Of a stretch of DNA of 64,000 bases, positions 1-64,000 are shown piece by piece. Position 1 is the stretch's first letter. Every line of letters begins with the position of its first letter. The notes below the pieces were generated by a model. The model did not search any database. It was not told the origin of the DNA and worked only from the letters and a program-made list of their open reading frames with translations. Origin of the DNA: Haloplanus salinarum (GTDB taxonomy: Archaea > Halobacteriota > Halobacteria > Halobacteriales > Haloferacaceae); NCBI RefSeq assembly GCF_024498175.1, contig NZ_CP101823.1, positions 2,982,987-3,046,986 on the forward strand. The letters run 5' to 3'. The translations under genes and the position numbers were made by a program.

Positions 1-648
1 ATCGCGGACGGCCGCTTCGCCGACCCCGCGTGGCTGCGCCGGTACACCGTCACCTTCGCCGACCACTACCGGCGGGCCCTCCTGTCGTTCGAGCGCGGCG
101 ATCACGACGTCGTCCCGGGCCCGTGGCGCGTCGCGTTCCGGACGGCCGTGGCCGGCTCGGCGCTCGTGGCACAGGACGCCTTCCTCGGCATCAACGCGCA
201 CATCACCTACGACCTCGCGTTGGCGCTCCGGGACGTCGGGATCGACCCCGACCGTGCGACGAAACGCGCCGACCACGACCGGATCGACGGCGTGCTCGCG
301 CGCCTCGTCGACGCCCAGCAGGCCGCCCTCGTCGACCTCTACGCGCCGGGTCTGTCGAGGATCGACGACACCCTCGGCCGGTTCGACGAGGCGCTCTCCC
401 TGTTCTCGATGACCGAGGGCCGGGCGTGGGCGTGGCTGGTGGCGACCGTCCTGACCGACGTCCCCGCCGCCCCGGCCCGCGCGGCCGTCCACCGGTTCCT
501 CGAGGCGACTGCGACGGGGAGCGCTCACTTCGTCCGCTCGCCGCCGGTCGATCCGGCCGTCGTGACGGCACTCCGCCGGGTCGAACGCGACCGCGGGGGC
601 GGCGCCATCAACGTCCTCGCGGCGTCCTTCGACGAACACCTCGCCTAG
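1..648 (+). CDS. DUF5995 family protein, 5'-truncated by the window edge
   Basis: The frame is open from base 1, so the N-terminus lies outside the window; 215 codons are visible before TAG. The segment GINAHITYDLA (about 63 codons in) resembles the conserved core of the DUF5995 family, which is found in haloarchaea and bacteria and has no established function. The rest is mostly helical, with no signal peptide or membrane segment in the visible part. It ends 22 bases before the thiolase gene on the same strand. The family call rests on this one motif and the general architecture. Confidence 0.65.
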   Translation: MADGRFADPAWLRRYTVTFADHYRRALLSFERGDHDVVPGPWRVAFRTAVAGSALVAQDAFLGINAHITYDLALALRDVGIDPDRATKRADHDRIDGVLARLVDAQQAALVDLYAPGLSRIDDTLGRFDEALSLFSMTEGRAWAWLVATVLTDVPAAPARAAVHRFLEATATGSAHFVRSPPVDPAVVTALRRVERDRGGGAINVLAASFDEHLA

Positions 649-670
649 GATTAACTCGCCCGCGAACGAC

Positions 671-1840
671 GTGTGGAGTGTGACCGAACCACACGTCGCG
701 GCCGCGGGGACCTCCCCGCTCGGCCGAACCGACCTCACGGGCCGGGACCTCTTCGCGGCCGCCCTCACCGAGGCGTTCGAGGGATTGCCCGACCCCGCCG
801 ACGTCGTCGATGCCGTGTACGTCGGCAACCAGTCCGAATCCTACGAGGGACAGATCATGTACGGGACGCTCCTCGCGGAGTGGGCGGGTCTGCGTCACGT
901 GCCCGCCGAACGCGTCGAGGGTTGTGCGGCTGCGGGCGCGATGGCGCTCCGTCACGCCGTCGAGGACGTGCGAACCGGCCGGCGGGACGCGGTGCTCGCC
1001 TGTGGCGTCGAGAAGATGACCGCCGGGGGCACCGGCGGTGCCACCACCGCGCTGGCGTCCGCGTTCGACCGCGCGCTCGAAGCGCGGTCGGGCGTCACGG
1101 CGCCGAGCCAGTACGCCCTCCTCGCCCGACGATACCTCCACGAGACCGAGGCGACCGAGCGGGACCTGGCTCGGATCGCGGTCAAGAACCACGCCAACGC
1201 GGTCGCCAACCCCCGCGCGCAGTTCCGCCGCGAGGTCGACGTCGAGACGGTCCTCGACTCCGACTACGTGGCGCCGCCGCTGAAGCTGTACGACTGTGCG
1301 CCGCTCACAGACGGTGCGGCCGCCGTCCTCGTCGCGAGCGACGACGTGGCGTCGACGCTGCCCGGCGGGACGGTCCGGGTTGCGGGCGTCGCCGCCGGCG
1401 CGAACAACATCGCCGTCGCGGAGCGGAACCTCTCCTTCGTCGAGGGAGCCCACGAGGTGACGACCCGCGCCTACGCGGACGCCGGAATCGACCCCGCGGA
1501 CGTCGACGTGGCCGAAGTCCACGACGCGTTCACGGTTTCGGAGGCGCTGCTCGCCGAGGCCGCGGGGCTGGCGCCACGCGGCCGGGGTTTCGAGAGCGCG
1601 CTCCCCCCCGCCGAGCGCTCGGCTGGCTGGACCGACACGCGTCTGAGCACGAGCGGCGGGCTCAAGGCCCGCGGCCACCCCATCGGCGCCACCGGCCTCG
1701 CCCAGGCGGTCGAAGTGTACGAACAACTCACGGGCACCGCGACGCCCGAGCGACAGGTCGACGACGCGACGACCGGCCTGCTGATCAACGAAGGCGGCGT
1801 CGCCGACGCCGTCACCGTCGCACACGTCCTCGCCACATGA
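671..1840 (+). CDS. Thiolase family protein (acetyl-CoA C-acyltransferase type)
   Basis: A 389-residue thiolase that should condense or cleave acyl-CoA thioesters. The nucleophilic cysteine lies in VEGCAAAG (about residue 85), a conserved His in EVHDAF (about 284), and the C-terminal catalytic region reads GGLKARGHPIGATG (His about 336). This is the SCP-x-like subtype common in archaea. The start is GTG at 671, and GTG at 680 is an equally plausible in-frame start. The stop codon overlaps the start of the DUF35 gene (ATGA), so the two are probably translated together. Thiolase-DUF35 pairs are known in archaea, where DUF35 scaffolds acyl-CoA transfer; the substrate cannot be told from sequence. 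Confidence 0.88.
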   Translation: MWSVTEPHVAAAGTSPLGRTDLTGRDLFAAALTEAFEGLPDPADVVDAVYVGNQSESYEGQIMYGTLLAEWAGLRHVPAERVEGCAAAGAMALRHAVEDVRTGRRDAVLACGVEKMTAGGTGGATTALASAFDRALEARSGVTAPSQYALLARRYLHETEATERDLARIAVKNHANAVANPRAQFRREVDVETVLDSDYVAPPLKLYDCAPLTDGAAAVLVASDDVASTLPGGTVRVAGVAAGANNIAVAERNLSFVEGAHEVTTRAYADAGIDPADVDVAEVHDAFTVSEALLAEAAGLAPRGRGFESALPPAERSAGWTDTRLSTSGGLKARGHPIGATGLAQAVEVYEQLTGTATPERQVDDATTGLLINEGGVADAVTVAHVLAT

Positions 1841-2304
1841 CCGACGACCCGTCCGATCCCACGACCCCGCCGCGCACCGCCGACGCGTTCACCGCCGACA
1901 GCCCCTTCACCCTCCCCGGGTTCTTCGCCGCGCTCGCCGAGGGCGACCTGCTCGCCGCGGTCTGTGCGGACTGCGGGACGCGTCTGCTCCCGCCGCGGCC
2001 GGCGTGTTACGCCTGCGGGAGCCGGAACCTCCGGACCGAACCCCAGCCCCGGACCGGCGAGGTGGCGACCTACACCGAGGTCCGCACCCCGCCGCCGGCG
2101 CTCGCCGACCGGGCGCCGTACACCGTCGCCGTCGTCGAACTCGACTCCGGCGCACGGCTGACCGGCCGCGTCACCGCCCCCTACGACGTGCTCGACATCG
2201 GGACGCGCGTTCGGCTCACGACCCGCCCGCCCGACGACGACGAGCTGGCCATGGCCCGCGACCACGAGCGCGAGTGGCCGATCCACGAGTTCGAGCCGGT
2301 CTGA
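1837..2304 (+). CDS. Zn-ribbon OB-fold (DUF35) acyl-CoA-binding partner of the thiolase
   Basis: A 155-residue protein with an N-terminal rubredoxin-like zinc ribbon (CADC and CYAC knuckles, about residues 46-66) followed by an OB-fold rich in beta strand (GEVATYTEV to the end). This is the DUF35/ChsH2-like architecture that partners thiolases and related acyl-CoA enzymes. It overlaps the thiolase stop by 4 bases, which supports a stoichiometric complex. Its stop codon lies at the left edge of the 88-bp palindromic repeat that separates it from the convergent antiporter gene. Confidence 0.87.
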   Translation: MTDDPSDPTTPPRTADAFTADSPFTLPGFFAALAEGDLLAAVCADCGTRLLPPRPACYACGSRNLRTEPQPRTGEVATYTEVRTPPPALADRAPYTVAVVELDSGARLTGRVTAPYDVLDIGTRVRLTTRPPDDDELAMARDHEREWPIHEFEPV

Positions 2305-2388
2305 TACTGTTTATTGTAAGTCATTACCGGTGGTTCGCCGAGACGGTCCGGCGAACCACCGGCAACCAGTTACAATAATCCGTATGAG
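2301..2388. repeat. 88-bp palindromic dispersed repeat, copy A
   Basis: This is nearly identical to copy B at 6738-6825 (84 of 88 positions; all four differences are transitions). The outer arms TTATTGTAA (2311-2319) and TTACAATAA (2370-2378) and the perfect 14-bp inner arms CCGGTGGTTCGCCG (2327-2340) and its complement (2349-2362) form a long stem with an 8-base loop. It fills exactly the space between the stop codons of the DUF35 gene and the convergent NhaC-like gene, so it could act as a bidirectional terminator or be a small non-autonomous mobile element. No coding capacity is seen. Confidence 0.85.
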
Positions 2389-3993
2389 TCAGTCGTCGCC
2401 GTCCTCCACCGGCGCCCGCCTCTCGGCGCCCGCCACGTCCGTCGGGTCGATCCCCCGTCGCCGCGCGGCGACCGACGAGAGGCCGTACACGAGGCCGACG
2501 AGCGCGACGACCCCGACCGGGAGCAAGAGCCACGGGTTCACGCGGGTGTACCCCCAGATCACGAGCAGGGTGGCCGCGACGGCGACGACGGTGACGGCGT
2601 AGTACAGTTGCGTGCGGACGTGATCCACGAGGTCGGCACCGGTGAAGGTCGCCGAGAGGACGGTCGTATCCGAGATGGGCGAGGCGTGATCGCCGAAGAT
2701 GGCGCCGGAGAAGACGCTGCCGACGACGGCCGCCACCATGGCGTGACCGCCGGTCAGGTCCCAGGCGACCGGGACGGCGATGGGCGTCACGATACCCATC
2801 GTCCCCCAGGAACTCCCGGTCGAGAAGGCGATGAACGCGGCGGTGAAGAGGACGACGACCGGCAGGAACGCGGGGTCGAGCACCTGCCCTGCGATCCGGC
2901 CGACGTACTCCCCGGTGCCGAGCGCCTCGACGACGTTGCCGATGGCCCACGCGAGCACGAGGATGGTCACTGCGGTGAGCATGATGCCGAACCCGTCGAT
3001 GGTGGTGTCGACGCTCTCGCCGAGCGAGAGCTCCCCGGTGACGACGCCGATGGCGTACGTCGAGGCGACCATCCCGAAGGATCCGAAGATGAGCGCCACC
3101 GCGTAGTCCGCGTCGACGATCGTATCGTAGAGCGACGCGCCGGGGCTGTACCCGGTGTAGAGCGCCGATCCCAGGGTGATGGCGATCAAGACCCCGATAG
3201 GGAGAAAGAAGGCAAGCAGCTTCGGGTCCTCGACGTTCGGCTCGCCGAGTTCGGCCGCCACGTCCTGCATCGGCCGGGCATCCTCGCGGGTCACCTCACC
3301 CGTCGTCGCCGCGCGGCGCTCCGCGGTGAGCATCTCGCCGTAGTCCCGCCCGGTCAGGACGACGATGCCGACCATGGCCACCGCGAGGATGGCGTAGGTG
3401 TTGTAGGGGATCGACCGCAGGAAGACGGCGAAGGCGTCGGGGATCTCGCTCGCCGCGAGGTCGGTCGCCTCGTAGCCCGACTCGATCATCGAGAGCTGGA
3501 AGGCGACCCACGAGGAGATGGCGAGCGTCGCCACCGGCGCCGCCGTCGAGTCGACGAGATAGGAGAGCTTCTCCCGGGAGATGTGCAGGTGGTCCGAGAC
3601 GTCACGCATCGTGCTCCCGACGACCGCCGTGTTGGCGTAGTCGTCGAAAAAGAGGAGCATCCCGAGCAGCCAGGTCACGAGCCCGACCTTCCGCCGGCTG
3701 TCGAGGCGGGCGATGGCCCAGTCGCGCACCGCGTGGGAGCCGCCGAGGCGCCAGATCATTGCCACCGCCGACCCGAGCAACAGCGTGAAGATGAGGATCT
3801 GGGCGTGGAAGGTACTCTCGCCGACGGCGGCTGCGATCCAGTCGAAGGTCTGCCCCAGGCCCACGCCGCCGGTGAAGATGACGCCGCCGGACCACACCCC
3901 GAGGAAGAGCGACAACACCGCCTTCCGCGTGACGATGGCGAGCCCGATGGCGAACAGCGGCGGTACGAGCGAGAGGGCGCCGAACTCGGCCAT
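2389..3993 (-). CDS. Na+/H+ antiporter NhaC family protein
   Basis: A 534-residue polytopic membrane protein with about 11-12 hydrophobic segments. The FFDDYANT motif (about residue 115) and the later STGSSWGTMG and GDHASPISDTT motifs are typical of NhaC/YfkN-like antiporters, in which acidic and polar intramembrane residues carry the ions. A charged cytoplasmic loop (about residues 225-255) splits the two halves, and the C-terminal tail is acidic. In a salt-in halophile it would help expel Na+ or exchange a Na+-coupled organic ion; some NhaC relatives are malate-lactate antiporters, so the ions are not certain. It is convergent with the DUF35 gene across repeat copy A. Confidence 0.85.
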   Translation of the reverse strand: MAEFGALSLVPPLFAIGLAIVTRKAVLSLFLGVWSGGVIFTGGVGLGQTFDWIAAAVGESTFHAQILIFTLLLGSAVAMIWRLGGSHAVRDWAIARLDSRRKVGLVTWLLGMLLFFDDYANTAVVGSTMRDVSDHLHISREKLSYLVDSTAAPVATLAISSWVAFQLSMIESGYEATDLAASEIPDAFAVFLRSIPYNTYAILAVAMVGIVVLTGRDYGEMLTAERRAATTGEVTREDARPMQDVAAELGEPNVEDPKLLAFFLPIGVLIAITLGSALYTGYSPGASLYDTIVDADYAVALIFGSFGMVASTYAIGVVTGELSLGESVDTTIDGFGIMLTAVTILVLAWAIGNVVEALGTGEYVGRIAGQVLDPAFLPVVVLFTAAFIAFSTGSSWGTMGIVTPIAVPVAWDLTGGHAMVAAVVGSVFSGAIFGDHASPISDTTVLSATFTGADLVDHVRTQLYYAVTVVAVAATLLVIWGYTRVNPWLLLPVGVVALVGLVYGLSSVAARRRGIDPTDVAGAERRAPVEDGDD

Positions 3994-4097
3994 GGGCCTC
4001 GCTACGGCGGGGCCCCAATTAGTAGTACCCGGATCCGGATCGCCGCCCGCTCCCGTTCGTGCCTGGATTTATGTCCGCGGCGCCCGTATCGCGTCGT

Positions 4098-4571
4098 ATG
4101 GTTTCTACCGGTGACACCGCACCCACGTTCACGGCCACGCTCGGCACCGCCGAACACGAATCGTTCGACCTCGCGGACCACCTCGGCGACGGACCCGTGG
4201 TCCTCGCCTTTTTCCCGGGGGCCTTCACTCCGCCCTGTCGCAACGAGATGCTTGCCCTCCAGGAGCACCTCGACGACTTCCACGACGCCGGGGCCACCGT
4301 CCTCGGCGTGAGCGCCGATTCGCCGTTCTCCCAGGGGGCGTTCCGCGAGGAACACGGCCTCGAGTTCGACCTCGTGAGCGACATGGGCGGCGACACGATC
4401 CGGGCGTACGACCTGGAGATGGACATTCCGGACCTCGGCCTGCACGGCATCGCCAACCGCGCCGTGTTCGTCCTCGACGACGACGGCGTCGTCACCTACA
4501 GTTGGGTGGCCGACGACCCGACGAACGAACCCGACTACGACGCCGTCCTCGACGCGGTCCAGTCGGCCTGA
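4098..4571 (+). CDS. Peroxiredoxin (AhpE/BCP-like, redoxin domain)
   Basis: A 157-residue thioredoxin-fold peroxidase. The peroxidatic motif reads PGAFTPPC (Cys about residue 48) and is followed by the GVSADSPFSQ loop usual for the family. No second conserved cysteine is visible, so it would act as a 1-Cys enzyme needing an external thiol. The ATG at 4098 is chosen over an upstream in-frame ATG at 4059 because an AT-rich box (ATTTAT, about 4066) lies about 30 bases upstream and homologues begin near this residue. It reduces H2O2 or organic peroxides in the cytoplasm. Confidence 0.9.
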   Translation: MVSTGDTAPTFTATLGTAEHESFDLADHLGDGPVVLAFFPGAFTPPCRNEMLALQEHLDDFHDAGATVLGVSADSPFSQGAFREEHGLEFDLVSDMGGDTIRAYDLEMDIPDLGLHGIANRAVFVLDDDGVVTYSWVADDPTNEPDYDAVLDAVQSA

Positions 4572-4741
4572 CCGGGCACCCGCGGCCGCACCCGATCGGC
4601 CGCTCGGCCACCTGCGGTGTTATCGCCAGGCCGCCGTCGACGTGTCCCACCCGAATCGCGGTCGTGATACGCATCGAACGGTCCACCCCTCCGGAGCGAG
4701 TCGACGCAATCCGTCTTCGACCGAACTGATCGCGGCGGAAC

Positions 4742-5581
4742 CTATCGATTCACGGCCGCGCGGAGCGTCCCGAGCAGCGTCGTCTCGGCGGGTTCGAACC
4801 GCCGGAGCTGGGCGGCGTCGGTGAACGCCGCCCGGGCGAGCAGGAGGCTCGTCGTCATGCTGGTCAGCCCGCCCGCGGCGAAGATCATGCCCATGATGAC
4901 GAACTGGTATTCGGCGGCGTAGATCGGGTTGGCGCCCCCGAGGATCATCCCCGACATCATCCCCGGAATGTACACCAGCCCGAGCGTCCGCATCGCGTCG
5001 ACGACGGGGATGAGGGAGGCCCGCACCGACTCGGTGACGAACTCCGAGATGGCCCGCTCGGGGGGGACGCCGAGCGCGAGGACGGCCTCGATCTCCTCGC
5101 GGTTCGACGCCACCTCGCCCTGGAACCGATCCAGCGTCAGCGAGTTGGTCTTCATGGCGTTGGCGATGATCATCCCACCCACGGGCACGAGGTTGCGCAC
5201 CGTCCGTTCGATGGCGCCCGCGGCGACCATCGTCACGATGACGACCGTCGAGCCGAGCGCGAGCGAGAGTACGGAGATGCGGAAGGCGTTCGGGACGCCG
5301 TCGCCGCGCTTGCGCGACTCCCAGGCGGCGTAACAGACCATCGCCCCGAGCAGGAGCGCGGAGTACGACAGCGGGACGGAGAAGAGCGCGCCGATGAGCG
5401 CGCCCATCGCGAGCACCTGGACGAACCCGCGGACGAACGAGCCGCCGAGTTCCCGCTCCAGGTCCAGGTTCCGGAGCGAGGAGATGCCGACGACGACGGC
5501 CGCGAGCGCCGTCGCGGCGGCGACCTGCACGAGCCCGCGGACGACCACCGGGTCGGTCAGCCGGTCGGGGACGGCGATCAC
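4742..5581 (-). CDS. ABC transporter permease, FetB/YbbM family
   Basis: A 279-residue integral membrane protein with about seven hydrophobic segments and the conserved region IIANAMKTNSLTLDRF (about residue 135) followed by an amphipathic loop, as in FetB/YbbM permeases. The GTG start at 5581 overlaps the stop of the ATPase gene by 4 bases (GTGA), giving a two-gene operon. FetAB in Escherichia coli is described as an iron exporter involved in oxidative stress. Metal export is therefore plausible here but not shown, and no substrate-binding protein is nearby, which fits an exporter. Confidence 0.83.
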   Translation of the reverse strand: MIAVPDRLTDPVVVRGLVQVAAATALAAVVVGISSLRNLDLERELGGSFVRGFVQVLAMGALIGALFSVPLSYSALLLGAMVCYAAWESRKRGDGVPNAFRISVLSLALGSTVVIVTMVAAGAIERTVRNLVPVGGMIIANAMKTNSLTLDRFQGEVASNREEIEAVLALGVPPERAISEFVTESVRASLIPVVDAMRTLGLVYIPGMMSGMILGGANPIYAAEYQFVIMGMIFAAGGLTSMTTSLLLARAAFTDAAQLRRFEPAETTLLGTLRAAVNR

Positions 5582-6246
5582 GCGATCACCTCCCGTGGGA
5601 CGCCCACGTCGACGATCCGTCCGTCGGCGAAGCGGGCCACGCGGTCGGCCAGCCGTGCGGCCTGTCGCTCGTCGTGGGTCACGAGGATGGCCGTCCGCTC
5701 GCCCGTCGCGAGCAGGTCGGTCAGCAACCGTTCGATCGCCGCCTCGGCCTCGCTGTCGAGGCTCGCGGTCGGTTCGTCGAGCAGGAGGACGTCCGGATCG
5801 TTGACGACGGTCCGCGCGATGGCGACCCGCTGGGCCTCGCCGCCGGAGAGGTCGGACACGTCGCGGTCGGCGTAGCCGGCCAGCCCCACGTCGACGAGCA
5901 GCTCGGCGACCCGCTCGTCGCCGACGGACTCGCCGCGGAGCCGCGGCCCGATGGTGACGTTCTCGACGACGGTGCCCTCGCGGAGCGCCGGCTGCTGGGG
6001 GACCAGCCCCACCCGCTTCCGTAGCGTCTCCGGATCGAGGCTCCGGTAGTCGGTGCCGTCGAGGTACACCGTCCCGCCGGTCGGTTCGTCCAGGCGGTCG
6101 AGCAGACGGAGAAACGAGGACTTCCCGGCTCCCGAGGGCCCCACGACGGCTACCGTCTCCCCGGCGTCGACGGCGAGGGAGACGCCGTCGAGGATGGTCT
6201 CGCCGTCGACCGCGTACCGTAGTTCGTCGGCGCGCAGTTTCGTCAT
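5578..6246 (-). CDS. ABC transporter ATP-binding protein (FetA/YbbL-like)
   Basis: A 222-residue nucleotide-binding subunit with Walker A GPSGAGKSS (about residue 37), Q-loop VPQQPAL, signature LSGGEAQRVAIAR, Walker B VLLLDEPTASLD and switch histidine VTHDERQ. ATG at 6246 is the only start consistent with family length. It precedes and overlaps the permease gene and is divergent from the small gene at 6352. It should energise the FetB-like permease at the inner face of the membrane. Confidence 0.92.
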   Translation of the reverse strand: MTKLRADELRYAVDGETILDGVSLAVDAGETVAVVGPSGAGKSSFLRLLDRLDEPTGGTVYLDGTDYRSLDPETLRKRVGLVPQQPALREGTVVENVTIGPRLRGESVGDERVAELLVDVGLAGYADRDVSDLSGGEAQRVAIARTVVNDPDVLLLDEPTASLDSEAEAAIERLLTDLLATGERTAILVTHDERQAARLADRVARFADGRIVDVGVPREVIA

Positions 6247-6351
6247 TGGTGGATTGCCCGCCGTATCGGGGGCGTACCGGTCGTACGGCGCCGTCTCGCA
6301 TGAACGTTCGCCCCCCAAGAACGAAGACCCTTCCGTGTGAATTGGTACCGC

Positions 6352-6741
6352 ATGACTTCCGACACCGACCTCGACACCGGCGAAGTTCCGATCGGCGGTG
6401 CGGTCGTCGAGCGGGTGGCCGAACGCGGGGACGTCGATCCGGGGCGGATCGTCGACGCCCTCCTCGCGCTCAACGCGGAGTTGCTCGGGCGCCACTCGGC
6501 GTTCGAGCGGTCGGCGGAGTACGTCACCGTGGACGGGACACGTGCCTACCGGATCGACGAGGAAGGGTGGCGGGATCTGCTCGCCGACTTCGACTTCGAG
6601 GCGCCGGTCGAGCGGGCCGTCCGGGCGGTCCACACCGAGGGAGCGCGGCTCCGCTTCGCGTCGGCCGTCGGCGTCGACGACCACTTCGCCTCGGACGAGG
6701 CGGGCGTCGTGATCGGGGTCGACACCGCCGAGCAGTTCTGA
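6352..6741 (+). CDS. Conserved-looking acidic haloarchaeal protein of unknown function
   Basis: A 129-residue soluble acidic protein that I do not recognise. The middle has a helical segment (VDALLALNAELLGRHSAF) followed by a short basic-acidic stretch and a C-terminal beta-rich part ending in VVIGVDTAEQF. There are no cysteines, signal or membrane segments. ATG at 6352 is preferred over GTG at 6337. It is monocistronic, divergent from the ABC operon, and its TGA forms the left edge of repeat copy B. Confidence 0.6.
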   Translation: MTSDTDLDTGEVPIGGAVVERVAERGDVDPGRIVDALLALNAELLGRHSAFERSAEYVTVDGTRAYRIDEEGWRDLLADFDFEAPVERAVRAVHTEGARLRFASAVGVDDHFASDEAGVVIGVDTAEQF

Positions 6742-6825
6742 TACTGTTTATCGTAAGTCATCACCGGTGGTTCGCCGAGACGGCCCGGCGAACCACCGGT
6801 AACCAGTTACAATAATCCGTATGAG
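6738..6825. repeat. 88-bp palindromic dispersed repeat, copy B
   Basis: Second copy of the element at 2301-2388, in the same orientation. The inner 14-bp arms are at 6764-6777 and 6786-6799, and the outer arms at 6748-6756 and 6807-6815. As in copy A, the left edge coincides with the TGA of the upstream gene. The right edge carries the same ATGAG, which here happens to offer an ATG (6821) in frame with the downstream transporter. Confidence 0.85.
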
Positions 6826-6883
6826 CCCGTCGCCTGCCGGGAACGGAACGATAACAAGCCAGAGGGGCCACGGGACCGACACC

Positions 6884-8089
6884 GTGTTGAACCTCGACGG
6901 GGACCGCGGGCTGGCGATCGTTCCGTGGCGGTCGAGCACGCTCTACGTCGTCCTCGCCTGTTCGCTGATGGGGGTGATGGGCGTCTCGCTCGTCAGCCCG
7001 GTCCTCCCCGACCTGCGGTCGGTCTTCGGCGTCTCGGACACCCGCATCGGACTGGTCATCACCGCCTACACCCTCCCGGGTGTCGTCGTCACGCCCTTCG
7101 TCGGCCTCGTCGCCGACCGGTTCGGCCGCCGTCGCGTGATGGTTCCCCTCCTCTTTCTCTTCGCCGCCGCGGGCACGGGCGTCGCCTTCGCCCGCACCTT
7201 CGCCGAGGTGGTCGCCCTCCGCCTGCTCCAGGGCGTCGGCGCGAGCGCGCTGATCACGCTCGCCGTGACGCTGATCGGCGACGTCTACGACGGCCGACGG
7301 CGCGACGCCGTCATGGGCCTGAACGGGAGCACCGTCGGCACCGGCGCCGCGTTCTACCCGCTTCTCGGCGGGGCGCTCGCGGGGATCCGCTGGAGCGCAC
7401 CCTTCCTCTTTTTCGGCGTCGGCGCCCTCGTCGGCCTCTTCGCCCTCGTGGCGCTGACCGAGCCGACGGGGACACGTTCGACCGACGTGCGCACCTACCT
7501 CGCCCGCCTGCGGACCGTCGCCGTCCTGCCGCGGGCGCTGGCCATCTTCGTCGCGCTCTTCGCCGCGTTCTTCATCTTCTACGGCGCCGTCCTCACCGTC
7601 CTGCCGCTCCTCCTGAGCGACGCCTTCGGCCTCGGAGCCGGTCGCATCGGTGCCACGCTGTCGGCCGTCGCGGCCGCGAGCGCCGCCGTCTCCTCGCAGT
7701 ACGGGCGGCTCGCCGAGTGGCGGTCTGCGCCCGAACTCGTCGCCCTCGGCTTCGTCGCCTACGGCGTGGGACTGCTCGCCGTCCGTCTCGCCCCTTCGCC
7801 CCTCGCCGTCGGCGCGTCGCTGCTCGTCTTCGGCGTCGGCTTCGGCGTCGTCATGCCGTCCGTCGACACCGCCGTCGTCACGCTCGTCGACGACGACCTC
7901 CGCGCCGGCGTCATGGGGATGCGGACCAGCGTGTTGCGCCTCGGACAGACGCTCGGCCCCGTCGGCTTCACCGGCACCGCGGGGCTCGTCTTCGCCTCGC
8001 CCCTCGACGGCTATCGCGTCCTGCTCGTGGTCGCCGGGGTCGCCGCGGCCCTCGCCGGCGCCGTGGTCTACCTCTCCCTGCGGCGCTGA
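6884..8089 (+). CDS. MFS transporter
   Basis: About 401 residues with 12 hydrophobic segments. The first half has the MFS cytoplasmic loop signature (GLVADRFGRRRVMVP) between segments 2 and 3, and a GVGASALITLAVTLIGD motif follows in segment 4-5, typical of drug/efflux-type MFS proteins. GTG at 6884 is chosen because the ATG at 6821 lies inside the dispersed repeat and the extra 21 residues look non-coding; an ATAACA box lies about 30 bases upstream of 6884. The substrate is unknown. The 3' end, including the stop codon, has been tandemly duplicated (see 8042-8148). Confidence 0.85.
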   Translation: MLNLDGDRGLAIVPWRSSTLYVVLACSLMGVMGVSLVSPVLPDLRSVFGVSDTRIGLVITAYTLPGVVVTPFVGLVADRFGRRRVMVPLLFLFAAAGTGVAFARTFAEVVALRLLQGVGASALITLAVTLIGDVYDGRRRDAVMGLNGSTVGTGAAFYPLLGGALAGIRWSAPFLFFGVGALVGLFALVALTEPTGTRSTDVRTYLARLRTVAVLPRALAIFVALFAAFFIFYGAVLTVLPLLLSDAFGLGAGRIGATLSAVAAASAAVSSQYGRLAEWRSAPELVALGFVAYGVGLLAVRLAPSPLAVGASLLVFGVGFGVVMPSVDTAVVTLVDDDLRAGVMGMRTSVLRLGQTLGPVGFTGTAGLVFASPLDGYRVLLVVAGVAAALAGAVVYLSLRR

Positions 8090-8148
8090 TCAGGCCGCGG
8101 CCCTCGCCGGCGCCGTGGTCTACCTCTCCCTGCGGCGCTGATCAGGCC
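8042..8148. repeat. 52-bp tandem duplication at a convergent gene junction
   Basis: Bases 8042-8096 are repeated exactly at 8094-8148 (offset 52). Each unit contains the last 15 codons of the MFS gene, its TGA, and the TGATCA palindrome in which the MFS stop overlaps the stop of the convergent universal stress gene. The first copy keeps the MFS stop and the second keeps the stress-gene stop, so neither protein is altered. The perfect identity suggests a recent event. Confidence 0.95.
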
Positions 8149-8561
8149 TCGGCCCGTCGCTTCTGCTCGACGGTCACGACCGGCACCTCCGCGTTCGAGA
8201 GGATCAGCTTCGAGACGCTCCCGAGCAGGATCTTCCCCAGCCCCGTGCGCTTGCGCGACCCGATGACGATGTAGTCCGGGTCGATGTCCTCGGCCACCTG
8301 CAGGATGTGGTTCGCCGTCCGCCCCGTGGGCAGGTCGCGGCGCGTCTGCTCGGGCATGATCCGAAGGTCGACTCCCTCCAGATCGCCGATCGCCGACCGC
8401 ACGATTTCGGTCACCTCCTCCCGGGCCCCCTCCTCGTCCCCCTCCTCCGGGACCACGTGGAGGATCACCAGCTCCATGTCCATGCTCGTCGCCAGGTCGT
8501 CTGCCGTCTCGACGACGCCCTTACAGCCCGGATCCCTGTCGATCGCTGCCAGTATCACCAT
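8142..8561 (-). CDS. Universal stress protein (UspA family)
   Basis: A 139-residue single-domain USP with an N-terminal strand (MVILAAIDRDP) and the C-terminal ATP-binding signature G-x2-(K/R)-x-GLGKILLGSVS (GSRKRTGLGKILLGSVS, about residues 101-117). Such proteins are cytoplasmic, often dimeric, ATP-binding stress factors. It is convergent with the MFS gene across the 52-bp duplication. The TTAAAT/AATAATT-rich stretch just upstream (8580-8592) could supply its promoter. Confidence 0.92.
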   Translation of the reverse strand: MVILAAIDRDPGCKGVVETADDLATSMDMELVILHVVPEEGDEEGAREEVTEIVRSAIGDLEGVDLRIMPEQTRRDLPTGRTANHILQVAEDIDPDYIVIGSRKRTGLGKILLGSVSKLILSNAEVPVVTVEQKRRAEA

Positions 8562-8945
8562 ACCAACAGCAATTCCTCACAATAATTAAATGACTTTCGA
8601 ACGCGTCATTCGTTACTACGCCGCCGATCCGGCGCCGGTCCGGTGTGGCCGTCGGTTGTCCGCCGGCGACGGCGCCACGTCGGGCGATTTCGACGGCGAC
8701 GCCGCCCGCGTTCGGATGGTTATATTCCCTTAAGGAATATACCCTTCATGATAAATCATGCAAAAAGTGCGCCATTCCGCGTTTATACCATCTTCACTGT
8801 CTTTCATCGGATCGAACATGCGGCACAGCGCCCATCGAGTCACCATCGCGTCGACGCGCGTCGACGCACCCGGAGGCATCGACCGTCAGCGGTCCCGACC
8901 ACGTCCCCGTCCCGAGGCGGACACCCCGACGGGGGGTGTGTGGCG
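8562..8945. promoter_or_regulatory. 384-bp intergenic region between usp and the Nramp-like gene
   Basis: This is the longest gene-free stretch in the window. Its left part should hold the stress-gene promoter (AATAATTAAAT, 8581-8591). The middle holds an AT-rich dyad (8721-8741) and then ATGATAAATCATG (8748-8760), itself a small palindrome. An open frame of 63 codons begins at 8758 and ends in a 4-base overlap with the Nramp-like start, but its composition (many Arg, Pro, Ser) does not look like a haloarchaeal protein. Confidence 0.5.
8721..8741. promoter_or_regulatory. AT-rich inverted repeat TATATTCC-N5-GGAATATA
   Basis: An 8-bp perfect inverted repeat with a 5-base spacer (CTTAA) in otherwise GC-rich DNA. 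It could be a TATA element embedded in an operator for a dimeric regulator of the downstream Nramp-like gene, whose start lies about 205 bases further on, implying a long leader. The regulator is unknown. Confidence 0.5.
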
Positions 8946-10337
8946 GTGAGCACCGGGTCCGTGGACGCGGCGACGGAGTCGCGGATCTCCGAACCGCCGG
9001 CCACGCTGAAGGAGTTCCTGAGCTACATGGGGCCGGCGTGGGTGTTCACCGCGTCGCAGATCGGCGGCGGCGAGGTGCTGAGCGTTCCGCTCGGCGGCGC
9101 CTACCTCGGCATGGAGGGCATCTGGCTCATCCCCCTCATCACGTTCACGAAGATCTTCGGTCAGTACTACCTCGTCCGCTACGGCGTCATGACCGGCGAC
9201 ACGTTCCTCGACGCCCTCTACGAGAAGAGCTGGGCGCTGAAGTGGATCTTCTACTACGTGTTCCTCGGCGGCCTGATCTACGCCATCGGGCTCTCGGGCC
9301 ACCTCGGCGAGACCGCGGGTGCCTTCTTCGAGCTGTATCCGGGCATCTCGACGAACCTGTGGATGGTGCTGACGGTGCTGGCCGGGCTCGGCATCGTCAT
9401 GACGCGGTCCTACGACCTGATCGAGAAGATCGCCACCTCGTTGCTGTGGATCTTCCTCGTCCTGATCGCGTTCGTCTCGCTCAGCACCGCGGACCAGTGG
9501 ATCGGCGGCCTCGCGGGCGGCCTCGTCCCGTCGGTCCCCGGCCAGGTCTCCGGCCTGGGCGTCGGCGGCATGGCCTTCGTCCTCACGATGTTCGGCTGGA
9601 TCGGCGCCGGGTTCGGCCCGACCGTCTCCTACGTCTGGTTCGCGAAGGACAAGGTGATGGGGATGTTCGAACCACTCGACGACGGCCACGACATCGACAA
9701 GTACGACCTCTCTGACGAGGAGATCGACCGTCTCAAGGGTTGGGGCGACATCGTCCTCTGGCAGAACCTGCTCTCCTCGACCATCCTGGCCGTCTTCTCC
9801 TTTTTCATGTGGACGGCCGCCGCCGCGACGCTGCACACCCAGGGCATCCAGCCCAGCGGCTTCACCGTCATCCCCGAGATGGCGGCCATCTTCACCACCC
9901 AGTTCGGCCAGTGGTCGGCGACCCTGTTCCTGCTGACGACCGTCGCCGCCCTGTTCTCGACGCTCATCGGTCCGCTCTACGGCATGTCGCGGCTCTGGGA
10001 GGACGCATTCGCGCTCCACGGCGTCTTCGAGAACTTCGACGTCACCCGTGACACCGTCTTCCGCGGGACGGTCCTGCTGTTCGCGGCCATCCCGCTCTCG
10101 CTCAACCTGGTGTTCGAGGCGCCGCTCATCCTCTTTGCCCTCTCGGGCGCCCTGTTCGCCCCGGTCATCGGCCTCATGTACCTCTCCGTGATGTACATGT
10201 CGTTCGACATCGACATCGATTCGCTCTCGCCGACGCGACGGTGGGCCGTCGCGCTGGCCGTCTTCGCGGGCGTCGTCATGATCGTCTCCGGACTCTGGGA
10301 GGCCCGCGGCTCCATCCAGACGCTCCTCGGGCTGTAG
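8946..10337 (+). CDS. Nramp-like (LeuT-fold) transporter lacking canonical metal motifs
   Basis: A 463-residue membrane protein with about 11 hydrophobic segments that aligns with the Nramp/MntH fold from GPAW through LIPLITFTKIFGQYYLVRYG. The canonical DPGN metal-binding motif of helix 1 is replaced by SQIGGGEV, and the MPH motif of helix 6 by a GPT-containing segment (FGPTVSYVWF). A charged loop (about residues 237-265, DKVMGMFEPLDDGHDIDKYD) follows helix 6. Loss of both motifs argues against classical Mn/Fe transport and resembles the non-canonical Nramp-related clades. The start is GTG at 8946; GTG at 8940 is also possible. Confidence 0.75.
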   Translation: MSTGSVDAATESRISEPPATLKEFLSYMGPAWVFTASQIGGGEVLSVPLGGAYLGMEGIWLIPLITFTKIFGQYYLVRYGVMTGDTFLDALYEKSWALKWIFYYVFLGGLIYAIGLSGHLGETAGAFFELYPGISTNLWMVLTVLAGLGIVMTRSYDLIEKIATSLLWIFLVLIAFVSLSTADQWIGGLAGGLVPSVPGQVSGLGVGGMAFVLTMFGWIGAGFGPTVSYVWFAKDKVMGMFEPLDDGHDIDKYDLSDEEIDRLKGWGDIVLWQNLLSSTILAVFSFFMWTAAAATLHTQGIQPSGFTVIPEMAAIFTTQFGQWSATLFLLTTVAALFSTLIGPLYGMSRLWEDAFALHGVFENFDVTRDTVFRGTVLLFAAIPLSLNLVFEAPLILFALSGALFAPVIGLMYLSVMYMSFDIDIDSLSPTRRWAVALAVFAGVVMIVSGLWEARGSIQTLLGL

Positions 10338-10377
10338 CCCCCGTACCTTTTCCTCTCCGCGGCCGCACGCCGCGTGC

Positions 10378-11424
10378 ATGCCCTTCGAGGCCGTCGCCAC
10401 CGAGACGCTGCTCGCCGGCCGGAGCGACTGGATCGACCGGGAGGCGGCGGCGACGCTCGCCGACCGACCGCTGGAGGCCGTCGACACCGAGTTCCCACAC
10501 CACGTCGGCGCGGTCGACTCGCCCGACGGGCCCGAGCGCCCACGCGAGCGCCACCCCGTGTTCTACGGCTGTTTCGACTGGCACTCCGCGGTCCACTGTC
10601 ACTGGACGCTCGTCCGCGGCCTCCGCCTGGTCGACGACCACCCCGACGCGGACGCCATCGGCCGCAGTCTCGACGCGCGGCTCACCCCCGCGAACGTCCG
10701 CCGGGAGGTCGACCGCTTCGAGGCCGACCCGTCCTTCGAGCGGCCGTACGGCTGGGGGTGGTTCCTGCGTCTCGCCGCCGAACTCGCCCGCTGGGACGAC
10801 GACCGGGCCGACGCGTGGCGGTCGACGCTCGCCCCGCTCGAACGGACGATCCGGACCCGCGTCGCGGACGACCTCCTCGCCCGGTCCCGGCCGTTCAGGG
10901 TCGGCACCCACCACAACTCCGCGTTCGCCCTGGGGTGTGTCCTCGACTACGCGCGGACCGTCGGGCGCGACGACCTGGCCGCCGCGGCCGCCGAGACGGC
11001 CCGCGACTGCTTCGCCGACGACCGGGACTACCCGATCGAGTACGAACCCCTCGGCTGGGACTTCCTCTCGCCGGCCCTGATCGAGGCCGACCTCCTGCGT
11101 CGGGTGTCCGACCCGCCGCGGTTCCACGCCTGGTTCGATCGCTTCCTCCCCGACTTCGACGGAACGGATCTCGACCCCGTGGACGCCGGGGCCGACGGCG
11201 GCGTCGCGCTCCACCTCGTCGGCCTGAACCTCTCCCGGGCGTGGTGTCTCGCCGGCCTCGCGGACGCCCTCGACGGCCGCCGGGCCGCCGGGCTGTCGCG
11301 GTGTGCCGAACGCCACGCGGAACGCGGGTTGGCGCGAGCGTTCACCGACGACTACGCCGGCGCCCACTGGCTCCCGTCGTTCGCGCTGTACCTCCTGACG
11401 CGAAACGAGGACGGGATCGGATAG
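10378..11424 (+). CDS. DUF2891 domain-containing protein
   Basis: A 348-residue soluble protein made largely of paired helices, resembling an alpha/alpha toroid. The YGCFDWHSAVHCHW segment (about residue 63), YGWGWFLRLAAELARW and the HHNSAFALGC motif match DUF2891, a family of unknown function found in bacteria and haloarchaea. The motifs recall glycan-active toroid enzymes, but no catalytic assignment is possible. ATG at 10378 follows a TACCTTTTCC box by about 30 bases, consistent with a leaderless transcript. It is convergent with the PEP-utilising gene (5-base gap). Confidence 0.85.
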   Translation: MPFEAVATETLLAGRSDWIDREAAATLADRPLEAVDTEFPHHVGAVDSPDGPERPRERHPVFYGCFDWHSAVHCHWTLVRGLRLVDDHPDADAIGRSLDARLTPANVRREVDRFEADPSFERPYGWGWFLRLAAELARWDDDRADAWRSTLAPLERTIRTRVADDLLARSRPFRVGTHHNSAFALGCVLDYARTVGRDDLAAAAAETARDCFADDRDYPIEYEPLGWDFLSPALIEADLLRRVSDPPRFHAWFDRFLPDFDGTDLDPVDAGADGGVALHLVGLNLSRAWCLAGLADALDGRRAAGLSRCAERHAERGLARAFTDDYAGAHWLPSFALYLLTRNEDGIG

Positions 11425-11429
11425 AAGGG

Positions 11430-12800
11430 TCAGTCGAGCCGCGGTTCGACGTCGTCGAGGTCCTCGCGGGCGGCGTCGAGCAGGAGTTTCCGCTCGGCGC
11501 GGGCGACGACCCGGCGCACCTCGTCGACCGCGTCGATGTTCGAGGACAGCGAGCTGATTCCCTTCTCGACGAGGAACTTCGCCATGTCCGGGTGTGATCC
11601 GGATTGGCCCGTGATGGTGGTGTCGACGTCGTGTTCGTTACACGCCTCGATGACCTCCGCCATCGCCTCCAGGATCGTGGGGTGGAAGTCGTCGAAGCGG
11701 TCCGCGACCATCGCGTTGTTGCGGTCCACCGCGAGCATGAACTGGACGATGTCGTTGGTACCGAGCGCGACGAAGTCGATGCCCTCGTCGATGATCTCGT
11801 CGATAGCACGGATGCTGGCCGGCGTCTCGATCATCGCCCCCCAGTCGTGTGTCTCGCGATCGATGCCCACCTCGTCCATCAGCTCCCGCGCCCGCCGCAC
11901 GTCCTCGGCGTCGTTGGGCAGCGGGAACATGACCTCGACGTTGTCGTAGCCCATGTCGTGCAGGCGCTTGAACGCCCGCAGTTCGAGTTTGACCATCTCG
12001 GGTTCCTTGAGGCTCCGCCGGATGCCCCGGTAGCCGAGCATCGGGTTGTGCTCGTGGGGTTCGTTCTCGCCGCCCTCCAGTTCCGCGAGTTCGTCCGTCG
12101 GCGCGTCCAGCGTCCGGGCGCGGACCGGTCGCGGGTAGAAGGCGTCCGCGACCTTCCGGATCTCCTCGGATATCTCCTCGACGAAGGCGTCCTCGCCGTG
12201 GTCGGCCACGTACTTCTCGGGGGTCTTGCTCGTCGAGAGCAGGATGTGTTCGAGGCGGAGCAGGCCGACGCCGTCGGCGCCCGTGTCGGCCGCCCGCTGG
12301 GCGGCGTCGGGGATGGAGACGTTCACCTTCACCTCCGTCGCCGTCGTGGGGGCGCCCCCGGTCGACGGGTCGGCGCGCTCCCCGGCCGGGTCGGCCTCCG
12401 CGTCCGCGGCCGTCGACGACTCCGTCTCCGGCTCCGCGACGACGACCGTCCCCTTCTGGCCGTCGAGCGTGATCCGCTGGTCGTCGGACAGGACCGCCGT
12501 CGCCTCGCCACAGCCCACGATGGCCGGCACGCCGAGTTCGCGGGAGACGATGGCCGCGTGGGAGGTCATCCCGCCCTCGTCGGTGATGATGCCCGCCGAG
12601 CGCTTCATCGCGGGCACCATGTCGGGGGCGGTCATCTCGGTGACGATCACGTCGCCCTCGTCGATCCGGTCGGCCTCGTCGATATCCTCGACGATCCGCA
12701 CGGGTCCCGTCGCGACTCCCGGACTCGATCCGTAGCCGCTGACCAGTTCCTCGCCCGGTTCCTGCACCTCGTCGATCGCTTCGGTCTCGTTCGCCGTCAT
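11430..12800 (-). CDS. PEP-utilising enzyme lacking the ATP-grasp domain (PEP synthase-like)
   Basis: A 456-residue protein built from the central phosphohistidine domain (GGMTSHAAIVSRELG, about residue 75) and the C-terminal PEP-binding barrel (TLDAPTDEL, GYRGIRRSL, GAMIETPAS, LGTNDIVQFMLAVDRNN). An Ala/Asp-rich linker (about residues 125-150) joins them. The N-terminal ATP-grasp domain of PEP synthase (usual length about 750-790) is absent: the gene starts directly after the GAPDH stop codon. The usual SICGQ motif with the catalytic cysteine reads TITGQ. It may bind or transfer phosphate from PEP rather than make PEP, or it may need a separate ATP-grasp subunit. It probably shares an operon with gap. 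Confidence 0.8.
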   Translation of the reverse strand: MTANETEAIDEVQEPGEELVSGYGSSPGVATGPVRIVEDIDEADRIDEGDVIVTEMTAPDMVPAMKRSAGIITDEGGMTSHAAIVSRELGVPAIVGCGEATAVLSDDQRITLDGQKGTVVVAEPETESSTAADAEADPAGERADPSTGGAPTTATEVKVNVSIPDAAQRAADTGADGVGLLRLEHILLSTSKTPEKYVADHGEDAFVEEISEEIRKVADAFYPRPVRARTLDAPTDELAELEGGENEPHEHNPMLGYRGIRRSLKEPEMVKLELRAFKRLHDMGYDNVEVMFPLPNDAEDVRRARELMDEVGIDRETHDWGAMIETPASIRAIDEIIDEGIDFVALGTNDIVQFMLAVDRNNAMVADRFDDFHPTILEAMAEVIEACNEHDVDTTITGQSGSHPDMAKFLVEKGISSLSSNIDAVDEVRRVVARAERKLLLDAAREDLDDVEPRLD

Positions 12801-13793
12801 TTAGATGTCGCCGATCCCCATCACGTCGTTCGTCAGTTCGATGCTCTCCGCCGCGTCGGCCTCGCCCATCATCGCGCGGATGGCGTCCACGTTCTCCGGC
12901 ACCACGTCGCTCTCGCGGTGGATCGACTGGAACAGGTGGAGCTGTGGCCCCTCCATCGTGATGGAGTCCTCGAAGATCTGGTTCTCGTAGAGGTTCATCC
13001 GGTCGCGGCCGCGGTCGAGGGCGAACTCCTGCAGTTCCCACCCCGAGTCGATGCCGAGGTCGCCGTCGACGACGTGGATGCGGGACTGCGAGGCCAGCAG
13101 GTCGCGGACCTCCGCCGCGCTCGGCTCCCCGCCGAGTTCCACGTTGACGCCGTGGAAGTGGTGGCGTACCGTCGGCACCTTCATCCCCATCGTCGTGATC
13201 GGGCCCATATCGGGGATGACCTCGAGCGCGTCCGGGCCGTGGTGGGACGGCATCGTCACGGGGTCCGCCGAGATGACCGCGTGCTCGCCCCGACAGCGGA
13301 CCAGCGTGATGCTCGCGCGTTCGACGCCGTACTCCTCGTGGAGCGGCGCGAACATCCGGTTCAGCCCCGTCGTGTTACAGGAGACGATCCGGACGTAGTC
13401 CTTGTCGGTCGCCTCGGAGTAGTTGGCGCGGGCGGTGAAACTCGCCTCGGCCACGTCCGCCCCCTCGCCGCCTTGGAACAGCGCGGGCGTGTCGTACTCC
13501 TCGTAGATGGGGCGGTACTCGGCGCCCATCCCCGCCGGCGTCGCGTCGGCGACGATGTCGCTCGCCTCGATGAGGTCGTGGACGTCGCCCGCGACGTCCA
13601 TCCCCACCTCGGCCCACCGGTCGTGTCGACCCTCGGGTACGTAGATGTCGTACCCGCGGTCGGCGGCCGCGTCCGCCGTGTGGTTCGGACTCGCCTTGCC
13701 GATGCCGACCAACTCCATGTCGGGCATCGAATCCACTGCGTCGGCAACCCGCTTGCCGATGGTACCGTAGCCGTTGACGCCTACGCGAATCAT
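12801..13793 (-). CDS. gap: Type II glyceraldehyde-3-phosphate dehydrogenase
   Basis: A 330-residue archaeal GAPDH. The NAD(P)-binding glycine motif is VGVNGYGTIGKRVADA at the N-terminus, and the catalytic cysteine lies in SCNTTG (about residue 140). The start ATG at 13793 (MIRVGVNG) is preferred over an upstream in-frame start. In Haloferax volcanii the type II enzyme is reported to work in gluconeogenesis. Its immediate neighbour here is a PEP-synthase-like gene with no intervening bases, which fits that direction of carbon flow. It is cytoplasmic and presumably tetrameric. Confidence 0.93.
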   Translation of the reverse strand: MIRVGVNGYGTIGKRVADAVDSMPDMELVGIGKASPNHTADAAADRGYDIYVPEGRHDRWAEVGMDVAGDVHDLIEASDIVADATPAGMGAEYRPIYEEYDTPALFQGGEGADVAEASFTARANYSEATDKDYVRIVSCNTTGLNRMFAPLHEEYGVERASITLVRCRGEHAVISADPVTMPSHHGPDALEVIPDMGPITTMGMKVPTVRHHFHGVNVELGGEPSAAEVRDLLASQSRIHVVDGDLGIDSGWELQEFALDRGRDRMNLYENQIFEDSITMEGPQLHLFQSIHRESDVVPENVDAIRAMMGEADAAESIELTNDVMGIGDI

Positions 13794-13912
13794 ACGCTCC
13801 GTTGACCGCTCCCGCATATAGTGTCGACGTATTTCGCAGGTTTTGCATTAACTTTCGTGCTTAACTCGGGGGCCGTCTCATCCCCGATGTCGGCGCTCGA
13901 CGCCACCCCACC

Positions 13913-14122
13913 ATGGTCAACCCGAAACAACAGGTCTCCAGTCGCGGTATCCGCGTGCTCGGGGTCTTCGTCCTCGCGTACCTGCTGGTCGGCTCGTACA
14001 TGTACTTCTATCTGGACCTCCCGACGCTCGCGTACGTCGCCTACGGCATCCTCAGCTGGGTCGGCGGGATGCTCCTGTTCTACCGCCTCCACACGAACTT
14101 CATGGCCGACTTCGAGCCGTAG
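13913..14122 (+). CDS. Small membrane protein, 69 residues, two membrane segments
   Basis: The basic N-terminus (MVNPKQQVSSRG) is followed by two hydrophobic helices (about residues 13-32 and 38-58) separated by a short loop, ending FMADFEP. I do not recognise a named family, though similar small two-helix proteins are common in haloarchaea. Codon use and third-position GC match the neighbours, and a TTAACTTTCG/TTAAC stretch lies upstream. It is divergent from gap. Confidence 0.65.
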   Translation: MVNPKQQVSSRGIRVLGVFVLAYLLVGSYMYFYLDLPTLAYVAYGILSWVGGMLLFYRLHTNFMADFEP

Positions 14123-14125
14123 CCC

Positions 14126-14250
14126 CGAGTACTATCACGAACGATCGTTTACGTTTCCGGCAGGATACCTCATTATCGACCGTTTTAATCACGATCGATA
14201 ATTACCTCGGTAAATATATTTGGGTCCAGCCATAATTTGCTAGGAGAACG
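14126..14250. promoter_or_regulatory. AT-rich promoter region upstream of the 83-residue membrane protein
   Basis: In a genome of about 70% GC this stretch is markedly AT-rich and contains TTTTAAT (about 14183), AATATATTT (14213-14221) and TAATTTGC, together with two GATCGT/ACGATC-type half-sites around 14150 and 14192. The position of AATATATTT, about 30 bases before the ATG, suits a TATA box. The GATCG repeats may be regulator sites, which is speculative. Confidence 0.45.
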
Positions 14251-14502
14251 ATGGCCGCCGTCTCAGATACTCACGACGACCGATTCGGGCCCGCATCCGG
14301 GAAGCGGACGCCCGACGCACAGGTCGCCCTCGGGGCCGTAATGCTCGCGACGGTTCTCGCCGTCGCCGCCGCCGGATACGTCCTCGGCTCGGGCGCCGCG
14401 GCCCGGACGGCCGTGGTGATGCTTCCCCTCCTCGTCGCCGCGTCCCTCCGCACCTCCCTCGCCGACCACTCGGCGTACGTCTCCCTCTCCCGACGCCGCT
14501 AG
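14251..14502 (+). CDS. Small membrane protein, 83 residues
   Basis: A hydrophilic N-terminus of about 25 residues is followed by two Ala/Val/Leu-rich membrane segments (about 26-46 and 50-66) and a short basic tail ending SLSRRR. The family is not recognised. It is preceded by an unusually AT-rich region (14126-14250) with several TATA-like boxes. The end overlaps the convergent methyltransferase gene by 4 bases. Confidence 0.6.
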   Translation: MAAVSDTHDDRFGPASGKRTPDAQVALGAVMLATVLAVAAAGYVLGSGAAARTAVVMLPLLVAASLRTSLADHSAYVSLSRRR

Positions 14503-15314
14503 GGTCGATAGAGAACGTCGTACCCGTGGGCGACGTACGTCAGCGTTCCCGCTTCTAGCTGTCGACGACGGCTCGACAGCCACGACTCCACCGCCGGCAC
14601 CGCCACCGCGTCCGCGACGAACGACAGGATCCGTTCGAGGAAGTACCGCTCGTCGGCCGGGTAGTCGCCGTCCCGGGGGTGGACCACCCAGTCCGACGCC
14701 CCGGCCGCCAGCAGGTCCCCGCCGCGCGCCCGACAGCGGTCGAGCAGGTGCCGACCGGCCCGGACGTCCCGTCCCGGTTCGTCGTCGATGGCCCGGTGGT
14801 ACGCCTCGAGGACGGCGTCGTCGTCGGGGTGGTCGGGCTGGAAGAGCGTCTCGCCGTCGAACGTGATCGGCGCGTACACCAGCCCGTCGGGGCCGAGCGC
14901 CGCCGCGAAGGCGTCCAGCGCCGAGTCGATCGGCACCAGATCCATGAACGATCCCGCGACCACCAGGTCCGCCCGCTCGTCGTCGAACGCCTCCAGCGCG
15001 TCGCCCGTCTCGAACCGTACCGTCAGGTCGCCGACGCGGAACCCCGCGTCGGTGCGCTCGGCGTCCAGTTCCGTCGCCCGCAGGTCCCGCGCGCGCTCGA
15101 CGACCGCCGGATCCCGGTCGACGCCGCGGTACGACCCGGCGGTCACTCCCCAGTCCAGGAGCCGGGGGACGGTGACGCCGGTGCCGGCCCCCGCCTCCAG
15201 CACCCGGGGTGCCGACGGGAGCGCCGCCCGGAGACGGTCACGGACCCGCCGGTCGAGCGCCCGTTCGTCGACCGTCCGTTTCGCCTCCAGATACCGCTCC
15301 TCGGCGTGCTCCAT
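14499..15314 (-). CDS. Class I SAM-dependent methyltransferase
   Basis: A 271-residue protein with a Rossmann-like SAM-binding motif I VLEAGAGTG (about residue 38), an acidic motif II VDRDP, and a motif IV region DLVVAGSFMDLVP. The start ATG at 15314 overlaps the stop of the PTPS-like gene by one base (TGATG), so it is the last gene of a tight operon running from 19618. The substrate is unknown. In context it would methylate a small-molecule intermediate of the cluster pathway. Confidence 0.82.
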   Translation of the reverse strand: MEHAEERYLEAKRTVDERALDRRVRDRLRAALPSAPRVLEAGAGTGVTVPRLLDWGVTAGSYRGVDRDPAVVERARDLRATELDAERTDAGFRVGDLTVRFETGDALEAFDDERADLVVAGSFMDLVPIDSALDAFAAALGPDGLVYAPITFDGETLFQPDHPDDDAVLEAYHRAIDDEPGRDVRAGRHLLDRCRARGGDLLAAGASDWVVHPRDGDYPADERYFLERILSFVADAVAVPAVESWLSSRRRQLEAGTLTYVAHGYDVLYRP

Positions 15315-15691
15315 CACAGCGCCCGCTCGTGGCTGGCCCACGCGTCCTCGTCCTCCCACATCCGGATCGTCAGGCGCGTGGGCGTGTTCGTCGGCACCGC
15401 CTCGACGAACCGGTCGCCGAAGACCCGCGCGAAGCGCTCGACGCTCGGGTTCGCGTCCGCGAACTCCGGCAGGTCGTTCAACAGCGTATCGCGGTAGCGG
15501 GCTTCGAGTTCGTCGAGCGCGGCGTCGACGGCGTCGATGTCGACGAGGTAGCCGTACTCGTTCAGGTCGGGGCCGGCGAACCGAACCGCCACTTCGAAGT
15601 GGTGACTGTGAATCTCGCCCTCGGGGCCGGGGTCGGGGACCGTGAGGAAATGTTGGGACACGAAGTCCCGCGACACGGAGAGCCGATACAT
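15314..15691 (-). CDS. 6-pyruvoyl-tetrahydropterin synthase (PTPS/QueD) family protein, catalytic Cys replaced
   Basis: A 125-residue T-fold protein. Zinc ligands are visible as FVSQHF (first His) and the HSH of EIHSHHFEV (second and third), and NPSVERFA matches the NPTxE motif that anchors the substrate. The catalytic cysteine normally four residues before the HxH pair is Glu here (EGEIH). Cys-to-Glu exchange is reminiscent of the PTPS-III group, which makes 6-hydroxymethyl-dihydropterin, but the spacing may differ. It sits in a sugar/lipid-type operon rather than with queC/queE, so archaeosine synthesis is unlikely. Confidence 0.8.
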   Translation of the reverse strand: MYRLSVSRDFVSQHFLTVPDPGPEGEIHSHHFEVAVRFAGPDLNEYGYLVDIDAVDAALDELEARYRDTLLNDLPEFADANPSVERFARVFGDRFVEAVPTNTPTRLTIRMWEDEDAWASHERAL

Positions 15692-15728
15692 ATCCGGCGG
15701 TGGGCCGCGAGCGCCTTATACGCTCGGC

Positions 15729-16808
15729 CTATTCGAAGGTGAGCAACACCTGGAGCGCGTTCTCGGGGCCGCTGTCGAGCAGCCGGTACGCCTCCGCGGC
15801 GTTCTCGAACCCGATCCGGTGGGTGACGAGACGCTCCGTCGGGAGTTCGCGGAGACGGTCCCACGCCGTGTCCATCCGCCGTTCTTTCGTCCACCGGCCG
15901 CGGACTTCGGGCGCGAGCGTGCTCACCTGGCTCGACGACACGTCGATCCGGTTGCGGTGGAAAAAGCCCCCGAGGTCCGTCTCGGCGCGCTTGCGCCCGT
16001 ACCACGAGCCGACGACGATCCGTCCGTCGTAGCCCACGACGTCGACGGCGTCGTCGAGCGTCTCGGGCGACCCCGAGAGTTCGTACGCCAGGTCGGCGCC
16101 TGCGGGGTCGCCCCGTTCGCCGACCCGCGCCGCCACCGCGGGCCGGAGCGTCTCGTCGGCGCCCAGGCTGGCGGCCATCTCCCGCCGCTCCGCGACGGGT
16201 TCGACCACCGTCAGCCGTTCCAGCGGGAACGCCGAGAGGACGTGCGTCGTGACGAGGCCGACCATGCCGGAGCCGAAGACGACGACCCGTTCGCCCACCC
16301 GCGGGCGGCCGTCCATGACTAGCGTCGTCGCCGTCTCGGCCGTCGGCAGGAGCGCCGCCGTCTCCGTCGCGACGTCCTCCGGAACGGGCACGAGGTCGGC
16401 GGGCGACGCGGCGAAGTGACTCTCGTGGGGGTTGAACGCGAAGACGCGTCGGCCGTGCCACGACTCGTCGACGTCGTCCCCCAGCGCCACCACGTCGCCG
16501 ACGGTGGCGTAGCCGTACTTCAGCGGGTAGGAGAGGTCGCCGCCCAGCGCGTCGATGGTCGCGTCGGCGGCCAGATCCCGCGGCATCTCGCCCCGGTAGA
16601 TCAGGAGTTCGGTCCCCGAACTCACCGCCGAGACGCGGGCCGCGACGAGCACCTCGTCGGGGTCCGGGGTCGGCACCGACTCGTCCTCGACGCTGACCGT
16701 CCGGGGGTCGGTGAAGTACAGCGATCGGCCGGTCCCCGGGACGGGCCGCTCCGGGTCGTCCGCGTCCTCGACACGCTCTGTCACGCCCCCACTAGCCACG
16801 CTGCTCAC
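15729..16808 (-). CDS. MDR-family (zinc-dependent alcohol dehydrogenase-like) oxidoreductase
   Basis: A 359-residue medium-chain dehydrogenase with an N-terminal GroES-like fold and a nucleotide-binding domain whose motif is VVFGSGMVGLVTTHVL (about residue 175). The usual GHE zinc motif is replaced by KYGYATVG, and the structural-zinc cysteines are absent, so it is probably zinc-independent, like BchC-type relatives. GTG at 16808 is used; GTG at 16784 is an in-frame alternative. It lies 37 bases upstream of the PTPS-like gene and 36 downstream of the phosphatidyltransferase gene in the same operon. It would oxidise or reduce a polyol or hydroxyalkyl group. Confidence 0.82.
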   Translation of the reverse strand: MSSVASGGVTERVEDADDPERPVPGTGRSLYFTDPRTVSVEDESVPTPDPDEVLVAARVSAVSSGTELLIYRGEMPRDLAADATIDALGGDLSYPLKYGYATVGDVVALGDDVDESWHGRRVFAFNPHESHFAASPADLVPVPEDVATETAALLPTAETATTLVMDGRPRVGERVVVFGSGMVGLVTTHVLSAFPLERLTVVEPVAERREMAASLGADETLRPAVAARVGERGDPAGADLAYELSGSPETLDDAVDVVGYDGRIVVGSWYGRKRAETDLGGFFHRNRIDVSSSQVSTLAPEVRGRWTKERRMDTAWDRLRELPTERLVTHRIGFENAAEAYRLLDSGPENALQVLLTFE

Positions 16809-16844
16809 TTCATACTACCGCCCGTCCGGACGGCGCGCCCCCGA

Positions 16845-17630
16845 CTACCCGTCCAGCCGCCCGGTGACGGCGAGGTAGTCCCGAACGAACGTCGCGAGCG
16901 ACGGGACGACCACGACGAGCGCCGCCGGGTGGACGACCGCTGCGGGCAGCAGCGGCGTCAGCGCCACCGTGATGAACGCCATCTGGAGCGCCGCCAGCGG
17001 CCGCCGAACCCGACTCTCGGGCAGGTCGCCGACGGGTCGCCCCCGCCGGCGGCGCCACGCCGTCCCCGCGCGGTACACGTAACGAGCGGCCGACAGCGAC
17101 AGGTAGGCGGAGGGAAGTCGTCCCCAGGCGACGCCGACCAGCGGCGCGACAAGAAAGCCGAGCGTGTCGAAGGCGTGATCGAGTTTCGTCCCGAGCGGCG
17201 TCGTCCGCTCGGTCCGCCGCGCGAGGCGGCCGTCGGCGAAGTCGAGGGTGACCCCGGCGCCGTAACAGAGCGCGGGTGCCCAGCGAACCGCCGGGGGCGA
17301 CGCGCCGGTCCCGACCGGCCCGGCGACCGACGACGGCGGGACGACCAGAAACCCCGCCGCCGCGGCGTACAGCAACCCTCGGGTGATCGTCACGAGGTTC
17401 GGCGGCGCGGCGGCCGCGGCCGGTCGGTCGGCGTCGACGTGGTAGGCGAGGAACCCGACCACGTAACACAGCGTCGCTCCGGTCACCAACGCCCAGCGGT
17501 TCGCGGCGGCGCGCGTGGTTGCGTCGGCCACGAACGTCCAGCCGCCGACGGCGACGCCCGCGGCGGCGACTGCAGTCCCCGTCACCGCCGCGGCGCCCAG
17601 CCGTCGCTCCCGGACGGTCCCCCCGCTCAT
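16845..17630 (-). CDS. CDP-alcohol phosphatidyltransferase family protein
   Basis: A 261-residue membrane protein of about six to eight hydrophobic segments. The complete CDP-alcohol phosphotransferase motif D-x2-D-G-x2-A-R-x8-G-x3-D-x3-D is present (DFADGRLARR, then GTKLDHAFD, about residues 130-155), so it should be catalytically active. These enzymes transfer a phosphoalcohol from a CDP-alcohol to an acceptor hydroxyl at the membrane. The N-terminus has two extra hydrophobic helices before the catalytic core. It overlaps the fusion gene upstream by 4 bases. The position argues that it joins the product of the reductases to a lipid or other alcohol. Confidence 0.87.
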   Translation of the reverse strand: MSGGTVRERRLGAAAVTGTAVAAAGVAVGGWTFVADATTRAAANRWALVTGATLCYVVGFLAYHVDADRPAAAAAPPNLVTITRGLLYAAAAGFLVVPPSSVAGPVGTGASPPAVRWAPALCYGAGVTLDFADGRLARRTERTTPLGTKLDHAFDTLGFLVAPLVGVAWGRLPSAYLSLSAARYVYRAGTAWRRRRGRPVGDLPESRVRRPLAALQMAFITVALTPLLPAAVVHPAALVVVVPSLATFVRDYLAVTGRLDG

Positions 17631-19618
17631 CGCTCGAACTCGGAGTCAACGAGCGACGCGAACCGCTCGGTGCCGTCCGGCGGGAGGCGGTACCCCGCCG
17701 CGGCGAGGTTCTCGACCACGTGGTCGGGATCGACGCTGGACGGGATGGGGACGACGCCGTCGCCGACGTGCCAGGACAGGACGGCCGTCGCCGGCGAGAC
17801 GCCCATCTCGGCGGCCACCTCCGTCACCACCGGTTCCTCGAGGAGGCCCGGCACCGAGAGCGGCGAGTGGGCGACCACCCGGATGCCGCGCTCGTGACAC
17901 CACGCCACCAGGTCGTCGCGAGGCCGATACGGGTGCCGGGGGATCTGGACCACCGACGGGGGAATCCGCGCGAATTCGACGAGGTCGGCGAGGGTCGACA
18001 GGTCGACGTTACAGATCCCGAGCGTCGCCGTCAGTCCCCGGTCGTGGACCGCCTCCATCCGACGCCAGGTCGCTTCGAGGTTCACGTCCACCCGGTCCCG
18101 CTCGCCGTCCGACGTCTCGGGGAACGTGAGTGCCTCCTGTGTCTCGACCGGCAGTTCCGCGAGTCGTCGCAGCGGCCCGGTGTACGCCCACGACTCCGGC
18201 CAGTGGACCATGTAGCAATCGAGGGAATCGAGGCCGAGGTCGGCGAGCGTCGTCTCGCAGGCCTCCGCGACGTGGCCGTGGTTGGTGTTCCACACCTTGC
18301 TCGCGACGAAGAGGGCCTCGCGGTCGGGACTCCCCGGATCGGCGATGATCTCGCCGATCCGCGCCTCGTTGCCGTAGAGCTCCGCGGAGTCGAGGAGACG
18401 ATACCCCGCATCGAGCGCCCGTTCGATGGACTCCCGACGGTCGACGTAGGTGCCGTCGCGGTAGCGCGAACAGCCGAACCCGACGGGCGGCAGACGGAGC
18501 GCGGCGTCCGGCGGACCGGGTGAGGCCACGTCCCCGCCGTCGTCACCGCCGCCTTCGACGCCCCACACCACCGACCGTCGGGCGGGTCGCTCGACGACGC
18601 TCGCGTCGACCGCGACCGGCTCGCCGAGGTCGGCCGCCCGCTCGATGGCGTTACAGATGGCGACGACGTGGGCGCCCCGCCGGGCGGTCGAGCGGTCCGG
18701 GCGTTCCCGGCGAACGCTCGCCGCGAGCCGTTCCGGCCCGGCGAGATACGGCGTCCGCCGTGGCGGCGCCGTGAGCGGGTTCGGGGTGTACGCCCGGCCC
18801 GCCCGACCGACCGAGACGGGGGTGTGGTCGTCGGCTCCGAGGCCCCCCGCGTCGGCGAGGTACAGCGAGCCGTCGTCGCCGTGACACTCGAGGCTCGTGA
18901 ACTCCCGGCTCCGGTGGGGGGCGTAGAAGCTTGCGGTGAGGCGCACGAGCGGGCCGTCCGCGAACTCGACCGTCGCCTCGACGTGGCTCGGACGCTCCGG
19001 GGTGCGGGACTCGCGGTCGGGCCAGGGATCGGTGGCGTCGGCGACCCGCACCCGGCTCGCGGGGCCGAACCACGCCACGAGGAGGGTCAGCGGATACACC
19101 GCGCCGTCGTACAGCGGGCCCACCCGGAGGAACGAGTCGGGGTCGTCGTGCCACTCGGTCACGCGGCCGACGTGGGCGTGGGCGTACGCCAGGCGCACCG
19201 GGCCGAGGCGGCCGTCGTCGAGCGCCCGGCGGGCGAGTCGCTGCCCCTCGCAGTCCGGGTTGATCGGCGCACACCCGAGCGCGAGGTCGTGTCGGGTCGC
19301 GTACGCGACGAGGTCCCGCGCCCGCTCGGCCTCCAGCGCGAGGGGCTTCTCGCTCCAGACGTGTCGCCCCGCCCGAAGCGCCCGCTCGGTCACCGCCGCG
19401 TGGGCGCCGTGTCCGGTCAGGTTCACGACGAGCGGCGCGTCCGTGGCGTCGAGCAGGGCGTCGAGGTCGGTGTACGCCGCCGCCCCCGTGTCGGCCGCGA
19501 ACGACGCCGCCCGGTCGGCGTCGAGGTCACAGGCCGCGACCGGCGAGAGCGGCGACGAGTCGAGGGCGGCGGCGTACTTCCCCGCCACCGCCCCACACCC
19601 CACGAACGCACACTCCAT
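17627..19618 (-). CDS. Gfo/Idh/MocA dehydrogenase fused to an aldo/keto reductase
   Basis: A 663-residue two-domain protein. Residues 1 to about 345 are a Gfo/Idh/MocA-type dehydrogenase (N-terminal FVGCGAVAGKY nucleotide motif, WSEKPLA catalytic-lysine motif). A Gly/Asp-rich linker (about 353-362) leads to an aldo/keto reductase domain (about 372-663) with the tetrad visible in DSAELYGNE (Asp, Tyr), SKVWN (Lys) and VHWPE (His). Both families act on sugars or polyols with NAD(P)H, so the fusion may channel a sugar intermediate through two redox steps. It is the first gene of the operon and is divergent from the GT4 gene (71-base gap). Confidence 0.87.
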   Translation of the reverse strand: MECAFVGCGAVAGKYAAALDSSPLSPVAACDLDADRAASFAADTGAAAYTDLDALLDATDAPLVVNLTGHGAHAAVTERALRAGRHVWSEKPLALEAERARDLVAYATRHDLALGCAPINPDCEGQRLARRALDDGRLGPVRLAYAHAHVGRVTEWHDDPDSFLRVGPLYDGAVYPLTLLVAWFGPASRVRVADATDPWPDRESRTPERPSHVEATVEFADGPLVRLTASFYAPHRSREFTSLECHGDDGSLYLADAGGLGADDHTPVSVGRAGRAYTPNPLTAPPRRTPYLAGPERLAASVRRERPDRSTARRGAHVVAICNAIERAADLGEPVAVDASVVERPARRSVVWGVEGGGDDGGDVASPGPPDAALRLPPVGFGCSRYRDGTYVDRRESIERALDAGYRLLDSAELYGNEARIGEIIADPGSPDREALFVASKVWNTNHGHVAEACETTLADLGLDSLDCYMVHWPESWAYTGPLRRLAELPVETQEALTFPETSDGERDRVDVNLEATWRRMEAVHDRGLTATLGICNVDLSTLADLVEFARIPPSVVQIPRHPYRPRDDLVAWCHERGIRVVAHSPLSVPGLLEEPVVTEVAAEMGVSPATAVLSWHVGDGVVPIPSSVDPDHVVENLAAAGYRLPPDGTERFASLVDSEFER

Positions 19619-19689
19619 ACCCGTCGGCAGGCGGCGGCGGTGAAAAGCCTCCCGCCCGGCTTATGTCCCTCCCGCCCCCAGGGACGACG

Positions 19690-20796
19690 ATGGCCCGGAT
19701 CGCGGTCCTCCACAACACCCTCGACGGACGCGGCGGCGCCGACGCCGTCTGCCTCCACGTCTGCGAGGCGCTGCAGGACGCCCACGACGTGACGCTGTTT
19801 ACCCTCTCGCGGTCGTCGCTGTCGACCCTGAACCGCCTGTTCGACACCGGCGCGGCCGTGTCCGTCCACCGCCCGCCGGGCACCGCCCTGGTCTCCCGGG
19901 CGTTCGACGCCCTGCCCGAGCGGGTCGGCCCGGCGCTGGCCCCGCGCAGCGTCCTCCTCGCCCGCGCGTTCGCCCGCCACGCGCCCCGGTTCGACGCGGC
20001 CGTCAGCACCGCGAACGAGTTCGCGCTCCCCCTTCCGTCGGTCCAGTACGTCCACTTCCCACAGTTCAACAGGCGGTGCGCGCCGACCGGCGGGGCGGGC
20101 CGCCTCGATCCGCTCTGGAGTCGGCTGGCCGGCCTCGCCGACCGGCGACTCCCGGCCGACGCCTGCCTCCTCGCCAACTCGGCGTGGACGGCCGACGTCG
20201 TCGAGGACGTCTACGGCCGCCGGCCGACGGTCCGTCACCCGCCGGTCGACCCGCCGTCCGACCCGCGTCCCTGGGACGAGCGCGAGGACGGGGTCGTGGT
20301 CCTGGGGCGACTGGCGCCCGACAAGCGGCCGCTCCGGGCGATCCGGATCGTCGACGGCGTCCGCGACCGGGGCCACGACCTCCACCTCCACCTGGTCGGG
20401 TCGTCGTCGCCGATCTACGCCGACTACGCCGACCGCGTCGCCGCCGCGGCGGCCGCCCGCCCGTACGTCCACCTCGACCGGGACGCGTCCCGGGAGCGCC
20501 TCGATACGCTCCTCGAGACGCACCGCTACGGGCTCAACTGCAAACCCGAGGAACACTTCGGGATGGCGGTCGCGGAGTACGTCGCCGCCGGGATGGTGGC
20601 CTTCGCGCCCGACGCGGGCGGGCAACGCGAGGTGTTGGACGGCCGGTCCGACCGCCTGTTCGACTCGACGGCCGACGCCGTCGACACCGTCGTCGCCGCC
20701 GTCGCGGCCGACGACCGGCCGACGCTCCCCCGTGACCGGTACGCGAGCGATCGGTTCCACGCCGCCGTCCGGGCCCACGTCGCGTCGACCCTGTAG
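19690..20796 (+). CDS. Glycosyltransferase family 4 (GT-B, ALG11-like)
   Basis: A 368-residue GT-B enzyme. The N-terminal domain has the HNTLDGRGGADAV acceptor-side glycine loop and FPQFNRRC. The C-terminal domain has VVLGRLAPDKRP and the E-x7-E motif EHFGMAVAE in KPEEHFGMAVAEYVAAG (about residue 297), which binds the nucleotide sugar. ATG at 19690 is preferred over 19663. It is divergent from the reductase-fusion operon and probably belongs to the same pathway, adding a sugar to the product. No signal peptide is seen, so it acts in the cytoplasm or at the inner membrane face. Confidence 0.85.
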   Translation: MARIAVLHNTLDGRGGADAVCLHVCEALQDAHDVTLFTLSRSSLSTLNRLFDTGAAVSVHRPPGTALVSRAFDALPERVGPALAPRSVLLARAFARHAPRFDAAVSTANEFALPLPSVQYVHFPQFNRRCAPTGGAGRLDPLWSRLAGLADRRLPADACLLANSAWTADVVEDVYGRRPTVRHPPVDPPSDPRPWDEREDGVVVLGRLAPDKRPLRAIRIVDGVRDRGHDLHLHLVGSSSPIYADYADRVAAAAAARPYVHLDRDASRERLDTLLETHRYGLNCKPEEHFGMAVAEYVAAGMVAFAPDAGGQREVLDGRSDRLFDSTADAVDTVVAAVAADDRPTLPRDRYASDRFHAAVRAHVASTL

Positions 20797-20893
20797 CCGT
20801 CGCTGGCGGGCCTCTACGAGCGTTGCCGGGAACTGGCGCCGTCGGCGTGGTGTGTCACCGGACTCCGCTACCCGGCCCGGACCGCAGAAGAGG

Positions 20894-21058
20894 TCAGTCC
20901 TGCCCGGCGCCGTCGCGCGTCTCGCTCAGATGCTCCCAGATTTCCGTACAGCCCGCGCCGGCTTCGACGTCGGAGAGATGGTTTCGCTCTTCGGCGTCTT
21001 CGTTTCGCTCGGCGTCGCCCTCCGCCGAGCCCGTCACGGTCTCGCTTTTCTCGGTCAT
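20894..21058 (-). CDS. Small acidic protein, 54 residues, with a CTEIWEHLSE motif
   Basis: A very acidic protein (MTEKSETVTGSAEG at the start) whose C-terminal third contains AGAGCTEIWEHLSE followed by a short polar tail. The helix-forming end and the single cysteine look conserved in style, while the first half is disordered. Third-position GC matches neighbouring genes, and an ATAAGG box lies about 30 bases upstream of the ATG. Family not known to me. It lies alone between the GT4 gene and a small cysteine protein. Confidence 0.65.
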   Translation of the reverse strand: MTEKSETVTGSAEGDAERNEDAEERNHLSDVEAGAGCTEIWEHLSETRDGAGQD

Positions 21059-21275
21059 CGATACACGGTAGGCAGTACGTACGCATAAGGCCGTGTTACC
21101 GCGTAATCACTACCCGTTCTCCCGCATGGAGGCGTTCCTTTCCGGTATCCGTGACGGGGGGTCGTGGCGGGAATCGACTGCATGCGGTCGATTCGGGGGG
21201 AACTCCCGCCTGTGACGACCGGCAATCGTCACGGATGCCGACGGGCTTACCGCCGTCGGGGCGCAAGTCGCGGTC

Positions 21276-21611
21276 ATGACGACGGACGTTCACCAGCTCG
21301 ACGACGGTGCCTGGGTCAGTGTCAACGACTCCCGCGAGGTGAACGTGAGCGACCTCTGGCGGCTCACGAACCACGATTTCTGTTCGTGTCGGCTCGCCGA
21401 TTTCCTCGCCGAGGGGTTCGTCGAGGTGGGCGCCGACGGTGCGAACGTCGAGGGACGGATCGCCGGCCGCTGTATCCAGTGTGGTACCGAGGGGGTCACC
21501 GACTGGCTGACGCTCGGCCGCGTCGATCCGGCCACCGGCGAGTTCCGCCCCGTCGTCCCCGGTAGCGTCCACGTTCCCGGTTGCCGCCGTCGCCCTCCAC
21601 TGTCCCCCTGA
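21276..21611 (+). CDS. Small cysteine-rich haloarchaeal protein, 111 residues
   Basis: The middle of the protein contains FCSCRLADF and CIQCG, a CxC plus CxxC arrangement that could bind zinc or an iron-sulfur cluster. The N-terminal half (VHQLDDGAWVSVNDSREVN) is beta-rich. The family is not recognised. It lies upstream of nirA on the same strand with a 115-base gap and a separate TATA box for nirA, so a functional link is only positional. Confidence 0.6.
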   Translation: MTTDVHQLDDGAWVSVNDSREVNVSDLWRLTNHDFCSCRLADFLAEGFVEVGADGANVEGRIAGRCIQCGTEGVTDWLTLGRVDPATGEFRPVVPGSVHVPGCRRRPPLSP

Positions 21612-21693
21612 CCCGTCGCCGGTCGGCTCACACATAGAGGCAAATGTTGTCGCGTTTCCGGAGAGGCGGGAAGGTTGGCGGGCGGACCGACGG

Positions 21694-21699
21694 TATATA
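21694..21699 (+). promoter_or_regulatory. TATA box of the nirA operon
   Basis: TATATA centred about 30 bases before the nirA ATG, in the stretch CGGTATATACGTTTGGG. The spacing fits a leaderless archaeal transcript. No ribosome-binding sequence precedes the ATG. Confidence 0.6.
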
Positions 21700-21726
21700 C
21701 GTTTGGGTACATTCTATCCCGGCATA

Positions 21727-23505
21727 ATGCCGTCAAAGGTCGAGCGCTGGAAAGACGAAACTTACGGGATGGAGATCCGGGATCACCTCCTCCGATTCGC
21801 CGAGGAGGGCTGGGACGCCATTCCTGACGACGAACACGACGCCTGGTTCGAGCGGTTCAAGTGGTGGGGACTGTACCACCAGCGGAAGGGCCAGGAGAGC
21901 TACTTCATGATGCGGATCGGGACGCCGATGGGACGGATGAACCCCGAACAGCTCCGGACCGTCGGCGAGGTGGCCAAGGAGTACGCCACCGGCCCGGTCG
22001 AGAACCCCGAGTTCGGCGACGCCTACGCCGACTTCACGACTCGGCAGTCGATCCAGCTCCACTGGATCAAAGTCGAGGACATCCCCGACATCTGGGACGA
22101 ACTCGAATCCGTCGGGCTCTCGACGATCCAGGCCTGTGGCGACTCGTGGCGCAACATCGTCGGCTCCCCCGTCGCGGGACGTGACGCCGACGAACTGATC
22201 GACGTCTGGCCCATCGTCCAGGAACTCCACGAGACGTTCAAGGGCAACGACCTCTACTCGAACCTGCCCCGGAAGTGGAAGGTCGCCATGACCGGCGACC
22301 GCCGTGGCTCCGGCCAGGGCGACATCAACGACCTCGCCTTCGAACCCGCAGTCAAGGAGATCGATGGCGAGGCGATCGAGGGGTTCAACGTCAACGTCGG
22401 TGGCGGTCTCTCACGGAAGGAGCCTCGCTTCGCCCGCGACATCGACGTCTTCTGTCGCCCCGAGAACGCCGCCGACGTGGCCGCCGGGATGTCCGCGCTC
22501 TTCCGTGACTACGGCGACCGCGAGGACCGCTTCAACGCCCGTATCAAGTTCCTCGTCGACGAGTGGGGGCCCGAGAAGGTCCGCTCGGTCCTGCAGGAGG
22601 AGTACGTCGACTACGAACTCCCGACTGCGGGCCAGGGCCTCCGCGACGAGTACGACTACAACGCCGGTCACTCCGACTCCCACGGCGACTACGTCGGCGT
22701 CCACGACCAGAGCGACGGCCAGAACTTCGTCGGCCTCTACGTCACCGTCGGTCGGATGGGTGCCGACGACGTGATCGAACTCGCCGACCTCGCCGAGGAG
22801 TACGGCTCCGAGATGATCGGCCTCACCCAGCGCCAGAACGTCATCGTCGGCGACATCGCCGACGGGGACCTGGACGACTTCCTCGACGAGGACCTGCTCG
22901 ACGAGCACTCGCCGGACCCCCACCCGTTCATGCGCGGCTCCATCGCCTGTACGGGCACCGAGTACTGCTCGCTTTCCATCGTCGAGACGAAAAACCGGAT
23001 GGTCCGGTACGGGCGCTGGCTCCGGGACAACGTTTCCCTCCCCGAGGGCGTCGACGACTTCCACATCCACCTCTCGGGCTGTACCGCCTCGTGTGCCCAG
23101 CCACAGATCGCCGACATCAGCCTCCGCGGCATGAAGACGCGCAAGGACGGCGACGCCGTCGAGGCGTTCGACGTCGGCCTGGGTGGCGGCCTCGGCGAGA
23201 ATCCGACCTTCGCCGACTGGGTGAAGATGCGTGTCCCCGCCGACGAGGTGCCGGGCTACATCGCCAACCTCCTCGAAGCCTTCGAAGCGGAGCGCGAGAG
23301 CCCCGAACAGTCCTTCCGTGACTTCGTCGCCGAACGCGACGAGGACGAACTCGCCGCCCTCGCGGACGGCGAGGAGACGAGCTACGAGGACCCGTACCTC
23401 GGCAACACGAAGATGACGTGGTACCCCTACGCCGAGGACACCGACATGGACGCCTCGCCCGCACCGACCGACCCCAACGACCAGCCGCTCCCCTCGGACG
23501 ACTGA
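21727..23505 (+). CDS. nirA: Ferredoxin-dependent nitrite (or sulfite) reductase
   Basis: A 592-residue siroheme/[4Fe-4S] reductase with two ferredoxin-like halves. The cluster and siroheme ligands are present as CTGTEYC (about residue 414) and SGCTASC (about 455). It reduces nitrite to ammonium or sulfite to sulfide by six electrons from ferredoxin. The surrounding genes supply siroheme and a ferredoxin. Assimilatory nitrite reduction is the likelier role from the known haloarchaeal Nir proteins, but no nitrate reductase or nitrate transporter is in the window, so a sulfite role is not excluded. ATG at 21727 is preferred over an upstream in-frame start at 21703. Confidence 0.9.
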   Translation: MPSKVERWKDETYGMEIRDHLLRFAEEGWDAIPDDEHDAWFERFKWWGLYHQRKGQESYFMMRIGTPMGRMNPEQLRTVGEVAKEYATGPVENPEFGDAYADFTTRQSIQLHWIKVEDIPDIWDELESVGLSTIQACGDSWRNIVGSPVAGRDADELIDVWPIVQELHETFKGNDLYSNLPRKWKVAMTGDRRGSGQGDINDLAFEPAVKEIDGEAIEGFNVNVGGGLSRKEPRFARDIDVFCRPENAADVAAGMSALFRDYGDREDRFNARIKFLVDEWGPEKVRSVLQEEYVDYELPTAGQGLRDEYDYNAGHSDSHGDYVGVHDQSDGQNFVGLYVTVGRMGADDVIELADLAEEYGSEMIGLTQRQNVIVGDIADGDLDDFLDEDLLDEHSPDPHPFMRGSIACTGTEYCSLSIVETKNRMVRYGRWLRDNVSLPEGVDDFHIHLSGCTASCAQPQIADISLRGMKTRKDGDAVEAFDVGLGGGLGENPTFADWVKMRVPADEVPGYIANLLEAFEAERESPEQSFRDFVAERDEDELAALADGEETSYEDPYLGNTKMTWYPYAEDTDMDASPAPTDPNDQPLPSDD

Positions 23506-23506
23506 G

Positions 23507-23791
23507 ATGGCCGACCGCGTGCTGAAGGTCAACGCCTTCACGACGTTCGACCTCCTCGACGCCCGCGTCGAGGGCCACGGGTTCGAGGAGGAGGCCTTCG
23601 CCACGCTGAACGTCCGGACGGCCCGGAAGGAGCCCGAGGAGGTATCGCTCGACCTCGAACTCGACAACACCCAGCTCGACAGCGTGCCCGCCCACGCCGA
23701 CCGGGTCAGCCTCTCGGCCGAGGAGGCCCGGACCCTCGCGGCCGAACTGCAGCAGGCAGCGGAGCGCGTCGACGGGGCCGAGGACGCATGA
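23507..23791 (+). CDS. DUF6360 family protein, nir-linked
   Basis: A 94-residue soluble acidic protein that starts two bases after the nirA stop. It has a beta-rich N-terminal part (VLKVNAFTTFDLLDARVEG) and a C-terminal helix rich in Ala/Glu. It matches what I recall of DUF6360, a haloarchaeal family often next to nitrite reductase, with unknown role. The tight spacing argues for co-translation and perhaps an accessory role for the reductase. Confidence 0.7.
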   Translation: MADRVLKVNAFTTFDLLDARVEGHGFEEEAFATLNVRTARKEPEEVSLDLELDNTQLDSVPAHADRVSLSAEEARTLAAELQQAAERVDGAEDA

Positions 23792-23855
23792 TCCGTCGGT
23801 CCCGTCCGCCGACCCTCGCGACGGCGGCACGATCGAACCACCACACACCCCAACG

Positions 23856-24695
23856 ATGAGTACGACGACCACCGGCACGGTGTATCTCGTCGGGGGCGGC
23901 CCGGGCGACCCCGAACTCATGACGGTGAAGGCCCGCCGGCTCCTCGACGAGGCGGACGTCGTCCTCCACGACTCGCTCGTGGGCGACGGCGTGATCGAAT
24001 CGATCCCCGACCCAACGCGGGTCGAGAACGTCGGCAAGCGCGCCGACGGCGAGCGGACCCCCCAGGCCGAGATCAACGACCGTCTGATCCGCGAGGCCGA
24101 GGCGGGCCGGGACGTGGTCCGCCTGAAGGGCGGGGATCCGACCATCTTCGCCCGCGGCGGCGAGGAGGCCGAACACCTCGCGCGCCACGGCGTCCCCTTC
24201 GAGGTGGTCCCGGGGGTCACGAGCGCCATCGCCGCCCCGGGCGTCGCCGGCGTCCCGGCGACCCACCGGGAGCACGCCTCGGCGCTCGCGGTCGTGACGG
24301 GTCACGAGGACCCGACCAAGGCCGACAGCGCCCTCGACTGGGGCGCCCTGTCGGCGCTCGTCGACGCCGGCGGGACGCTGGTGATTCTCATGGGCGTCGG
24401 CCGCCTCCCCGACAACGTGGCGGCGCTCCGGGCCAACGGCGTCGCCCCCGACACGCCCGTCGCCATGGTCGAACGCGCCACCCTCGACGACGAACGGGTC
24501 GTCGCCGGCACGCTCGACACCGTCGTCGACCGGGCCGACGAGGCGGCCGTCGAACCCCCCGCGGTCACCGTCGTCGGCGAGGTGGTCGGGGTCCGCGAGA
24601 CGGTCGCTCACTGCCTCGGCGGCACCGACGCGGCCGTCGAGGGGCCCACCCTTGCCGTCCCCGAACGGGTCGTGGGGGTGACCGACAGTGACTGA
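23856..24695 (+). CDS. cobA: Uroporphyrinogen-III C-methyltransferase (SUMT)
   Basis: A 279-residue SAM-dependent tetrapyrrole methylase with the family motif VYLVGGGPGDPELMTVKA at the N-terminus, the VVRLKGGDP motif (about residue 88) and a PGVTSAIAAP segment. It makes precorrin-2, the first committed intermediate of siroheme, which the neighbouring NirA needs. The 3' end overlaps the TrpD2-like gene by 8 bases. Confidence 0.93.
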   Translation: MSTTTTGTVYLVGGGPGDPELMTVKARRLLDEADVVLHDSLVGDGVIESIPDPTRVENVGKRADGERTPQAEINDRLIREAEAGRDVVRLKGGDPTIFARGGEEAEHLARHGVPFEVVPGVTSAIAAPGVAGVPATHREHASALAVVTGHEDPTKADSALDWGALSALVDAGGTLVILMGVGRLPDNVAALRANGVAPDTPVAMVERATLDDERVVAGTLDTVVDRADEAAVEPPAVTVVGEVVGVRETVAHCLGGTDAAVEGPTLAVPERVVGVTDSD

Positions 24696-25743
24696 CGCCG
24701 GCGGCGACTGGCCGCTCAAGCGCCTCATGACCGAGGTGGTCGGCTCCGGCACCAAGTCCGCCGAGGACATGACCCACGCGCAGGCCGCCGAGGCCATGCG
24801 CCGGATCTTCGACGGCGACCCCGACCCGACGACGCTCGGTGCCTTCTGGCTCGCCAACCGCTGGAAGCACAACACCGCGACCGAACTCGCGGCGTTCACC
24901 GACGAGATGTGCGACCGTGTCGACTACGCGGCGCCGGACGCGGACCCCGTCGACTGCGGCGCCAACTACGACGGCAAGGGACGGTCGGCCGTCCTCGGCG
25001 TCGCCGCCGGCGTCGTCGCCGCCGCCGCCGGGACGCCCGTCGTCGCTCACTCCGGCGACCGCGTCCCCACGCAGAAACAGGACGCCTACAAGCACGTCCT
25101 CGACGAACTGGGCGTCGCGACCGAACTCGCGCCCGCGGACTCCGCGGCCATGGTCGACGACGTCGGCTTCGGCTTCTACTACCAGCCGTCGTTCAACCCC
25201 GCCGTCGTCGACCTGTTCGACCGCCGGGACCGAATGGGCGTCCGCACGTTCGTCAACACCGTCGAGACGCTCGCCAACCCCGCCGGCGCGAGCGTCCACC
25301 TCGGCTCCTTCTATCACCTCGCCTTCGCGAAGAAGGTGGTCGAGACGTTCCAGGGTAGCGAGTTCCACGACCTCGACCGCGTCGTCATGTTCCAGGGCAT
25401 GGAGGGGTACGACGACATCCGCCCGGGCTACACGAAGGTCGCGGACTGGCGGGCCGACGGCACGTTCGACGACTACGAGATCGAGACCGCGGAGTACGGC
25501 ATGGACTTCGAGACCGAGGACCTGGAGGTGGCGAACGTAGCCGCCGACAGCGCCCGCCTCACCCGGGAGGTGGTCGACGGCGAGCGTACCGACCACTGGT
25601 ACGACGCCGTCGCGCTCAACGCCGCGTTTCGGATCTACGCCGGCGACGACGCCGACTCGCTCGCGGACGGCCTCGACGCCGCCCGCGACGCCATCGACGA
25701 CGGCTCGGCCGCGGCCGTCCTCGACGACCTGCAGGCCGTCTGA
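24688..25743 (+). CDS. TrpD2/YbiB-like (anthranilate phosphoribosyltransferase-related) protein
   Basis: A 351-residue protein with the helical N-terminal domain of nucleoside phosphorylase/phosphoribosyltransferase families and an alpha/beta C-terminal domain. The canonical TrpD GTGGD phosphate loop reads NYDGKGRSA and the HGNR region reads AHSGDRVP, so normal anthranilate use is doubtful. TrpD2 (YbiB) proteins are described as nucleic-acid binding. The GTG start at 24688 overlaps cobA by 8 bases, placing it firmly in the nitrite/siroheme operon, where its job is unknown. Confidence 0.78.
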   Translation: MTDAGGDWPLKRLMTEVVGSGTKSAEDMTHAQAAEAMRRIFDGDPDPTTLGAFWLANRWKHNTATELAAFTDEMCDRVDYAAPDADPVDCGANYDGKGRSAVLGVAAGVVAAAAGTPVVAHSGDRVPTQKQDAYKHVLDELGVATELAPADSAAMVDDVGFGFYYQPSFNPAVVDLFDRRDRMGVRTFVNTVETLANPAGASVHLGSFYHLAFAKKVVETFQGSEFHDLDRVVMFQGMEGYDDIRPGYTKVADWRADGTFDDYEIETAEYGMDFETEDLEVANVAADSARLTREVVDGERTDHWYDAVALNAAFRIYAGDDADSLADGLDAARDAIDDGSAAAVLDDLQAV

Positions 25744-25777
25744 GGGGGTTTAACTCCCCGCCCCACCATCCACGACC

Positions 25778-26122
25778 ATGAGCGACGACACCGACGACGT
25801 CCGCCGTCCGAGCGACGTGGGCGACACCGACGCCCCCCCGGTCGAGGCCAAGCCCTACAAGATCATCTTCGAGGCGAACAAATGCATCGGCACCGGGAAA
25901 TGCGCCGAGGTGTCGGCCAACTGGGATCTCGACCTCGACACCGGGCTGGCGCGCCCGAAAACCTACTACGTCGACGAGGCCGACCTCGCGCACAACGTCC
26001 GGGCCGCGGAGGTCTGCCCGGCGAAGAAGGGACGCGGCGTCATCCACGTGATCGACCGCCGCACCGACGAGGAGGTCGCCCCCGACCCCGCGGGCGACGG
26101 TACGCTGAGCGTCGACTGGTAG
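25778..26122 (+). CDS. Ferredoxin with three cluster cysteines (probable [3Fe-4S])
   Basis: A 114-residue protein with a disordered acidic N-terminus (about 25 residues) and a ferredoxin core. The motif is CIGTGKC instead of CxxCxxC, so the second cysteine is Thr, and the last ligand lies in EVCPAKKG. Three cysteines suggest a [3Fe-4S] cluster. Following nirA, cobA and trpD2 on the same strand, it is the obvious candidate electron donor to the reductase, though that is inferred from position only. Confidence 0.85.
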   Translation: MSDDTDDVRRPSDVGDTDAPPVEAKPYKIIFEANKCIGTGKCAEVSANWDLDLDTGLARPKTYYVDEADLAHNVRAAEVCPAKKGRGVIHVIDRRTDEEVAPDPAGDGTLSVDW

Positions 26123-26123
26123 G

Positions 26124-26765
26124 TCACTCGTCGTCGAGCGTCGCCTCGACCACCCGCTCGGCCGCGGCCCGAACCTCGCTCTCCTCCCCCTCGCGTGCGG
26201 CCTCCCACACGGCCGCCGACTCGGCGACTGCTCGGACTGTCGCCCGGCGGGCGTCCGGTTCGGTCGACCGGAGCTCCGTCCGGAGGTCGGCGACGACCGT
26301 CGCCACCGTTCCCGCGCCCGCCACGGTCGACTCCAGTTCCCGGCGCAGGTGCCGACTCACCGCCGGACTGGTGCCGCCGGTCGTGACCGCGACGGTGACG
26401 GGGCCGTCCCCGACCGTCGCCGGGACGACGACGCTCCCCGGGTCGCGCTCCCCGCTCCGGTCGGCGCGGTTGACGAGGACGCCCGCCTCGCGGGCGTGGC
26501 GCTCGATCGCTGCGTTGAGTGCGCCGTCGTCCGTCGCCGCGACGACCAAGGCGGGGTCGGCGGCGTCGAGCCACGCGGGCACGTCGGCCGGCGTGGGCGC
26601 CGCGCGGACGAACTCGCTCGCGCCGAAGTCGGCGTCCGTGAAGGTGGGGCTGACGACGACGACCCGCGCCTCGCGTGCGAAGCGGCGCGCCTTCCGGGCG
26701 CCGACCGGGCCGCCGCCGAACACCAGCACTACCTCGCCGTGGAAGTCGTGGACGAGCGGGATCAC
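26124..26765 (-). CDS. Precorrin-2 dehydrogenase / siroheme synthase N-domain (SirC/CysG-N-like)
   Basis: A 213-residue protein with an NAD-binding motif VVLVFGGGPVGARKARRF near the N-terminus, followed by the SirC/Met8-type dimerisation part (NRADRSGERDPGSVVVPA, TTGGTSPAVSRHLRRELE). It oxidises precorrin-2 to sirohydrochlorin and in some relatives also inserts iron. The start is GTG at 26765. It is convergent with the ferredoxin gene (one base between stops), so it is on the opposite strand to the nitrite operon but completes the siroheme path. No other siroheme ferrochelatase is visible in the window. Confidence 0.88.
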   Translation of the reverse strand: MIPLVHDFHGEVVLVFGGGPVGARKARRFAREARVVVVSPTFTDADFGASEFVRAAPTPADVPAWLDAADPALVVAATDDGALNAAIERHAREAGVLVNRADRSGERDPGSVVVPATVGDGPVTVAVTTGGTSPAVSRHLRRELESTVAGAGTVATVVADLRTELRSTEPDARRATVRAVAESAAVWEAAREGEESEVRAAAERVVEATLDDE

Positions 26766-26844
26766 GGTGACACCTGGCGGTCGTCGGTGAAAAGTCGTCC
26801 CCCGCGGCCCGAACCGTTTTGGTCTCCCACCCCTATCCCGATCC

Positions 26845-27207
26845 ATGCTCGGACGGGTGCTGGGGTGGCTCGGACTGGGTGACGGCGACACCGCCGCCGA
26901 CGCCGACGCCGCCGATGCCGACCTCGACTGGGCCGATCCGGACATCGAGTACGGCGGGGACGGACCGCGTCGGCGGTACACCTGCGCCGAGTGCGACACC
27001 ACCATCGAGGGGTTCGGTCCCGACCGGCAGGTCACCTGCCCCGACTGCGGGACGGTGTTCAAGGGTGTCCTCGTCCCCGACCACGCCGTCTGCCCGGACT
27101 GCGAGTCGCGGATCGACGACGCCGAGTTCTACCCGGAGACGCGCCGCGACACCGAGTTCGCCGACTGCGGGGCCTGTGGATACCGCTGGGAGAGCGACCC
27201 ACGGTGA
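26845..27207 (+). CDS. Zinc-ribbon protein, 120 residues
   Basis: After an acidic N-terminus the protein has four CxxC knuckles: CAEC, CPDC, CPDC and CGAC, forming two zinc ribbons. The spacing recalls rubrerythrin-like or TFIIS-like ribbons, and such proteins commonly bind nucleic acid or partner proteins. Family not named. It is divergent from the SirC-like gene. Confidence 0.75.
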   Translation: MLGRVLGWLGLGDGDTAADADAADADLDWADPDIEYGGDGPRRRYTCAECDTTIEGFGPDRQVTCPDCGTVFKGVLVPDHAVCPDCESRIDDAEFYPETRRDTEFADCGACGYRWESDPR

Positions 27208-27212
27208 CGGTT

Positions 27213-27249
27213 TGCGAGGCCTCGTTCCCTGCGGTCACTCGGCCTCGCA
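27213..27249. repeat. Hairpin repeat, copy 1
   Basis: TGCGAGGCC (27213-27221) and GGCCTCGCA (27241-27249) form a perfect 9-bp stem around a 19-base loop containing CGTTCCCTGCGGTCAC. It lies just after the zinc-ribbon gene stop and may act as a terminator. The same sequence recurs 70 bases on. Confidence 0.8.
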
Positions 27250-27284
27250 TCTCCTCCGCGGCTCCCGCCCGTCGCCGCTCCGTT

Positions 27285-27319
27285 CGAGGCCTCGTTCCCT
27301 GCGGTCACTCGGCCTCGCA
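27285..27319. repeat. Hairpin repeat, copy 2, inside the 3' end of the next gene
   Basis: Identical to copy 1 over the stem-loop core, 70 bases downstream. Its right half encodes the last residues (CEAE) and supplies the TGA of the minus-strand gene at 27305-27628. A repeat that carries a stop codon suggests a recurrent palindromic unit trimming or ending coding regions. Confidence 0.8.
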
Positions 27320-27628
27320 CACTGTCTCCGTCCCGCCGTCCGCACCCCGCAGCGTCACCTCGTGGCGGGTGTGGCGGGCGTGGGTCCGCGCCCAGCGACG
27401 CGCGGCCGACTCCGAGAGCCGTTCGACGCCGTCGGGACAGTGCCGGCAGGTCGCCCGCCACGTCGCCACGTCGTCGGGGTAATGGCCGGTGTGGCGTTCG
27501 TGGTCGAGCGCGAACTGTTCGACGGCGCGGTTCCCCGCCATCAGTTCGTCGAGTTCGTACGAGAGGTCCCACTCCCGTCCACAGCGTTCACAGGTGACCG
27601 TCGGGAGGTCGTCGATCCGGTCTGACAC
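27305..27628 (-). CDS. Small zinc-finger-like protein, 107 residues
   Basis: CERCGREW (about residue 13) and CRHC (about 61), with several HxxH arrangements (HERHTGH, THARHTRH), suggest one or two zinc sites. Helical in the middle; no signal or membrane segment. Not recognised as a named family. The C-terminus is formed by hairpin repeat copy 2. Confidence 0.65.
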   Translation of the reverse strand: MSDRIDDLPTVTCERCGREWDLSYELDELMAGNRAVEQFALDHERHTGHYPDDVATWRATCRHCPDGVERLSESAARRWARTHARHTRHEVTLRGADGGTETVCEAE

Positions 27629-27788
27629 GGGCCCGTGTACGTCGCCGACGCTCTTGAACGATTGGACGGGGCGGCGGTAGGGGGGGAGCCGCCGCCGTCC
27701 GCCGGCACGGGGAGCGGTCCCGCTCGCCCGGACGACGGACGTGGTATTATCGTGGGGGTACCGAGGTAATACTTCCGTCCGATGGGGC

Positions 27789-29504
27789 CTAGAACAGGCC
27801 GCTGACGTTCCCGTCGGCGTCGACGTCCATCCCCTCGGCGGCGGGTTCGGCGGGCAGACCGGGCATCGTCAGCACGTCACCGGTGAGGACGACGACGAAG
27901 CCGGCGCCGGCGTCGGGGTAACACTCGCGCACCGTGAGCGTCCAGTCGAGGGCCGGCGCGCCCTTCCGACTCGGATCGTCGGTGGTCGAATGCTGGGTCT
28001 TCGAGAGGCAGACGGGCATGTCGCCGTAACCCTGTTCGTCGAGGCGTTCGAGGTCGTCGAGCGCGTCCTCCGTGAAGTGGACGTCGGCGGCGCCGTACAC
28101 CTCGGTGGCGACCGTCCGGATCTTCTCCGCCAGGTCCGCCTCGACGTCGTAGAGCGGGGCGAACTCGCCCTGGTCGCTGTCCGCGAGGTCCTTCGCCGTC
28201 TCGGCCAACTCCGCGGCGCCCTCGCCGCCGTCGGCGAAGGCGTTCGAGACGACGACCGGGTAGCCCTCCCGTTCGCAGTGGTCGATGATCGCCTGGATCT
28301 CCGCGTCGGTGTCCGTCGGGAAGCGGTTGATGGCGACGACGAAGGGGACGCCGAACTGCTCGATGATGCCCGCGTGGTGATCGAGGTTCGTCATCCCGGC
28401 CTGCACCGCCTCGGGGTCGGGTTCCTTCAGGCGATCGTAGTCGACCGGCCACATATCGAGTCCGTGATACTTCATCGACCGGACGGCGGTCGTCAGGACG
28501 GCGGCGTCGGGCGCGACGCCCCGCCGCGAGACGATGTTGCCGAACTTCTCGAAGCCGAGGTCGGCGGCGAATCCCGCCTCGGTGACGAGGTAATCCCCCA
28601 AGGCGAGGCCGAGTTTGTCCGCCACGAGCGAGTTCGTCCCGTGGGCGATGTTGGCGAAGGGGCCGCCGTGGACGAAGGCGGGCGTGCCCTCGATGGTCTG
28701 GACGAGGTTCGGGCGCAGGGCGTCCTTCAACAGCATGGCCATCGCGCCCTGGATGCCCAGGTCGTCGACGGTGACGGGTTCGTTCTCCGAGTCGTAGGCG
28801 ACGATGGTCCGTGCGAGACGCTCTTTCAGATCGGCCAGCGAGTCGGCCAGACAGAGCACCGCCATCACCTCGGAGGCGGCCGTGATCTGGAACCCCTCCT
28901 CGCGGGGCGGGCCGTTGGTCGACCCACCGAGGCCGACCACCACCTCGCGGAGCGCGCGGTCGTTCATGTCCAGCGCGCGCTTCCAACTCACCTCGTCGAC
29001 GTCCACGTCGAGGTCGTTGCCGTAGTGGATCTTGGTGTCGAGGGTCGCCGAGACGAGGTTGTGGGCGGTCGTCAGCGCGTGGAGGTCGCCCGTGAAATGG
29101 AGGTTGATGTCCTCCATGGGGAGCACCTGGGAGTGACCGCCGCCCGCGGCGCCGCCCTTGATGCCGAAGACCGGCCCGAGCGACGGCTCGCGCACCGCGA
29201 CGACGCCCCGCTCGCCGATGTGGTTCAGCCCCTGTCCGAGGCCGACCGTCGTGACGGTCTTGCCCGCCCCCTTGGGCGTCGCCGTCGTCCCCGTCACGAG
29301 GATCAGCTTCCCCTCGTCGGCGTCCGACAGCGTCCGCTGGATCGCGTCCTGTTCGATCTTCGCGATGCCCTTGCCCTGCGGGTCGAGATCCGACTGCGAG
29401 AGGCCGAGGTCGCCGGCAACGTCGGCGATCGGGCGCGTCTCCGTCGCCCGTGCGATCTCCATGTCCGTCGGTGCGTCGTCGCCGCCTGTGTCGTCCGAAG
29501 TCAT
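27789..29504 (-). CDS. fhs: Formate-tetrahydrofolate ligase
   Basis: A 571-residue enzyme that makes 10-formyl-tetrahydrofolate from formate, ATP and tetrahydrofolate. The phosphate-binding region reads TATPKGAGKTVTTVGLGQ (about residue 70) and is followed by the REPSLGPVFGIKGGAAGGG signature, FTGDLHA and NNPPREEGFQITA-like folate contacts. ATG at 29504 is chosen (the upstream extension MVVVYLER is not conserved in style). It is monocistronic with a convergent zinc-finger gene downstream. It links to serine and glycine one-carbon metabolism. Confidence 0.93.
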   Translation of the reverse strand: MTSDDTGGDDAPTDMEIARATETRPIADVAGDLGLSQSDLDPQGKGIAKIEQDAIQRTLSDADEGKLILVTGTTATPKGAGKTVTTVGLGQGLNHIGERGVVAVREPSLGPVFGIKGGAAGGGHSQVLPMEDINLHFTGDLHALTTAHNLVSATLDTKIHYGNDLDVDVDEVSWKRALDMNDRALREVVVGLGGSTNGPPREEGFQITAASEVMAVLCLADSLADLKERLARTIVAYDSENEPVTVDDLGIQGAMAMLLKDALRPNLVQTIEGTPAFVHGGPFANIAHGTNSLVADKLGLALGDYLVTEAGFAADLGFEKFGNIVSRRGVAPDAAVLTTAVRSMKYHGLDMWPVDYDRLKEPDPEAVQAGMTNLDHHAGIIEQFGVPFVVAINRFPTDTDAEIQAIIDHCEREGYPVVVSNAFADGGEGAAELAETAKDLADSDQGEFAPLYDVEADLAEKIRTVATEVYGAADVHFTEDALDDLERLDEQGYGDMPVCLSKTQHSTTDDPSRKGAPALDWTLTVRECYPDAGAGFVVVLTGDVLTMPGLPAEPAAEGMDVDADGNVSGLF

Positions 29505-29594
29505 CCGTTCGAGGTAGACGACCACCACATATGTAAGCCGCGACCCGGGCGATTTTCACATCGTTTTTTATCGGCGGAAAACGTTATCCAGCCA

Positions 29595-30104
29595 TCATTT
29601 CTCCACGTCGAGCAGGGCGACGCGCTCGTGAACCAGGTCGGTCAGGTCGCCGTCGACGGCGTCGAGTTCCGCCGCCGGCACGTCGAAGAAGGCCCGCACG
29701 CGCTCGGCGTCGACCGAATCGAGCGTCGACGCCGGGTCGAGCGCGAGGCGGTCGCGCAGGGCGGCCGCCGCGGCCGATTCGGCCCCGCCGTCCCCGTCCG
29801 CGTCGTCGACGACCACTGCGACCCGCCGCTGTCCCTCGGCGACGCCCATCTCGAGGGCGTCGTCGATCTGTCGGCGGCCCGCGGCGTACAGCAGGATCTC
29901 GACGCTCCGCTCCCGGGCGACGTTCTCCCCGCGGTCGAACGCGCGGTCGGCCAACTCGACCGCCCGCTCCAGGTGGCCACGGTCGACCAGATAGCGCGCG
30001 TCGAAGGCTTGGACCGTGAGGCCGTACTCCTCGGCGACGGCGTCGAGGGTCGAGAGCGTCCCGTCGAGGTCGTCGACCTCGATGCACCCCTCCACGACGA
30101 TCAT
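29595..30104 (-). CDS. cgi121: KEOPS complex subunit Cgi121
   Basis: A 169-residue protein matching Cgi121/TPRKB: N-terminal GCIEVDD strand, [15 protein letters not shown], and the [14 protein letters not shown] segment that carries the conserved RQI motif (about residue 78). In KEOPS it binds the CCA end of tRNA during t6A modification. The Asp/Ala-rich insert (about residues 99-115) is a halophile-style loop. It overlaps hel308 by 4 bases (ATGA), so the two are co-transcribed. Confidence 0.9.
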
Positions 30105-32365
30105 CCGAAATCACCCAGGCTGGCCTGGCCGTCGGCCTCGTCCGCCCCCTCCGTCGCGGGGCCGTCCGCGTCGCCCCCGTCGTCGACGGCCGCCCCCTCG
30201 GCGGCGCTCACGCCGTCCATCGAGGGGTCCTGCCGGCCGGCGTTCTCGAGGACCCGCTCGGCGGTGCGTTCGCGTCCCCGCAAGGCCCCGAGGACGACGG
30301 ACTTCTCGGCCTCCCGGAGGTCGGCGCGGGACTCGACCCCGGCCTCGTAGAGGCGACGGGCGCGCTTGCGGCCCACGCCGCGAACGCCCGTCAGGTCGAG
30401 CAACTCCTCGCGGACGCCGTCGGCGACCCGCTTTTTCGCCTCGCGCACCGCGACGACCGAGTCGAGTTCGAGTTCGACCGCTAGGCGCTCGGCGGCGCCG
30501 AGCAGCCACTCCGCGGTGTCGACCTTCCCGCGGACGTCGCCGGGGCCGACGCCGTACCGCTCCGTGATGCGGTCCTCGTCGACCTCGCTCGCCCAGTCCT
30601 CCAGCAGTTTGGCCGTCTTCAGCGCCGCCAGCCACTCCTCGAAGCGAACGTCCTCGAACTCCGAGGGGACACGGCCGAGCAGTTCCGTCTCCCGCTCGTA
30701 ACACAGTTCGGTGTAGGTCTCGCGGTCCCCCGACTTCAGGTAGAGCTGGTACATGTCGGGGGCCCGACAGACGAGGTGATAGAGGCCGAGCGCGGTGGGG
30801 TCCTCGGCCGCCCGCAGGCCGTCGACGATTTCGGCCGCGCTCATGGGGTCCAGGTAGAGCCGCGAGACGGTGTGGCCCAGGCTCGTCGCCGCGAGTTCGT
30901 CGCCCGACCGCTCGACGAAGTCGTTGGCGACCAGATACTCGATCACGCTGTCGACGACCGACTCCAGGCGCTCGGTCGTGTCGCTCTGGGCCGCGTGCAG
31001 CGTCCGGTCGAGGAAGTCGAGGAGGCCGTCGCGGCTGCGGGCGAACCCGGAGGCGACCGTCGCCAGCAGGTGCGTCCGCATCGCCGGCTCCCGGGCGAGT
31101 TTCGACTGCACCGGCTCCGGGTCGGCGTGGACGTACCGATCGAACAGTTCGTCCATGGTGTCGTGGTCCTTCGCGAGCAGGACCGCCTCGCCGTAGGGGT
31201 CGAGCCCCGGCCGCCCGGCGCGGCCGAACATCTGGTGGACCTCGAGGACGTCGAGTGGTTTCATCCCGCCGAACTCGCCGTCGTACCGGCGCCAGTCGCG
31301 CACGATCACCCGCCGGCTCGGGGTGTTGACGCCCGCCGCCAGCGTCGGCGTCGCACAGATGGCCTTCAGCAGCCGGTCGCGGAAGGCGTCCTCCACGAGC
31401 GACCGGTGTTCGGCCGAGAGCCCGGCGTGGTGGAAGGCCGCGCCCTTCCGGACGACCGCCGCCAGGTCGTCGCTGGTCTCGGTGTCCGAGACGCCGGCCA
31501 CCTCCTCGGCCAGGGCGACCAGATCGTCGCGTTCGTCGTCGTCGAGGTGGCGCTCGGTCACGTCGGCCTGCCGGCGGGCCGCCGCCTCGGCGTTCCGCCG
31601 GGAGTTGACGAAGACGAGCGACGACCCGCCCTCCGCGAGCGCGTCGTCGACGAGCGCGGCGGTCGGCCGCTCGCCCCGACCCACGGGCACCTCCCGTCGA
31701 CTGTCGTCGTCGAAGGTGATGGCGTCGCCGTAGTGGACGCCGGTCCGGAGGTCGACCGGCCGCCACTCCGACGCGACGAGTTCGGCGTCCAGCCAGTCGG
31801 CCACCTCGTCGGCGTTGTCGACGGTCGCCGAGAGCGCGACGACCTGCAGCTCCGGGTTGATCCGTCGAAGCTTCGCCAGCGTCACCTCCAGGGTCGGGCC
31901 CCGGTTCGGGTCGTCGACGAGGTGAACCTCGTCGGCGACGACGCAGGTGAGGTCCTCGATCCACGGCGCGCCGTTGCGCACCAGCGAGTCCACCTTCTCG
32001 CTCGTCGCGACGACGATGTCGCGGGAGGCCAGCCACTCCTCGCTCGACTCGTAGTTCCCCGTCGAGATGCCCACGTCGACGTCGAAGTCGGCCCAGCGCT
32101 CGAACTCGGCCTTCTTCTCGCTGGCGAGCGCGCGCAGCGGGACGACGTAGAGGGCTTTCCCGCCCCGCTCGACGCTCGACAGCATGGCGAGTTCGGCGAT
32201 CAGGGTCTTCCCGCTCGCCGTCGGGACGCTCGCGACGAGGCTGTCGCCCCGGGTGACGCCGGCCTCGACGGCCGCGGCCTGTGGCGGGTAGAGCTCCTCG
32301 ATCCCCGAGTCGACGAGGAACTCGGGAACGCCCGACGGGAGGCCGGGCACGTCCGTGGGATTCAT
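30101..32365 (-). CDS. hel308: ATP-dependent DNA helicase Hel308
   Basis: A 754-residue superfamily-2 helicase: Q-motif near [10 protein letters not shown], Walker A VPTASGKT (about residues 47-54), DEVH box (about 144-147), SAT motif, [11 protein letters not shown]-like motif VI, then winged helix and the helical ratchet, ending in a helix-hairpin-helix domain ([15 protein letters not shown]). It unwinds lagging-strand arms at stalled forks. The C-terminal tail is disordered and ends in QASLGDFG, a QxxLxxF PCNA-interacting-like motif. It starts at ATG 32365, and cgi121 follows with overlap. Confidence 0.94.
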
Positions 32366-32448
32366 CGGTCGGTGGTCCTTGGCGCGGCCCCGCGTTTACG
32401 CTTTCGGGTCGGCGGCGGGTGCGTCGCGTCGCCCCCGCTTCCGCCGTC

Positions 32449-33024
32449 TCAGCGCGCCACGATGACGCCTTTCATCCCCAGGGCTCGGTGGGGCGTACAG
32501 TGGTAGCGCCACGTTCCCGCCTCCGGGACGGTGTACTCGAACGTCGGCGAGTCACCCGACACCGGGTCCCCGCTGTCGAAGTCGCCGTTCTCCGCCACGA
32601 CGTTGTGGAGGCCGCCGCTCCCCGTCCACTCCCAGACGACCGTCGCTCCCACGTCGACGCGGACGGCGGCCGGGCCGAAGGCGAATCCGCCGCCGTTCCC
32701 CTCGGCGCCCACGGCGACGGTCACCTCGTCCCGACCGGTCCGGTCGACGACCGTCCCGTCGTAGTTGCTCGTCCCCGCGAGGTAGTCGTCGATCCGGCTT
32801 CCCCCTCCCGCGCTCGGCGCCGTTCCGGTCGGCGTCGGGCTGTCGGCCGCGGCCGTCGTCGCCGCCGGCGTGGGTGTTCCGGTCGGCGTCGAGGTGTCGG
32901 TCGCCGTCTCCGTCGGCGTCGACGTTCCATCCGCTCCGGTGCCGTCCCCCGAACAGCCCGCTAGGGCGACGAGGCCGACGGCGGTACCGAGCGCTCGGAC
33001 GAATCGCCGTCGTTCGCGTCTCAT
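32449..33024 (-). CDS. Halocyanin (lipid-anchored blue copper protein)
   Basis: A 191-residue precursor with a twin-arginine start (RRERRRFVRALG) and lipobox LAGC (Cys about 24), followed by a Thr/Pro/Ser/Ala-rich linker of about 50 residues and a plastocyanin-like domain. Copper ligands are visible: His in GLHNVV and Cys, His and Met in YHCTPHRALGMKG. It is an electron carrier on the outer membrane face. The adjacent divergent gene encodes a copper-amine-oxidase-like protein, suggesting a shared exported-copper theme. Confidence 0.93.
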   Translation of the reverse strand: MRRERRRFVRALGTAVGLVALAGCSGDGTGADGTSTPTETATDTSTPTGTPTPAATTAAADSPTPTGTAPSAGGGSRIDDYLAGTSNYDGTVVDRTGRDEVTVAVGAEGNGGGFAFGPAAVRVDVGATVVWEWTGSGGLHNVVAENGDFDSGDPVSGDSPTFEYTVPEAGTWRYHCTPHRALGMKGVIVAR

Positions 33025-33063
33025 CGTGCCGACGTTTCGACGACGTCGTGTTAAGTCGTTCGG

Positions 33064-33186
33064 TCAAAAACTTTCGTTCATAGTAACATATCTAGCAAAA
33101 GCGAATGAATGGTTATCTATCTACCGAATATGAAGATATTAATACAAAGATATATACTGCGCATGAACGTGTGTTTCTGCAGACAT
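33064..33186. promoter_or_regulatory. AT-rich divergent promoter region between the halocyanin and amine-oxidase-like genes
   Basis: This 120-bp block is far more AT-rich than its surroundings. TATATACT (33151-33158) lies about 30 bases before the ATG at 33187 and fits a TATA box for a leaderless transcript. On the other strand an AAAGTTTTTGA stretch (about 33065-33075) may serve the halocyanin gene. Several AATATG/GATATT motifs are present, but no clear operator symmetry. Confidence 0.55.
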
Positions 33187-35043
33187 ATGTCGAACGAGGA
33201 AACGGAACGGTGGTTCGACGGGGGACGCCGGCGGTTCCTGGCGTCCCTCGGCGGTGTCATGCTCGGCACGGGGAGCGCGGCCCTCGGCGCCGGCGAGGCG
33301 GTCACCGGCGTGGCGGCACAGGAGGGCACACCGGAGCCCGGCGAGCGGATCACGAGCGCCCGCCGGGTCGGGCCACGGGACGTGGGCGCGGAGAACTACC
33401 ACACCCTGTGGGCCTACCGCAAGCGCCAGTCGGTCGAGACGTTGCTCGGCGACCCGGCGGTCAACGACCTCGCGAGCGACTGGATCGCCTCCTTCGAGGC
33501 GTACGACCCGCTCACGAACGGGCTCGACGCCGTCAGCATCCAGGGGACGACGGATCTGCAGGTCGACGGGAGCCGGGAGAGCGGCACGTTCGACGTGACC
33601 GCGGTGGGTCGACAGGTCGCGTACGGCCTGGTCGACCGGACGACCGACGAACTGGTCGGTCTCGAAATCACGGACCCGATGGACGTCGAGTGGGAGCGAG
33701 GGTACGACCAGCCCTCGCGGCGACGGCGCCACGAGTTCGTCCTCGGGCACGACGAGGTCTGGCAACATCTCGACGGCCGGGTGTGGTATCCCTTCGTGAA
33801 AGTCGCGGAGGTCATCACCGCCTACGACGACTACCCCCACGGCGAGGTGACGCCCATCGCCTACTACTTCAAAAACGAGGACGGCGGTCTCTCGCTTCTG
33901 AGCACGTTCGTCGACGTCTCCGGCGAGGAGTTCGAACTCCTCGACGTGACGCGGGTCGACCGGTTCGTCAGGACGTCGCCGATGGAGATGGCGCGGGCCA
34001 CCGAACCGACGGGCGAGACGGCGCTCGGCTCCCTGCCCGTGCCGCCGATGGCCCAGCGTCCGCAGATCACCGGGCCAGAGGGCTTTCACAACATCGAGAC
34101 GCCACCGAGCACCATCGAGCAGTCGAGTTGGGAGATCACCTGGCAACCCCCGCAGACGGAGGGGGCCGTCGTCGACGCCAGCTACGACGGGACGCCGGTC
34201 TTCGAGGATCTCGCGGCGGTCGCGACGCCCACCGGCTACGACCTCCCCGAGCGCGACGGCCGCAACACCCGGGAGTGGTTCTTCCCGGACGATTCGCCCG
34301 TCTTCAGCGGCAACCTCCTCTACTGGGACATCCACAGCCCGACCTTCGGCGGGCCGGGCGTCCTGGGGACCACCGACCACCCCGAAACCGGGGACCACCC
34401 CGAGGGCTTCCGGCTCCGGACCCACTTCCACACTGGCGCCCTTCCCAACGCCAGGGACTTCCACTCCGGCCACCGGTTCGGTCCGTACAACTACTACATC
34501 AACTTCGACTTCTACGAGGACGGGGTGTTCATGCCCTCCTGGCAACGCCAGGGGCCGGGTTACATCACGGAGTACCTGTTCGATCCGGACCGCCGCGACC
34601 ACGAGGGCCCCGTCCAGTATTACCTCTCCTTCTGGGCGTTCCGCCCCGCGCCCGGCGGCGCCGACGGCGTCGAGACCCACGTCTTCGACGGCGACGAGTG
34701 GCAACAGCCCGAGGAGGAGGTGTACGTCGAGGGCGACGACCGCACCATCGTCCGGTTCTCCCACCGGACGTTCTCCCAGTCCATCGACATCCCGCTCGAC
34801 GACTACAAAGAGATGGTGATCGTCAGACCGGACGAAGACGAGATCGGGGAGGCGACGCGGGTGCTCGACGCCGAGACGGAGCTCGACTTCTACCACCCGG
34901 CACAGTACGTCGACGGCGAGCGCATCCAGGGACGACCGGTCGTCGCGTGGCTCGTTCTGGAGGCGCCGATCCACGAGGTTCCCCATCCCTCCGGCATCTC
35001 GACGTTCACCGCGCTCGGCGAGTTCCACCTCTCGGGGTACTGA
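33187..35043 (+). CDS. Tat-exported copper amine oxidase-like protein, active site degenerate
   Basis: A 618-residue protein with a twin-arginine signal (GGRRRFLASLGGVMLG, about residues 12-27). The C-terminal half follows the copper amine oxidase core layout: a WEITWQPPQTEGAVVDASYDGTPV-like strand set, then a YNYYINFDFYEDG segment aligned with the cofactor region NYDY...DG. The expected N-Y-D reads P-Y-N, and the copper ligand pair HxH aligns with YLS. It is therefore probably not a functional amine oxidase; it may be a structural or binding relative. An upstream ATG at 33109 is possible, but the Tat signal fits 33187. Confidence 0.6.
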   Translation: MSNEETERWFDGGRRRFLASLGGVMLGTGSAALGAGEAVTGVAAQEGTPEPGERITSARRVGPRDVGAENYHTLWAYRKRQSVETLLGDPAVNDLASDWIASFEAYDPLTNGLDAVSIQGTTDLQVDGSRESGTFDVTAVGRQVAYGLVDRTTDELVGLEITDPMDVEWERGYDQPSRRRRHEFVLGHDEVWQHLDGRVWYPFVKVAEVITAYDDYPHGEVTPIAYYFKNEDGGLSLLSTFVDVSGEEFELLDVTRVDRFVRTSPMEMARATEPTGETALGSLPVPPMAQRPQITGPEGFHNIETPPSTIEQSSWEITWQPPQTEGAVVDASYDGTPVFEDLAAVATPTGYDLPERDGRNTREWFFPDDSPVFSGNLLYWDIHSPTFGGPGVLGTTDHPETGDHPEGFRLRTHFHTGALPNARDFHSGHRFGPYNYYINFDFYEDGVFMPSWQRQGPGYITEYLFDPDRRDHEGPVQYYLSFWAFRPAPGGADGVETHVFDGDEWQQPEEEVYVEGDDRTIVRFSHRTFSQSIDIPLDDYKEMVIVRPDEDEIGEATRVLDAETELDFYHPAQYVDGERIQGRPVVAWLVLEAPIHEVPHPSGISTFTALGEFHLSGY

Positions 35044-35090
35044 CCGGCGCCTCGGCGGGAGTTTTAGGCGTGGCCCCGTCACGTGTACCC

Positions 35091-35324
35091 ATGTCCACGC
35101 TCACGATCGACGCCGGCGAGCTGACGGCCGCCGAGATCATCGACGCGCTGGAGGACGGCCAGCGTGTCGTCGTTCGCCTCGAAATGCTCGGCGGCGTCCA
35201 CGAGGTGACGCTCCGGCACGACGGTACCACCTACTACTGCGACACCCCGACCACGCTTCACAAACACGACTCGGCCGACGAGATGCGGACCTGCATCGAG
35301 CGGATGGGGTACGGCCGGGACTGA
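35091..35324 (+). CDS. Small conserved-looking protein, 77 residues
   Basis: A compact alpha-beta protein: helix (ELTAAEIIDALEDGQR), strands (VVVRLEMLGGVHEVTLRH), a tyrosine-rich turn (TTYYCD) and a C-terminal helix with His and Cys (LHKHDSADEMRTCIERMG). No named family comes to mind. A GTTTTAGGCG box sits about 30 bases upstream. It is probably monocistronic. Confidence 0.65.
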   Translation: MSTLTIDAGELTAAEIIDALEDGQRVVVRLEMLGGVHEVTLRHDGTTYYCDTPTTLHKHDSADEMRTCIERMGYGRD

Positions 35325-35364
35325 CGGACCGCGGCCGGAGCGCCGCCCGATCCCGCTGCCGCAG

Positions 35365-35381
35365 TTTTAACGTCACGCGTG
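35365..35381 (+). promoter_or_regulatory. TATA box and CACGCGTG palindrome before the HTH regulator
   Basis: TTTTAA (35365-35370) lies about 25-30 bases before the ATG at 35395, and the 8-bp palindrome CACGCGTG (35374-35381) falls between box and start. A dimeric regulator could bind it; autoregulation by the encoded HTH protein is a guess. Confidence 0.4.
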
Positions 35382-35394
35382 CTGAACGTGAGGT

Positions 35395-35772
35395 ATGGCC
35401 GACGCGCCCGACATCGACGAACTCGTCGGCGTCGAGGAACCGACCTTCCAGCACGTTCTCTCCTGTGTCTTCGGCATCCAGACCCACGAGAGCCGGACGT
35501 ACCTGACGCTCCTCGACAACCCCGGGAGCACCGTGGCGGAGCTCGCGGAGGAGCTCGACCGCGACCGGAGCAACGTCAACCGATCGCTGACGACCCTACT
35601 GGAGAAGGGCCTCGTCGAGCGGGAGCGCCGCCTGCTCGATCCGGGAGGGTACGTCTACCAGTACACCGCGACGCCGCTCCCGGAGGCGAAGGAGCTGATG
35701 CACCGCACCCTCGACGAGTGGGTCGAACAGGTCCACGTCGCCATCGACGGCTTCGGCACGGAGGCGGAATGA
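35395..35772 (+). CDS. Winged helix-turn-helix transcriptional regulator (TrmB/MarR-like)
   Basis: A 125-residue protein whose central part forms a winged HTH: ESRTYLTLLDNPGSTVAEL, DRDRSNVNRSLTTLLEKGLVERE. A C-terminal helix (KELMHRTLDEWVEQVHVAID) could dimerise. The N-terminus has FQHVLSCVFGIQ, a hydrophobic patch seen in several haloarchaeal small TrmB-type regulators. It precedes thrC by 40 bases on the same strand, so it may control threonine synthesis or respond to an amino-acid signal. No effector domain is seen. Confidence 0.78.
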   Translation: MADAPDIDELVGVEEPTFQHVLSCVFGIQTHESRTYLTLLDNPGSTVAELAEELDRDRSNVNRSLTTLLEKGLVERERRLLDPGGYVYQYTATPLPEAKELMHRTLDEWVEQVHVAIDGFGTEAE

Positions 35773-35812
35773 ACCCGTCCCGTTTTTGCCCCGCGGGTCC
35801 ATCCTTCCGCCA

Positions 35813-37072
35813 ATGAGCATGAACCTGACCGCGGCCGCCCCGGCGGCACCGGCCACCGCCGACGACGGCGTCTGGCTCGCCTGCATCGAGTGTGGCGAGA
35901 CGTTCGCCCCCTTCTCGTCGATCCGGTACACCTGCGATCACTGCGACGGCCTGCTAGAGGTGCGCTACGCCGACCCGCCGACCTTCGAGGACTTCTCGGG
36001 CGACGGCGTCTGGCGCTACGCGGCCGCGCTCCCCTTCGAGGAGGGCGTCTCGCTCCCCGAGGGGTCGACGCCGCTCCACCACGTCCCCCGGCTGGAGGAG
36101 GAGGTGGGCGTCGAGCGCCTCAGGATCAAACACGAGGGGATGAACCCGACGGGGAGCTTCAAGGATCGGGGCATGACCGTCGGCGTCCGCGTGGCGAAGG
36201 AACTCGGCGTCGGCCGCTTGGCCTGTGCCTCGACGGGCAACACGAGCGCCGCGCTCGCGGCTTACGGCGCCCGCGGCGGGATGGCGACGCTCGTGCTCCT
36301 GCCCGCCGGCAAGGTGGCCGCCGGCAAGATCGCCCAGGCCGCCCTCCACGACGCCCGCATCCTCGAGGTCGACGGCAACTTCGACGACTGTCTCGACATC
36401 GTCCAGGACCTCGCGGCCCGCGGCGAGGTGTACCTGCTCAACTCGCTCAACCCCTTCCGACTGGAGGGTCAGAAGACCATCGGCCTGGAGATCTTAGAGG
36501 AATTCCACGCGGACCACGGCACGTATCCGGACCGGATCGTCCTCCCGGTCGGCAACGCGGGCAACACCTCGGCGCTCTACAAGTGCTTCCGGGAACTCGT
36601 CCAGAGCGGGGCGATCGACCCCGGGGACGTGCCGAAACTCACCGGCGTCCAGGCCGAGGGCGCGGCGCCGATGGTCGAGGCGGTGGAGGAGGGCAACGAC
36701 GGGATCCGCCGCTGGCCCGAGGTCGAGACCATCGCCACCGCCATCCGTATCGGCAACCCGGTGAACGCGCCGAAGGCGCTGCCGGGGATCCGGGAGACGG
36801 GCGGCACCGCCGTCGCCGTCTCCGACGAGGCGATCACCGACGCCCAGCGGGCGCTCGCCGGCGAGGGCGTCGGCGTCGAACCCGCCTCCGCGGCCTCCAT
36901 CGCCGGCCTGCGGAAACTCCGCGACCGGGGCGTCGTCGACGACGACGAGCAGGTGGTCTGTCTCACCACCGGCCACCTGCTGAAGGATCCCGACGCCGCC
37001 TTCACGGCCGGCAACGACCCCGAACCCGTCCCGAACGACACCGAGGCCGTCCTGGAGCACATCGCGGAGTGA
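35813..37072 (+). CDS. thrC: Threonine synthase
   Basis: A 419-residue PLP enzyme with an N-terminal zinc-ribbon extension (CIECGETF and CDHCDG, about residues 24-47), common in archaeal ThrC. The PLP lysine lies in NPTGSFKDRGM (about residue 118), and the phosphate-binding STGNTSAAL motif follows. It converts O-phosphohomoserine to threonine. ATG at 35813 is preferred over 35786. Downstream DNA (37073-37194) holds the promoter of a small zinc protein. Confidence 0.92.
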   Translation: MSMNLTAAAPAAPATADDGVWLACIECGETFAPFSSIRYTCDHCDGLLEVRYADPPTFEDFSGDGVWRYAAALPFEEGVSLPEGSTPLHHVPRLEEEVGVERLRIKHEGMNPTGSFKDRGMTVGVRVAKELGVGRLACASTGNTSAALAAYGARGGMATLVLLPAGKVAAGKIAQAALHDARILEVDGNFDDCLDIVQDLAARGEVYLLNSLNPFRLEGQKTIGLEILEEFHADHGTYPDRIVLPVGNAGNTSALYKCFRELVQSGAIDPGDVPKLTGVQAEGAAPMVEAVEEGNDGIRRWPEVETIATAIRIGNPVNAPKALPGIRETGGTAVAVSDEAITDAQRALAGEGVGVEPASAASIAGLRKLRDRGVVDDDEQVVCLTTGHLLKDPDAAFTAGNDPEPVPNDTEAVLEHIAE

Positions 37073-37194
37073 GGCGGCGGTCGGCCCGTCGACCCGCGGG
37101 CCCACGCGACCGGCCGACGCGATCCCGTTGTGATTTTCCGGAGTTAACGCCCGGTTCTTGTGTGTGGGGCCGTTACACACGGCCGAATGGGGTA

Positions 37195-37377
37195 TTGAAC
37201 GAACACACCAAGACGGTCCACAAGCACGAACTGGGCAGCACGGACCTCCACACGGTCTGTGGCGTCACCCACCACCTCGCGTCCGATCACCTGCGGCGGA
37301 TCACCGTCGAACGGGCGGTTTCGGACCACGGCGCGACGAAGTGTGGTCGGTGTTTCGAGAGCGGTGGCGGCTACTGA
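37195..37377 (+). CDS. Small zinc-finger-like protein, about 60 residues, TTG start
   Basis: A short frame ending in CGRCFESGGGY, with an earlier CGVTHHL and several His residues (THHLASDHLRR); a C...HH...CxxC arrangement could bind zinc. The start is uncertain: TTG at 37195 gives a compact protein, while GTG at 37162 would add 11 residues that lie over a GTGTG-N-CACAC sequence. No ATG is available in frame. Composition is coding-like. Similar tiny Cys/His proteins are frequent in haloarchaea. Confidence 0.55.
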   Translation: MNEHTKTVHKHELGSTDLHTVCGVTHHLASDHLRRITVERAVSDHGATKCGRCFESGGGY

Positions 37378-37434
37378 CTCGGTCCGTCGCCGACACCGGA
37401 TCGGTTCGGCCTCGCGGCGGCCCGGGAGTCCCGC

Positions 37435-37746
37435 TCAGGCGCCGATTTCGGGGTCGGCCGCCAGGTCGTCGAACCCGGCGAGCCGGTAGGCTCGCGAGTC
37501 GGTGCAGTCCTCGTGGTCGGCCGCCAGGGTGCCGATCGCCAGGTCGTAGCGGTGGGCGAAGTCCGCGTAGTCGTCCGCGTCGGCGACGGCGTCGAGCAAC
37601 GCCTCGGCGGTCAGGTCCTCGGCCACCTCCGACCGGAAGGCCGCCGCCTTCGTCGCCGCCGCCTCGGCCGTCTCGCCGTCGGCGTCGAACCGCGATTCGA
37701 AGCCCTCCGCGACCGTCGATCGAAACGCGTCGTCGTCCTCACTCAT
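37435..37746 (-). CDS. Acidic alanine-rich protein of unknown function, 103 residues
   Basis: A mostly helical, very acidic soluble protein (MSEDDDAFRSTVAEGFESRF at the start; AEDLTAEALLDAVAD in the middle) with one cysteine near the C-terminus. Not recognised. ATG at 37746 is chosen; upstream in-frame codons extend over the promoter region shared with the divergent coiled-coil gene at 37848. Confidence 0.6.
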   Translation of the reverse strand: MSEDDDAFRSTVAEGFESRFDADGETAEAAATKAAAFRSEVAEDLTAEALLDAVADADDYADFAHRYDLAIGTLAADHEDCTDSRAYRLAGFDDLAADPEIGA

Positions 37747-37828
37747 GGACGGATTCAGGGGCGCCGGACACCTATACGTTGCGCGTTCGACGCCGTCGGA
37801 CGACCGTCTGACGGGGGTTTTTGATCGC

Positions 37829-37847
37829 GTGTGAGGAAATGTCACAC
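37829..37847. promoter_or_regulatory. Inverted repeat GTGTGA-N7-TCACAC abutting a start codon
   Basis: A 6-bp perfect inverted repeat with a 7-base spacer ends one base before the ATG at 37848. It lies in the divergent region between two small genes, behind a GGTTTTTGATC box (about 37815) that could be the TATA element. Its position over the transcript start suggests a repressor site. Confidence 0.45.
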
Positions 37848-38159
37848 ATGGTACCGAGCGGCCTCCCGACCGGGACGGTCAGTAGCGGTCGCGACGGGCC
37901 CGAGTCCCCGCGCGACCGCGACGACGCCGCCCCCGACGCCCGGGCACGCATCGCCGAACTGGAGCGGGAAAACGAGGCGTTGCGCGCCGCGGTCGAGAAA
38001 CAGCGCCGCGAGAACGAGCGGATCGTCGCGCAGTACGAGCGGTTGCTCGATCGGCACCGGGACGCGTCGTCGGAATCCGACGATCCCGATCCCGCGCCCG
38101 ATCCGGACCCCGCCGACGCCGGCGCCATCGAGCGGCTCACCAGCTTCCTCGGCCGCTAG
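37848..38159 (+). CDS. Small coiled-coil protein, 103 residues
   Basis: A central heptad-rich stretch (about residues 36-70; IAELERENEALRAAVEKQRR onward) predicts a coiled coil, followed by an acidic Asp/Pro tail (PDPAPDPDPAD) and a short helix IERLTSFLGR. It resembles the leucine-zipper part of haloarchaeal small regulators, but no DNA-binding domain is present. ATG at 37848 follows the inverted repeat directly; ATG at 37839 is in frame. The stop overlaps that of convergent serA (CTAG). Confidence 0.6.
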   Translation: MVPSGLPTGTVSSGRDGPESPRDRDDAAPDARARIAELERENEALRAAVEKQRRENERIVAQYERLLDRHRDASSESDDPDPAPDPDPADAGAIERLTSFLGR

Positions 38160-39769
38160 TCGTCCGCGGTGCCGGTTTCGCCGCCCTCGTCCTCGCCGAG
38201 CGTGATCTGTTTCACCTCGATGATGCGCTCGTCGGCCTGAATCTCGCCGACGGCGCCGTTCGGCACCGGCGAGTCGAGGTTGTAGACGGTCATCGCCTCG
38301 CCGCCGAGGGTCTCGCGGCCGTTGAACATCCCCGCGATGTTGACGTCGTTGTCGCCGAGGACGGTCCCGATCAGGCCGAGGACCCCGGGACGGTCGTAGT
38401 TACGCACCACGAGCATCTGGCCGTGGGGGACGGCGTCGACCCGGTAGCCGTCGATGCGGACGATCCGGGGGTCGTCGCCGGTGAAGAGCGTGCCACAGAC
38501 GCCGATCTCGTCGTCGCCGTCACCGACGGTGACGGTGACGAGGCTCTGGAAGTCCTCGCTCTGGCGGGTCTTCTCCTCGGTCACCTCGATGCCGCGTTCC
38601 TCGGCGATCTTCGGCGCGTTGACCGCGTTCACCTGCCACTCCAGGGGCTCGAAGACGCCCTTGAGCCCGCTCGCGGTGACGAACTCGACGTCCTCGTCGG
38701 CGATGTCGCCCTCGTAGCGCACGCGGACCTCCGAGATGCGACCGTCGAACATCTGGGCGGCGACCTTGCCGGCCGTCTCCGCGAGTTCGATGTACGGCTG
38801 GACCCTGGGGAACGCGCTCTCGTCGATCGAGGGGGCGTTCAGGGCGTTCGCGACCGGTTCGTCCGCGAACGCCGCGACGATCTGGTCGGCGATGCTCGTC
38901 GCGACGTGTTCCTGTGCGGCCTCCGTCGACGCCCCGAGGTGGGGCGTGACGACGACGTCGTCGACGGCGAGCAGCGGGTTGTCCGGCGAGACGGGTTCGT
39001 CCGCGAACACGTCGACCGCGGCGCCGGCGAGCGTGCCGTCCTCGACGGCCGCCGCGAGGGCGTCCTCGTCGACGACGCCGCCGCGCGCGCAGTTGACGAG
39101 GTAGCCGCCCTCCATTAGGGCGAGTTCGTCCCCGGCGATCATCCCCTCGGTCTCCGGGGTCAGCGGCGTGTGGACCGTCAGGAAGTCCGCGCGCTCCAGA
39201 CACGCCTCGAACTCGACGAGTTCGGCGCCGAGCTGGTCGGCCCGCTCCTGTCCGATGTAGGGGTCGTACGCGACCAGGTCCATCCCGAGCGAGCCCAGGC
39301 GCTTTGCCACCTCCTGTCCGACGCGACCGAGGCCGACGACCCCGAGGGTCTTGGCGTTGAGCTCCGTCCCGAGGTAGTCGCCTTTCGCCCACTCGCCGGT
39401 CCGCAGGCGGGCGTGGGCCTGCGGGATGGAGCGGGCGGTCGCGAAGGTCATGGCGACCGTGTGTTCCGCGGCCGCGCGGACGTTCCCCTCGGGGGCGTTG
39501 GCGACGATGACGCCGTGGTCGGTCGCGGCGTCGATGTCGATGTTGTCGACGCCGATCCCCGCCCGGCCGACGATGACCAGATCCGGGGCAGCCTCGAACA
39601 CCGCTTCGGTCACGTCCGTCCCCGACCGCACCACGAGCGCGTTGGCGTCCGCGACGGCGTCGAGCAGGGCCGCCCCCTCGACGTCGTACGCGGTCTCCAC
39701 CTCGTGGCCCGCGTCGCGAAGGCGGGTCAGCCCTGCGTCGGCGATCGGATCCGTGACGAGTACCTTCAT
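38156..39769 (-). CDS. serA: D-3-phosphoglycerate dehydrogenase
   Basis: A 537-residue type I SerA: catalytic domain, NAD-binding motif LGVVGLGRVGQEVAKRL (about residue 145), catalytic HLGAST (His about 280), then an intervening domain and a C-terminal ACT domain (VRNYDRPGVLGLIGTVLGD), which usually mediates serine feedback. First step of the phosphorylated serine path. It is divergent from serB across 127 bases, so one regulator could control both. Confidence 0.95.
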   Translation of the reverse strand: MKVLVTDPIADAGLTRLRDAGHEVETAYDVEGAALLDAVADANALVVRSGTDVTEAVFEAAPDLVIVGRAGIGVDNIDIDAATDHGVIVANAPEGNVRAAAEHTVAMTFATARSIPQAHARLRTGEWAKGDYLGTELNAKTLGVVGLGRVGQEVAKRLGSLGMDLVAYDPYIGQERADQLGAELVEFEACLERADFLTVHTPLTPETEGMIAGDELALMEGGYLVNCARGGVVDEDALAAAVEDGTLAGAAVDVFADEPVSPDNPLLAVDDVVVTPHLGASTEAAQEHVATSIADQIVAAFADEPVANALNAPSIDESAFPRVQPYIELAETAGKVAAQMFDGRISEVRVRYEGDIADEDVEFVTASGLKGVFEPLEWQVNAVNAPKIAEERGIEVTEEKTRQSEDFQSLVTVTVGDGDDEIGVCGTLFTGDDPRIVRIDGYRVDAVPHGQMLVVRNYDRPGVLGLIGTVLGDNDVNIAGMFNGRETLGGEAMTVYNLDSPVPNGAVGEIQADERIIEVKQITLGEDEGGETGTADD

Positions 39770-39896
39770 ACTCGAACCGATCCGAGGGCGGCTGTTAAGC
39801 GTTTCCAAACGCGTCGTCCGTCCCTGGCGACGGTCGGAACCAGACCGCCCCGACGGGTGGCGAGGGATTCAAACCCCCGGCCGGCGAGGGGTCGGT

Positions 39897-40535
39897 ATGC
39901 GACTCGTCGCCTTCGACTTCGACGGCACGCTGTCGGACTCCGAGATGACGGTCCTGCTCGGGGCCCAGCGCGGCGTCGACGACCGCATGGCTTCGATCAC
40001 CGAACGGGCGATGAACGACGAACTCAGCTACGCCGAGAGCCTACGCGAGCGGGCGTCGCTGCTTGAGGGGCTCGCCCTCGACGACGCCGACGACGCCTTC
40101 GACCGGGTGCGCCTTCGCTCGGGTGCGGCCGACCTGATCGCCCGCCTGAACGACGCCGGCCACCACACGGCCGTCCTCACCGGCGGGTTCGAGCGCGGCG
40201 TCGAACGCGCGCTCGACCGCGAGGGCGTCGCCGTCGACACCGTGATCGCCAACCGCCTGCCCGCGAGCGGGGGCCGCCTGACCGGCGACGTCGAAGGGCC
40301 GCTGATCGAGGGGACGAAAGACGAGGCACTGGAGTCGCTCGCCGCCGACCGCGACCTCCCCCTGTCGCGGACCGTCGCCGTCGGCGACGGCGCCAACGAC
40401 CTCCCGATGCTCGAAGTCGCCGGCCTCTCGGTCGGCTTCCTCCCCAAACCCGCCGTCCGCCCCGCCTGCGACACGGTGGTGGCATCGATGGATCGGCTAG
40501 GGCGGGTGTTCGAGGAGCACGGACTCCTCGGGTGA
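39897..40535 (+). CDS. serB: Phosphoserine phosphatase (HAD family)
   Basis: A 212-residue HAD hydrolase: motif I DFDGTLSD (nucleophile Asp about 7), motif II VLTGGF, motif III lysine in GTKDEAL, motif IV VGDGANDLPML. It releases serine from phosphoserine. The first Asp-x-Asp reads DFDGT as expected. Its partner serA is divergent next door. It is convergent with metY (5-base gap). Confidence 0.9.
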   Translation: MRLVAFDFDGTLSDSEMTVLLGAQRGVDDRMASITERAMNDELSYAESLRERASLLEGLALDDADDAFDRVRLRSGAADLIARLNDAGHHTAVLTGGFERGVERALDREGVAVDTVIANRLPASGGRLTGDVEGPLIEGTKDEALESLAADRDLPLSRTVAVGDGANDLPMLEVAGLSVGFLPKPAVRPACDTVVASMDRLGRVFEEHGLLG

Positions 40536-40540
40536 TCGGG

Positions 40541-41830
40541 TCACGTCGCCGCGTCGATGGCCCGATCCAGGTCGGCGACGATGTCCTCCACGTCCTCGAG
40601 GCCCACCGAGAGGCGGACCATGTCGGGCGTGACCCCCGCGGCCGCCTGCTCCTCGTCGGTCAACTGCTGGTGGGTGGTGGAGGCGGGGTGGATCACCAGC
40701 GTCTTCGCGTCGCCGACGTTCGCGAGCAGGGACGCGAGTTCCACGTTGTTCACCGTGCCCTTCGCGGCCTCGTAGCCGTCCGCGAGGCCGAAGGTGATCA
40801 TGCCGCCGTAGCCCCCGTCGAGGTACTCGCTCGCCGCGTCGTGGGTCTCGTGGGACTCCAGTCCGGGGTAGTTCACCCACGCGACGTCGGGGTGGTCCGC
40901 CAGATGTTCGGCGACGGCCATCGCGTTCTCGCAGTGGCGGGCCATCCGCATCGGGAACGACTCCAGTTTCTGGAGCGTGACCCAGGCGTCGAACGGCGAC
41001 TGGGTGTTGCCGAGGTCACGCAGGCCGCGGGCGATGGCGGCGTAGGTGAAGCCCGCGGGCGCGAACGTCTCGTGGAAGTTGACGCCGTGGTAGGCGGGGT
41101 TGTCCTGCCCGATTTCGGGGTAGTCCTCGGCGTACGCGCCCCAGTCGAAGGTGCCGCCGTCGACGAGGACCCCGCCGACGGTCGACCCCGACCCGTGGAG
41201 CCACTTGGTCGTCGAGTTCCAGACCAGGTCCGCGCCGTGTTCGACCGGCCGGCACAGGTACGGCGTGGCGAACGTGTTGTCGACGAGCAGCGGCACCCCG
41301 TGGTCGTGGGCGATGTCGGCGACACGCTCGATGTCGGGGGTGACGAGCGCGGGGTTGCCGATGGTTTCGAGGTGGACGTAGGCGGTGTCCTCGTCGATGG
41401 CCTCGGCGTAGGCGTCGTAATCGAGGGTGTCGACGAAGCGGGTGGTGATCCCCCGGCGCTCGACGGTGTGGGTCAGGTAGGTGTAGGTCCCGCCGTACAG
41501 CGCCGACGCGGTGACGATGTTGTCGCCCGACTCCGCGAGGAGGAAGGTCGCGAGGTCGAGCGAGGCCATCCCCGAGGCGGTGGCGGCGGCGCCGACGCCG
41601 CCCTCCAGCGAGGCCAGGCGCTCCTGGAGGGTGCCGACGGTGGGGTTCATCAGCCGCGAGTAGATGTGTCCCTCCTTCTCCAGGGCGAACTGCCCCGCGG
41701 CGTCGTCGGCGTCGTCGAAGACGTAGGAGGTGGTCTGGTAGATTGGCGGCGCCCGCGCTCCCGTCGAGGGGTCGGGTGACTGGCCGGCGTGGAGGCTTCG
41801 CGTGTGGAATCCGGGTTCCTCGTCTGGCAT
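40541..41830 (-). CDS. metY: O-acetylhomoserine aminocarboxypropyltransferase (first MetY paralogue)
   Basis: A 429-residue Cys/Met-metabolism PLP enzyme. The PLP lysine lies in NSTTKWLHGSG (about residue 205), with YSRLMNPT near the N-terminus and ATASGMASLDLA preceding the phosphate contacts. It forms homocysteine (sulfide) or methionine (methanethiol) from O-acetylhomoserine. A second MetY with the same architecture lies at 48026-49291, on the other side of the liv operon; the first 30 residues are almost identical between the two. A TTTTAACC box precedes the ATG on the minus strand. Confidence 0.92.
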   Translation of the reverse strand: MPDEEPGFHTRSLHAGQSPDPSTGARAPPIYQTTSYVFDDADDAAGQFALEKEGHIYSRLMNPTVGTLQERLASLEGGVGAAATASGMASLDLATFLLAESGDNIVTASALYGGTYTYLTHTVERRGITTRFVDTLDYDAYAEAIDEDTAYVHLETIGNPALVTPDIERVADIAHDHGVPLLVDNTFATPYLCRPVEHGADLVWNSTTKWLHGSGSTVGGVLVDGGTFDWGAYAEDYPEIGQDNPAYHGVNFHETFAPAGFTYAAIARGLRDLGNTQSPFDAWVTLQKLESFPMRMARHCENAMAVAEHLADHPDVAWVNYPGLESHETHDAASEYLDGGYGGMITFGLADGYEAAKGTVNNVELASLLANVGDAKTLVIHPASTTHQQLTDEEQAAAGVTPDMVRLSVGLEDVEDIVADLDRAIDAAT

Positions 41831-41960
41831 AGTTAACCGTTCGCCCCCTACGGGTTAAAACCGGCAGACAGAAGCGGACTCTGCCGGCGTCTGCGACGCC
41901 GCCACGAAACGTGGCTCGGTCCGCGGGAGCCGCGGTGTCGCGCGGGCGATGCCGTTCGGC
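41831..41960. promoter_or_regulatory. Intergenic region between metY and livF
   Basis: Contains the metY promoter (minus-strand GGTTTTAACCC, about 41853-41863) within a small dyad, AGTTAACCG and GGGTTAAAAC. The rest is GC-rich and shows CCGGCGTCTGCGACGCCGCC, a hairpin that could terminate the liv operon transcript. No gene seen. Confidence 0.4.
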
Positions 41961-42677
41961 TCAGTCGGTGCCGAGGTAGAGTTCGGCCACCTCGTCGCTG
42001 TCGAGCAACTCCTCGCCGGTCCCCTGGAATCGGTTCTCTCCCATGTCGAGGACGATGCCGCGATCGGAGCGCTTGAGCGCCGCCCGGGCGTTCTGCTCGA
42101 CCATCAGGATGGGCGTGCCGGCGTCGTTGATCTCGACGATCTTCTCGAACATCTCCTCGACGAGTTGGGGGGCCAGCCCCGCCGACGGCTCGTCGAGGAC
42201 GAGCAGGTCGGGATCGAGGATCATCGCGGTTCCCATGGCGACCATCTGCTGTTGCCCGCCGCTGAGGGAGCCGGCTCGCTGCTCCGCGCGCTCCTCGAGG
42301 ACGGGGAACTGCTCGTACACCTCCTCGAGTCGCTCGTCGAAGTCGAACCAGTCCTTGCCCTCGGCCGGCCACGCTCCCATCTTCAGGTTCTCCATGACCG
42401 AGAGGTTCGGGAAGATGTTGTCGTTCTGGCGGACGTAACAGACGCCGTATTCGACGATTTCCTCCGGCGGCTTGTCGGCCAGGTCGGTGCCGTCGAAGAC
42501 GACCGACCCTTCCCGCGCCTCGACCACGCCGACGATGGTCTTCAGCAGGGTCGACTTCCCCGCGCCGTTCGGGCCGATGATCGTAACCATCTCGCCGTCG
42601 GCCATCTCCATGTCCACGCCGTGGACGATGATCGCGTCGCCGTAGCCGCTGACGACGTTCTCGAGTTCGAGTAACAT
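41961..42677 (-). CDS. livF: Branched-chain amino acid-type ABC transporter ATP-binding protein LivF
   Basis: A 238-residue ATPase with Walker A GPNGAGKSTLLK (about residue 34), signature LSGGQQQMVAMG, Walker B LLVLDEPSAGLAP and MVEQNARAAL switch region (the LivF hallmark Gln replacing His). Last gene of the liv operon; it overlaps livG by one base (TGATG). Confidence 0.93.
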   Translation of the reverse strand: MLLELENVVSGYGDAIIVHGVDMEMADGEMVTIIGPNGAGKSTLLKTIVGVVEAREGSVVFDGTDLADKPPEEIVEYGVCYVRQNDNIFPNLSVMENLKMGAWPAEGKDWFDFDERLEEVYEQFPVLEERAEQRAGSLSGGQQQMVAMGTAMILDPDLLVLDEPSAGLAPQLVEEMFEKIVEINDAGTPILMVEQNARAALKRSDRGIVLDMGENRFQGTGEELLDSDEVAELYLGTD

Positions 42678-43441
42678 CAGACTTCGCCTCCCAGGTACGC
42701 TTCGAGCATCCGCTCGTCGGACTGCACTTCCTCCGGGGTTCCCTTCGAGAGCACTCCGCCGTCGTGCATCCCGATGACGGTGTTGGAGATGCGCATGATC
42801 GCCTCGATGTCGTGTTCGACGACGAGGAACGTCATGTCGCGCTCGTCGCGCAGGTCCATGATGCGCTGGAGGAGGCGATCGGTCAGGTCGGGGTTGACGC
42901 CGGCCATCGGCTCGTCGAGCAACAGGAGCTCCGGGTCGGCCATCAGCGCCCGTCCGAGTTCCAGCAACTTCCGCTGGCCGCCCGAGAGGTTGCCGGCGTA
43001 CTCGTCGCGCAGGTCCCAGAGTTCGAGGAATTTCAGTAGCTCCTCGGCGCGGTCACGCGCATTCCCCTCGAACTCGCGGACGCTACTGGTGTTCGCGGCC
43101 GCCGCGAGCACCTTTTCTCCGGGGTTGTTCTGCGACGCGAGCAGCATGTTGTCCATCACCCGCATCCCGGTGAGCTCCTGTGCGATCTGGAAAGTCCGCA
43201 CCAGACCGCGCTGGGTCCGCTCGTTGGGCGCGAGGTCGGTGATGTCCTCGCCGTCGAACGTCACGGTCCCCTCGTCGGGCTTGTGGAAGCCCGCGAGCAG
43301 TTTGAACATGGTGGACTTGCCGGCACCGTTCGGACCGATGACGCCGACGATTTCCTGGCGCTCCACCTCGAAGGAGACGTCGTCGACGGCGACGATGCCG
43401 CCGAACGTCTTCCGGAGGCCGTCGGCTTCGAGGAGCGTCAT
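42677..43441 (-). CDS. livG: Branched-chain amino acid-type ABC transporter ATP-binding protein LivG
   Basis: A 254-residue ATPase with Walker A GPNGAGKSTMFKLL, signature LSGGQRKLLELGRALM, Walker B LLLLDEPMAGVNP and H-loop VVEHDIEAIM. The QRGLVRTFQ segment typical of LivG follows the Walker A domain. It overlaps livH by 4 bases. Confidence 0.93.
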   Translation of the reverse strand: MTLLEADGLRKTFGGIVAVDDVSFEVERQEIVGVIGPNGAGKSTMFKLLAGFHKPDEGTVTFDGEDITDLAPNERTQRGLVRTFQIAQELTGMRVMDNMLLASQNNPGEKVLAAAANTSSVREFEGNARDRAEELLKFLELWDLRDEYAGNLSGGQRKLLELGRALMADPELLLLDEPMAGVNPDLTDRLLQRIMDLRDERDMTFLVVEHDIEAIMRISNTVIGMHDGGVLSKGTPEEVQSDERMLEAYLGGEV

Positions 43442-44301
43442 CGGGTCGCCTCCCCGAACAGGCCGTCCGGACGAGTCAACAGCCCGATGATCAGTGCGAC
43501 GAGACCGACGCCGAACTTGTACTCCGAGGGGATGACGGCGACGCTCACTTCCTGTGCGAGGCCGATGAAGTAGCCACCGGCGACGGCACCCTTGGGGTCA
43601 CCGATACCGCCCAGGATGACCGCCGCGAAGATGGCGATCAGGGCGGTGAAACCCATGTTCGGGCGGATCTGTGCGTCGAGTCCGAGCATGATGCCGCTGA
43701 GGCCGGCAATGGCACCGCCGATCAGCCAGACGTACAGGACGAGTTTCTCCGTGTCGACGCCGCGGATGCGCGAGAGCATCCGATCGTCGGACGCCGCGCG
43801 CATCGCGATGCCGATCCGGGTCCGACGGAGCATGACGTAGACACCGAGCAGCAGGAGCAGGCTCACGACGATGATCGCAACCTGCTCGACGCTGAACCGG
43901 ATCCCCAAGAACGAGGGGTTGGCCTCCATCGGGAGCTCGTAGAAGTGCCCGCTGGGCCCCCAGATGGCGCGCAGCAGGTTCCGGATGAAGAAGGCCACGC
44001 CGATCGAGACGATGAGCAGCGTGATCGGGCTCCGGGTCCGGAAGTGCTGGAAGACGAGTTTGTCGAGGACCACCGAACCGACGGACATGAAGAGGATGCC
44101 GGCGACGATGGCGACGCCGATCGGCAGTCCGACCTGTGCGTTGACCGCCCAGGCGACGTACGCACCGGCGGCCATGTAGTCGCCGTACGCGATGTTGATG
44201 AAGTTGAGGATGCCGAAGATGAGCGTCAGCCCCAACGCGGCGACGGAGATGATGCTTCCGACGACCAGTCCGTTCCAGATGAGTTGTGGATCAAGTACCA
44301 T
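43438..44301 (-). CDS. livH: Branched-chain amino acid-type ABC transporter permease LivH
   Basis: A 287-residue permease with about eight membrane segments. The conserved loop MRAASDDRMLSRIRGVD (about residue 165) is the coupling-helix region seen in LivH. It starts at ATG 44301, 6 bases after livM. Confidence 0.92.
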   Translation of the reverse strand: MVLDPQLIWNGLVVGSIISVAALGLTLIFGILNFINIAYGDYMAAGAYVAWAVNAQVGLPIGVAIVAGILFMSVGSVVLDKLVFQHFRTRSPITLLIVSIGVAFFIRNLLRAIWGPSGHFYELPMEANPSFLGIRFSVEQVAIIVVSLLLLLGVYVMLRRTRIGIAMRAASDDRMLSRIRGVDTEKLVLYVWLIGGAIAGLSGIMLGLDAQIRPNMGFTALIAIFAAVILGGIGDPKGAVAGGYFIGLAQEVSVAVIPSEYKFGVGLVALIIGLLTRPDGLFGEATR

Positions 44302-44307
44302 CGATGA

Positions 44308-45249
44308 TCACTCCGACGTACCGGCCTGCAACCGCTCGGCGTCGCCGAGCAGGCCCTCCGGCCGGTAGTAGAGGACGAGAATCAACACCACTCCGACGAC
44401 CATCAGTCGGATGTAGGAGAGTTGGTCGCCGAAGGGCACGTCGCCGGGGATGAACCGCGTGATCTGTCGGAGCCCCACGATGACGCTGGCCCCGAGGATC
44501 GCGCCGCCGTAGCTCCCGGCACCGCCGATGATGACGGCCGCCCAGATCAGGAACGTGATGCTAGGCAGGAACATGATCGACGAGATGGCGTAGACGTAGT
44601 GCGCCCAGAGGCCGCCGGCGAGGCCGGCGATGGCCGCGCCGATGCCGAACGACTTCAGCTTGAAGACGTAGGTGTTCTTGCCGAGTGCGAGGGGCACGTC
44701 GTCGTTCTCGCGGATCGCGTGGAGCACCCGGCCGAACGGGCTGGACGAGAGCCGTTCGAACAGCAGGTAGCAGACGGCGACGATGGCCCACACGAGGACG
44801 AAGTAGAAGAGGTCGTAACTGACCGGGATCGCGCCGTCGAGCGGGCGGGGGATGTTCTTCAGCGTCTGGGCCCCCGTCGTCAGCCACGCCTCGTTGTGGA
44901 TCAGCAGCCGGATGAGCTCCGCGGCACTCAGCGTCACTATCGCCAGGTAGTCGCCCTCGAGCCGGACGCTCGGGAGGGCGATCAACACGCCGACGACGCC
45001 GGCGAGGGCGGTCCCCGCGACGAGGCCGACGATGATCGGGAAGTCGAACCCGACGACTCGCGTCGCGAGGCTGCCGGTCGCCGGCGGCGTCGTGAGTATC
45101 GCGGACGTGTACGCGCCGACCGCGAAGAAGGCCGCGTGTGCGAAGTTCAACAGCCCGGTGTCGCCCCAGTGCATGTTCATGCCGATCGCCAGCAGCGAGT
45201 AGATGCCGGCGATGATGCCGACGACCAGCAGTAGGTCTACAAGCGCCAT
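44308..45249 (-). CDS. livM: Branched-chain amino acid-type ABC transporter permease LivM
   Basis: A 313-residue permease with about nine membrane segments, the GDTGLLNFAHAAFFAVGAY motif near the N-terminus and the coupling loop GRVLHAIRENDDVPLALGKN (about residue 170). It pairs with LivH to form the membrane channel. Confidence 0.92.
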   Translation of the reverse strand: MALVDLLLVVGIIAGIYSLLAIGMNMHWGDTGLLNFAHAAFFAVGAYTSAILTTPPATGSLATRVVGFDFPIIVGLVAGTALAGVVGVLIALPSVRLEGDYLAIVTLSAAELIRLLIHNEAWLTTGAQTLKNIPRPLDGAIPVSYDLFYFVLVWAIVAVCYLLFERLSSSPFGRVLHAIRENDDVPLALGKNTYVFKLKSFGIGAAIAGLAGGLWAHYVYAISSIMFLPSITFLIWAAVIIGGAGSYGGAILGASVIVGLRQITRFIPGDVPFGDQLSYIRLMVVGVVLILVLYYRPEGLLGDAERLQAGTSE

Positions 45250-45316
45250 GGTTCGATGTGGTTCATGTGTTGAATATTGGGAGTTGGTGTGCGTCTGCGG
45301 ACGTTACAGACGAGCC

Positions 45317-46609
45317 TCAAGCGGTCAGTTCCTCGGTCGAGAACTTCGTCAGCTCGGTCCACTCGCCGCCCTCGACTTCGAGGACGGAGAACGGTCCGAC
45401 GGGGTCGCCGTCCTCGTCGAAGTTCTGCGGGTTCGACGCGCCCTGGTAGTTGATCTCGTTGCCGGCTTCGAGTTCCTCCTTCCCTTCGGAGAAGGTGGTG
45501 ACCTCGGTGCCCTCGGGGCGGGCCACCGGGTTGATGTTGTCCGTGATGGCCTGCCGGGTGGCCTCGCCGGCGCGCTGGGCCGCCAGCGCGATGAGGTTCA
45601 TCGCGTCGTAGCCGGCGGCACCGAAGGTGCCCGGTGCCTGACCGTGCATGTCCTGGTGGGCCTGCTGGAACTGGTCGTACGCCGGGCCGGGCGCGGGAGC
45701 CTGCCCGAAGATCGGTGCCTCCGCCATCACGTCGGGGCCGATGCGCTCGATGAAGTCGGCCGTGATGACGTCGTTCCCGATGAAGATGGGGATGTCGAGG
45801 TCGGCCTCGATGTAGTTGCGCATGAACAGCGCCGACACCTCGGTGCCGGCGGTCATGGAGATGACGTCCGCCCCGGAGTCGGCGATCTCTTGCATCTCGC
45901 TGCGGTAGGAGTCGGAGTTGATGGCGAGGGCCACGTCCGCGACCTGCTCGCCGCCCTGGCCGGTGAAGTAGTCCGCCACCGCCGCCGAGAAGCTCTGGGA
46001 CCCCTTGTCGTCCTTGTACACGACCGCCATCTGGGTGTAGTCGTTGTCGAGGGCGTACTGGCCCTGCGCGCGCCCGGCGATGGCGTCGCTCGGGACCGTC
46101 CGCCAGAGGTAGTCGTCGGGGCCACCCACGTCGTCCAGTTGAGTCGTCCCCGCGGAGACGGAGAGCATCGGCAACTGGGCGTCCGCGACCGGCTGGAACA
46201 GGTTCGGGATCACCGTACTCGACGGGCCGAGCGTGGCCACGACGCCGGCTTCGTCGAGCGTGTTGAACCCTGAGACGGCCGCTTGCGGCGTCGTCTCCGT
46301 GTCCTGTTCGTTGATCTCGATCTCGCTGCCGAGGACACCGGCGTCGTTGATGTCGGCGAGGGCGACGTCGCGGCCGCGGGCAGCGTTCGGACCGACCCAG
46401 CCGAGCCCCTGGCTGAACGGGGCGAGGGTGCCGACGAGGATCGAGTCGCCACCGCCACCGCCACCACCATCGCCGCCATCGCCACCGTCACCACCACCGC
46501 CATCGCCGCCGTCGCCACCGCCCCCACCGGAGCAACCGGCGAGTCCAACGATACTTGCCGCGCCTGCTGCCTTGACGAATCGCCGTCGTCGAACGGTCCT
46601 GTCGGACAT
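45317..46609 (-). CDS. Branched-chain amino acid-type ABC transporter substrate-binding lipoprotein
   Basis: A 430-residue precursor with twin-arginine signal (RRRRFVKAAGAASIVGLAGC) and lipobox LAGC, then a Gly/Asp-only linker of about 30 residues (GGGGDGGDGGGG type), then a periplasmic-binding fold of the LivK/amide-binding type (GTLAPFSQGLGWVGPNAARG, PSSTVIPNLFQPV). It captures the ligand outside the membrane and hands it to LivHM. Ligand not determinable: such systems import branched-chain amino acids, urea or amides. ATG at 46609 is preferred over TTG at 46615. It is the first gene of the operon. Confidence 0.9.
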   Translation of the reverse strand: MSDRTVRRRRFVKAAGAASIVGLAGCSGGGGGDGGDGGGGDGGDGGDGGGGGGGDSILVGTLAPFSQGLGWVGPNAARGRDVALADINDAGVLGSEIEINEQDTETTPQAAVSGFNTLDEAGVVATLGPSSTVIPNLFQPVADAQLPMLSVSAGTTQLDDVGGPDDYLWRTVPSDAIAGRAQGQYALDNDYTQMAVVYKDDKGSQSFSAAVADYFTGQGGEQVADVALAINSDSYRSEMQEIADSGADVISMTAGTEVSALFMRNYIEADLDIPIFIGNDVITADFIERIGPDVMAEAPIFGQAPAPGPAYDQFQQAHQDMHGQAPGTFGAAGYDAMNLIALAAQRAGEATRQAITDNINPVARPEGTEVTTFSEGKEELEAGNEINYQGASNPQNFDEDGDPVGPFSVLEVEGGEWTELTKFSTEELTA

Positions 46610-46615
46610 CTTCAA

Positions 46616-46802
46616 TCATATGCACAGTTGCTTACTTGCATTAACGTTTGTGGAATAAGCGAATGATAACAACCCACACCAACAGACGACGGACGTCCGA
46701 TTCCGACCCACCGCTATTCGGATGCCGAAGACGGCGTCGGATCACCCGTGATCGTCGGTCGAGTGTCCTCGGAGCGGGCCGGGTCGACGGGTGGCCGCGC
46801 CC
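46616..46802. promoter_or_regulatory. Promoter region of the liv operon
   Basis: AT-rich block (46617-46680) with TTAACG and ATAACAACC boxes, plus a CGCTTATTCC stretch on the minus strand about 40 bases before the ATG. The rest up to the metX stop is GC-rich and has no gene. No clear operator is seen. Confidence 0.45.
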
Positions 46803-48029
46803 TCACCCGCTGAACAGCGAGTTGTGGACCGGCGCGAAGTCCGCCTCGGCCTCGCCCCCGTCGTCCTCGCTCGCGGTGTCGTGGATGGCGCGGCCGTCGA
46901 GGCCCTCCGCGAGGAAGTCCCGGAGCGGCGGCCCCACCTTCTCGGGTTCGACGAGAAAGGCGTCGTGGCCGTGGTCCGACTCGACGACGTGGTGGGCGAC
47001 GGGGACGCCCGCCGTCCGGCAGGCCTCGGCGAGCGACTCCGACTGCGCGACGGTGAAATGCCAGTCGCCGGTGAAGGACATGAGCAGGGCCTCCCCCTCG
47101 AAGGCGCCGAGCGCGTCGGCGTCGCCCTCGTACCCCTCGCTGAGGTCGTAGTCGTCCATCGCCCGGGTGAGATAGAGGTAGGAGTTGGGGTCGAAGCGGT
47201 CGACGAACTTCTCGGCCTGGTAGTCGAGGTAGGACTCCACCTCGCGGTAGGGGAAGTAGGCGGCGGCGCGGTCGGCGGGGAACGACCGGACGGCGTCCCG
47301 CCCGGCCGCTCGGCGGCCGAACTTCTCGCGCATCGACGTCTTCGAGAGGTACATCACGTGGCCGATCTGTCGGGCGAGCGCGAGGCCGTCGGTCGGCCGC
47401 TCGCCGCCGTAGTAGTCCCCACCCCGCCAGGCGTCGTCGGTGGTGATGGCCCGGCGGGCGATGGCATCGAGAGCGAGACACTGCGAGTCGAGGCGTGCGG
47501 CGGCCGCGACGGGGACGATCCGTGCCACGTCGTCGGGATACTGCACCGCCCAGTCGAGGACGTTCATGCCCCCCGCGCTCCCGCCGACGACGGCGTGCAG
47601 ACGGCCGACGCCCAGGTCGTCGAGCAGACGGCGCTGAGCCTGCGTCCAGTCGCCGACCGTCACGGGTGGGAAGTCCGTCCCCCAGGGCTCGCCCGTCTCG
47701 GGGTTCTCGGCCGGCGGGCCGGAACTTCCGTAACAGGAGCCGGGGACGTTCGCACAGACGACGTAGTACTCGGTGGTGTCGATGGCCTTCCCCGGCCCGA
47801 CGATGTCGTTCCACCACGCCCGCGCCTGCCCGGCCGTCTCGGCCAAGCCGGCGCTGGCGACGTTCTGGCTCCCGGTGAGCGCGTGACAGATCAGGACGGC
47901 GTTGCTCCCCTCCTCCGTCGCCTCGAAGTCGCCGTAGGCCTCGTATGCCACCTGCAGGTCGTCGATGGACTCGCCACACTCGAAGGTGAACTCGCCCAGG
48001 CTCCGCGTCCCGCTCTCGACGGAGGTCAC
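46803..48029 (-). CDS. metX: Homoserine O-acetyltransferase
   Basis: A 408-residue alpha/beta hydrolase. The nucleophile elbow is [17 protein letters not shown] (Ser about residue 152), and the catalytic His lies near the C-terminus (DHGHDAFL). It activates homoserine for sulfhydrylation by MetY. The GTG start at 48029 overlaps the stop of the second metY gene (GTGA), so the pair is an operon. Confidence 0.92.
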
Positions 48030-49291
48030 CGCAACCCACGCTCCAGGTCGGCGACGATGTCGTCGACGTCCTCCAGGCCCACCGAGAGGCGGATCATGTC
48101 GGGCGTGACCCCGGCGGCGCGCTGTTCCGCCTCGCTCAACTGCGAGTGGGTGGTGGAGGCGGGGTGGATCACCAGCGTCTTCGCGTCGCCGATGTTGGCG
48201 AGGAAACTCGCCATCTCGACGGTCTCACACAGGTCCTTCGCGGCCTCGAACCCGTCCGCGAGGCCGAAGGTGATCATGCCGCCGCCGCCGTCGAGGTACT
48301 CGCTCGCCGCGTCGTGGGTCTCGTGGTCCGCGAGGCCGGGATAGGTCACCCACCCGACCGCCGGGTGGTCGACCAGGAACTCGGCGACGGCCGCGGCGTT
48401 CTCGCAGTGACGATCCATCCGCAGGGGGAGCGTCTCCAGCCCCTGGAGGGTGACCCAGGCGTCGAACGGCGACTGTCCGTTGCCGAGGCTCCGGAGCGAG
48501 CGGTACCGCGCGGCGGCCGCGAAGGCCCGTTCCCCGAACCGCTCGCTGAAGTCGAAGCCGTAGGCCGGGTTCTCCCCGGCGAGTTCGGGGTAGTCGACCT
48601 CGGGATGGTCCCAGGGGAAGGTACCGCCGTCGACGAGGACGCCACCGAGCGTGGTTCCCGAGCCGTGGATCCACTTCGTCGTCGACTCCCAGACGATGTC
48701 TGCGCCGTGTTCGAGCGGCCGACACAGGTACGGCGTGGCGAAGGTGTTGTCGACGAAAAGCGGCGCCCGGCGCTCGTGGGCCACCTCGGCCAGTCGCTCG
48801 AAGTCCGGCGTCAACAGGGACGGGTTCGACAGCGTCTCGACGTGGACGAAGGCAGTGTCGTCGTCGACGGCCTCGGCGTAGGCGTCGTAATCGAGGGTGT
48901 CGACGGTCCGGAACTCGATCCCCCGACGCGTGGCCATCTTCGAGAAGTACGTACTGGTCCCGCCGTACATGTCGGAGGCGGCGACGACGTTGTCGCCGGC
49001 CTCGGCGAGGATGCTCGTGGCGGCGTCCAGCGCGGCCATACCCGCGGTGGTGGCGACGGCGTCGGTTCCCCCCGACAACGCGGCCAGTCGCCGTTCGAGG
49101 GTCCGGGTCGTCGGGTTCGAGAACCGCGAGTAGATGTTGTCCTCGACGTCCAGGCTGAACCGCTCCGCCGCGTCGTCGGCGTCGTCGAAGACGTACGACG
49201 TGGTCTGGTAGATGGGCGGCGCACGGGCACCCGTCGCCGGGTCCGGCTCCTGCCCGGCGTGGAGGCTTCGGGTGTGAAAGCCGTCGGTCAT
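48026..49291 (-). CDS. metY: O-acetylhomoserine aminocarboxypropyltransferase (second MetY paralogue)
   Basis: A 421-residue paralogue of the enzyme at 40541-41830. The PLP lysine is in [11 protein letters not shown] (about residue 204) and the same HTRSLHAGQ start is present. The two proteins are clearly related along their full length but differ in surface loops. It is co-translated with metX. It precedes a class V aminotransferase on the opposite strand; the 127-base gap has TTATAACC on one side and a GCATATTTCC box on the other. Confidence 0.92.
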
Positions 49292-49418
49292 GTGTATGGT
49301 GCATATTTCCGGAACAACTTATAACCGTGAGGTACGGACCGAACGGAGCGTCGTCGTCGCCGGGGGCGGTATCAAAAGGACCATGTCGCCGCGTGCCCCC
49401 GTTTCCGGCAGTGGTGGC

Positions 49419-50528
49419 ATGACCGAGAAACGCGAATACACGGACGACTACCCCGACAAGACGCTGTACATCCCCGGCCCCACCGAGGTGCGAGAGGACG
49501 TCCTCGATGCGATGTCCCAGCCGATGTTCGGCCACCGGATGGACCGGATGACCGACCTCTATACGACCATCGTCGAGGACACCAAGGACTTCCTCGGCAC
49601 CGACAAGGAGGTCATCATCCTGACGGCCTCCGGCACGGAGTTCTGGGAGGCGTCGACGCTCAACCTCGTCGACGAACACATCCTCTGTACGACCTGTGGC
49701 GCCTTCGGCGAGCGTCACGCCAACGTGGCCGAGCGGTTGGGCAAGGACGTCGATCGACTCGAATACGAGTGGGGGCAGGCCGTCAAACCCGAAGACGTGC
49801 GCCGACGCCTCGAACGCAGCGACGCCGACTACGACGTCGTCACCTGCGTGATGAACGAGAGTTCGACCGGCGTCCGGAACCCGATCGAGGAGATCGGCGA
49901 CGTGGTCGCCGACTATCCGGACACCTACTTCGTCGTCGACGCGGTGTCGGCGCTCGGCGGCGACCACGTCGACATCGACGCCCACGGGATCGACGTCATC
50001 TTCGCCTCGACCCAGAAGGCCTTCGCCATGCCTCCCGGTCTCGCGGTCTGTGTCGTCAGCGACGACGCCTACCAGCGCGAGCTCGAGTCGGACTCCGCGT
50101 CGTGGTACGGCGGCTTCCAGCGCTGTCTCGACTACTACGACCGGAAGGGCCAGACCCACTCCACGCCCGCCATCCCGGTCATGCTCGCCTACCGCGAGCA
50201 GATGAAACACATGCTCGACGAGGGCCACGCGGCGCGGGATCGGCGCCACCGCGAGATGGCCGAGTACACCCGCGAGTGGGCCCGCGAGCACTTCGATCTC
50301 TTCCCGGAGGCGGGTTACGAGTCACGGACGGTGAGCTGTATCCGGAACACGCGGGACATCGACGTCGCCGCGACCATCGACGCCGTCTCCGAGCGGTACG
50401 ACATGGTCTTCTCGAACGGCTACGGCGACCTCGGCGAGGAGACGTTCCGGATCGGTCACATGGGCGAACACACGGTCGAAAGCGTCGAGGCCCTGACCGA
50501 CGCCATCGAGGACGTCGCCGACCTATAG
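49419..50528 (+). CDS. Class V aminotransferase (alanine/serine-glyoxylate type)
   Basis: A 369-residue fold-type I PLP enzyme with IPGPTEVREDVLDAMSQPMFGHRM, the conserved N-terminal motif of this family, and the PLP lysine in ASTQKAFAMPPG (about residue 199). Relatives interconvert alanine or serine with glyoxylate or pyruvate. With serA and serB about 9 kb away and no separate serC visible, it could serve as the phosphoserine aminotransferase; this is inference. ATG at 49419 is preferred over ATG at 49383. It is convergent with the ABC-2 permease (6-base overlap). Confidence 0.88.
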   Translation: MTEKREYTDDYPDKTLYIPGPTEVREDVLDAMSQPMFGHRMDRMTDLYTTIVEDTKDFLGTDKEVIILTASGTEFWEASTLNLVDEHILCTTCGAFGERHANVAERLGKDVDRLEYEWGQAVKPEDVRRRLERSDADYDVVTCVMNESSTGVRNPIEEIGDVVADYPDTYFVVDAVSALGGDHVDIDAHGIDVIFASTQKAFAMPPGLAVCVVSDDAYQRELESDSASWYGGFQRCLDYYDRKGQTHSTPAIPVMLAYREQMKHMLDEGHAARDRRHREMAEYTREWAREHFDLFPEAGYESRTVSCIRNTRDIDVAATIDAVSERYDMVFSNGYGDLGEETFRIGHMGEHTVESVEALTDAIEDVADL

Positions 50529-51347
50529 GTCGGCCTCGCGGAACCACAGCAGGCCCAGCAGGGGCGGGACGAGGATCCACAGCACCAGCATCAACGTCGC
50601 GGACACCTGCATGTTCACCTGGCCCCCCGTGTACAGCGACCCCTCGAGGAACGCGTTCGAGACGATCTTGAACGATCCGGTGGGGTTGATCAGGCGGAGC
50701 ATCCGCAACACCTGCTGGCCCGTGAGGGGGAGCCACGACGGCCCGCCGCCCATGCCGAGGTAGAGCTGGAGCGGGAACCTGACGGCCCCCCACAGCGGCA
50801 CGAACAGGAAGTAGATCCCGATGGCGCCGGCGACCGCCCGCCTGCTCGACGACGCGGCCGCGGAGAACCCGACCGCGATGGCGACGAAGGCCACCCCGAG
50901 GATCGCCGTCAACAGCGTGTAGCCGACGTAGGACACGACGTCGAAGTTCACGGGTGGCGCGACCAGTAGGACCACCGCGGGCAGGAGAAAGCCCACCGAG
51001 ATGGGCGCGGCGATGGCCGCCGCCCGTCCGGCCACCTTCCCGAACACCACGTCCGCCCGCGAGTGTGGCAGGGAGAGCAGGAGCTTCAGCGACCCGGACT
51101 CCCGCTCGCCGACCACGGCCTTGTACGCGACGACGAGCGCGAGCAACGGCACCAGCGTCGTCACCAGAGCGTCACGGACGACCAGGGAGTTGAGCACCGC
51201 GTTCGAACTGATCGTCTCGCCCGACGCCGGCCGGACGAGATACGCCGCCGCCGACACCAGCAGGACGAACAGCGTGGACAGCCCCGCGACCCACCGCGAC
51301 CGGATGGCGTCCTGGAAGTCCTTGCGCGCCACGGCGGTCCACGTCAT
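50523..51347 (-). CDS. ABC-2 type transporter permease
   Basis: A 274-residue membrane protein with six hydrophobic segments and the GERESGSLKLLLSLPHSR cytoplasmic loop that follows helix 2 in NosY/ABC-2 permeases. It overlaps the ATPase gene by 4 bases. Function unknown; relatives handle copper-site maturation, drugs or lipids. Confidence 0.88.
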   Translation of the reverse strand: MTWTAVARKDFQDAIRSRWVAGLSTLFVLLVSAAAYLVRPASGETISSNAVLNSLVVRDALVTTLVPLLALVVAYKAVVGERESGSLKLLLSLPHSRADVVFGKVAGRAAAIAAPISVGFLLPAVVLLVAPPVNFDVVSYVGYTLLTAILGVAFVAIAVGFSAAASSSRRAVAGAIGIYFLFVPLWGAVRFPLQLYLGMGGGPSWLPLTGQQVLRMLRLINPTGSFKIVSNAFLEGSLYTGGQVNMQVSATLMLVLWILVPPLLGLLWFREADL

Positions 51348-52267
51348 GCCGACACCTCCCCTTCCTCGCCCTCGGTGTACGCGAGAAACAGGTCCTCCAG
51401 CGACGTCTCCTCGGTCTGGAAGTCCTCGACCGTCACCCCGACGTCCTCCAGCGCGCCGATGACCGACGTCTTCGCGTCGGCCTCACAGGAGACGGTGACG
51501 GTGCCGCCGTCGGTCGTCGCCGAGGTGACGCCGTCGAGTGCCCGTACCGCCCCGAGGTCCTCCTCGCTGGCGGCGTCGACGGTGACCGTCAGCGTCTCGC
51601 CCTCGTCGACGGCGCCGCGCAGGCCCTCGATGCTGTCCTCCGCGACGAGTTCGCCCGCGCGCATGATGCCCACGCGGTCACACACCGCCTCGACCTGCCC
51701 CAGCACGTGACTGGAGAAGAAGACGGTCGTCCCGCGGTCGGCCTCGGCCCGAACGATATCGCGCATCTCGCGGGCGCCTCCCGGATCCAGGCCGGAGGAG
51801 GGCTCGTCGAGGATCAACAGGTCGGGTTCGCCGACCAGCGCCATGCCGAGGACGAGTCGCTGGCGCATCCCCTTGGAGTAGCCGCCGGCCTTGCGGTCGG
51901 CCGCGTCGGCGATGCCCACCCGTTCGAGCACCGCGTCGGGGTCGCCGTCCACCTCCTTCGAGCGCATGGCGAACTCGACGTGTTTGCGCCCGGTGAGACG
52001 CTCGTACACGTCGTATCCCTCGGGGAGGACGCCCGTCCGACGGCGCACCGCGACGCTGTCGCGGCCGGCGTCCATGCCGAGGACGCGCACCTCGCCTGCC
52101 GTCGGGCGGACGAAATCGAGCAACATGTTGATCGTCGTCGACTTCCCCGCACCGTTCGGTCCGAGAAAGCCGAACACCTCGCCCTCGGGGACCGTGAGGT
52201 CGAGGTCCGAGACGGCGGTGACGTCGCCGAAGCGTTTGGTCACGCCGTCGAGTTCGATTGCGGCCAT
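51344..52267 (-). CDS. ABC transporter ATP-binding protein (ABC-2 partner)
   Basis: A 307-residue ATPase with Walker A GPNGAGKSTTINML, signature YSKGMRQRLVLGMALVG, Walker B LLILDEPSSGLDP and H-loop SSHVLGQVE. The C-terminal 80 residues form a beta-rich regulatory domain (TVTVDAASEEDLGAVRALDG) found in NosF/Ycf-type ATPases. It is the first gene of the operon. Confidence 0.9.
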   Translation of the reverse strand: MAAIELDGVTKRFGDVTAVSDLDLTVPEGEVFGFLGPNGAGKSTTINMLLDFVRPTAGEVRVLGMDAGRDSVAVRRRTGVLPEGYDVYERLTGRKHVEFAMRSKEVDGDPDAVLERVGIADAADRKAGGYSKGMRQRLVLGMALVGEPDLLILDEPSSGLDPGGAREMRDIVRAEADRGTTVFFSSHVLGQVEAVCDRVGIMRAGELVAEDSIEGLRGAVDEGETLTVTVDAASEEDLGAVRALDGVTSATTDGGTVTVSCEADAKTSVIGALEDVGVTVEDFQTEETSLEDLFLAYTEGEEGEVSA

Positions 52268-52313
52268 GGGAACCCCTTGGTCCAGTCCTGGTTAAAGAGT
52301 TTAGGTGTGGGCC

Positions 52314-52583
52314 TCAGACCGTCTCCTCGGGGTCGTGGTTTTCGGCCATCCGCTCGGCCTCCGCCGCGTACCGTTCCCGCAGCGACGCCTCCTCCACGGG
52401 GGCGAGTGCGTCCCGCTCCGCCTCGACGGCCGCGGTGACGCCCCCCGACCGCTCGACGGCGATCGGTGCGCGCTCGATCCGCCGGACTGCCTCGCCGTCG
52501 GTCGTCGCGTACACCAGCGAGATCAGCCCCTTGTCGTCGTAGGTCCGCTCGACCAGCCACAGCCGCGTCGATCCGTCGCTCAT
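52314..52583 (-). CDS. Small haloarchaeal protein, 89 residues
   Basis: A small soluble protein: strands at the start (TRLWLVERTYDDKGLISLVYATTDG), then a basic-acidic helix rich in Ala and Glu (VTAAVEAERDALAPVEEASL). Not recognised. It lies between the ABC operon and the transducer gene, same strand, with 46 and 53 bases on either side. Confidence 0.6.
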   Translation of the reverse strand: MSDGSTRLWLVERTYDDKGLISLVYATTDGEAVRRIERAPIAVERSGGVTAAVEAERDALAPVEEASLRERYAAEAERMAENHDPEETV

Positions 52584-52636
52584 GGTCGGACTATCGTCGC
52601 CCGCGGGTTATATTCGCCCGGATCGTCCGCCTCGAC

Positions 52637-54262
52637 CTACCGGCCGTCGGTGCGCGCTTCGTTCGCCCGCAGTTCGTCCACGCTCCGCACGAGTTCGTCG
52701 ACCGCCGCGTCGGCCTCGTCGGCCGCCGCGACGATCCGATCGGCGGCCTCGGCCGTCTCGGTCGCCCGATCCCGGAGCGTCTCGATGGTCGCGGTCAGCT
52801 CCTCACCGGTCGCCGCCTGGTCGTCGGCCGTCCGGGACACCTCCGCGACGCCGTCCGCCACCCGGTCGATGGTCTCCGCGATCTCCTCGAACGTCTCCAG
52901 TACCTCGTCGATCTGTTCGCTCGCCGTCCCGATCCGCTCGACCGACCGGGTGGCGGCGTCGACGGTCTCGTCGGTCTGGGCCTGGAGCGTCTGGATGTCG
53001 TCCGTGATCTCCTCGGTGTGTTCGTGGGTCTGCTCGGCGAGACTCTTCACCTCCTCGGCGACGACGGCGAACCCGTCGCCGTCCTCGCCCGCCCGCGCCG
53101 CCTCGATGTTGGCGTTGAGCGCCAGCAGGTTCGTCCGGTCGGCCACCTCCGAGATGACCTCGACCACCTCCTCGATGTCGTCCATCCGGTCGCCGAGGGC
53201 CGTCACGTCCTCGACGAGTTCCTCGCCCACGTCGACGACGCTCTCGGTCGCCTCGCGGGCGTCCTCGCTCGCGTCCAACCCCTCCGTCGCCGCGCCCCGT
53301 GCCTCGTCGGCGGCCGACTCCACCTCGTCGGTCGTCGCCGCCACTTCCTCGATGCTCGCGCTGAACGACTGCATCTCCTCGGCACCCTCCTGGAGCAGGC
53401 CGTTCTGGTCGTCGACGTTCTCCGCGATGTCGGCCGCGGCCGTCGCCGTCCGGTCGATGGCGTCGGCCAGCGACTGCGTCTCGTCGTCGACCTGGCTGGC
53501 GAGGCTCTCGAACTCCTCGGCCGTCCGGTTCAACTCCGTGACGACCCCCGCGAGGCGGTCGTCGACCGCCCGTCCGTCGGCGTCGAACGCCGCCCGCGAG
53601 TCGAGGCGACCGTCGGCCAGGTCGTGGAGCGTGCCCCTGACCTCCTCGACCAGGTCCGCGACCGCCTCCTGTCGTCTGACCTCGTCGGTCCGGTCGCGGA
53701 TGGCCTGGATGACCGCCACGAACTCCCCGTCCTCGTACAGCGGCATCGACGTGTGTCGGAAGTGACGCGTATTCCCCCAGCGGTCGGTCAGCGTCTCGTC
53801 GGTCGCGTACAGCGACAGCGCCTCGTCTTCGAGTTCCACGTCCGACCGCTCGTCGGCCGATTCCGGGGCGTCGAGTACCGTCTGGGCCAGCATCTCCCGC
53901 TCCCGTCCGTCCGGGTAGAACACCGTGCTCGGAGCCGTCGACCCGATGGCCACGTCGTCGCCGTTCCCGGTCAGCTCCTCGATGCTGTGGTTCCACGCCG
54001 CGATGGCGCCGTCCCGATCGAGGATGAACACCGGCATCCCCACACCGTCGATGAGGACGTCGTCGTCGACGTTGAGGTCCACTTCGACCGTCTCGTCAGT
54101 CTCGTGGGCCCCGTTCGTCGCTCCCGTTTCGTCCGTCTCGACGTCGGCGTCCATCGATTCGATCGTGACGGCGTCGTCTCGACCGCCGTCGGTCCGACCC
54201 CGTTCGGAACGGGTGTCGCCCGCCGACGGTTCCGATCCGTGTGAGTCGGGAGCGTGATTCAT
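52637..54262 (-). CDS. Soluble PAS-containing methyl-accepting chemotaxis transducer
   Basis: A 541-residue protein with no membrane segment. The N-terminal 60 residues are acidic and disordered. A PAS domain follows (about residues 70-205; [22 protein letters not shown], then [27 protein letters not shown]). The C-terminal half is the coiled-coil signalling domain with the conserved tip [21 protein letters not shown] (about residue 372). It would sense a cytoplasmic or redox signal and feed CheA/CheW. No CheW or CheA gene is near. Confidence 0.9.
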
Positions 54263-54371
54263 GTGACTGCCGTAGCCACGTCTCTCCTTAACGTTTTCCT
54301 ACGATTCTCAACGATGAAACTCGCGGTCGACGCGTCAGGCTCATCCGTGCGGAATCGCTACGGACGCGGTG
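54263..54371. promoter_or_regulatory. Divergent promoter region between the transducer and uvrC
   Basis: An AT-rich stretch, CTTAACGTTTTCC (54287-54299), could provide TATA elements for both genes. The rest is GC-rich. No further structure seen. Confidence 0.4.
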
Positions 54372-56108
54372 ATGGACGCGAGTGGGGTTCGCGAGCGCGC
54401 CGCCGACCTCCCGACCGACCCGGGCGTCTACCTCTTCTACGCGGATGCGGACGTCCAGTACGTCGGCAAGGCGGTCGACCTCCGGGACCGCGTCCGCGCC
54501 TACGCCGACCCGCGAAGCGACCGCATCCGGCGGATGGTCGACCGCGCCGACCGGATCGACGTGGCGGTCACCGACACCGAGACCCAGGCGCTCCTGCTGG
54601 AGGCAAATCTCATCAAGCGCCACCAGCCGCGGTACAACGTCCGCCTGAAGGACGACAAATCCTACCCGCTGGTCCAACTCACCGACCACCGGATCCCCCG
54701 GATCGAGGTGACTCGGGACCCCGACGAGGGGGCGACCGTGTTCGGGCCATTCACCGAGAAGGGAAGCGTCGAGACGGTCGTGAAGGCGATCCGCGAGGTG
54801 TACGGCCTCCGTGGCTGTTCCGACCACAAGTATCGCGGCCGGGACCGTCCCTGTCTCGACTACGAGATGGGCCTGTGTAGCGCGCCCTGCACCGACGAGA
54901 TCGATCCCGCCTCGTACGCCGAGGACGTCCGCGCGGCGGTCCGCTTTTTCGAGGGCGAGACGGGCGCACTGGCCGATCCGCTCCGCCGGGGGATGGCGGC
55001 TGCCGCGGAGGCACAGTCCTTCGAGCGCGCCGCCAACCTCCGGGACCGCCTCGACGTCGTCGAGTCGTTCCACGGGTCGGGTGGCGAGGCGGTGACCGCG
55101 CCGGCCGACGAGCGCACGGTCGACGTGCTGGGTGCGGCGGTGGAAGGCGACCGGGCGACGGTCGCCCGTCTCCACAGCGAGCGTGGCCAACTCGTCGACC
55201 GGTCGCGACACCGCCTCGACGCCCCCGAGGGCGAGGACCGCACCGCGGCCCTCCTCGCGGCGTTCATCCCTCAGTACTACGCCGACCGCGACCTCCCCGA
55301 CGCCGTCCTCCTCCCCGAGCGCCTCGACGACGACGAGGTGCGTGCGTGGCTGGACGCGGCGGGCGTCGCCCTGCGCGTCCCCGGCGCCGGTCGCGAGGCC
55401 AAACTGGTCGACCTCGCGCTCAAGAACGCGCGCAGTCGGACCGGCCGCGACGACGGCGGCGCCCGCCTCGCCGACGCGCTCGGCCTCGACGGACGGGTCG
55501 AGCGCATCGAGGGGTTCGACGTGAGCCACACGGGCGGTCGGTCGGCCGTCGGCAGCGACGTCTGTTTCGTCGACGGGAGCGCCGAGAAGGCGGCCTACCG
55601 CCGGAAGAAGCTCACCGACCGCAACGACGACTACGCGAACATGCGCGAACTCGTCCGCTGGCGGGCCGACCGGGCCGTCGACGGGACGGACGACCGCCCC
55701 GATCCGGACCTTCTCCTGATCGACGGCGGCGAGGGGCAACTGGCGGCCGCCCGGGACGCCCTCGCCGAGGCAGGGTGGGACGTCCCCGCCGTCGCGCTGG
55801 CGAAGGCCGACGAGCGGGTGATCGCGCCCGACGGCGTCCACGACTGGGACGCCGACGCGCCACACCTCCACCTCCTCCAGCGCGTCCGCGACGAGGCCCA
55901 TCGCTTTGCCGTCCAGTACCACGGCACCGTCCGCGACGAGGTGTCGACGGCCCTGGACGAGGTGCCGGGCGTCGGCCCCGAGACGCGACGGCGACTCCTC
56001 CGACGGTTCGGGAGCGTCGAGAACGTGCGGGCGGCCTCGGTCGCGGATCTACGGGACGTCGAGGGTGTCGGTGAGAAGACGGTCGAGGCGCTGATGAGAC
56101 GACTGTAG
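54372..56108 (+). CDS. uvrC: Excinuclease ABC subunit C
   Basis: A 578-residue UvrC: N-terminal GIY-YIG nuclease ([18 protein letters not shown]), UVR-type linker, RNase H-like nuclease core ([13 protein letters not shown] and [13 protein letters not shown], with acidic catalytic residues) and a C-terminal tandem HhH ([18 protein letters not shown]). It makes the dual incisions in nucleotide excision repair. The start is ATG at 54372, one codon after GTG 54369. No uvrA or uvrB is in the window. Confidence 0.95.
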
Positions 56109-56219
56109 CGAGCAGGCGGCGCCCTGTCGGCGACGCGGGACGTGGCGCCGCGCTCCCGCGAGCGTCCCGCGGCCCTCGTCAGGTCACGGGGCCGGTGGCC
56201 GCGGGATCGATGATAAACC

Positions 56220-57134
56220 TCAGGCGATCTTCCCGTACTGGTCGGCGAGTTTCTCGGCGGCCTCGTCCATCAGGTCGGTCTCGTAGTCGGCCAGGTCCCA
56301 CTCGACGACCTCCTCGACGCCGTTCGCGCCGAGTCTGAGGGGGACGCCGAACGCGGTGTCCGCGTGGCCGTACTCGCCGTCGAGGGCGATGCTCCCAGGG
56401 AGCACTTCGCCGGTGTCCCGGAGGACGGCCTCGACCGTGTGGGCGACGCCCGTCGCGGGCCCCCACTCGGTCGCACCCTTGCGTTCGATGACGTCCATCG
56501 CCGACTCCTGGAGGTTGCCGAGGATCTCCTCACGTTCGTCGGCCGAGAACTCGGGGTCGCGGCCGTCGACCCGGACCTTCGAGAAGACGGGCACCTGCGC
56601 GTCGCCGTGTTCGCCGAGGATCGTCGCCTCGACGTTCCGGACGGGCGTGTCGAACCGCCGGGAGAGGACGTAGCGAAAGCGCGCCGAGTCCAGGCGGCCG
56701 CCGAACCCGATCACCGTGTGCCGGTCGCGGTCGCCCGTCTCGTAGAGGTGACGGTTGAGGAGGTCCACCGGGTTCGAGGTGGTGATCGAGACGAAGTCGT
56801 CGTTGTACTCGGCGATGGAGGAGCCGATGTCCTCCATGATGGGGGCGTTGTCGCCCGCGAGGTCGATCCGGGTCTGTCCGGGCTTGCGGGGGATGCCCGC
56901 CGTGATGACGACCACCTCCGACCCCTCGGTCGCCGCGTAGTCGCCCTGCCGGACGACCGTGTTCGAGTCGTAGGCGACGCCGTGGTTCACGTCGGCCGCC
57001 TGCCCGACCGTCTCGGCCTCCATGTCCGGGATGTCGACCAGGACGAGTTCGTCCGCGATGTCGCGGAGCGCGATGTTGTACGCCGTCGCGGCCCCGACGG
57101 TGCCCGCCGCGCCGATGACGCTCACTTTCGTCAT
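56220..57134 (-). CDS. mdh: Malate dehydrogenase
   Basis: A 304-residue LDH/MDH-type enzyme: NAD motif [18 protein letters not shown], catalytic HGDAQ (His about 178 in [10 protein letters not shown]), and a TSNPVDLL substrate loop. Haloarchaeal MDH is tetrameric and chloride-stabilised. Start ATG at 57134; upstream in-frame codons do not look coding. TTTCACC/TTAAACG boxes lie upstream. Confidence 0.95.
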
Positions 57135-57257
57135 TTCACCTACCTTTGGCCGGGGGTCCCGATTAAACGCTTCGGAACACCCGACCGTCGGACGGCGGCG
57201 ATGTCCCCTGATCGCCGTCCCGTGGGGTTTTTCGACCTCGGCCGCCTCTCTCCGTCC

Positions 57258-57896
57258 ATGAGCGAGTTCGACAAGGAGGCGGAGCGCGAGCGACTCCGGG
57301 AGAAGTACGAGCAGGACCGGGAGAAGCGCGCGTCGACACAGCGCATGAGCGAACTCCTCCTGAAGGGGGCGACGATGACCAACAACCACTGCGACGCGTG
57401 TGGGGACCCCATCTTCCGCTACGACGGCGAGGAGTTCTGCCCGACGTGTCAGGCCCCGAACGCCGACGCCGAGGACGCCTCGTCCGCGGCAGCCGAGGCG
57501 GACGCCGACCCCGCCGAGACGGGCGCCGACGCGACCGGAGCGGACGCCGACCCCGCCGAGACGGGCGCCGACGCCCAAGCGGTCCGGGACGAGACGGACA
57601 CGGAGGCCGGTCCCTCGGCACCGGCCGTCGCCCGGGACCGTCGCCCCGCTCCGACCGGCGGGGACGCCGACCCGCCGGCTGCCGACCGGTCTCGTGGTGC
57701 CGCCGGGGGCCGCGGCGCGGGGACCGGAGCCGCGCCGGACCTCGACGACACCCGGGCGTCGCTCTCGCGGACGCTCGATCGGTTCGCGCGCGCAGCGGAA
57801 GAGACGGACGACCCCCGTCGCGCCAGGGAGCTGCTGGCCGCCGCCCGCGAAGCCGCCGAGACGCTCGCGGCGCTCGACGGGCGCAGTCGGTTCTAG
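57258..57896 (+). CDS. Zinc-ribbon SSSCA1 (p27)-like protein with an internal repeat
   Basis: A 212-residue protein: N-terminal basic-acidic helix ([16 protein letters not shown]), a zinc ribbon (CDACG, CPTC, about residues 44-64) matching the Sjogren's/scleroderma autoantigen 1 layout, a disordered Ala/Asp/Gly-rich middle and a C-terminal helix ([17 protein letters not shown]). The middle has a 14-residue unit in tandem (57498-57532 and 57540-57574). It ends in a 4-base overlap with convergent hef. Function in archaea unknown. Confidence 0.8.
57498..57574 (+). repeat. 42-bp direct repeat inside the SSSCA1-like gene
   Basis: Bases 57498-57532 recur exactly at 57540-57574 (period 42, two units), encoding [12 protein letters not shown] twice. 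In frame, so it only lengthens the disordered linker. Likely a polymorphic minisatellite. Confidence 0.85.
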
Positions 57897-60289
57897 TCGT
57901 AGTCGCTGCCGACCACGGTCCGGATGCGGTCGGCGGTCACCTCGCCGACCCCGTCGACCGCCAGCAGGTCTTCCTCCCGGGCGGTCATCACCGCCTCGAC
58001 GCTCCCGAAGTGTTCCAGGAGCGAGCGGGCGGTCACGGGGCCGATGTCCGCGATGGCACCCACGACGTACTCCTGTTGCTCGTCGAGGGTCTTCGCGCTC
58101 TTCTCGCCGTGGACGCTGACGGCGCGGTCGCTGGTCGTCTGTTCGCGTTTCGCGAGCACTGCCAGCAGGTCAGCCGTGTCCGCCTCCCCTTCGGTCCGCA
58201 GGACGCTCACGCCGAAGTCGACCGAGAGCGACGCCAGCGCGCCGCGGATGGCGTCGGGGTGGACGTTTCGCTCCTCGTAAAGTCCCTCACCCTCCAGCAG
58301 GACGACCGGCCGCGCGTAGTGACGGGAGAGGTCGCCCACCTGCTCGAACAGCGAGCGGTCGCCGCCGGTGAGCGTATCGAGGAAATCGGACACGGTCTTG
58401 CGCTCGACGGCCACGCGGTCCGAGACGACGTAGTCGCCGACCGATAGCGTCTCCAGTCGCGTCTCGACGCCCTCGCGGGTCGAGAGGTCCCGTGCGATGG
58501 CCGAGTCGAGTTCCCGCTGGTCGACGACGATTTCGACCCCCTCGTCGTCACCCTCGGCGGTCGCGACGACGCCGTCGTCGTCCGTCGATCCGGAGCCGTC
58601 GTCCGCGCTCCCGAACTGGGCCAGCCCCGGCTGTGCGCTCGCCCCGCCGTCGGCCTCCGCGGCGCTCCCTCCCTCGTCTCCGGCCGACGACTCGTCGTCG
58701 AACGAGTCGAGGGCGGTCTGGCCGTCGTCGAGTTCAGCCGCCATCTCGTCGGCGACGCCTTTCAGCTTCGCCAACTCGTCTTCCATCTCCTGCTCCCGGC
58801 GGCGGGAGATCCAGAAGAACGCCTCGTCGCGGGTGTCCTCGGCCATGAGGACGACGACACGGCCTTCCTCCTGGCGCCCGGTCCGGCCCTTCCGCTGGAT
58901 CGATCGGATCGCCGTGGGAACGGGTTCGTAAAACAGGACCAGGTCGACCTCGGGGACGTCCAGTCCCTCCTCGGCGACGGAGGTGGAGACCAGCACCTCG
59001 AACTCGCCGGCCCGGAAGGCGTCGAGCGTCTCGCCTTGCTCTTTCTGGGTCATGCCGTCGGAGCCGTCCTTGTCGCCCTGGCCGACGAACCGCTGCACGT
59101 CGAAGCTCTCGCTCAGGAAGTCGGTGAGTGCCTCGGCGGTGTCCCGCGACTCCGTGAAGACGATGACGCGCTCGCCGCCGCCGATGCCGAGGGTCTGGGC
59201 CAGCAGGACGCGGGTCTGCCGGAACTTCGGGTGGAGGTCGTCGAACTCCTCGGCCGTCCGCATCGCGTCCCGCACCTTCGGCTCCGCGACTAGCCGCTGA
59301 CTCGCCTTCGACGCACCCGAGGCGCGGGCGGCGTTGCGCTGGCGCTCGAAGTATCTGCGGAGGGACTCCACCGACTGTGTCTCCGCGAGTTCCACGGCCC
59401 GACGAAGCTTCATCACCTCGGCGTGGACGGACATCCCCTCGTAGCCCTCGGACTGGTCGGCGTCGATGAGGTCCTGCAGCTGTCCGCGCATCCGGTTGAG
59501 GTCCCGCTGTGAGAGGTCCGGACTCGTCGTGTTCGTGACGCCGAGTTCCTTCAGCGTCTCCAGGCGGTCGACGATCACCTCGTTGATCGCGTCCCTGATC
59601 TCCAGTATCGTGTCAGGGAGGGTTACCCGCTCCCACTCGACGTCCGTGTCGTGGGTGTACTCGGCCACGTCGGCGTCGTCCTCGGTCATCACCGCCACCT
59701 CGTGCAGGCCGAGGTTCTCACAGACGGTCATGATCGCCTCCTCGTCGCCGCCGGGCGAGGCGCTCATCCCCGTCACCAGCGGCGCCTCGGCGTCCGCGTG
59801 GTAGCGCTCCGCGATGTAGACGTAGGCGTAGTCGCCGGTCGCGCGGTGACACTCGTCGAAGGTCAGGTGTGTCACGTCGGCAAGCGAGATGCGGCCGCCG
59901 ATCAGGTCGTTCTCGACGACCTGCGGCGTCGCGATGACCACCCGGCTCTCGGTCCAGAGGTCGGCCCGGTCGTCCGGTCGCACCTCCCCGGTGAAGACGG
60001 TTATCGCGTCGTCCGGAACCGTGAGCGCCTCGCGGTAGAACGCGGCGTGTTGCTGGACCAGCGGCTTGGTCGGCGCGAGAAAGAGCGCCGTCCCGCCGAC
60101 CTCGTGGAGGCGGTCGGCGGTCACGAGCAGGCTCACCGTCGTCTTGCCGAGGCCCGTCGGCAGGCAGACGAGGGTGTGGTCCTCGCTCGCGGTGTCAGCG
60201 AGTCGCCGCTGGTACTCCCGCCGCTCGATGACCTCGGGGACCAACAGGGGGTGGTCGACGTACGCTCGGTCGTCGTCGGTGGCCGCCAT
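57893..60289 (-). CDS. hef: Hef helicase/nuclease (FANCM/XPF family)
   Basis: A 798-residue fused enzyme: SF2 helicase (Walker [16 protein letters not shown] box about residue 145, motif [11 protein letters not shown]), a disordered acidic linker (about 520-600), an XPF-type nuclease with ERKTVSD (ERKxxxD catalytic motif, about residue 640) and a C-terminal HhH2. It processes stalled forks. Two QxxLxxF motifs in the linker (QTALDSF about 519, QPGLAQF about 553) look like PCNA-binding boxes. Confidence 0.94.
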
Positions 60290-60383
60290 CGTCCGAACGT
60301 GGTCGCCGGCGGGGTTAAGGGTTGGCGAACCGCGGTGAAAGTGGTCCGTCCCGGCGGCCGCCGTCTCCGAGGGCGCCGCCCGT

Positions 60384-60653
60384 CTAGACCATCCGCTCGC
60401 CGTCGTCGTCGTACAGTTCGATGGCGTCGACCGGACAAGTCCGTGCCGCGAACTCGGCGTCGAGTTCGGCGTCCTCGGGCACCTCGCGAACGAACAGGTC
60501 CGGGTCCGTCTCCTCGCTCCCCGCGAGGTCCGCCTTCCCGTCGTCGCGGTTCTCCTCGAACGCCGCCCACTCCTCGACGCACTGGTACATCCCGATGCAG
60601 GTGTCGCGGTCGAACTCGACGTGCATACGCTCCCCTAGCAGGTTCTCGGGCAT
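60384..60653 (-). CDS. Ferredoxin with three cluster cysteines
   Basis: An 89-residue single-cluster ferredoxin. The N-terminal motif is CIGMYQC, so the second of the usual four cysteines is replaced, and the last ligand is in CPVDAIELY. A central acidic insert (about 25 residues) separates them. [3Fe-4S] is likely. Start ATG at 60653; an internal ATG at 60626 is possible. It is monocistronic. Confidence 0.85.
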   Translation of the reverse strand: MPENLLGERMHVEFDRDTCIGMYQCVEEWAAFEENRDDGKADLAGSEETDPDLFVREVPEDAELDAEFAARTCPVDAIELYDDDGERMV

Positions 60654-60712
60654 AGGCGTGGTGCCCGACTCCGGCCCGCCGCTCCGGCGGGCCGCCCGGC
60701 CGCGCACGCGAC

Positions 60713-61399
60713 TCAGTTCGTCGTCGACTTCGACTCGCCGCCGTTCTCCGGCGGTTCGACGCCCTCGACGACCTCCGCGATCTCCGTCTGCTTCTCGGTG
60801 TCGACGTGCCAGCGGTCGACGCTGTCCTCGTAGCTCGCCAGCCGGTCGCTCACCGCCGCCTTGAGGTCGTCGTCGTTGATGTTCACCTCGAAGACGAACT
60901 GATCCTCGTCGCCGCCACGCGCCGTCTTCTGGATGTTGGCGCTCACGAGTTCGTTGTCGAAGTAGTAGGGGGCGAGCTGTGTCATCACCTTCCGGTAGAC
61001 GGTGTCCTCGACCGCCCGGAGTGCCTTCCGCCCCGCCGAGTCGGCGGCCCGGGCGACGTAGTTGATCGAGTCCTGCCACTGTTCGACCGCGCCCTCGTTG
61101 TCGCCCTCCTCGACGCGCTCGTAGGACTCGGAGAGCTTCTCGCCGGCCGTGCGGAGGTCCTCGTCGGGGTTCTTGCCCGCCTTCTCGCCTTCCCCCTCGC
61201 CGACGCTCGCCTGCTCGGCCGTCTTCTCGTTGACGTCCTCGCCGAGGCGCTCGTGGGACTTGGGTCGCCACTCGTCCCACTCCTCGAACGCCTCGCCGCC
61301 GCCGCCGGCCTCGCGGAGGGCGTGCGTGATGCGTTCGCCGTGTTCGACGATCTCCGGCCACGTCCCCCGGCGCTTGAATCCGGACACGCTCTCTTCCAT
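60713..61399 (-). CDS. DUF5828 family protein
   Basis: A 228-residue acidic soluble protein, mostly helical, with the segments GTWPEIVEHGERITHALREAG and EEWDEWRPKSHERLGEDVNEKTAEQAS. I recall this pattern as DUF5828 of haloarchaea, function unknown. A glycine/acid-rich insert (about 65-80) and a C-terminal beta part (DQFVFEVNINDDDLKAAV) follow. Confidence 0.75.
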   Translation of the reverse strand: MEESVSGFKRRGTWPEIVEHGERITHALREAGGGGEAFEEWDEWRPKSHERLGEDVNEKTAEQASVGEGEGEKAGKNPDEDLRTAGEKLSESYERVEEGDNEGAVEQWQDSINYVARAADSAGRKALRAVEDTVYRKVMTQLAPYYFDNELVSANIQKTARGGDEDQFVFEVNINDDDLKAAVSDRLASYEDSVDRWHVDTEKQTEIAEVVEGVEPPENGGESKSTTN

Positions 61400-61506
61400 C
61401 GCTTGTCAGGCCCTCAGGGCGTCGGTGCACAAAACCGTTCCGTGCCACGCCGAGCCGTGACGCCTGCGACGACGACCTTTTTGTATCGCCACGACCGGGT
61501 TGGCGT

Positions 61507-61878
61507 ATGGGTTACCACGTCGTCGACACGGACGAGGTCGAACCGGACCCCGACCGCCCCTGTACGCGCCGGTCGCTGTCCGACCCCGCCGGCCTCTCGG
61601 AGATGGCGATCAACCGCTACACGGCCGAACCGGGCGAGGAACTGCCGCTCGCCTACCACTACCACGACGACCAGGAGGAGGCCTTCTACGTCCTCTCGGG
61701 GACGCTCCACGTCGACACGCCCGAAGGAACCCTGGAGGCGGGGCCGGATACGCTGCTCACGGTCGACCCCGGCAGCCCGCAGTTCGCGTACAACCCCGAG
61801 GACGCGACCGAGACCGTCGACGTCGTCGCTATCGGCGCGCCGGCGGTCGACGGCGACGTCCACGCCTACGAGCCCTAA
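61507..61878 (+). CDS. Cupin domain protein
   Basis: A 123-residue single beta-barrel. The two cupin motifs are visible: LAYHYHDDQEEAFYVLSGTLHV (His/His/Glu metal ligands) and a later PQFAYNPEDATE in motif 2, where the usual second histidine is Gln/Phe-like. It could bind a metal and a small ligand; substrate unknown. TTTTTGTAT (about 61478) is the likely TATA box. Confidence 0.85.
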   Translation: MGYHVVDTDEVEPDPDRPCTRRSLSDPAGLSEMAINRYTAEPGEELPLAYHYHDDQEEAFYVLSGTLHVDTPEGTLEAGPDTLLTVDPGSPQFAYNPEDATETVDVVAIGAPAVDGDVHAYEP

Positions 61879-62078
61879 CGGTTCCAGACGAACCGCGTCA
61901 CCGCGTCGTCGATCCGCGTCGAGACCCGCGCGAGCCACGCCTCCGGGGACGCCCGCTCCATCGACTCGCGGTCGACCTCGATCCGTTCGTCGCCGAACGG
62001 GTCGTGGTCGTCCTCGTCGACCGCGTCGACGACGACGCTCATCGAGCAGCGGCCGCACGCTTCGGTATCCTTCGCCAT
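61875..62078 (-). CDS. Small CxxC protein, 67 residues
   Basis: The N-terminal CGRC knuckle (about residue 8) is followed by an acidic patch and a C-terminal helix (SPEAWLARVSTRIDDAVTRF). A single zinc knuckle would need dimerisation or extra ligands. Not recognised. It overlaps the convergent cupin gene by 4 bases. Confidence 0.6.
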   Translation of the reverse strand: MAKDTEACGRCSMSVVVDAVDEDDHDPFGDERIEVDRESMERASPEAWLARVSTRIDDAVTRFVWNR

Positions 62079-62201
62079 CGTCCGTGTTTGGGCCGCCAGC
62101 GGCTTAAATCCCGGCCGCGATGCGCTTTTCACCGTCGCCGGAGTACGCCCCCCCATGCACCGACTCGCGACGCCGACACCGACCCGCCGCCGTCGCCGCC
62201 G

Positions 62202-62903
62202 ATGAGCGACGACCCGGCGGCCGCCCCGTCGGGGGCCGACCCCGCGTCCGAATCGCCGGACTCGCCGGACGCCCCCGCCGACGACTGGGGGGCTCCCGAG
62301 GAGGCCCGGGCGGCCGACCTCCCCGACGAGGTGGTCGAGGCGATCCCCGACTGGCCCGACGACCCGTATCTCGACCGGGTGAGTGACCGTCTGATGCACA
62401 GCTACGACCTGGACAGGGACGCCCACGTCGCGGGCGAACGCTGGGACCTCTACGGCGAACTGCGGGTGGTGAACCAGAAGCAGTTCGTCCACCCCGCGCT
62501 CTCCTACGCCGACCACGAGTCCGAGGAGTACCTGTTCGCCCGCCGGGTCGGCCGCCCCACCGTCGCCGAACTCGAACGGCTGGTCGACCTCGGGCACGAC
62601 GTGGCCGACGAGCGCGTGACCGGCCACGAGGAACATTACCGGACCGACGTCACCTTCGTCCTCGTCGCCGACGAGATTCCCGACGACGTCCGCGAGTTCG
62701 TCTCCGGGTTCCGGGACCGCACCCTGCTGAAGTTCGGCTACTACGGCCACTACGAGGTGAACCTGATCGTCGTCGCGCCGGCACGACGCACCGCCGTCGC
62801 CAGCGACGTCGCCGACGCCGTCCAAGCCTTCGCGCTCTGGCGGGACCTCGCCGACCCCGATCCCGGGCTGCTCGACCGGCTCACTCGCCGGTTCTGGAAG
62901 TGA
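62202..62903 (+). CDS. Haloarchaeal protein of unknown function, 233 residues
   Basis: The N-terminal 55 residues are disordered and acidic. The rest is alpha/beta and well-conserved in style (PYLDRVSDRLMHSYDLDRD, ERWDLYGELRVVNQKQF, FGYYGHYEVNLIVVAP). There is no signal or membrane helix. Not recognised with confidence. It is followed after one base by a lipoprotein gene. Confidence 0.65.
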   Translation: MSDDPAAAPSGADPASESPDSPDAPADDWGAPEEARAADLPDEVVEAIPDWPDDPYLDRVSDRLMHSYDLDRDAHVAGERWDLYGELRVVNQKQFVHPALSYADHESEEYLFARRVGRPTVAELERLVDLGHDVADERVTGHEEHYRTDVTFVLVADEIPDDVREFVSGFRDRTLLKFGYYGHYEVNLIVVAPARRTAVASDVADAVQAFALWRDLADPDPGLLDRLTRRFWK

Positions 62904-62904
62904 T

Positions 62905-63504
62905 ATGCGCCGCCGATCCCTCCTCGCCGGTCTCGCGGGGCTCGCGGGCTGTGGCCTCGTCCCCGAGGAGAGCGAGCCGATCGAGGCGAGCGCGTCGGCG
63001 CCGGCGACCCTCCCCGACGACGCCGCGGCCGCGGCGGGGTACGCGCGGGCCGTCGCCGAGACGGTCACCGTCGAGACGACGGTCGATACGGACCTCGCCG
63101 GCGACGTGGAGCTGAGCGCCAGCCGGGACGTCGTCGCGACGCTGTTCCGCCGGGTCTACCGCGCCGACGCGGGGCGACGGTTCGGCCTGGTGACCGCGCC
63201 AACGGTCCGCATCGTCGAGAACAGCGAGACGCGGTACGATCCGGTTCCGGCGCTCGATCCGTCCCGCGTCGTCGAGTTGGCGACCGATCGGTCGGTCGCG
63301 ACCGTCGCCGACTGGACCGAGTCGGGGAGGGGCACGCTCCTCGGGACCGAGACGTCACGGGAGACGGCGACGGCCGACGACGACGAACTCGCGCTGGTTC
63401 GGGCGCGCGCTCGCGCCGGCGACGACGCCGTCACCGCGATGGCGCTCGCCCCGACGGCCGACGGGACGGTCGCGCCGCTCGCCGACGTCGCGTACGACGG
63501 ATAA
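62905..63504 (+). CDS. DUF6517-like lipoprotein
   Basis: A 199-residue precursor with a basic start (MRRRSLLAGLAGLAGC) and lipobox LAGC. The mature part is beta-rich with an SRDVVATLF motif and an acidic surface. It matches what I recall of DUF6517, a haloarchaeal lipoprotein family of unknown role. Confidence 0.7.
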   Translation: MRRRSLLAGLAGLAGCGLVPEESEPIEASASAPATLPDDAAAAAGYARAVAETVTVETTVDTDLAGDVELSASRDVVATLFRRVYRADAGRRFGLVTAPTVRIVENSETRYDPVPALDPSRVVELATDRSVATVADWTESGRGTLLGTETSRETATADDDELALVRARARAGDDAVTAMALAPTADGTVAPLADVAYDG

Positions 63505-63522
63505 AAAAGCGCGTCGTCGGCG

Positions 63523-64000
63523 TCAGTCGTCGCTCGGGGCGCCGGCCGCCCCGCCCTCGCCCCGGACGCTCCGGATGTTCGCGTAGCCGATGCGGACGAG
63601 CGACAGCGCGAGGTAGATGAGCACGAACGCCAGCGCGGCCTGGACGGCACTGGAGATCAGCGCCGACGTGCTCTCGGCCCCACCCTGGAGGATGTTCGTG
63701 TAGATGTTCTCGTAGATAGCCAGCCACAGCAGCCCCAGGACCGTGATGACCGTCATGATGGCCATCGGGACGCCGGTGGAGATGAGCTGCTTGGAGTCGT
63801 CCCAGTTGGCGAGCCACACGGTCGCGGTCAGGAGCGCGAGCGCGGCGAGCAGCTGGTTGGCGCCGCCGAACAGCCCCCACAGCACGACCCACTCGCCGGA
63901 CGCGACGAGCGCGTAGGCGGCCAGCGTCTGGATGACGGGGTTGGTGTAGCGACCGCGGGCGAGGTTACCGAGGCTGACGCTCTCCAGCCCGGTGGCGGTC
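63523..64000 (-). CDS. Carbon starvation protein CstA-like transporter, C-terminal part (3' end only)
   Basis: The reading frame continues past the window edge; 158 codons before the stop are visible. Hydrophobic segments and the motif GLFGGANQLLAALALL (about 45 codons from the edge) match CstA/peptide-pyruvate transporters, where it is the conserved C-terminal region. The end is acidic and hydrophilic. CstA members are reported to import peptides or pyruvate under starvation. Whether the gene is intact cannot be judged. Confidence 0.82.
   Translation of the reverse strand, partial: TATGLESVSLGNLARGRYTNPVIQTLAAYALVASGEWVVLWGLFGGANQLLAALALLTATVWLANWDDSKQLISTGVPMAIMTVITVLGLLWLAIYENIYTNILQGGAESTSALISSAVQAALAFVLIYLALSLVRIGYANIRSVRGEGGAAGAPSDD

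Follow-up and report, generated by a model that had tools for sequence, protein, structure and literature searches.

The 64-kb window analyzed here (the whole stretch of haloarchaeal DNA, 64,000 nucleotides, G000:C1:2982987-3046986) carries the archaeal counterpart of a recognised, unsolved bacterial cluster, whose bacterial neighbourhood had partly been noted before. On balance, we favour reading this operon as the haloarchaeal version of a pathway shared between domains, in which GTP would be converted through a formylamino-pyrimidine nucleotide (FAPy) and/or a diaminopyrimidine into a glycosylated, methylated and probably lipid-linked pterin-like compound. This reading builds on the gene set, its orthology and synteny, the loss of catalytic residues and the linkage to GTP cyclohydrolases, all of which were observed. 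The locus comprises six open reading frames, all present and intact:

14499..15314, minus strand: class I SAM-dependent methyltransferase (MT; Pfam Methyltransf_23/25), module A
15314..15691, minus strand: PTPS-like protein with a T-fold, SCO6650/PTPS-IV type (PF01242), core of module A
15729..16808, minus strand: BchC-like MDR without zinc-ligand cysteines (ADH_zinc_N), core of module A
16845..17630, minus strand: membrane CDP-alcohol phosphotransferase (CDP-OH; PF01066, CDP-OH_P_transf), module B in haloarchaea
17627..19618, minus strand: GFO_IDH_MocA oxidoreductase fused to Aldo_ket_red (GFO-AKR; Pfam), module B, a haloarchaeal addition
19663..20796, plus strand: GT4 glycosyltransferase, divergently oriented (Pfam), module B

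The families are those named in a preliminary description, and the layout is also as described there: five same-strand genes with gaps of at most 37 bases plus a divergent GT4 gene. On the minus strand, the genes are transcribed in the order GFO-AKR, CDP-OH, MDR, PTPS-like and methyltransferase. The PTPS-like and MDR genes are 37 bp apart and the MDR and CDP-OH genes 36 bp; neighbouring genes overlap by a few bases at 17627-17630 (CDP-OH/GFO-AKR) and at 15314, where the ATG of the methyltransferase overlaps the stop of the PTPS-like gene. The GT4 gene starts at 19663 or at a downstream ATG at 19690. The same six-gene order was found in ten PTPS-bearing congeners, including one (G005) whose contig ends before the GT4 gene, and in two further genera (G051 and G017); in one congener (G011), the genome search found no PTPS gene. 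This conservation is far beyond chance, and the earlier view of the six genes as one functional unit is judged right. More broadly, a PTPS of the window kind was found in 43 of the 60 genomes searched (the genome itself and its relatives). The MDR and PTPS genes are adjacent in most haloarchaeal loci, and many of the other haloarchaea have a different GT4 (cluster c6) next to this pair, with the methyltransferase coming after it.

The core of this locus extends to Bacteria. A search with a Streptomyces PTPS-IV sequence, which was entered by hand and is borne out by a 91% database match, matched 20 bacterial plasmid records and also reached the haloarchaeal proteins without an intermediate (best E 3e-7). 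The bacterial neighbourhoods contain genes for MDR, PTPS, GT4, MT, CDP-OH, RibD_C, RibA, creatininase and LPG_synthase_TM, and in some cases cytochrome b561. A genome scan located the PTPS-like core at at least 591 bacterial loci. The neighbours were tallied in 88 loci, that is, the best 80 of the at least 591 and 8 plasmid loci; two Streptomyces plasmid loci (L133 and L140), where the PTPS gene is solitary with no cluster around it, were excluded. The tallies, which are not unbiased rates since the best 80 were chosen by similarity to one gammaproteobacterial sequence, were as follows: MDR 88, GT4 84, MT 82, CDP-OH 74, RibD_C 56, LPG_synthase_TM 54, RibA 45 and creatininase 38. Conversely, the bacterial-cluster HMMs recovered the MDR at 41 haloarchaeal loci (E 1e-62 to 1e-80) and the methyltransferase at 33 (E 1e-10 to 1e-26), as well as the haloarchaeal CDP-OH (1e-15 to 1e-31) and PTPS (1e-7 to 1e-17) proteins; in the methyltransferase, the SAM-site and other residues are conserved across the domains. 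The core of MDR, PTPS, MT and CDP-OH thus belongs to a cross-domain cluster common to Actinomycetota, Proteobacteria, Acidobacteria and others. The earlier remark that these families are rarely seen together is therefore refuted by the bacterial and haloarchaeal neighbourhood counts. The haloarchaeal genes have the MDR, MT, CDP-OH and GTP cyclohydrolase neighbours of PTPS-IV, the cyclohydrolase not being adjacent in the window's genus. PF00925 and PF01872 beside PTPS-IV had been noted in AGeNNT (PMC5445326), and PTPS-IV had been ascribed to F420 via unpublished data, the function of PTPS-V being left unclear (PMC5041015). Among the open-licence papers searched, we found no account of the whole gene set, its archaeal counterpart or the ArfA/RibA exchange described below, and no published function for the combination, as the preliminary description had stated.

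The PTPS-like protein was scrutinized for its residues. Its nearest solved structure, by both sequence and fold, is SCO6650 (3D7J): it is the best PDB sequence match (E 1.9e-7) and the top fold match (TM 0.90) of the AF2 model (pLDDT 96.8). In its own numbering, the putative zinc ligands His14, His28 and His30 and the pterin-binding Glu113 are kept, Glu24 occupies the position of the catalytic Cys, and Arg-Asp stands in place of the Asp-His dyad. A residue census numbered on E. coli QueD covered 44 haloarchaeal, 88 bacterial and 20 QueD sequences; the sequences used for human PTPS and for QueD, RibA and FolE of E. coli had been entered by hand. All census residues are retained in 20/20 QueD sequences. 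The haloarchaeal proteins keep His16, His31, His33 and Glu110, but Cys27 is replaced by Glu in 44/44, the Asp70 position is Arg in 34/44 and the His71 position is Asp in 42/44, and the catalytic Cys-Asp-His is missing in 44/44. The bacterial PTPS-IV proteins keep His16, His31 and Glu110, Cys27 and His33 both being Ala. The third zinc His is thus lost in 88/88 bacterial sequences and retained in haloarchaea, which suggests that the two groups may catalyse different steps. The pterin-binding Glu is conserved in all PTPS-like cluster members. Judging from these residues, the haloarchaeal protein should hold a 2-amino-4-oxo pyrimidine or a pterin, but it cannot perform the QueD/PTPS reaction by the known mechanism. 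The pterin-type substrate proposed in the preliminary description accords with the retained Glu; the loss of the catalytic residues had escaped its notice.

Public records call these proteins 6-carboxytetrahydropterin synthase; because the catalytic Cys-Asp-His is missing, the "QueD" label is a systematic misannotation, which is corrected here. The window protein scores 38.2 bits on TIGR03367 (QueD; cut-off 89.25) and does not carry the CxxxHGH motif with the catalytic Cys (QueD/PTPS-I). It also differs from the PTPS-III motif ExxHGH, where Glu is at −3 of the first His, in having Glu at −4 (PEGExHSH). The FGPAQ signature of PTPS-IV is PGPEG in haloarchaea and FGPET in other archaea, GP being common to all; in three of the non-haloarchaeal archaeal loci (L253-L255, FGPET..HGH), the residues are of an intermediate kind. 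In the PTPS tree, the haloarchaeal and bacterial PTPS-IV sequences were joined with a support of 99/89, but the test did not reject a grouping of the haloarchaeal sequences with QueD (p-AU 0.30). In the window's genome, only weak PF06508 fragments (E 1e-4) and no full QueC match were found, nor was a second PTPS; congeners with an additional PTPS match QueC at about 1e-70, and a genuine QueD is encoded separately in many relatives. Thus, this PTPS is not for archaeosine, and the QueD/archaeosine role is ruled out by the missing QueC and the missing catalytic residues. Two further PTPS matches (L257 and L258, in G256/G260) have canonical Cys/Asp/His and so are not cluster members.

The first step of the pathway is narrowed because two unrelated cyclohydrolases leading through FAPy attach to the cluster. 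By position comparison, arfA (PF05165) was found within 10 kb of the PTPS gene in 17 of the 43 haloarchaeal genomes (G012, G014, G016, G018, G019, G021, G023, G026, G028, G032, G033, G041, G042, G044, G048, G054 and G056), which are spread over several families; six of them (G033, G041, G042, G044, G054 and G056) carry a second arfA elsewhere. At a density of one arfA per 3.3 Mb, this linkage would arise by chance with a probability of ~7e-27, a figure that ignores kinship. In the other 26 genomes, arfA is not near the PTPS gene, and in the window's own genome ArfA is encoded elsewhere. In Haloarcula pelagica, arfA lies inside the operon, between the CDP-OH and MDR genes. The ArfA tree requires 12 changes between the linked and unlinked states, 6 of which are forced by supported branches. 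Some of the in-cluster ArfA copies form one divergent clade with support; a dedicated clade for all in-cluster copies was only partly found, with 4/17 in a supported clade. One non-haloarchaeal archaeon (L256) carries MT, RibA, MDR, PTPS and GT4 genes in a row with a creatininase gene nearby, and its bacterial-type RibA is located directly upstream of MDR-PTPS, that is, in the ArfA slot. ArfA thus takes the place of RibA in haloarchaea, the two unrelated families having the same first product. In Haloferax volcanii, ArfA is encoded by HVO_1284, the deletion of which causes riboflavin auxotrophy (PMC8305020).

The product of GTP cyclohydrolase III is FAPy, which is deformylated by a creatininase-family enzyme (PMC9478397). 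A creatininase gene was found near 29/29 scored RibA genes without the Tyr switch versus 4/15 with Tyr (Fisher p 1.8e-7). Since the Tyr switch changed only once in the RibA tree, this association is not independent evidence; it agrees with FAPy without proving it. SCO6655 of S. coelicolor reportedly makes FAPy because it has Met in place of the Tyr of GTP cyclohydrolase II (Spoonamore et al., 2006). Its locus number places SCO6655 near SCO6650, to which the window PTPS is structurally most similar. Two cluster RibD proteins were scanned, and both were without the deaminase domain. This fits a product in which the 2-amino group is retained and would be bound by the conserved Glu of the PTPS. 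A reduced 2-amino intermediate is already formed in the archaeal route to riboflavin, and the finding that the bacterial-cluster HMM search detected no RibD_C in the haloarchaeal clusters fits this supply. These cyclohydrolase, RibD and creatininase partners, which the preliminary description had missed, point to the first riboflavin steps and not to pterins derived through GTP cyclohydrolase I.

The same linkages bear on a conventional pterin pathway, where dihydroneopterin (phosphate) supplied by GTP cyclohydrolase I/IB would be the substrate of the PTPS-like protein, its side chain would be altered by the MDR and AKR in the manner of tetrahydrobiopterin synthesis, and the GT4 would yield a pterin glycoside (halopterin/solfapterin-like). 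Such a pathway would account for the PTPS fold with its invariant Glu, for the presence of an AKR and a GT4, and for the GTP cyclohydrolase IB/MptA (MptA/FolE2) gene found ~4-7 kb away in three non-haloarchaeal loci (L254-L256). However, the absence of FolE from every locus searched speaks against an origin from GTP cyclohydrolase I, no haloarchaeal or bacterial locus contained MptA, the linked cyclohydrolases are of type II or III, and the catalytic Cys-Asp-His is lost. We therefore regard this pathway as unlikely.

The remaining enzymes are informative about the later steps. The MDRs have no conserved Cys (n = 125) and hence none of the zinc-ligand cysteines of zinc-dependent alcohol dehydrogenases; the window MDR scores 75.9 bits on the bchC model, below the equivalog cut-off of 291.25. 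The CDP-OH motif D-x2-D-G-x2-A-R-x8-G-x3-D-x3-D is intact in the window, as described earlier, and invariant in 25 sequences from both domains. The AF2 model of CDP-OH (pLDDT 90.5) gave PGP synthase 7DRJ/7DRK as its best fold match, which is too weak for naming the acceptor, and the archaetidylinositol phosphate synthase model gave 21 bits against a cut-off of 180. With the bacterial-cluster GT4 HMM, the window-type GT4 was detected at about 1e-6 to 1e-11 and the c6 GT4 beside the PTPS gene in other haloarchaea at 1e-38 to 1e-64; the window GT4 is thus of a type other than that of the bacterial cluster.

In haloarchaea, the genes fall into two modules, A (MDR, PTPS and MT) and B (CDP-OH, GFO-AKR and GT4), a separability that had not been noticed earlier. 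The GFO-AKR gene is near the CDP-OH gene in L013-L024, L033, L041, L054, L058 and L263, so that CDP-OH accompanies GFO-AKR in part of the haloarchaeal set; it also travels with the small membrane protein DUF7475. In Halobellus limi (L263), the genes for DUF7475, a window-type GT4, GFO-AKR and CDP-OH form one unit, with GT4 adjoining GFO-AKR; MDR-PTPS-MT lies ~160 kb away on this plasmid. In Salinigranum marinum, no PTPS accompanies GFO-AKR and CDP-OH. These arrangements indicate that the window joins two modules. No DUF7475 gene was found in the window, and three strong copies exist elsewhere in the genome. Module B, together with DUF7475, could be taken for a separate pathway to an unusual polyol-phosphate lipid or glycolipid, the window being only a junction, as the Halobellus and Salinigranum loci would allow. 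We consider this quite improbable, given that CDP-OH accompanies MDR-PTPS in 74 of the 88 bacterial loci and that the two modules are next to each other in several haloarchaea, Haloarcula among them.

For the favoured branch pathway, the reactions, their order and the product are read from the protein families. A GTP cyclohydrolase of type II or III, namely RibA in bacteria and ArfA in archaea, would open GTP, giving FAPy and/or, once deformylated, 2,5-diamino-6-ribosylamino-pyrimidinone phosphate. RibD_C in bacteria, and presumably the housekeeping ArfC in archaea, would then reduce the sugar to a ribityl chain without loss of the 2-amino group. The zinc-less MDR would oxidise or reduce the side chain, and the PTPS-like pocket, its Glu gripping the 2-amino-4-oxo-pyrimidine or pterin, would perform ring or side-chain chemistry. 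The GT4 may add a sugar and the methyltransferase a methyl group, a decoration already suggested in the preliminary description, and the CDP-alcohol transferase would form a phosphodiester, probably with CDP-archaeol or CDP-diacylglycerol, to yield a membrane-linked compound. In this genus, module B, joined to module A, would make or modify a sugar or polyol. The lipid linkage, suggested by CDP-OH and the LPG_synthase_TM neighbours, is the weakest part, and it is not core because CDP-OH is absent from some loci. An accessory riboflavin/F420 (deazaflavin) branch that regulates or boosts the supply of 5-amino-6-ribitylaminouracil, to which the ArfA, RibA, RibD_C and creatininase neighbours and the unpublished F420 statement quoted in PMC5041015 could point, is very unlikely, as RibD_C is without the deaminase, no lumazine synthase, riboflavin synthase or F420-biosynthesis gene was found among the annotated neighbours, and the GT4, methyltransferase and CDP-alcohol transferase would be left unexplained.

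This orphan gene set, whose PTPS-like core occurs at no fewer than 591 bacterial loci and in the majority of the haloarchaea surveyed, would produce a so far undescribed metabolite, and the archaeal version moves the problem into haloarchaea, some of which have good genetics (Haloferax). Tentatively, the product may represent a new class of GTP-derived, glycosylated, methylated and membrane-linked cofactors or lipids in Bacteria and haloarchaea, its pathway branching from riboflavin synthesis at FAPy/diaminopyrimidine, for which the non-homologous RibA and ArfA would have been recruited per domain.

Finally, the locus can be compared with known systems. With QueD (PTPS-I), the window PTPS has the T-fold, zinc histidines and pterin Glu in common, but it is without the catalytic Cys and the Asp-His dyad, and this genome has no QueC. 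The window CDP-OH has the catalytic motif and core fold of the archaetidylinositol phosphate and PGP synthases, but differs in its extra N-terminal helices and weak model match. The first steps of archaeal riboflavin synthesis (ArfA, ArfB and ArfC) have in common with the clusters the linked ArfA, in some loci the creatininase-family protein and, in bacteria, RibD_C, whereas no deaminase, lumazine synthase or riboflavin synthase was seen in the clusters, which instead carry glycosyl-, methyl- and CDP-alcohol transferases. The SCO6650/PTPS-IV cluster of Streptomyces and proteobacteria has the MDR, methyltransferase and CDP-alcohol transferase neighbours in common with the window and the GT4 in common with other haloarchaea, and its PTPS likewise keeps the pterin Glu and has lost the catalytic triad. 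The haloarchaeal form, in contrast, keeps the third zinc His, has Glu where the bacterial form replaces the catalytic Cys by Ala, carries PGPEG in place of FGPAQ, uses ArfA as the cyclohydrolase partner, and has GFO-AKR and another GT4 added.

In haloarchaea, the CDP-alcohol transferase is accompanied by a small membrane protein, DUF7475 (PF24287; family c3 in the grouping of haloarchaeal neighbour proteins), at the loci L014–L025, L033, L054, L263 and others, and this protein may be its membrane partner. The bacterial cluster of some proteobacteria includes a cytochrome b561-like gene, the presence of which hints that the cluster product may be redox active. This gene is located as follows:

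L134, 12528-13085: cytochrome b561-like gene
L136, 13055-13582: cytochrome b561-like gene
L137, 13011-13544: cytochrome b561-like gene

At the locus L028 (G048:C1:2768595-2769218), a genuine QueC gene adjoins the genes for the cluster PTPS and GT4. Since this genome encodes only one PF01242 protein, the QueD step there is left without explanation.

Two further gene groups were found in the window. In the region 21703-27062, the gene for a siroheme-dependent nitrite/sulfite reductase has four neighbours, which encode a tetrapyrrole methylase, a phosphoribosyltransferase resembling TrpD, a short protein of ferredoxin-like type and a protein of the siroheme synthase type. The other group is a pair:

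11430-12800, minus strand: PEP synthase-like protein, with the mobile and PEP-binding domains only
12801-13817: GAPDH-like gene, immediately upstream of the PEP synthase-like gene

The former protein lacks the N-terminal nucleotide-binding domain, and the sole PPDK_N domain of the genome sits away from its gene, at C1:106688.

In some congeners (L016, L017, L019 and L023), the methyltransferase gene is followed by that of an LPG_synthase_TM protein. Such a protein is likewise present in the bacterial clusters, although the sequences of the two are not close.
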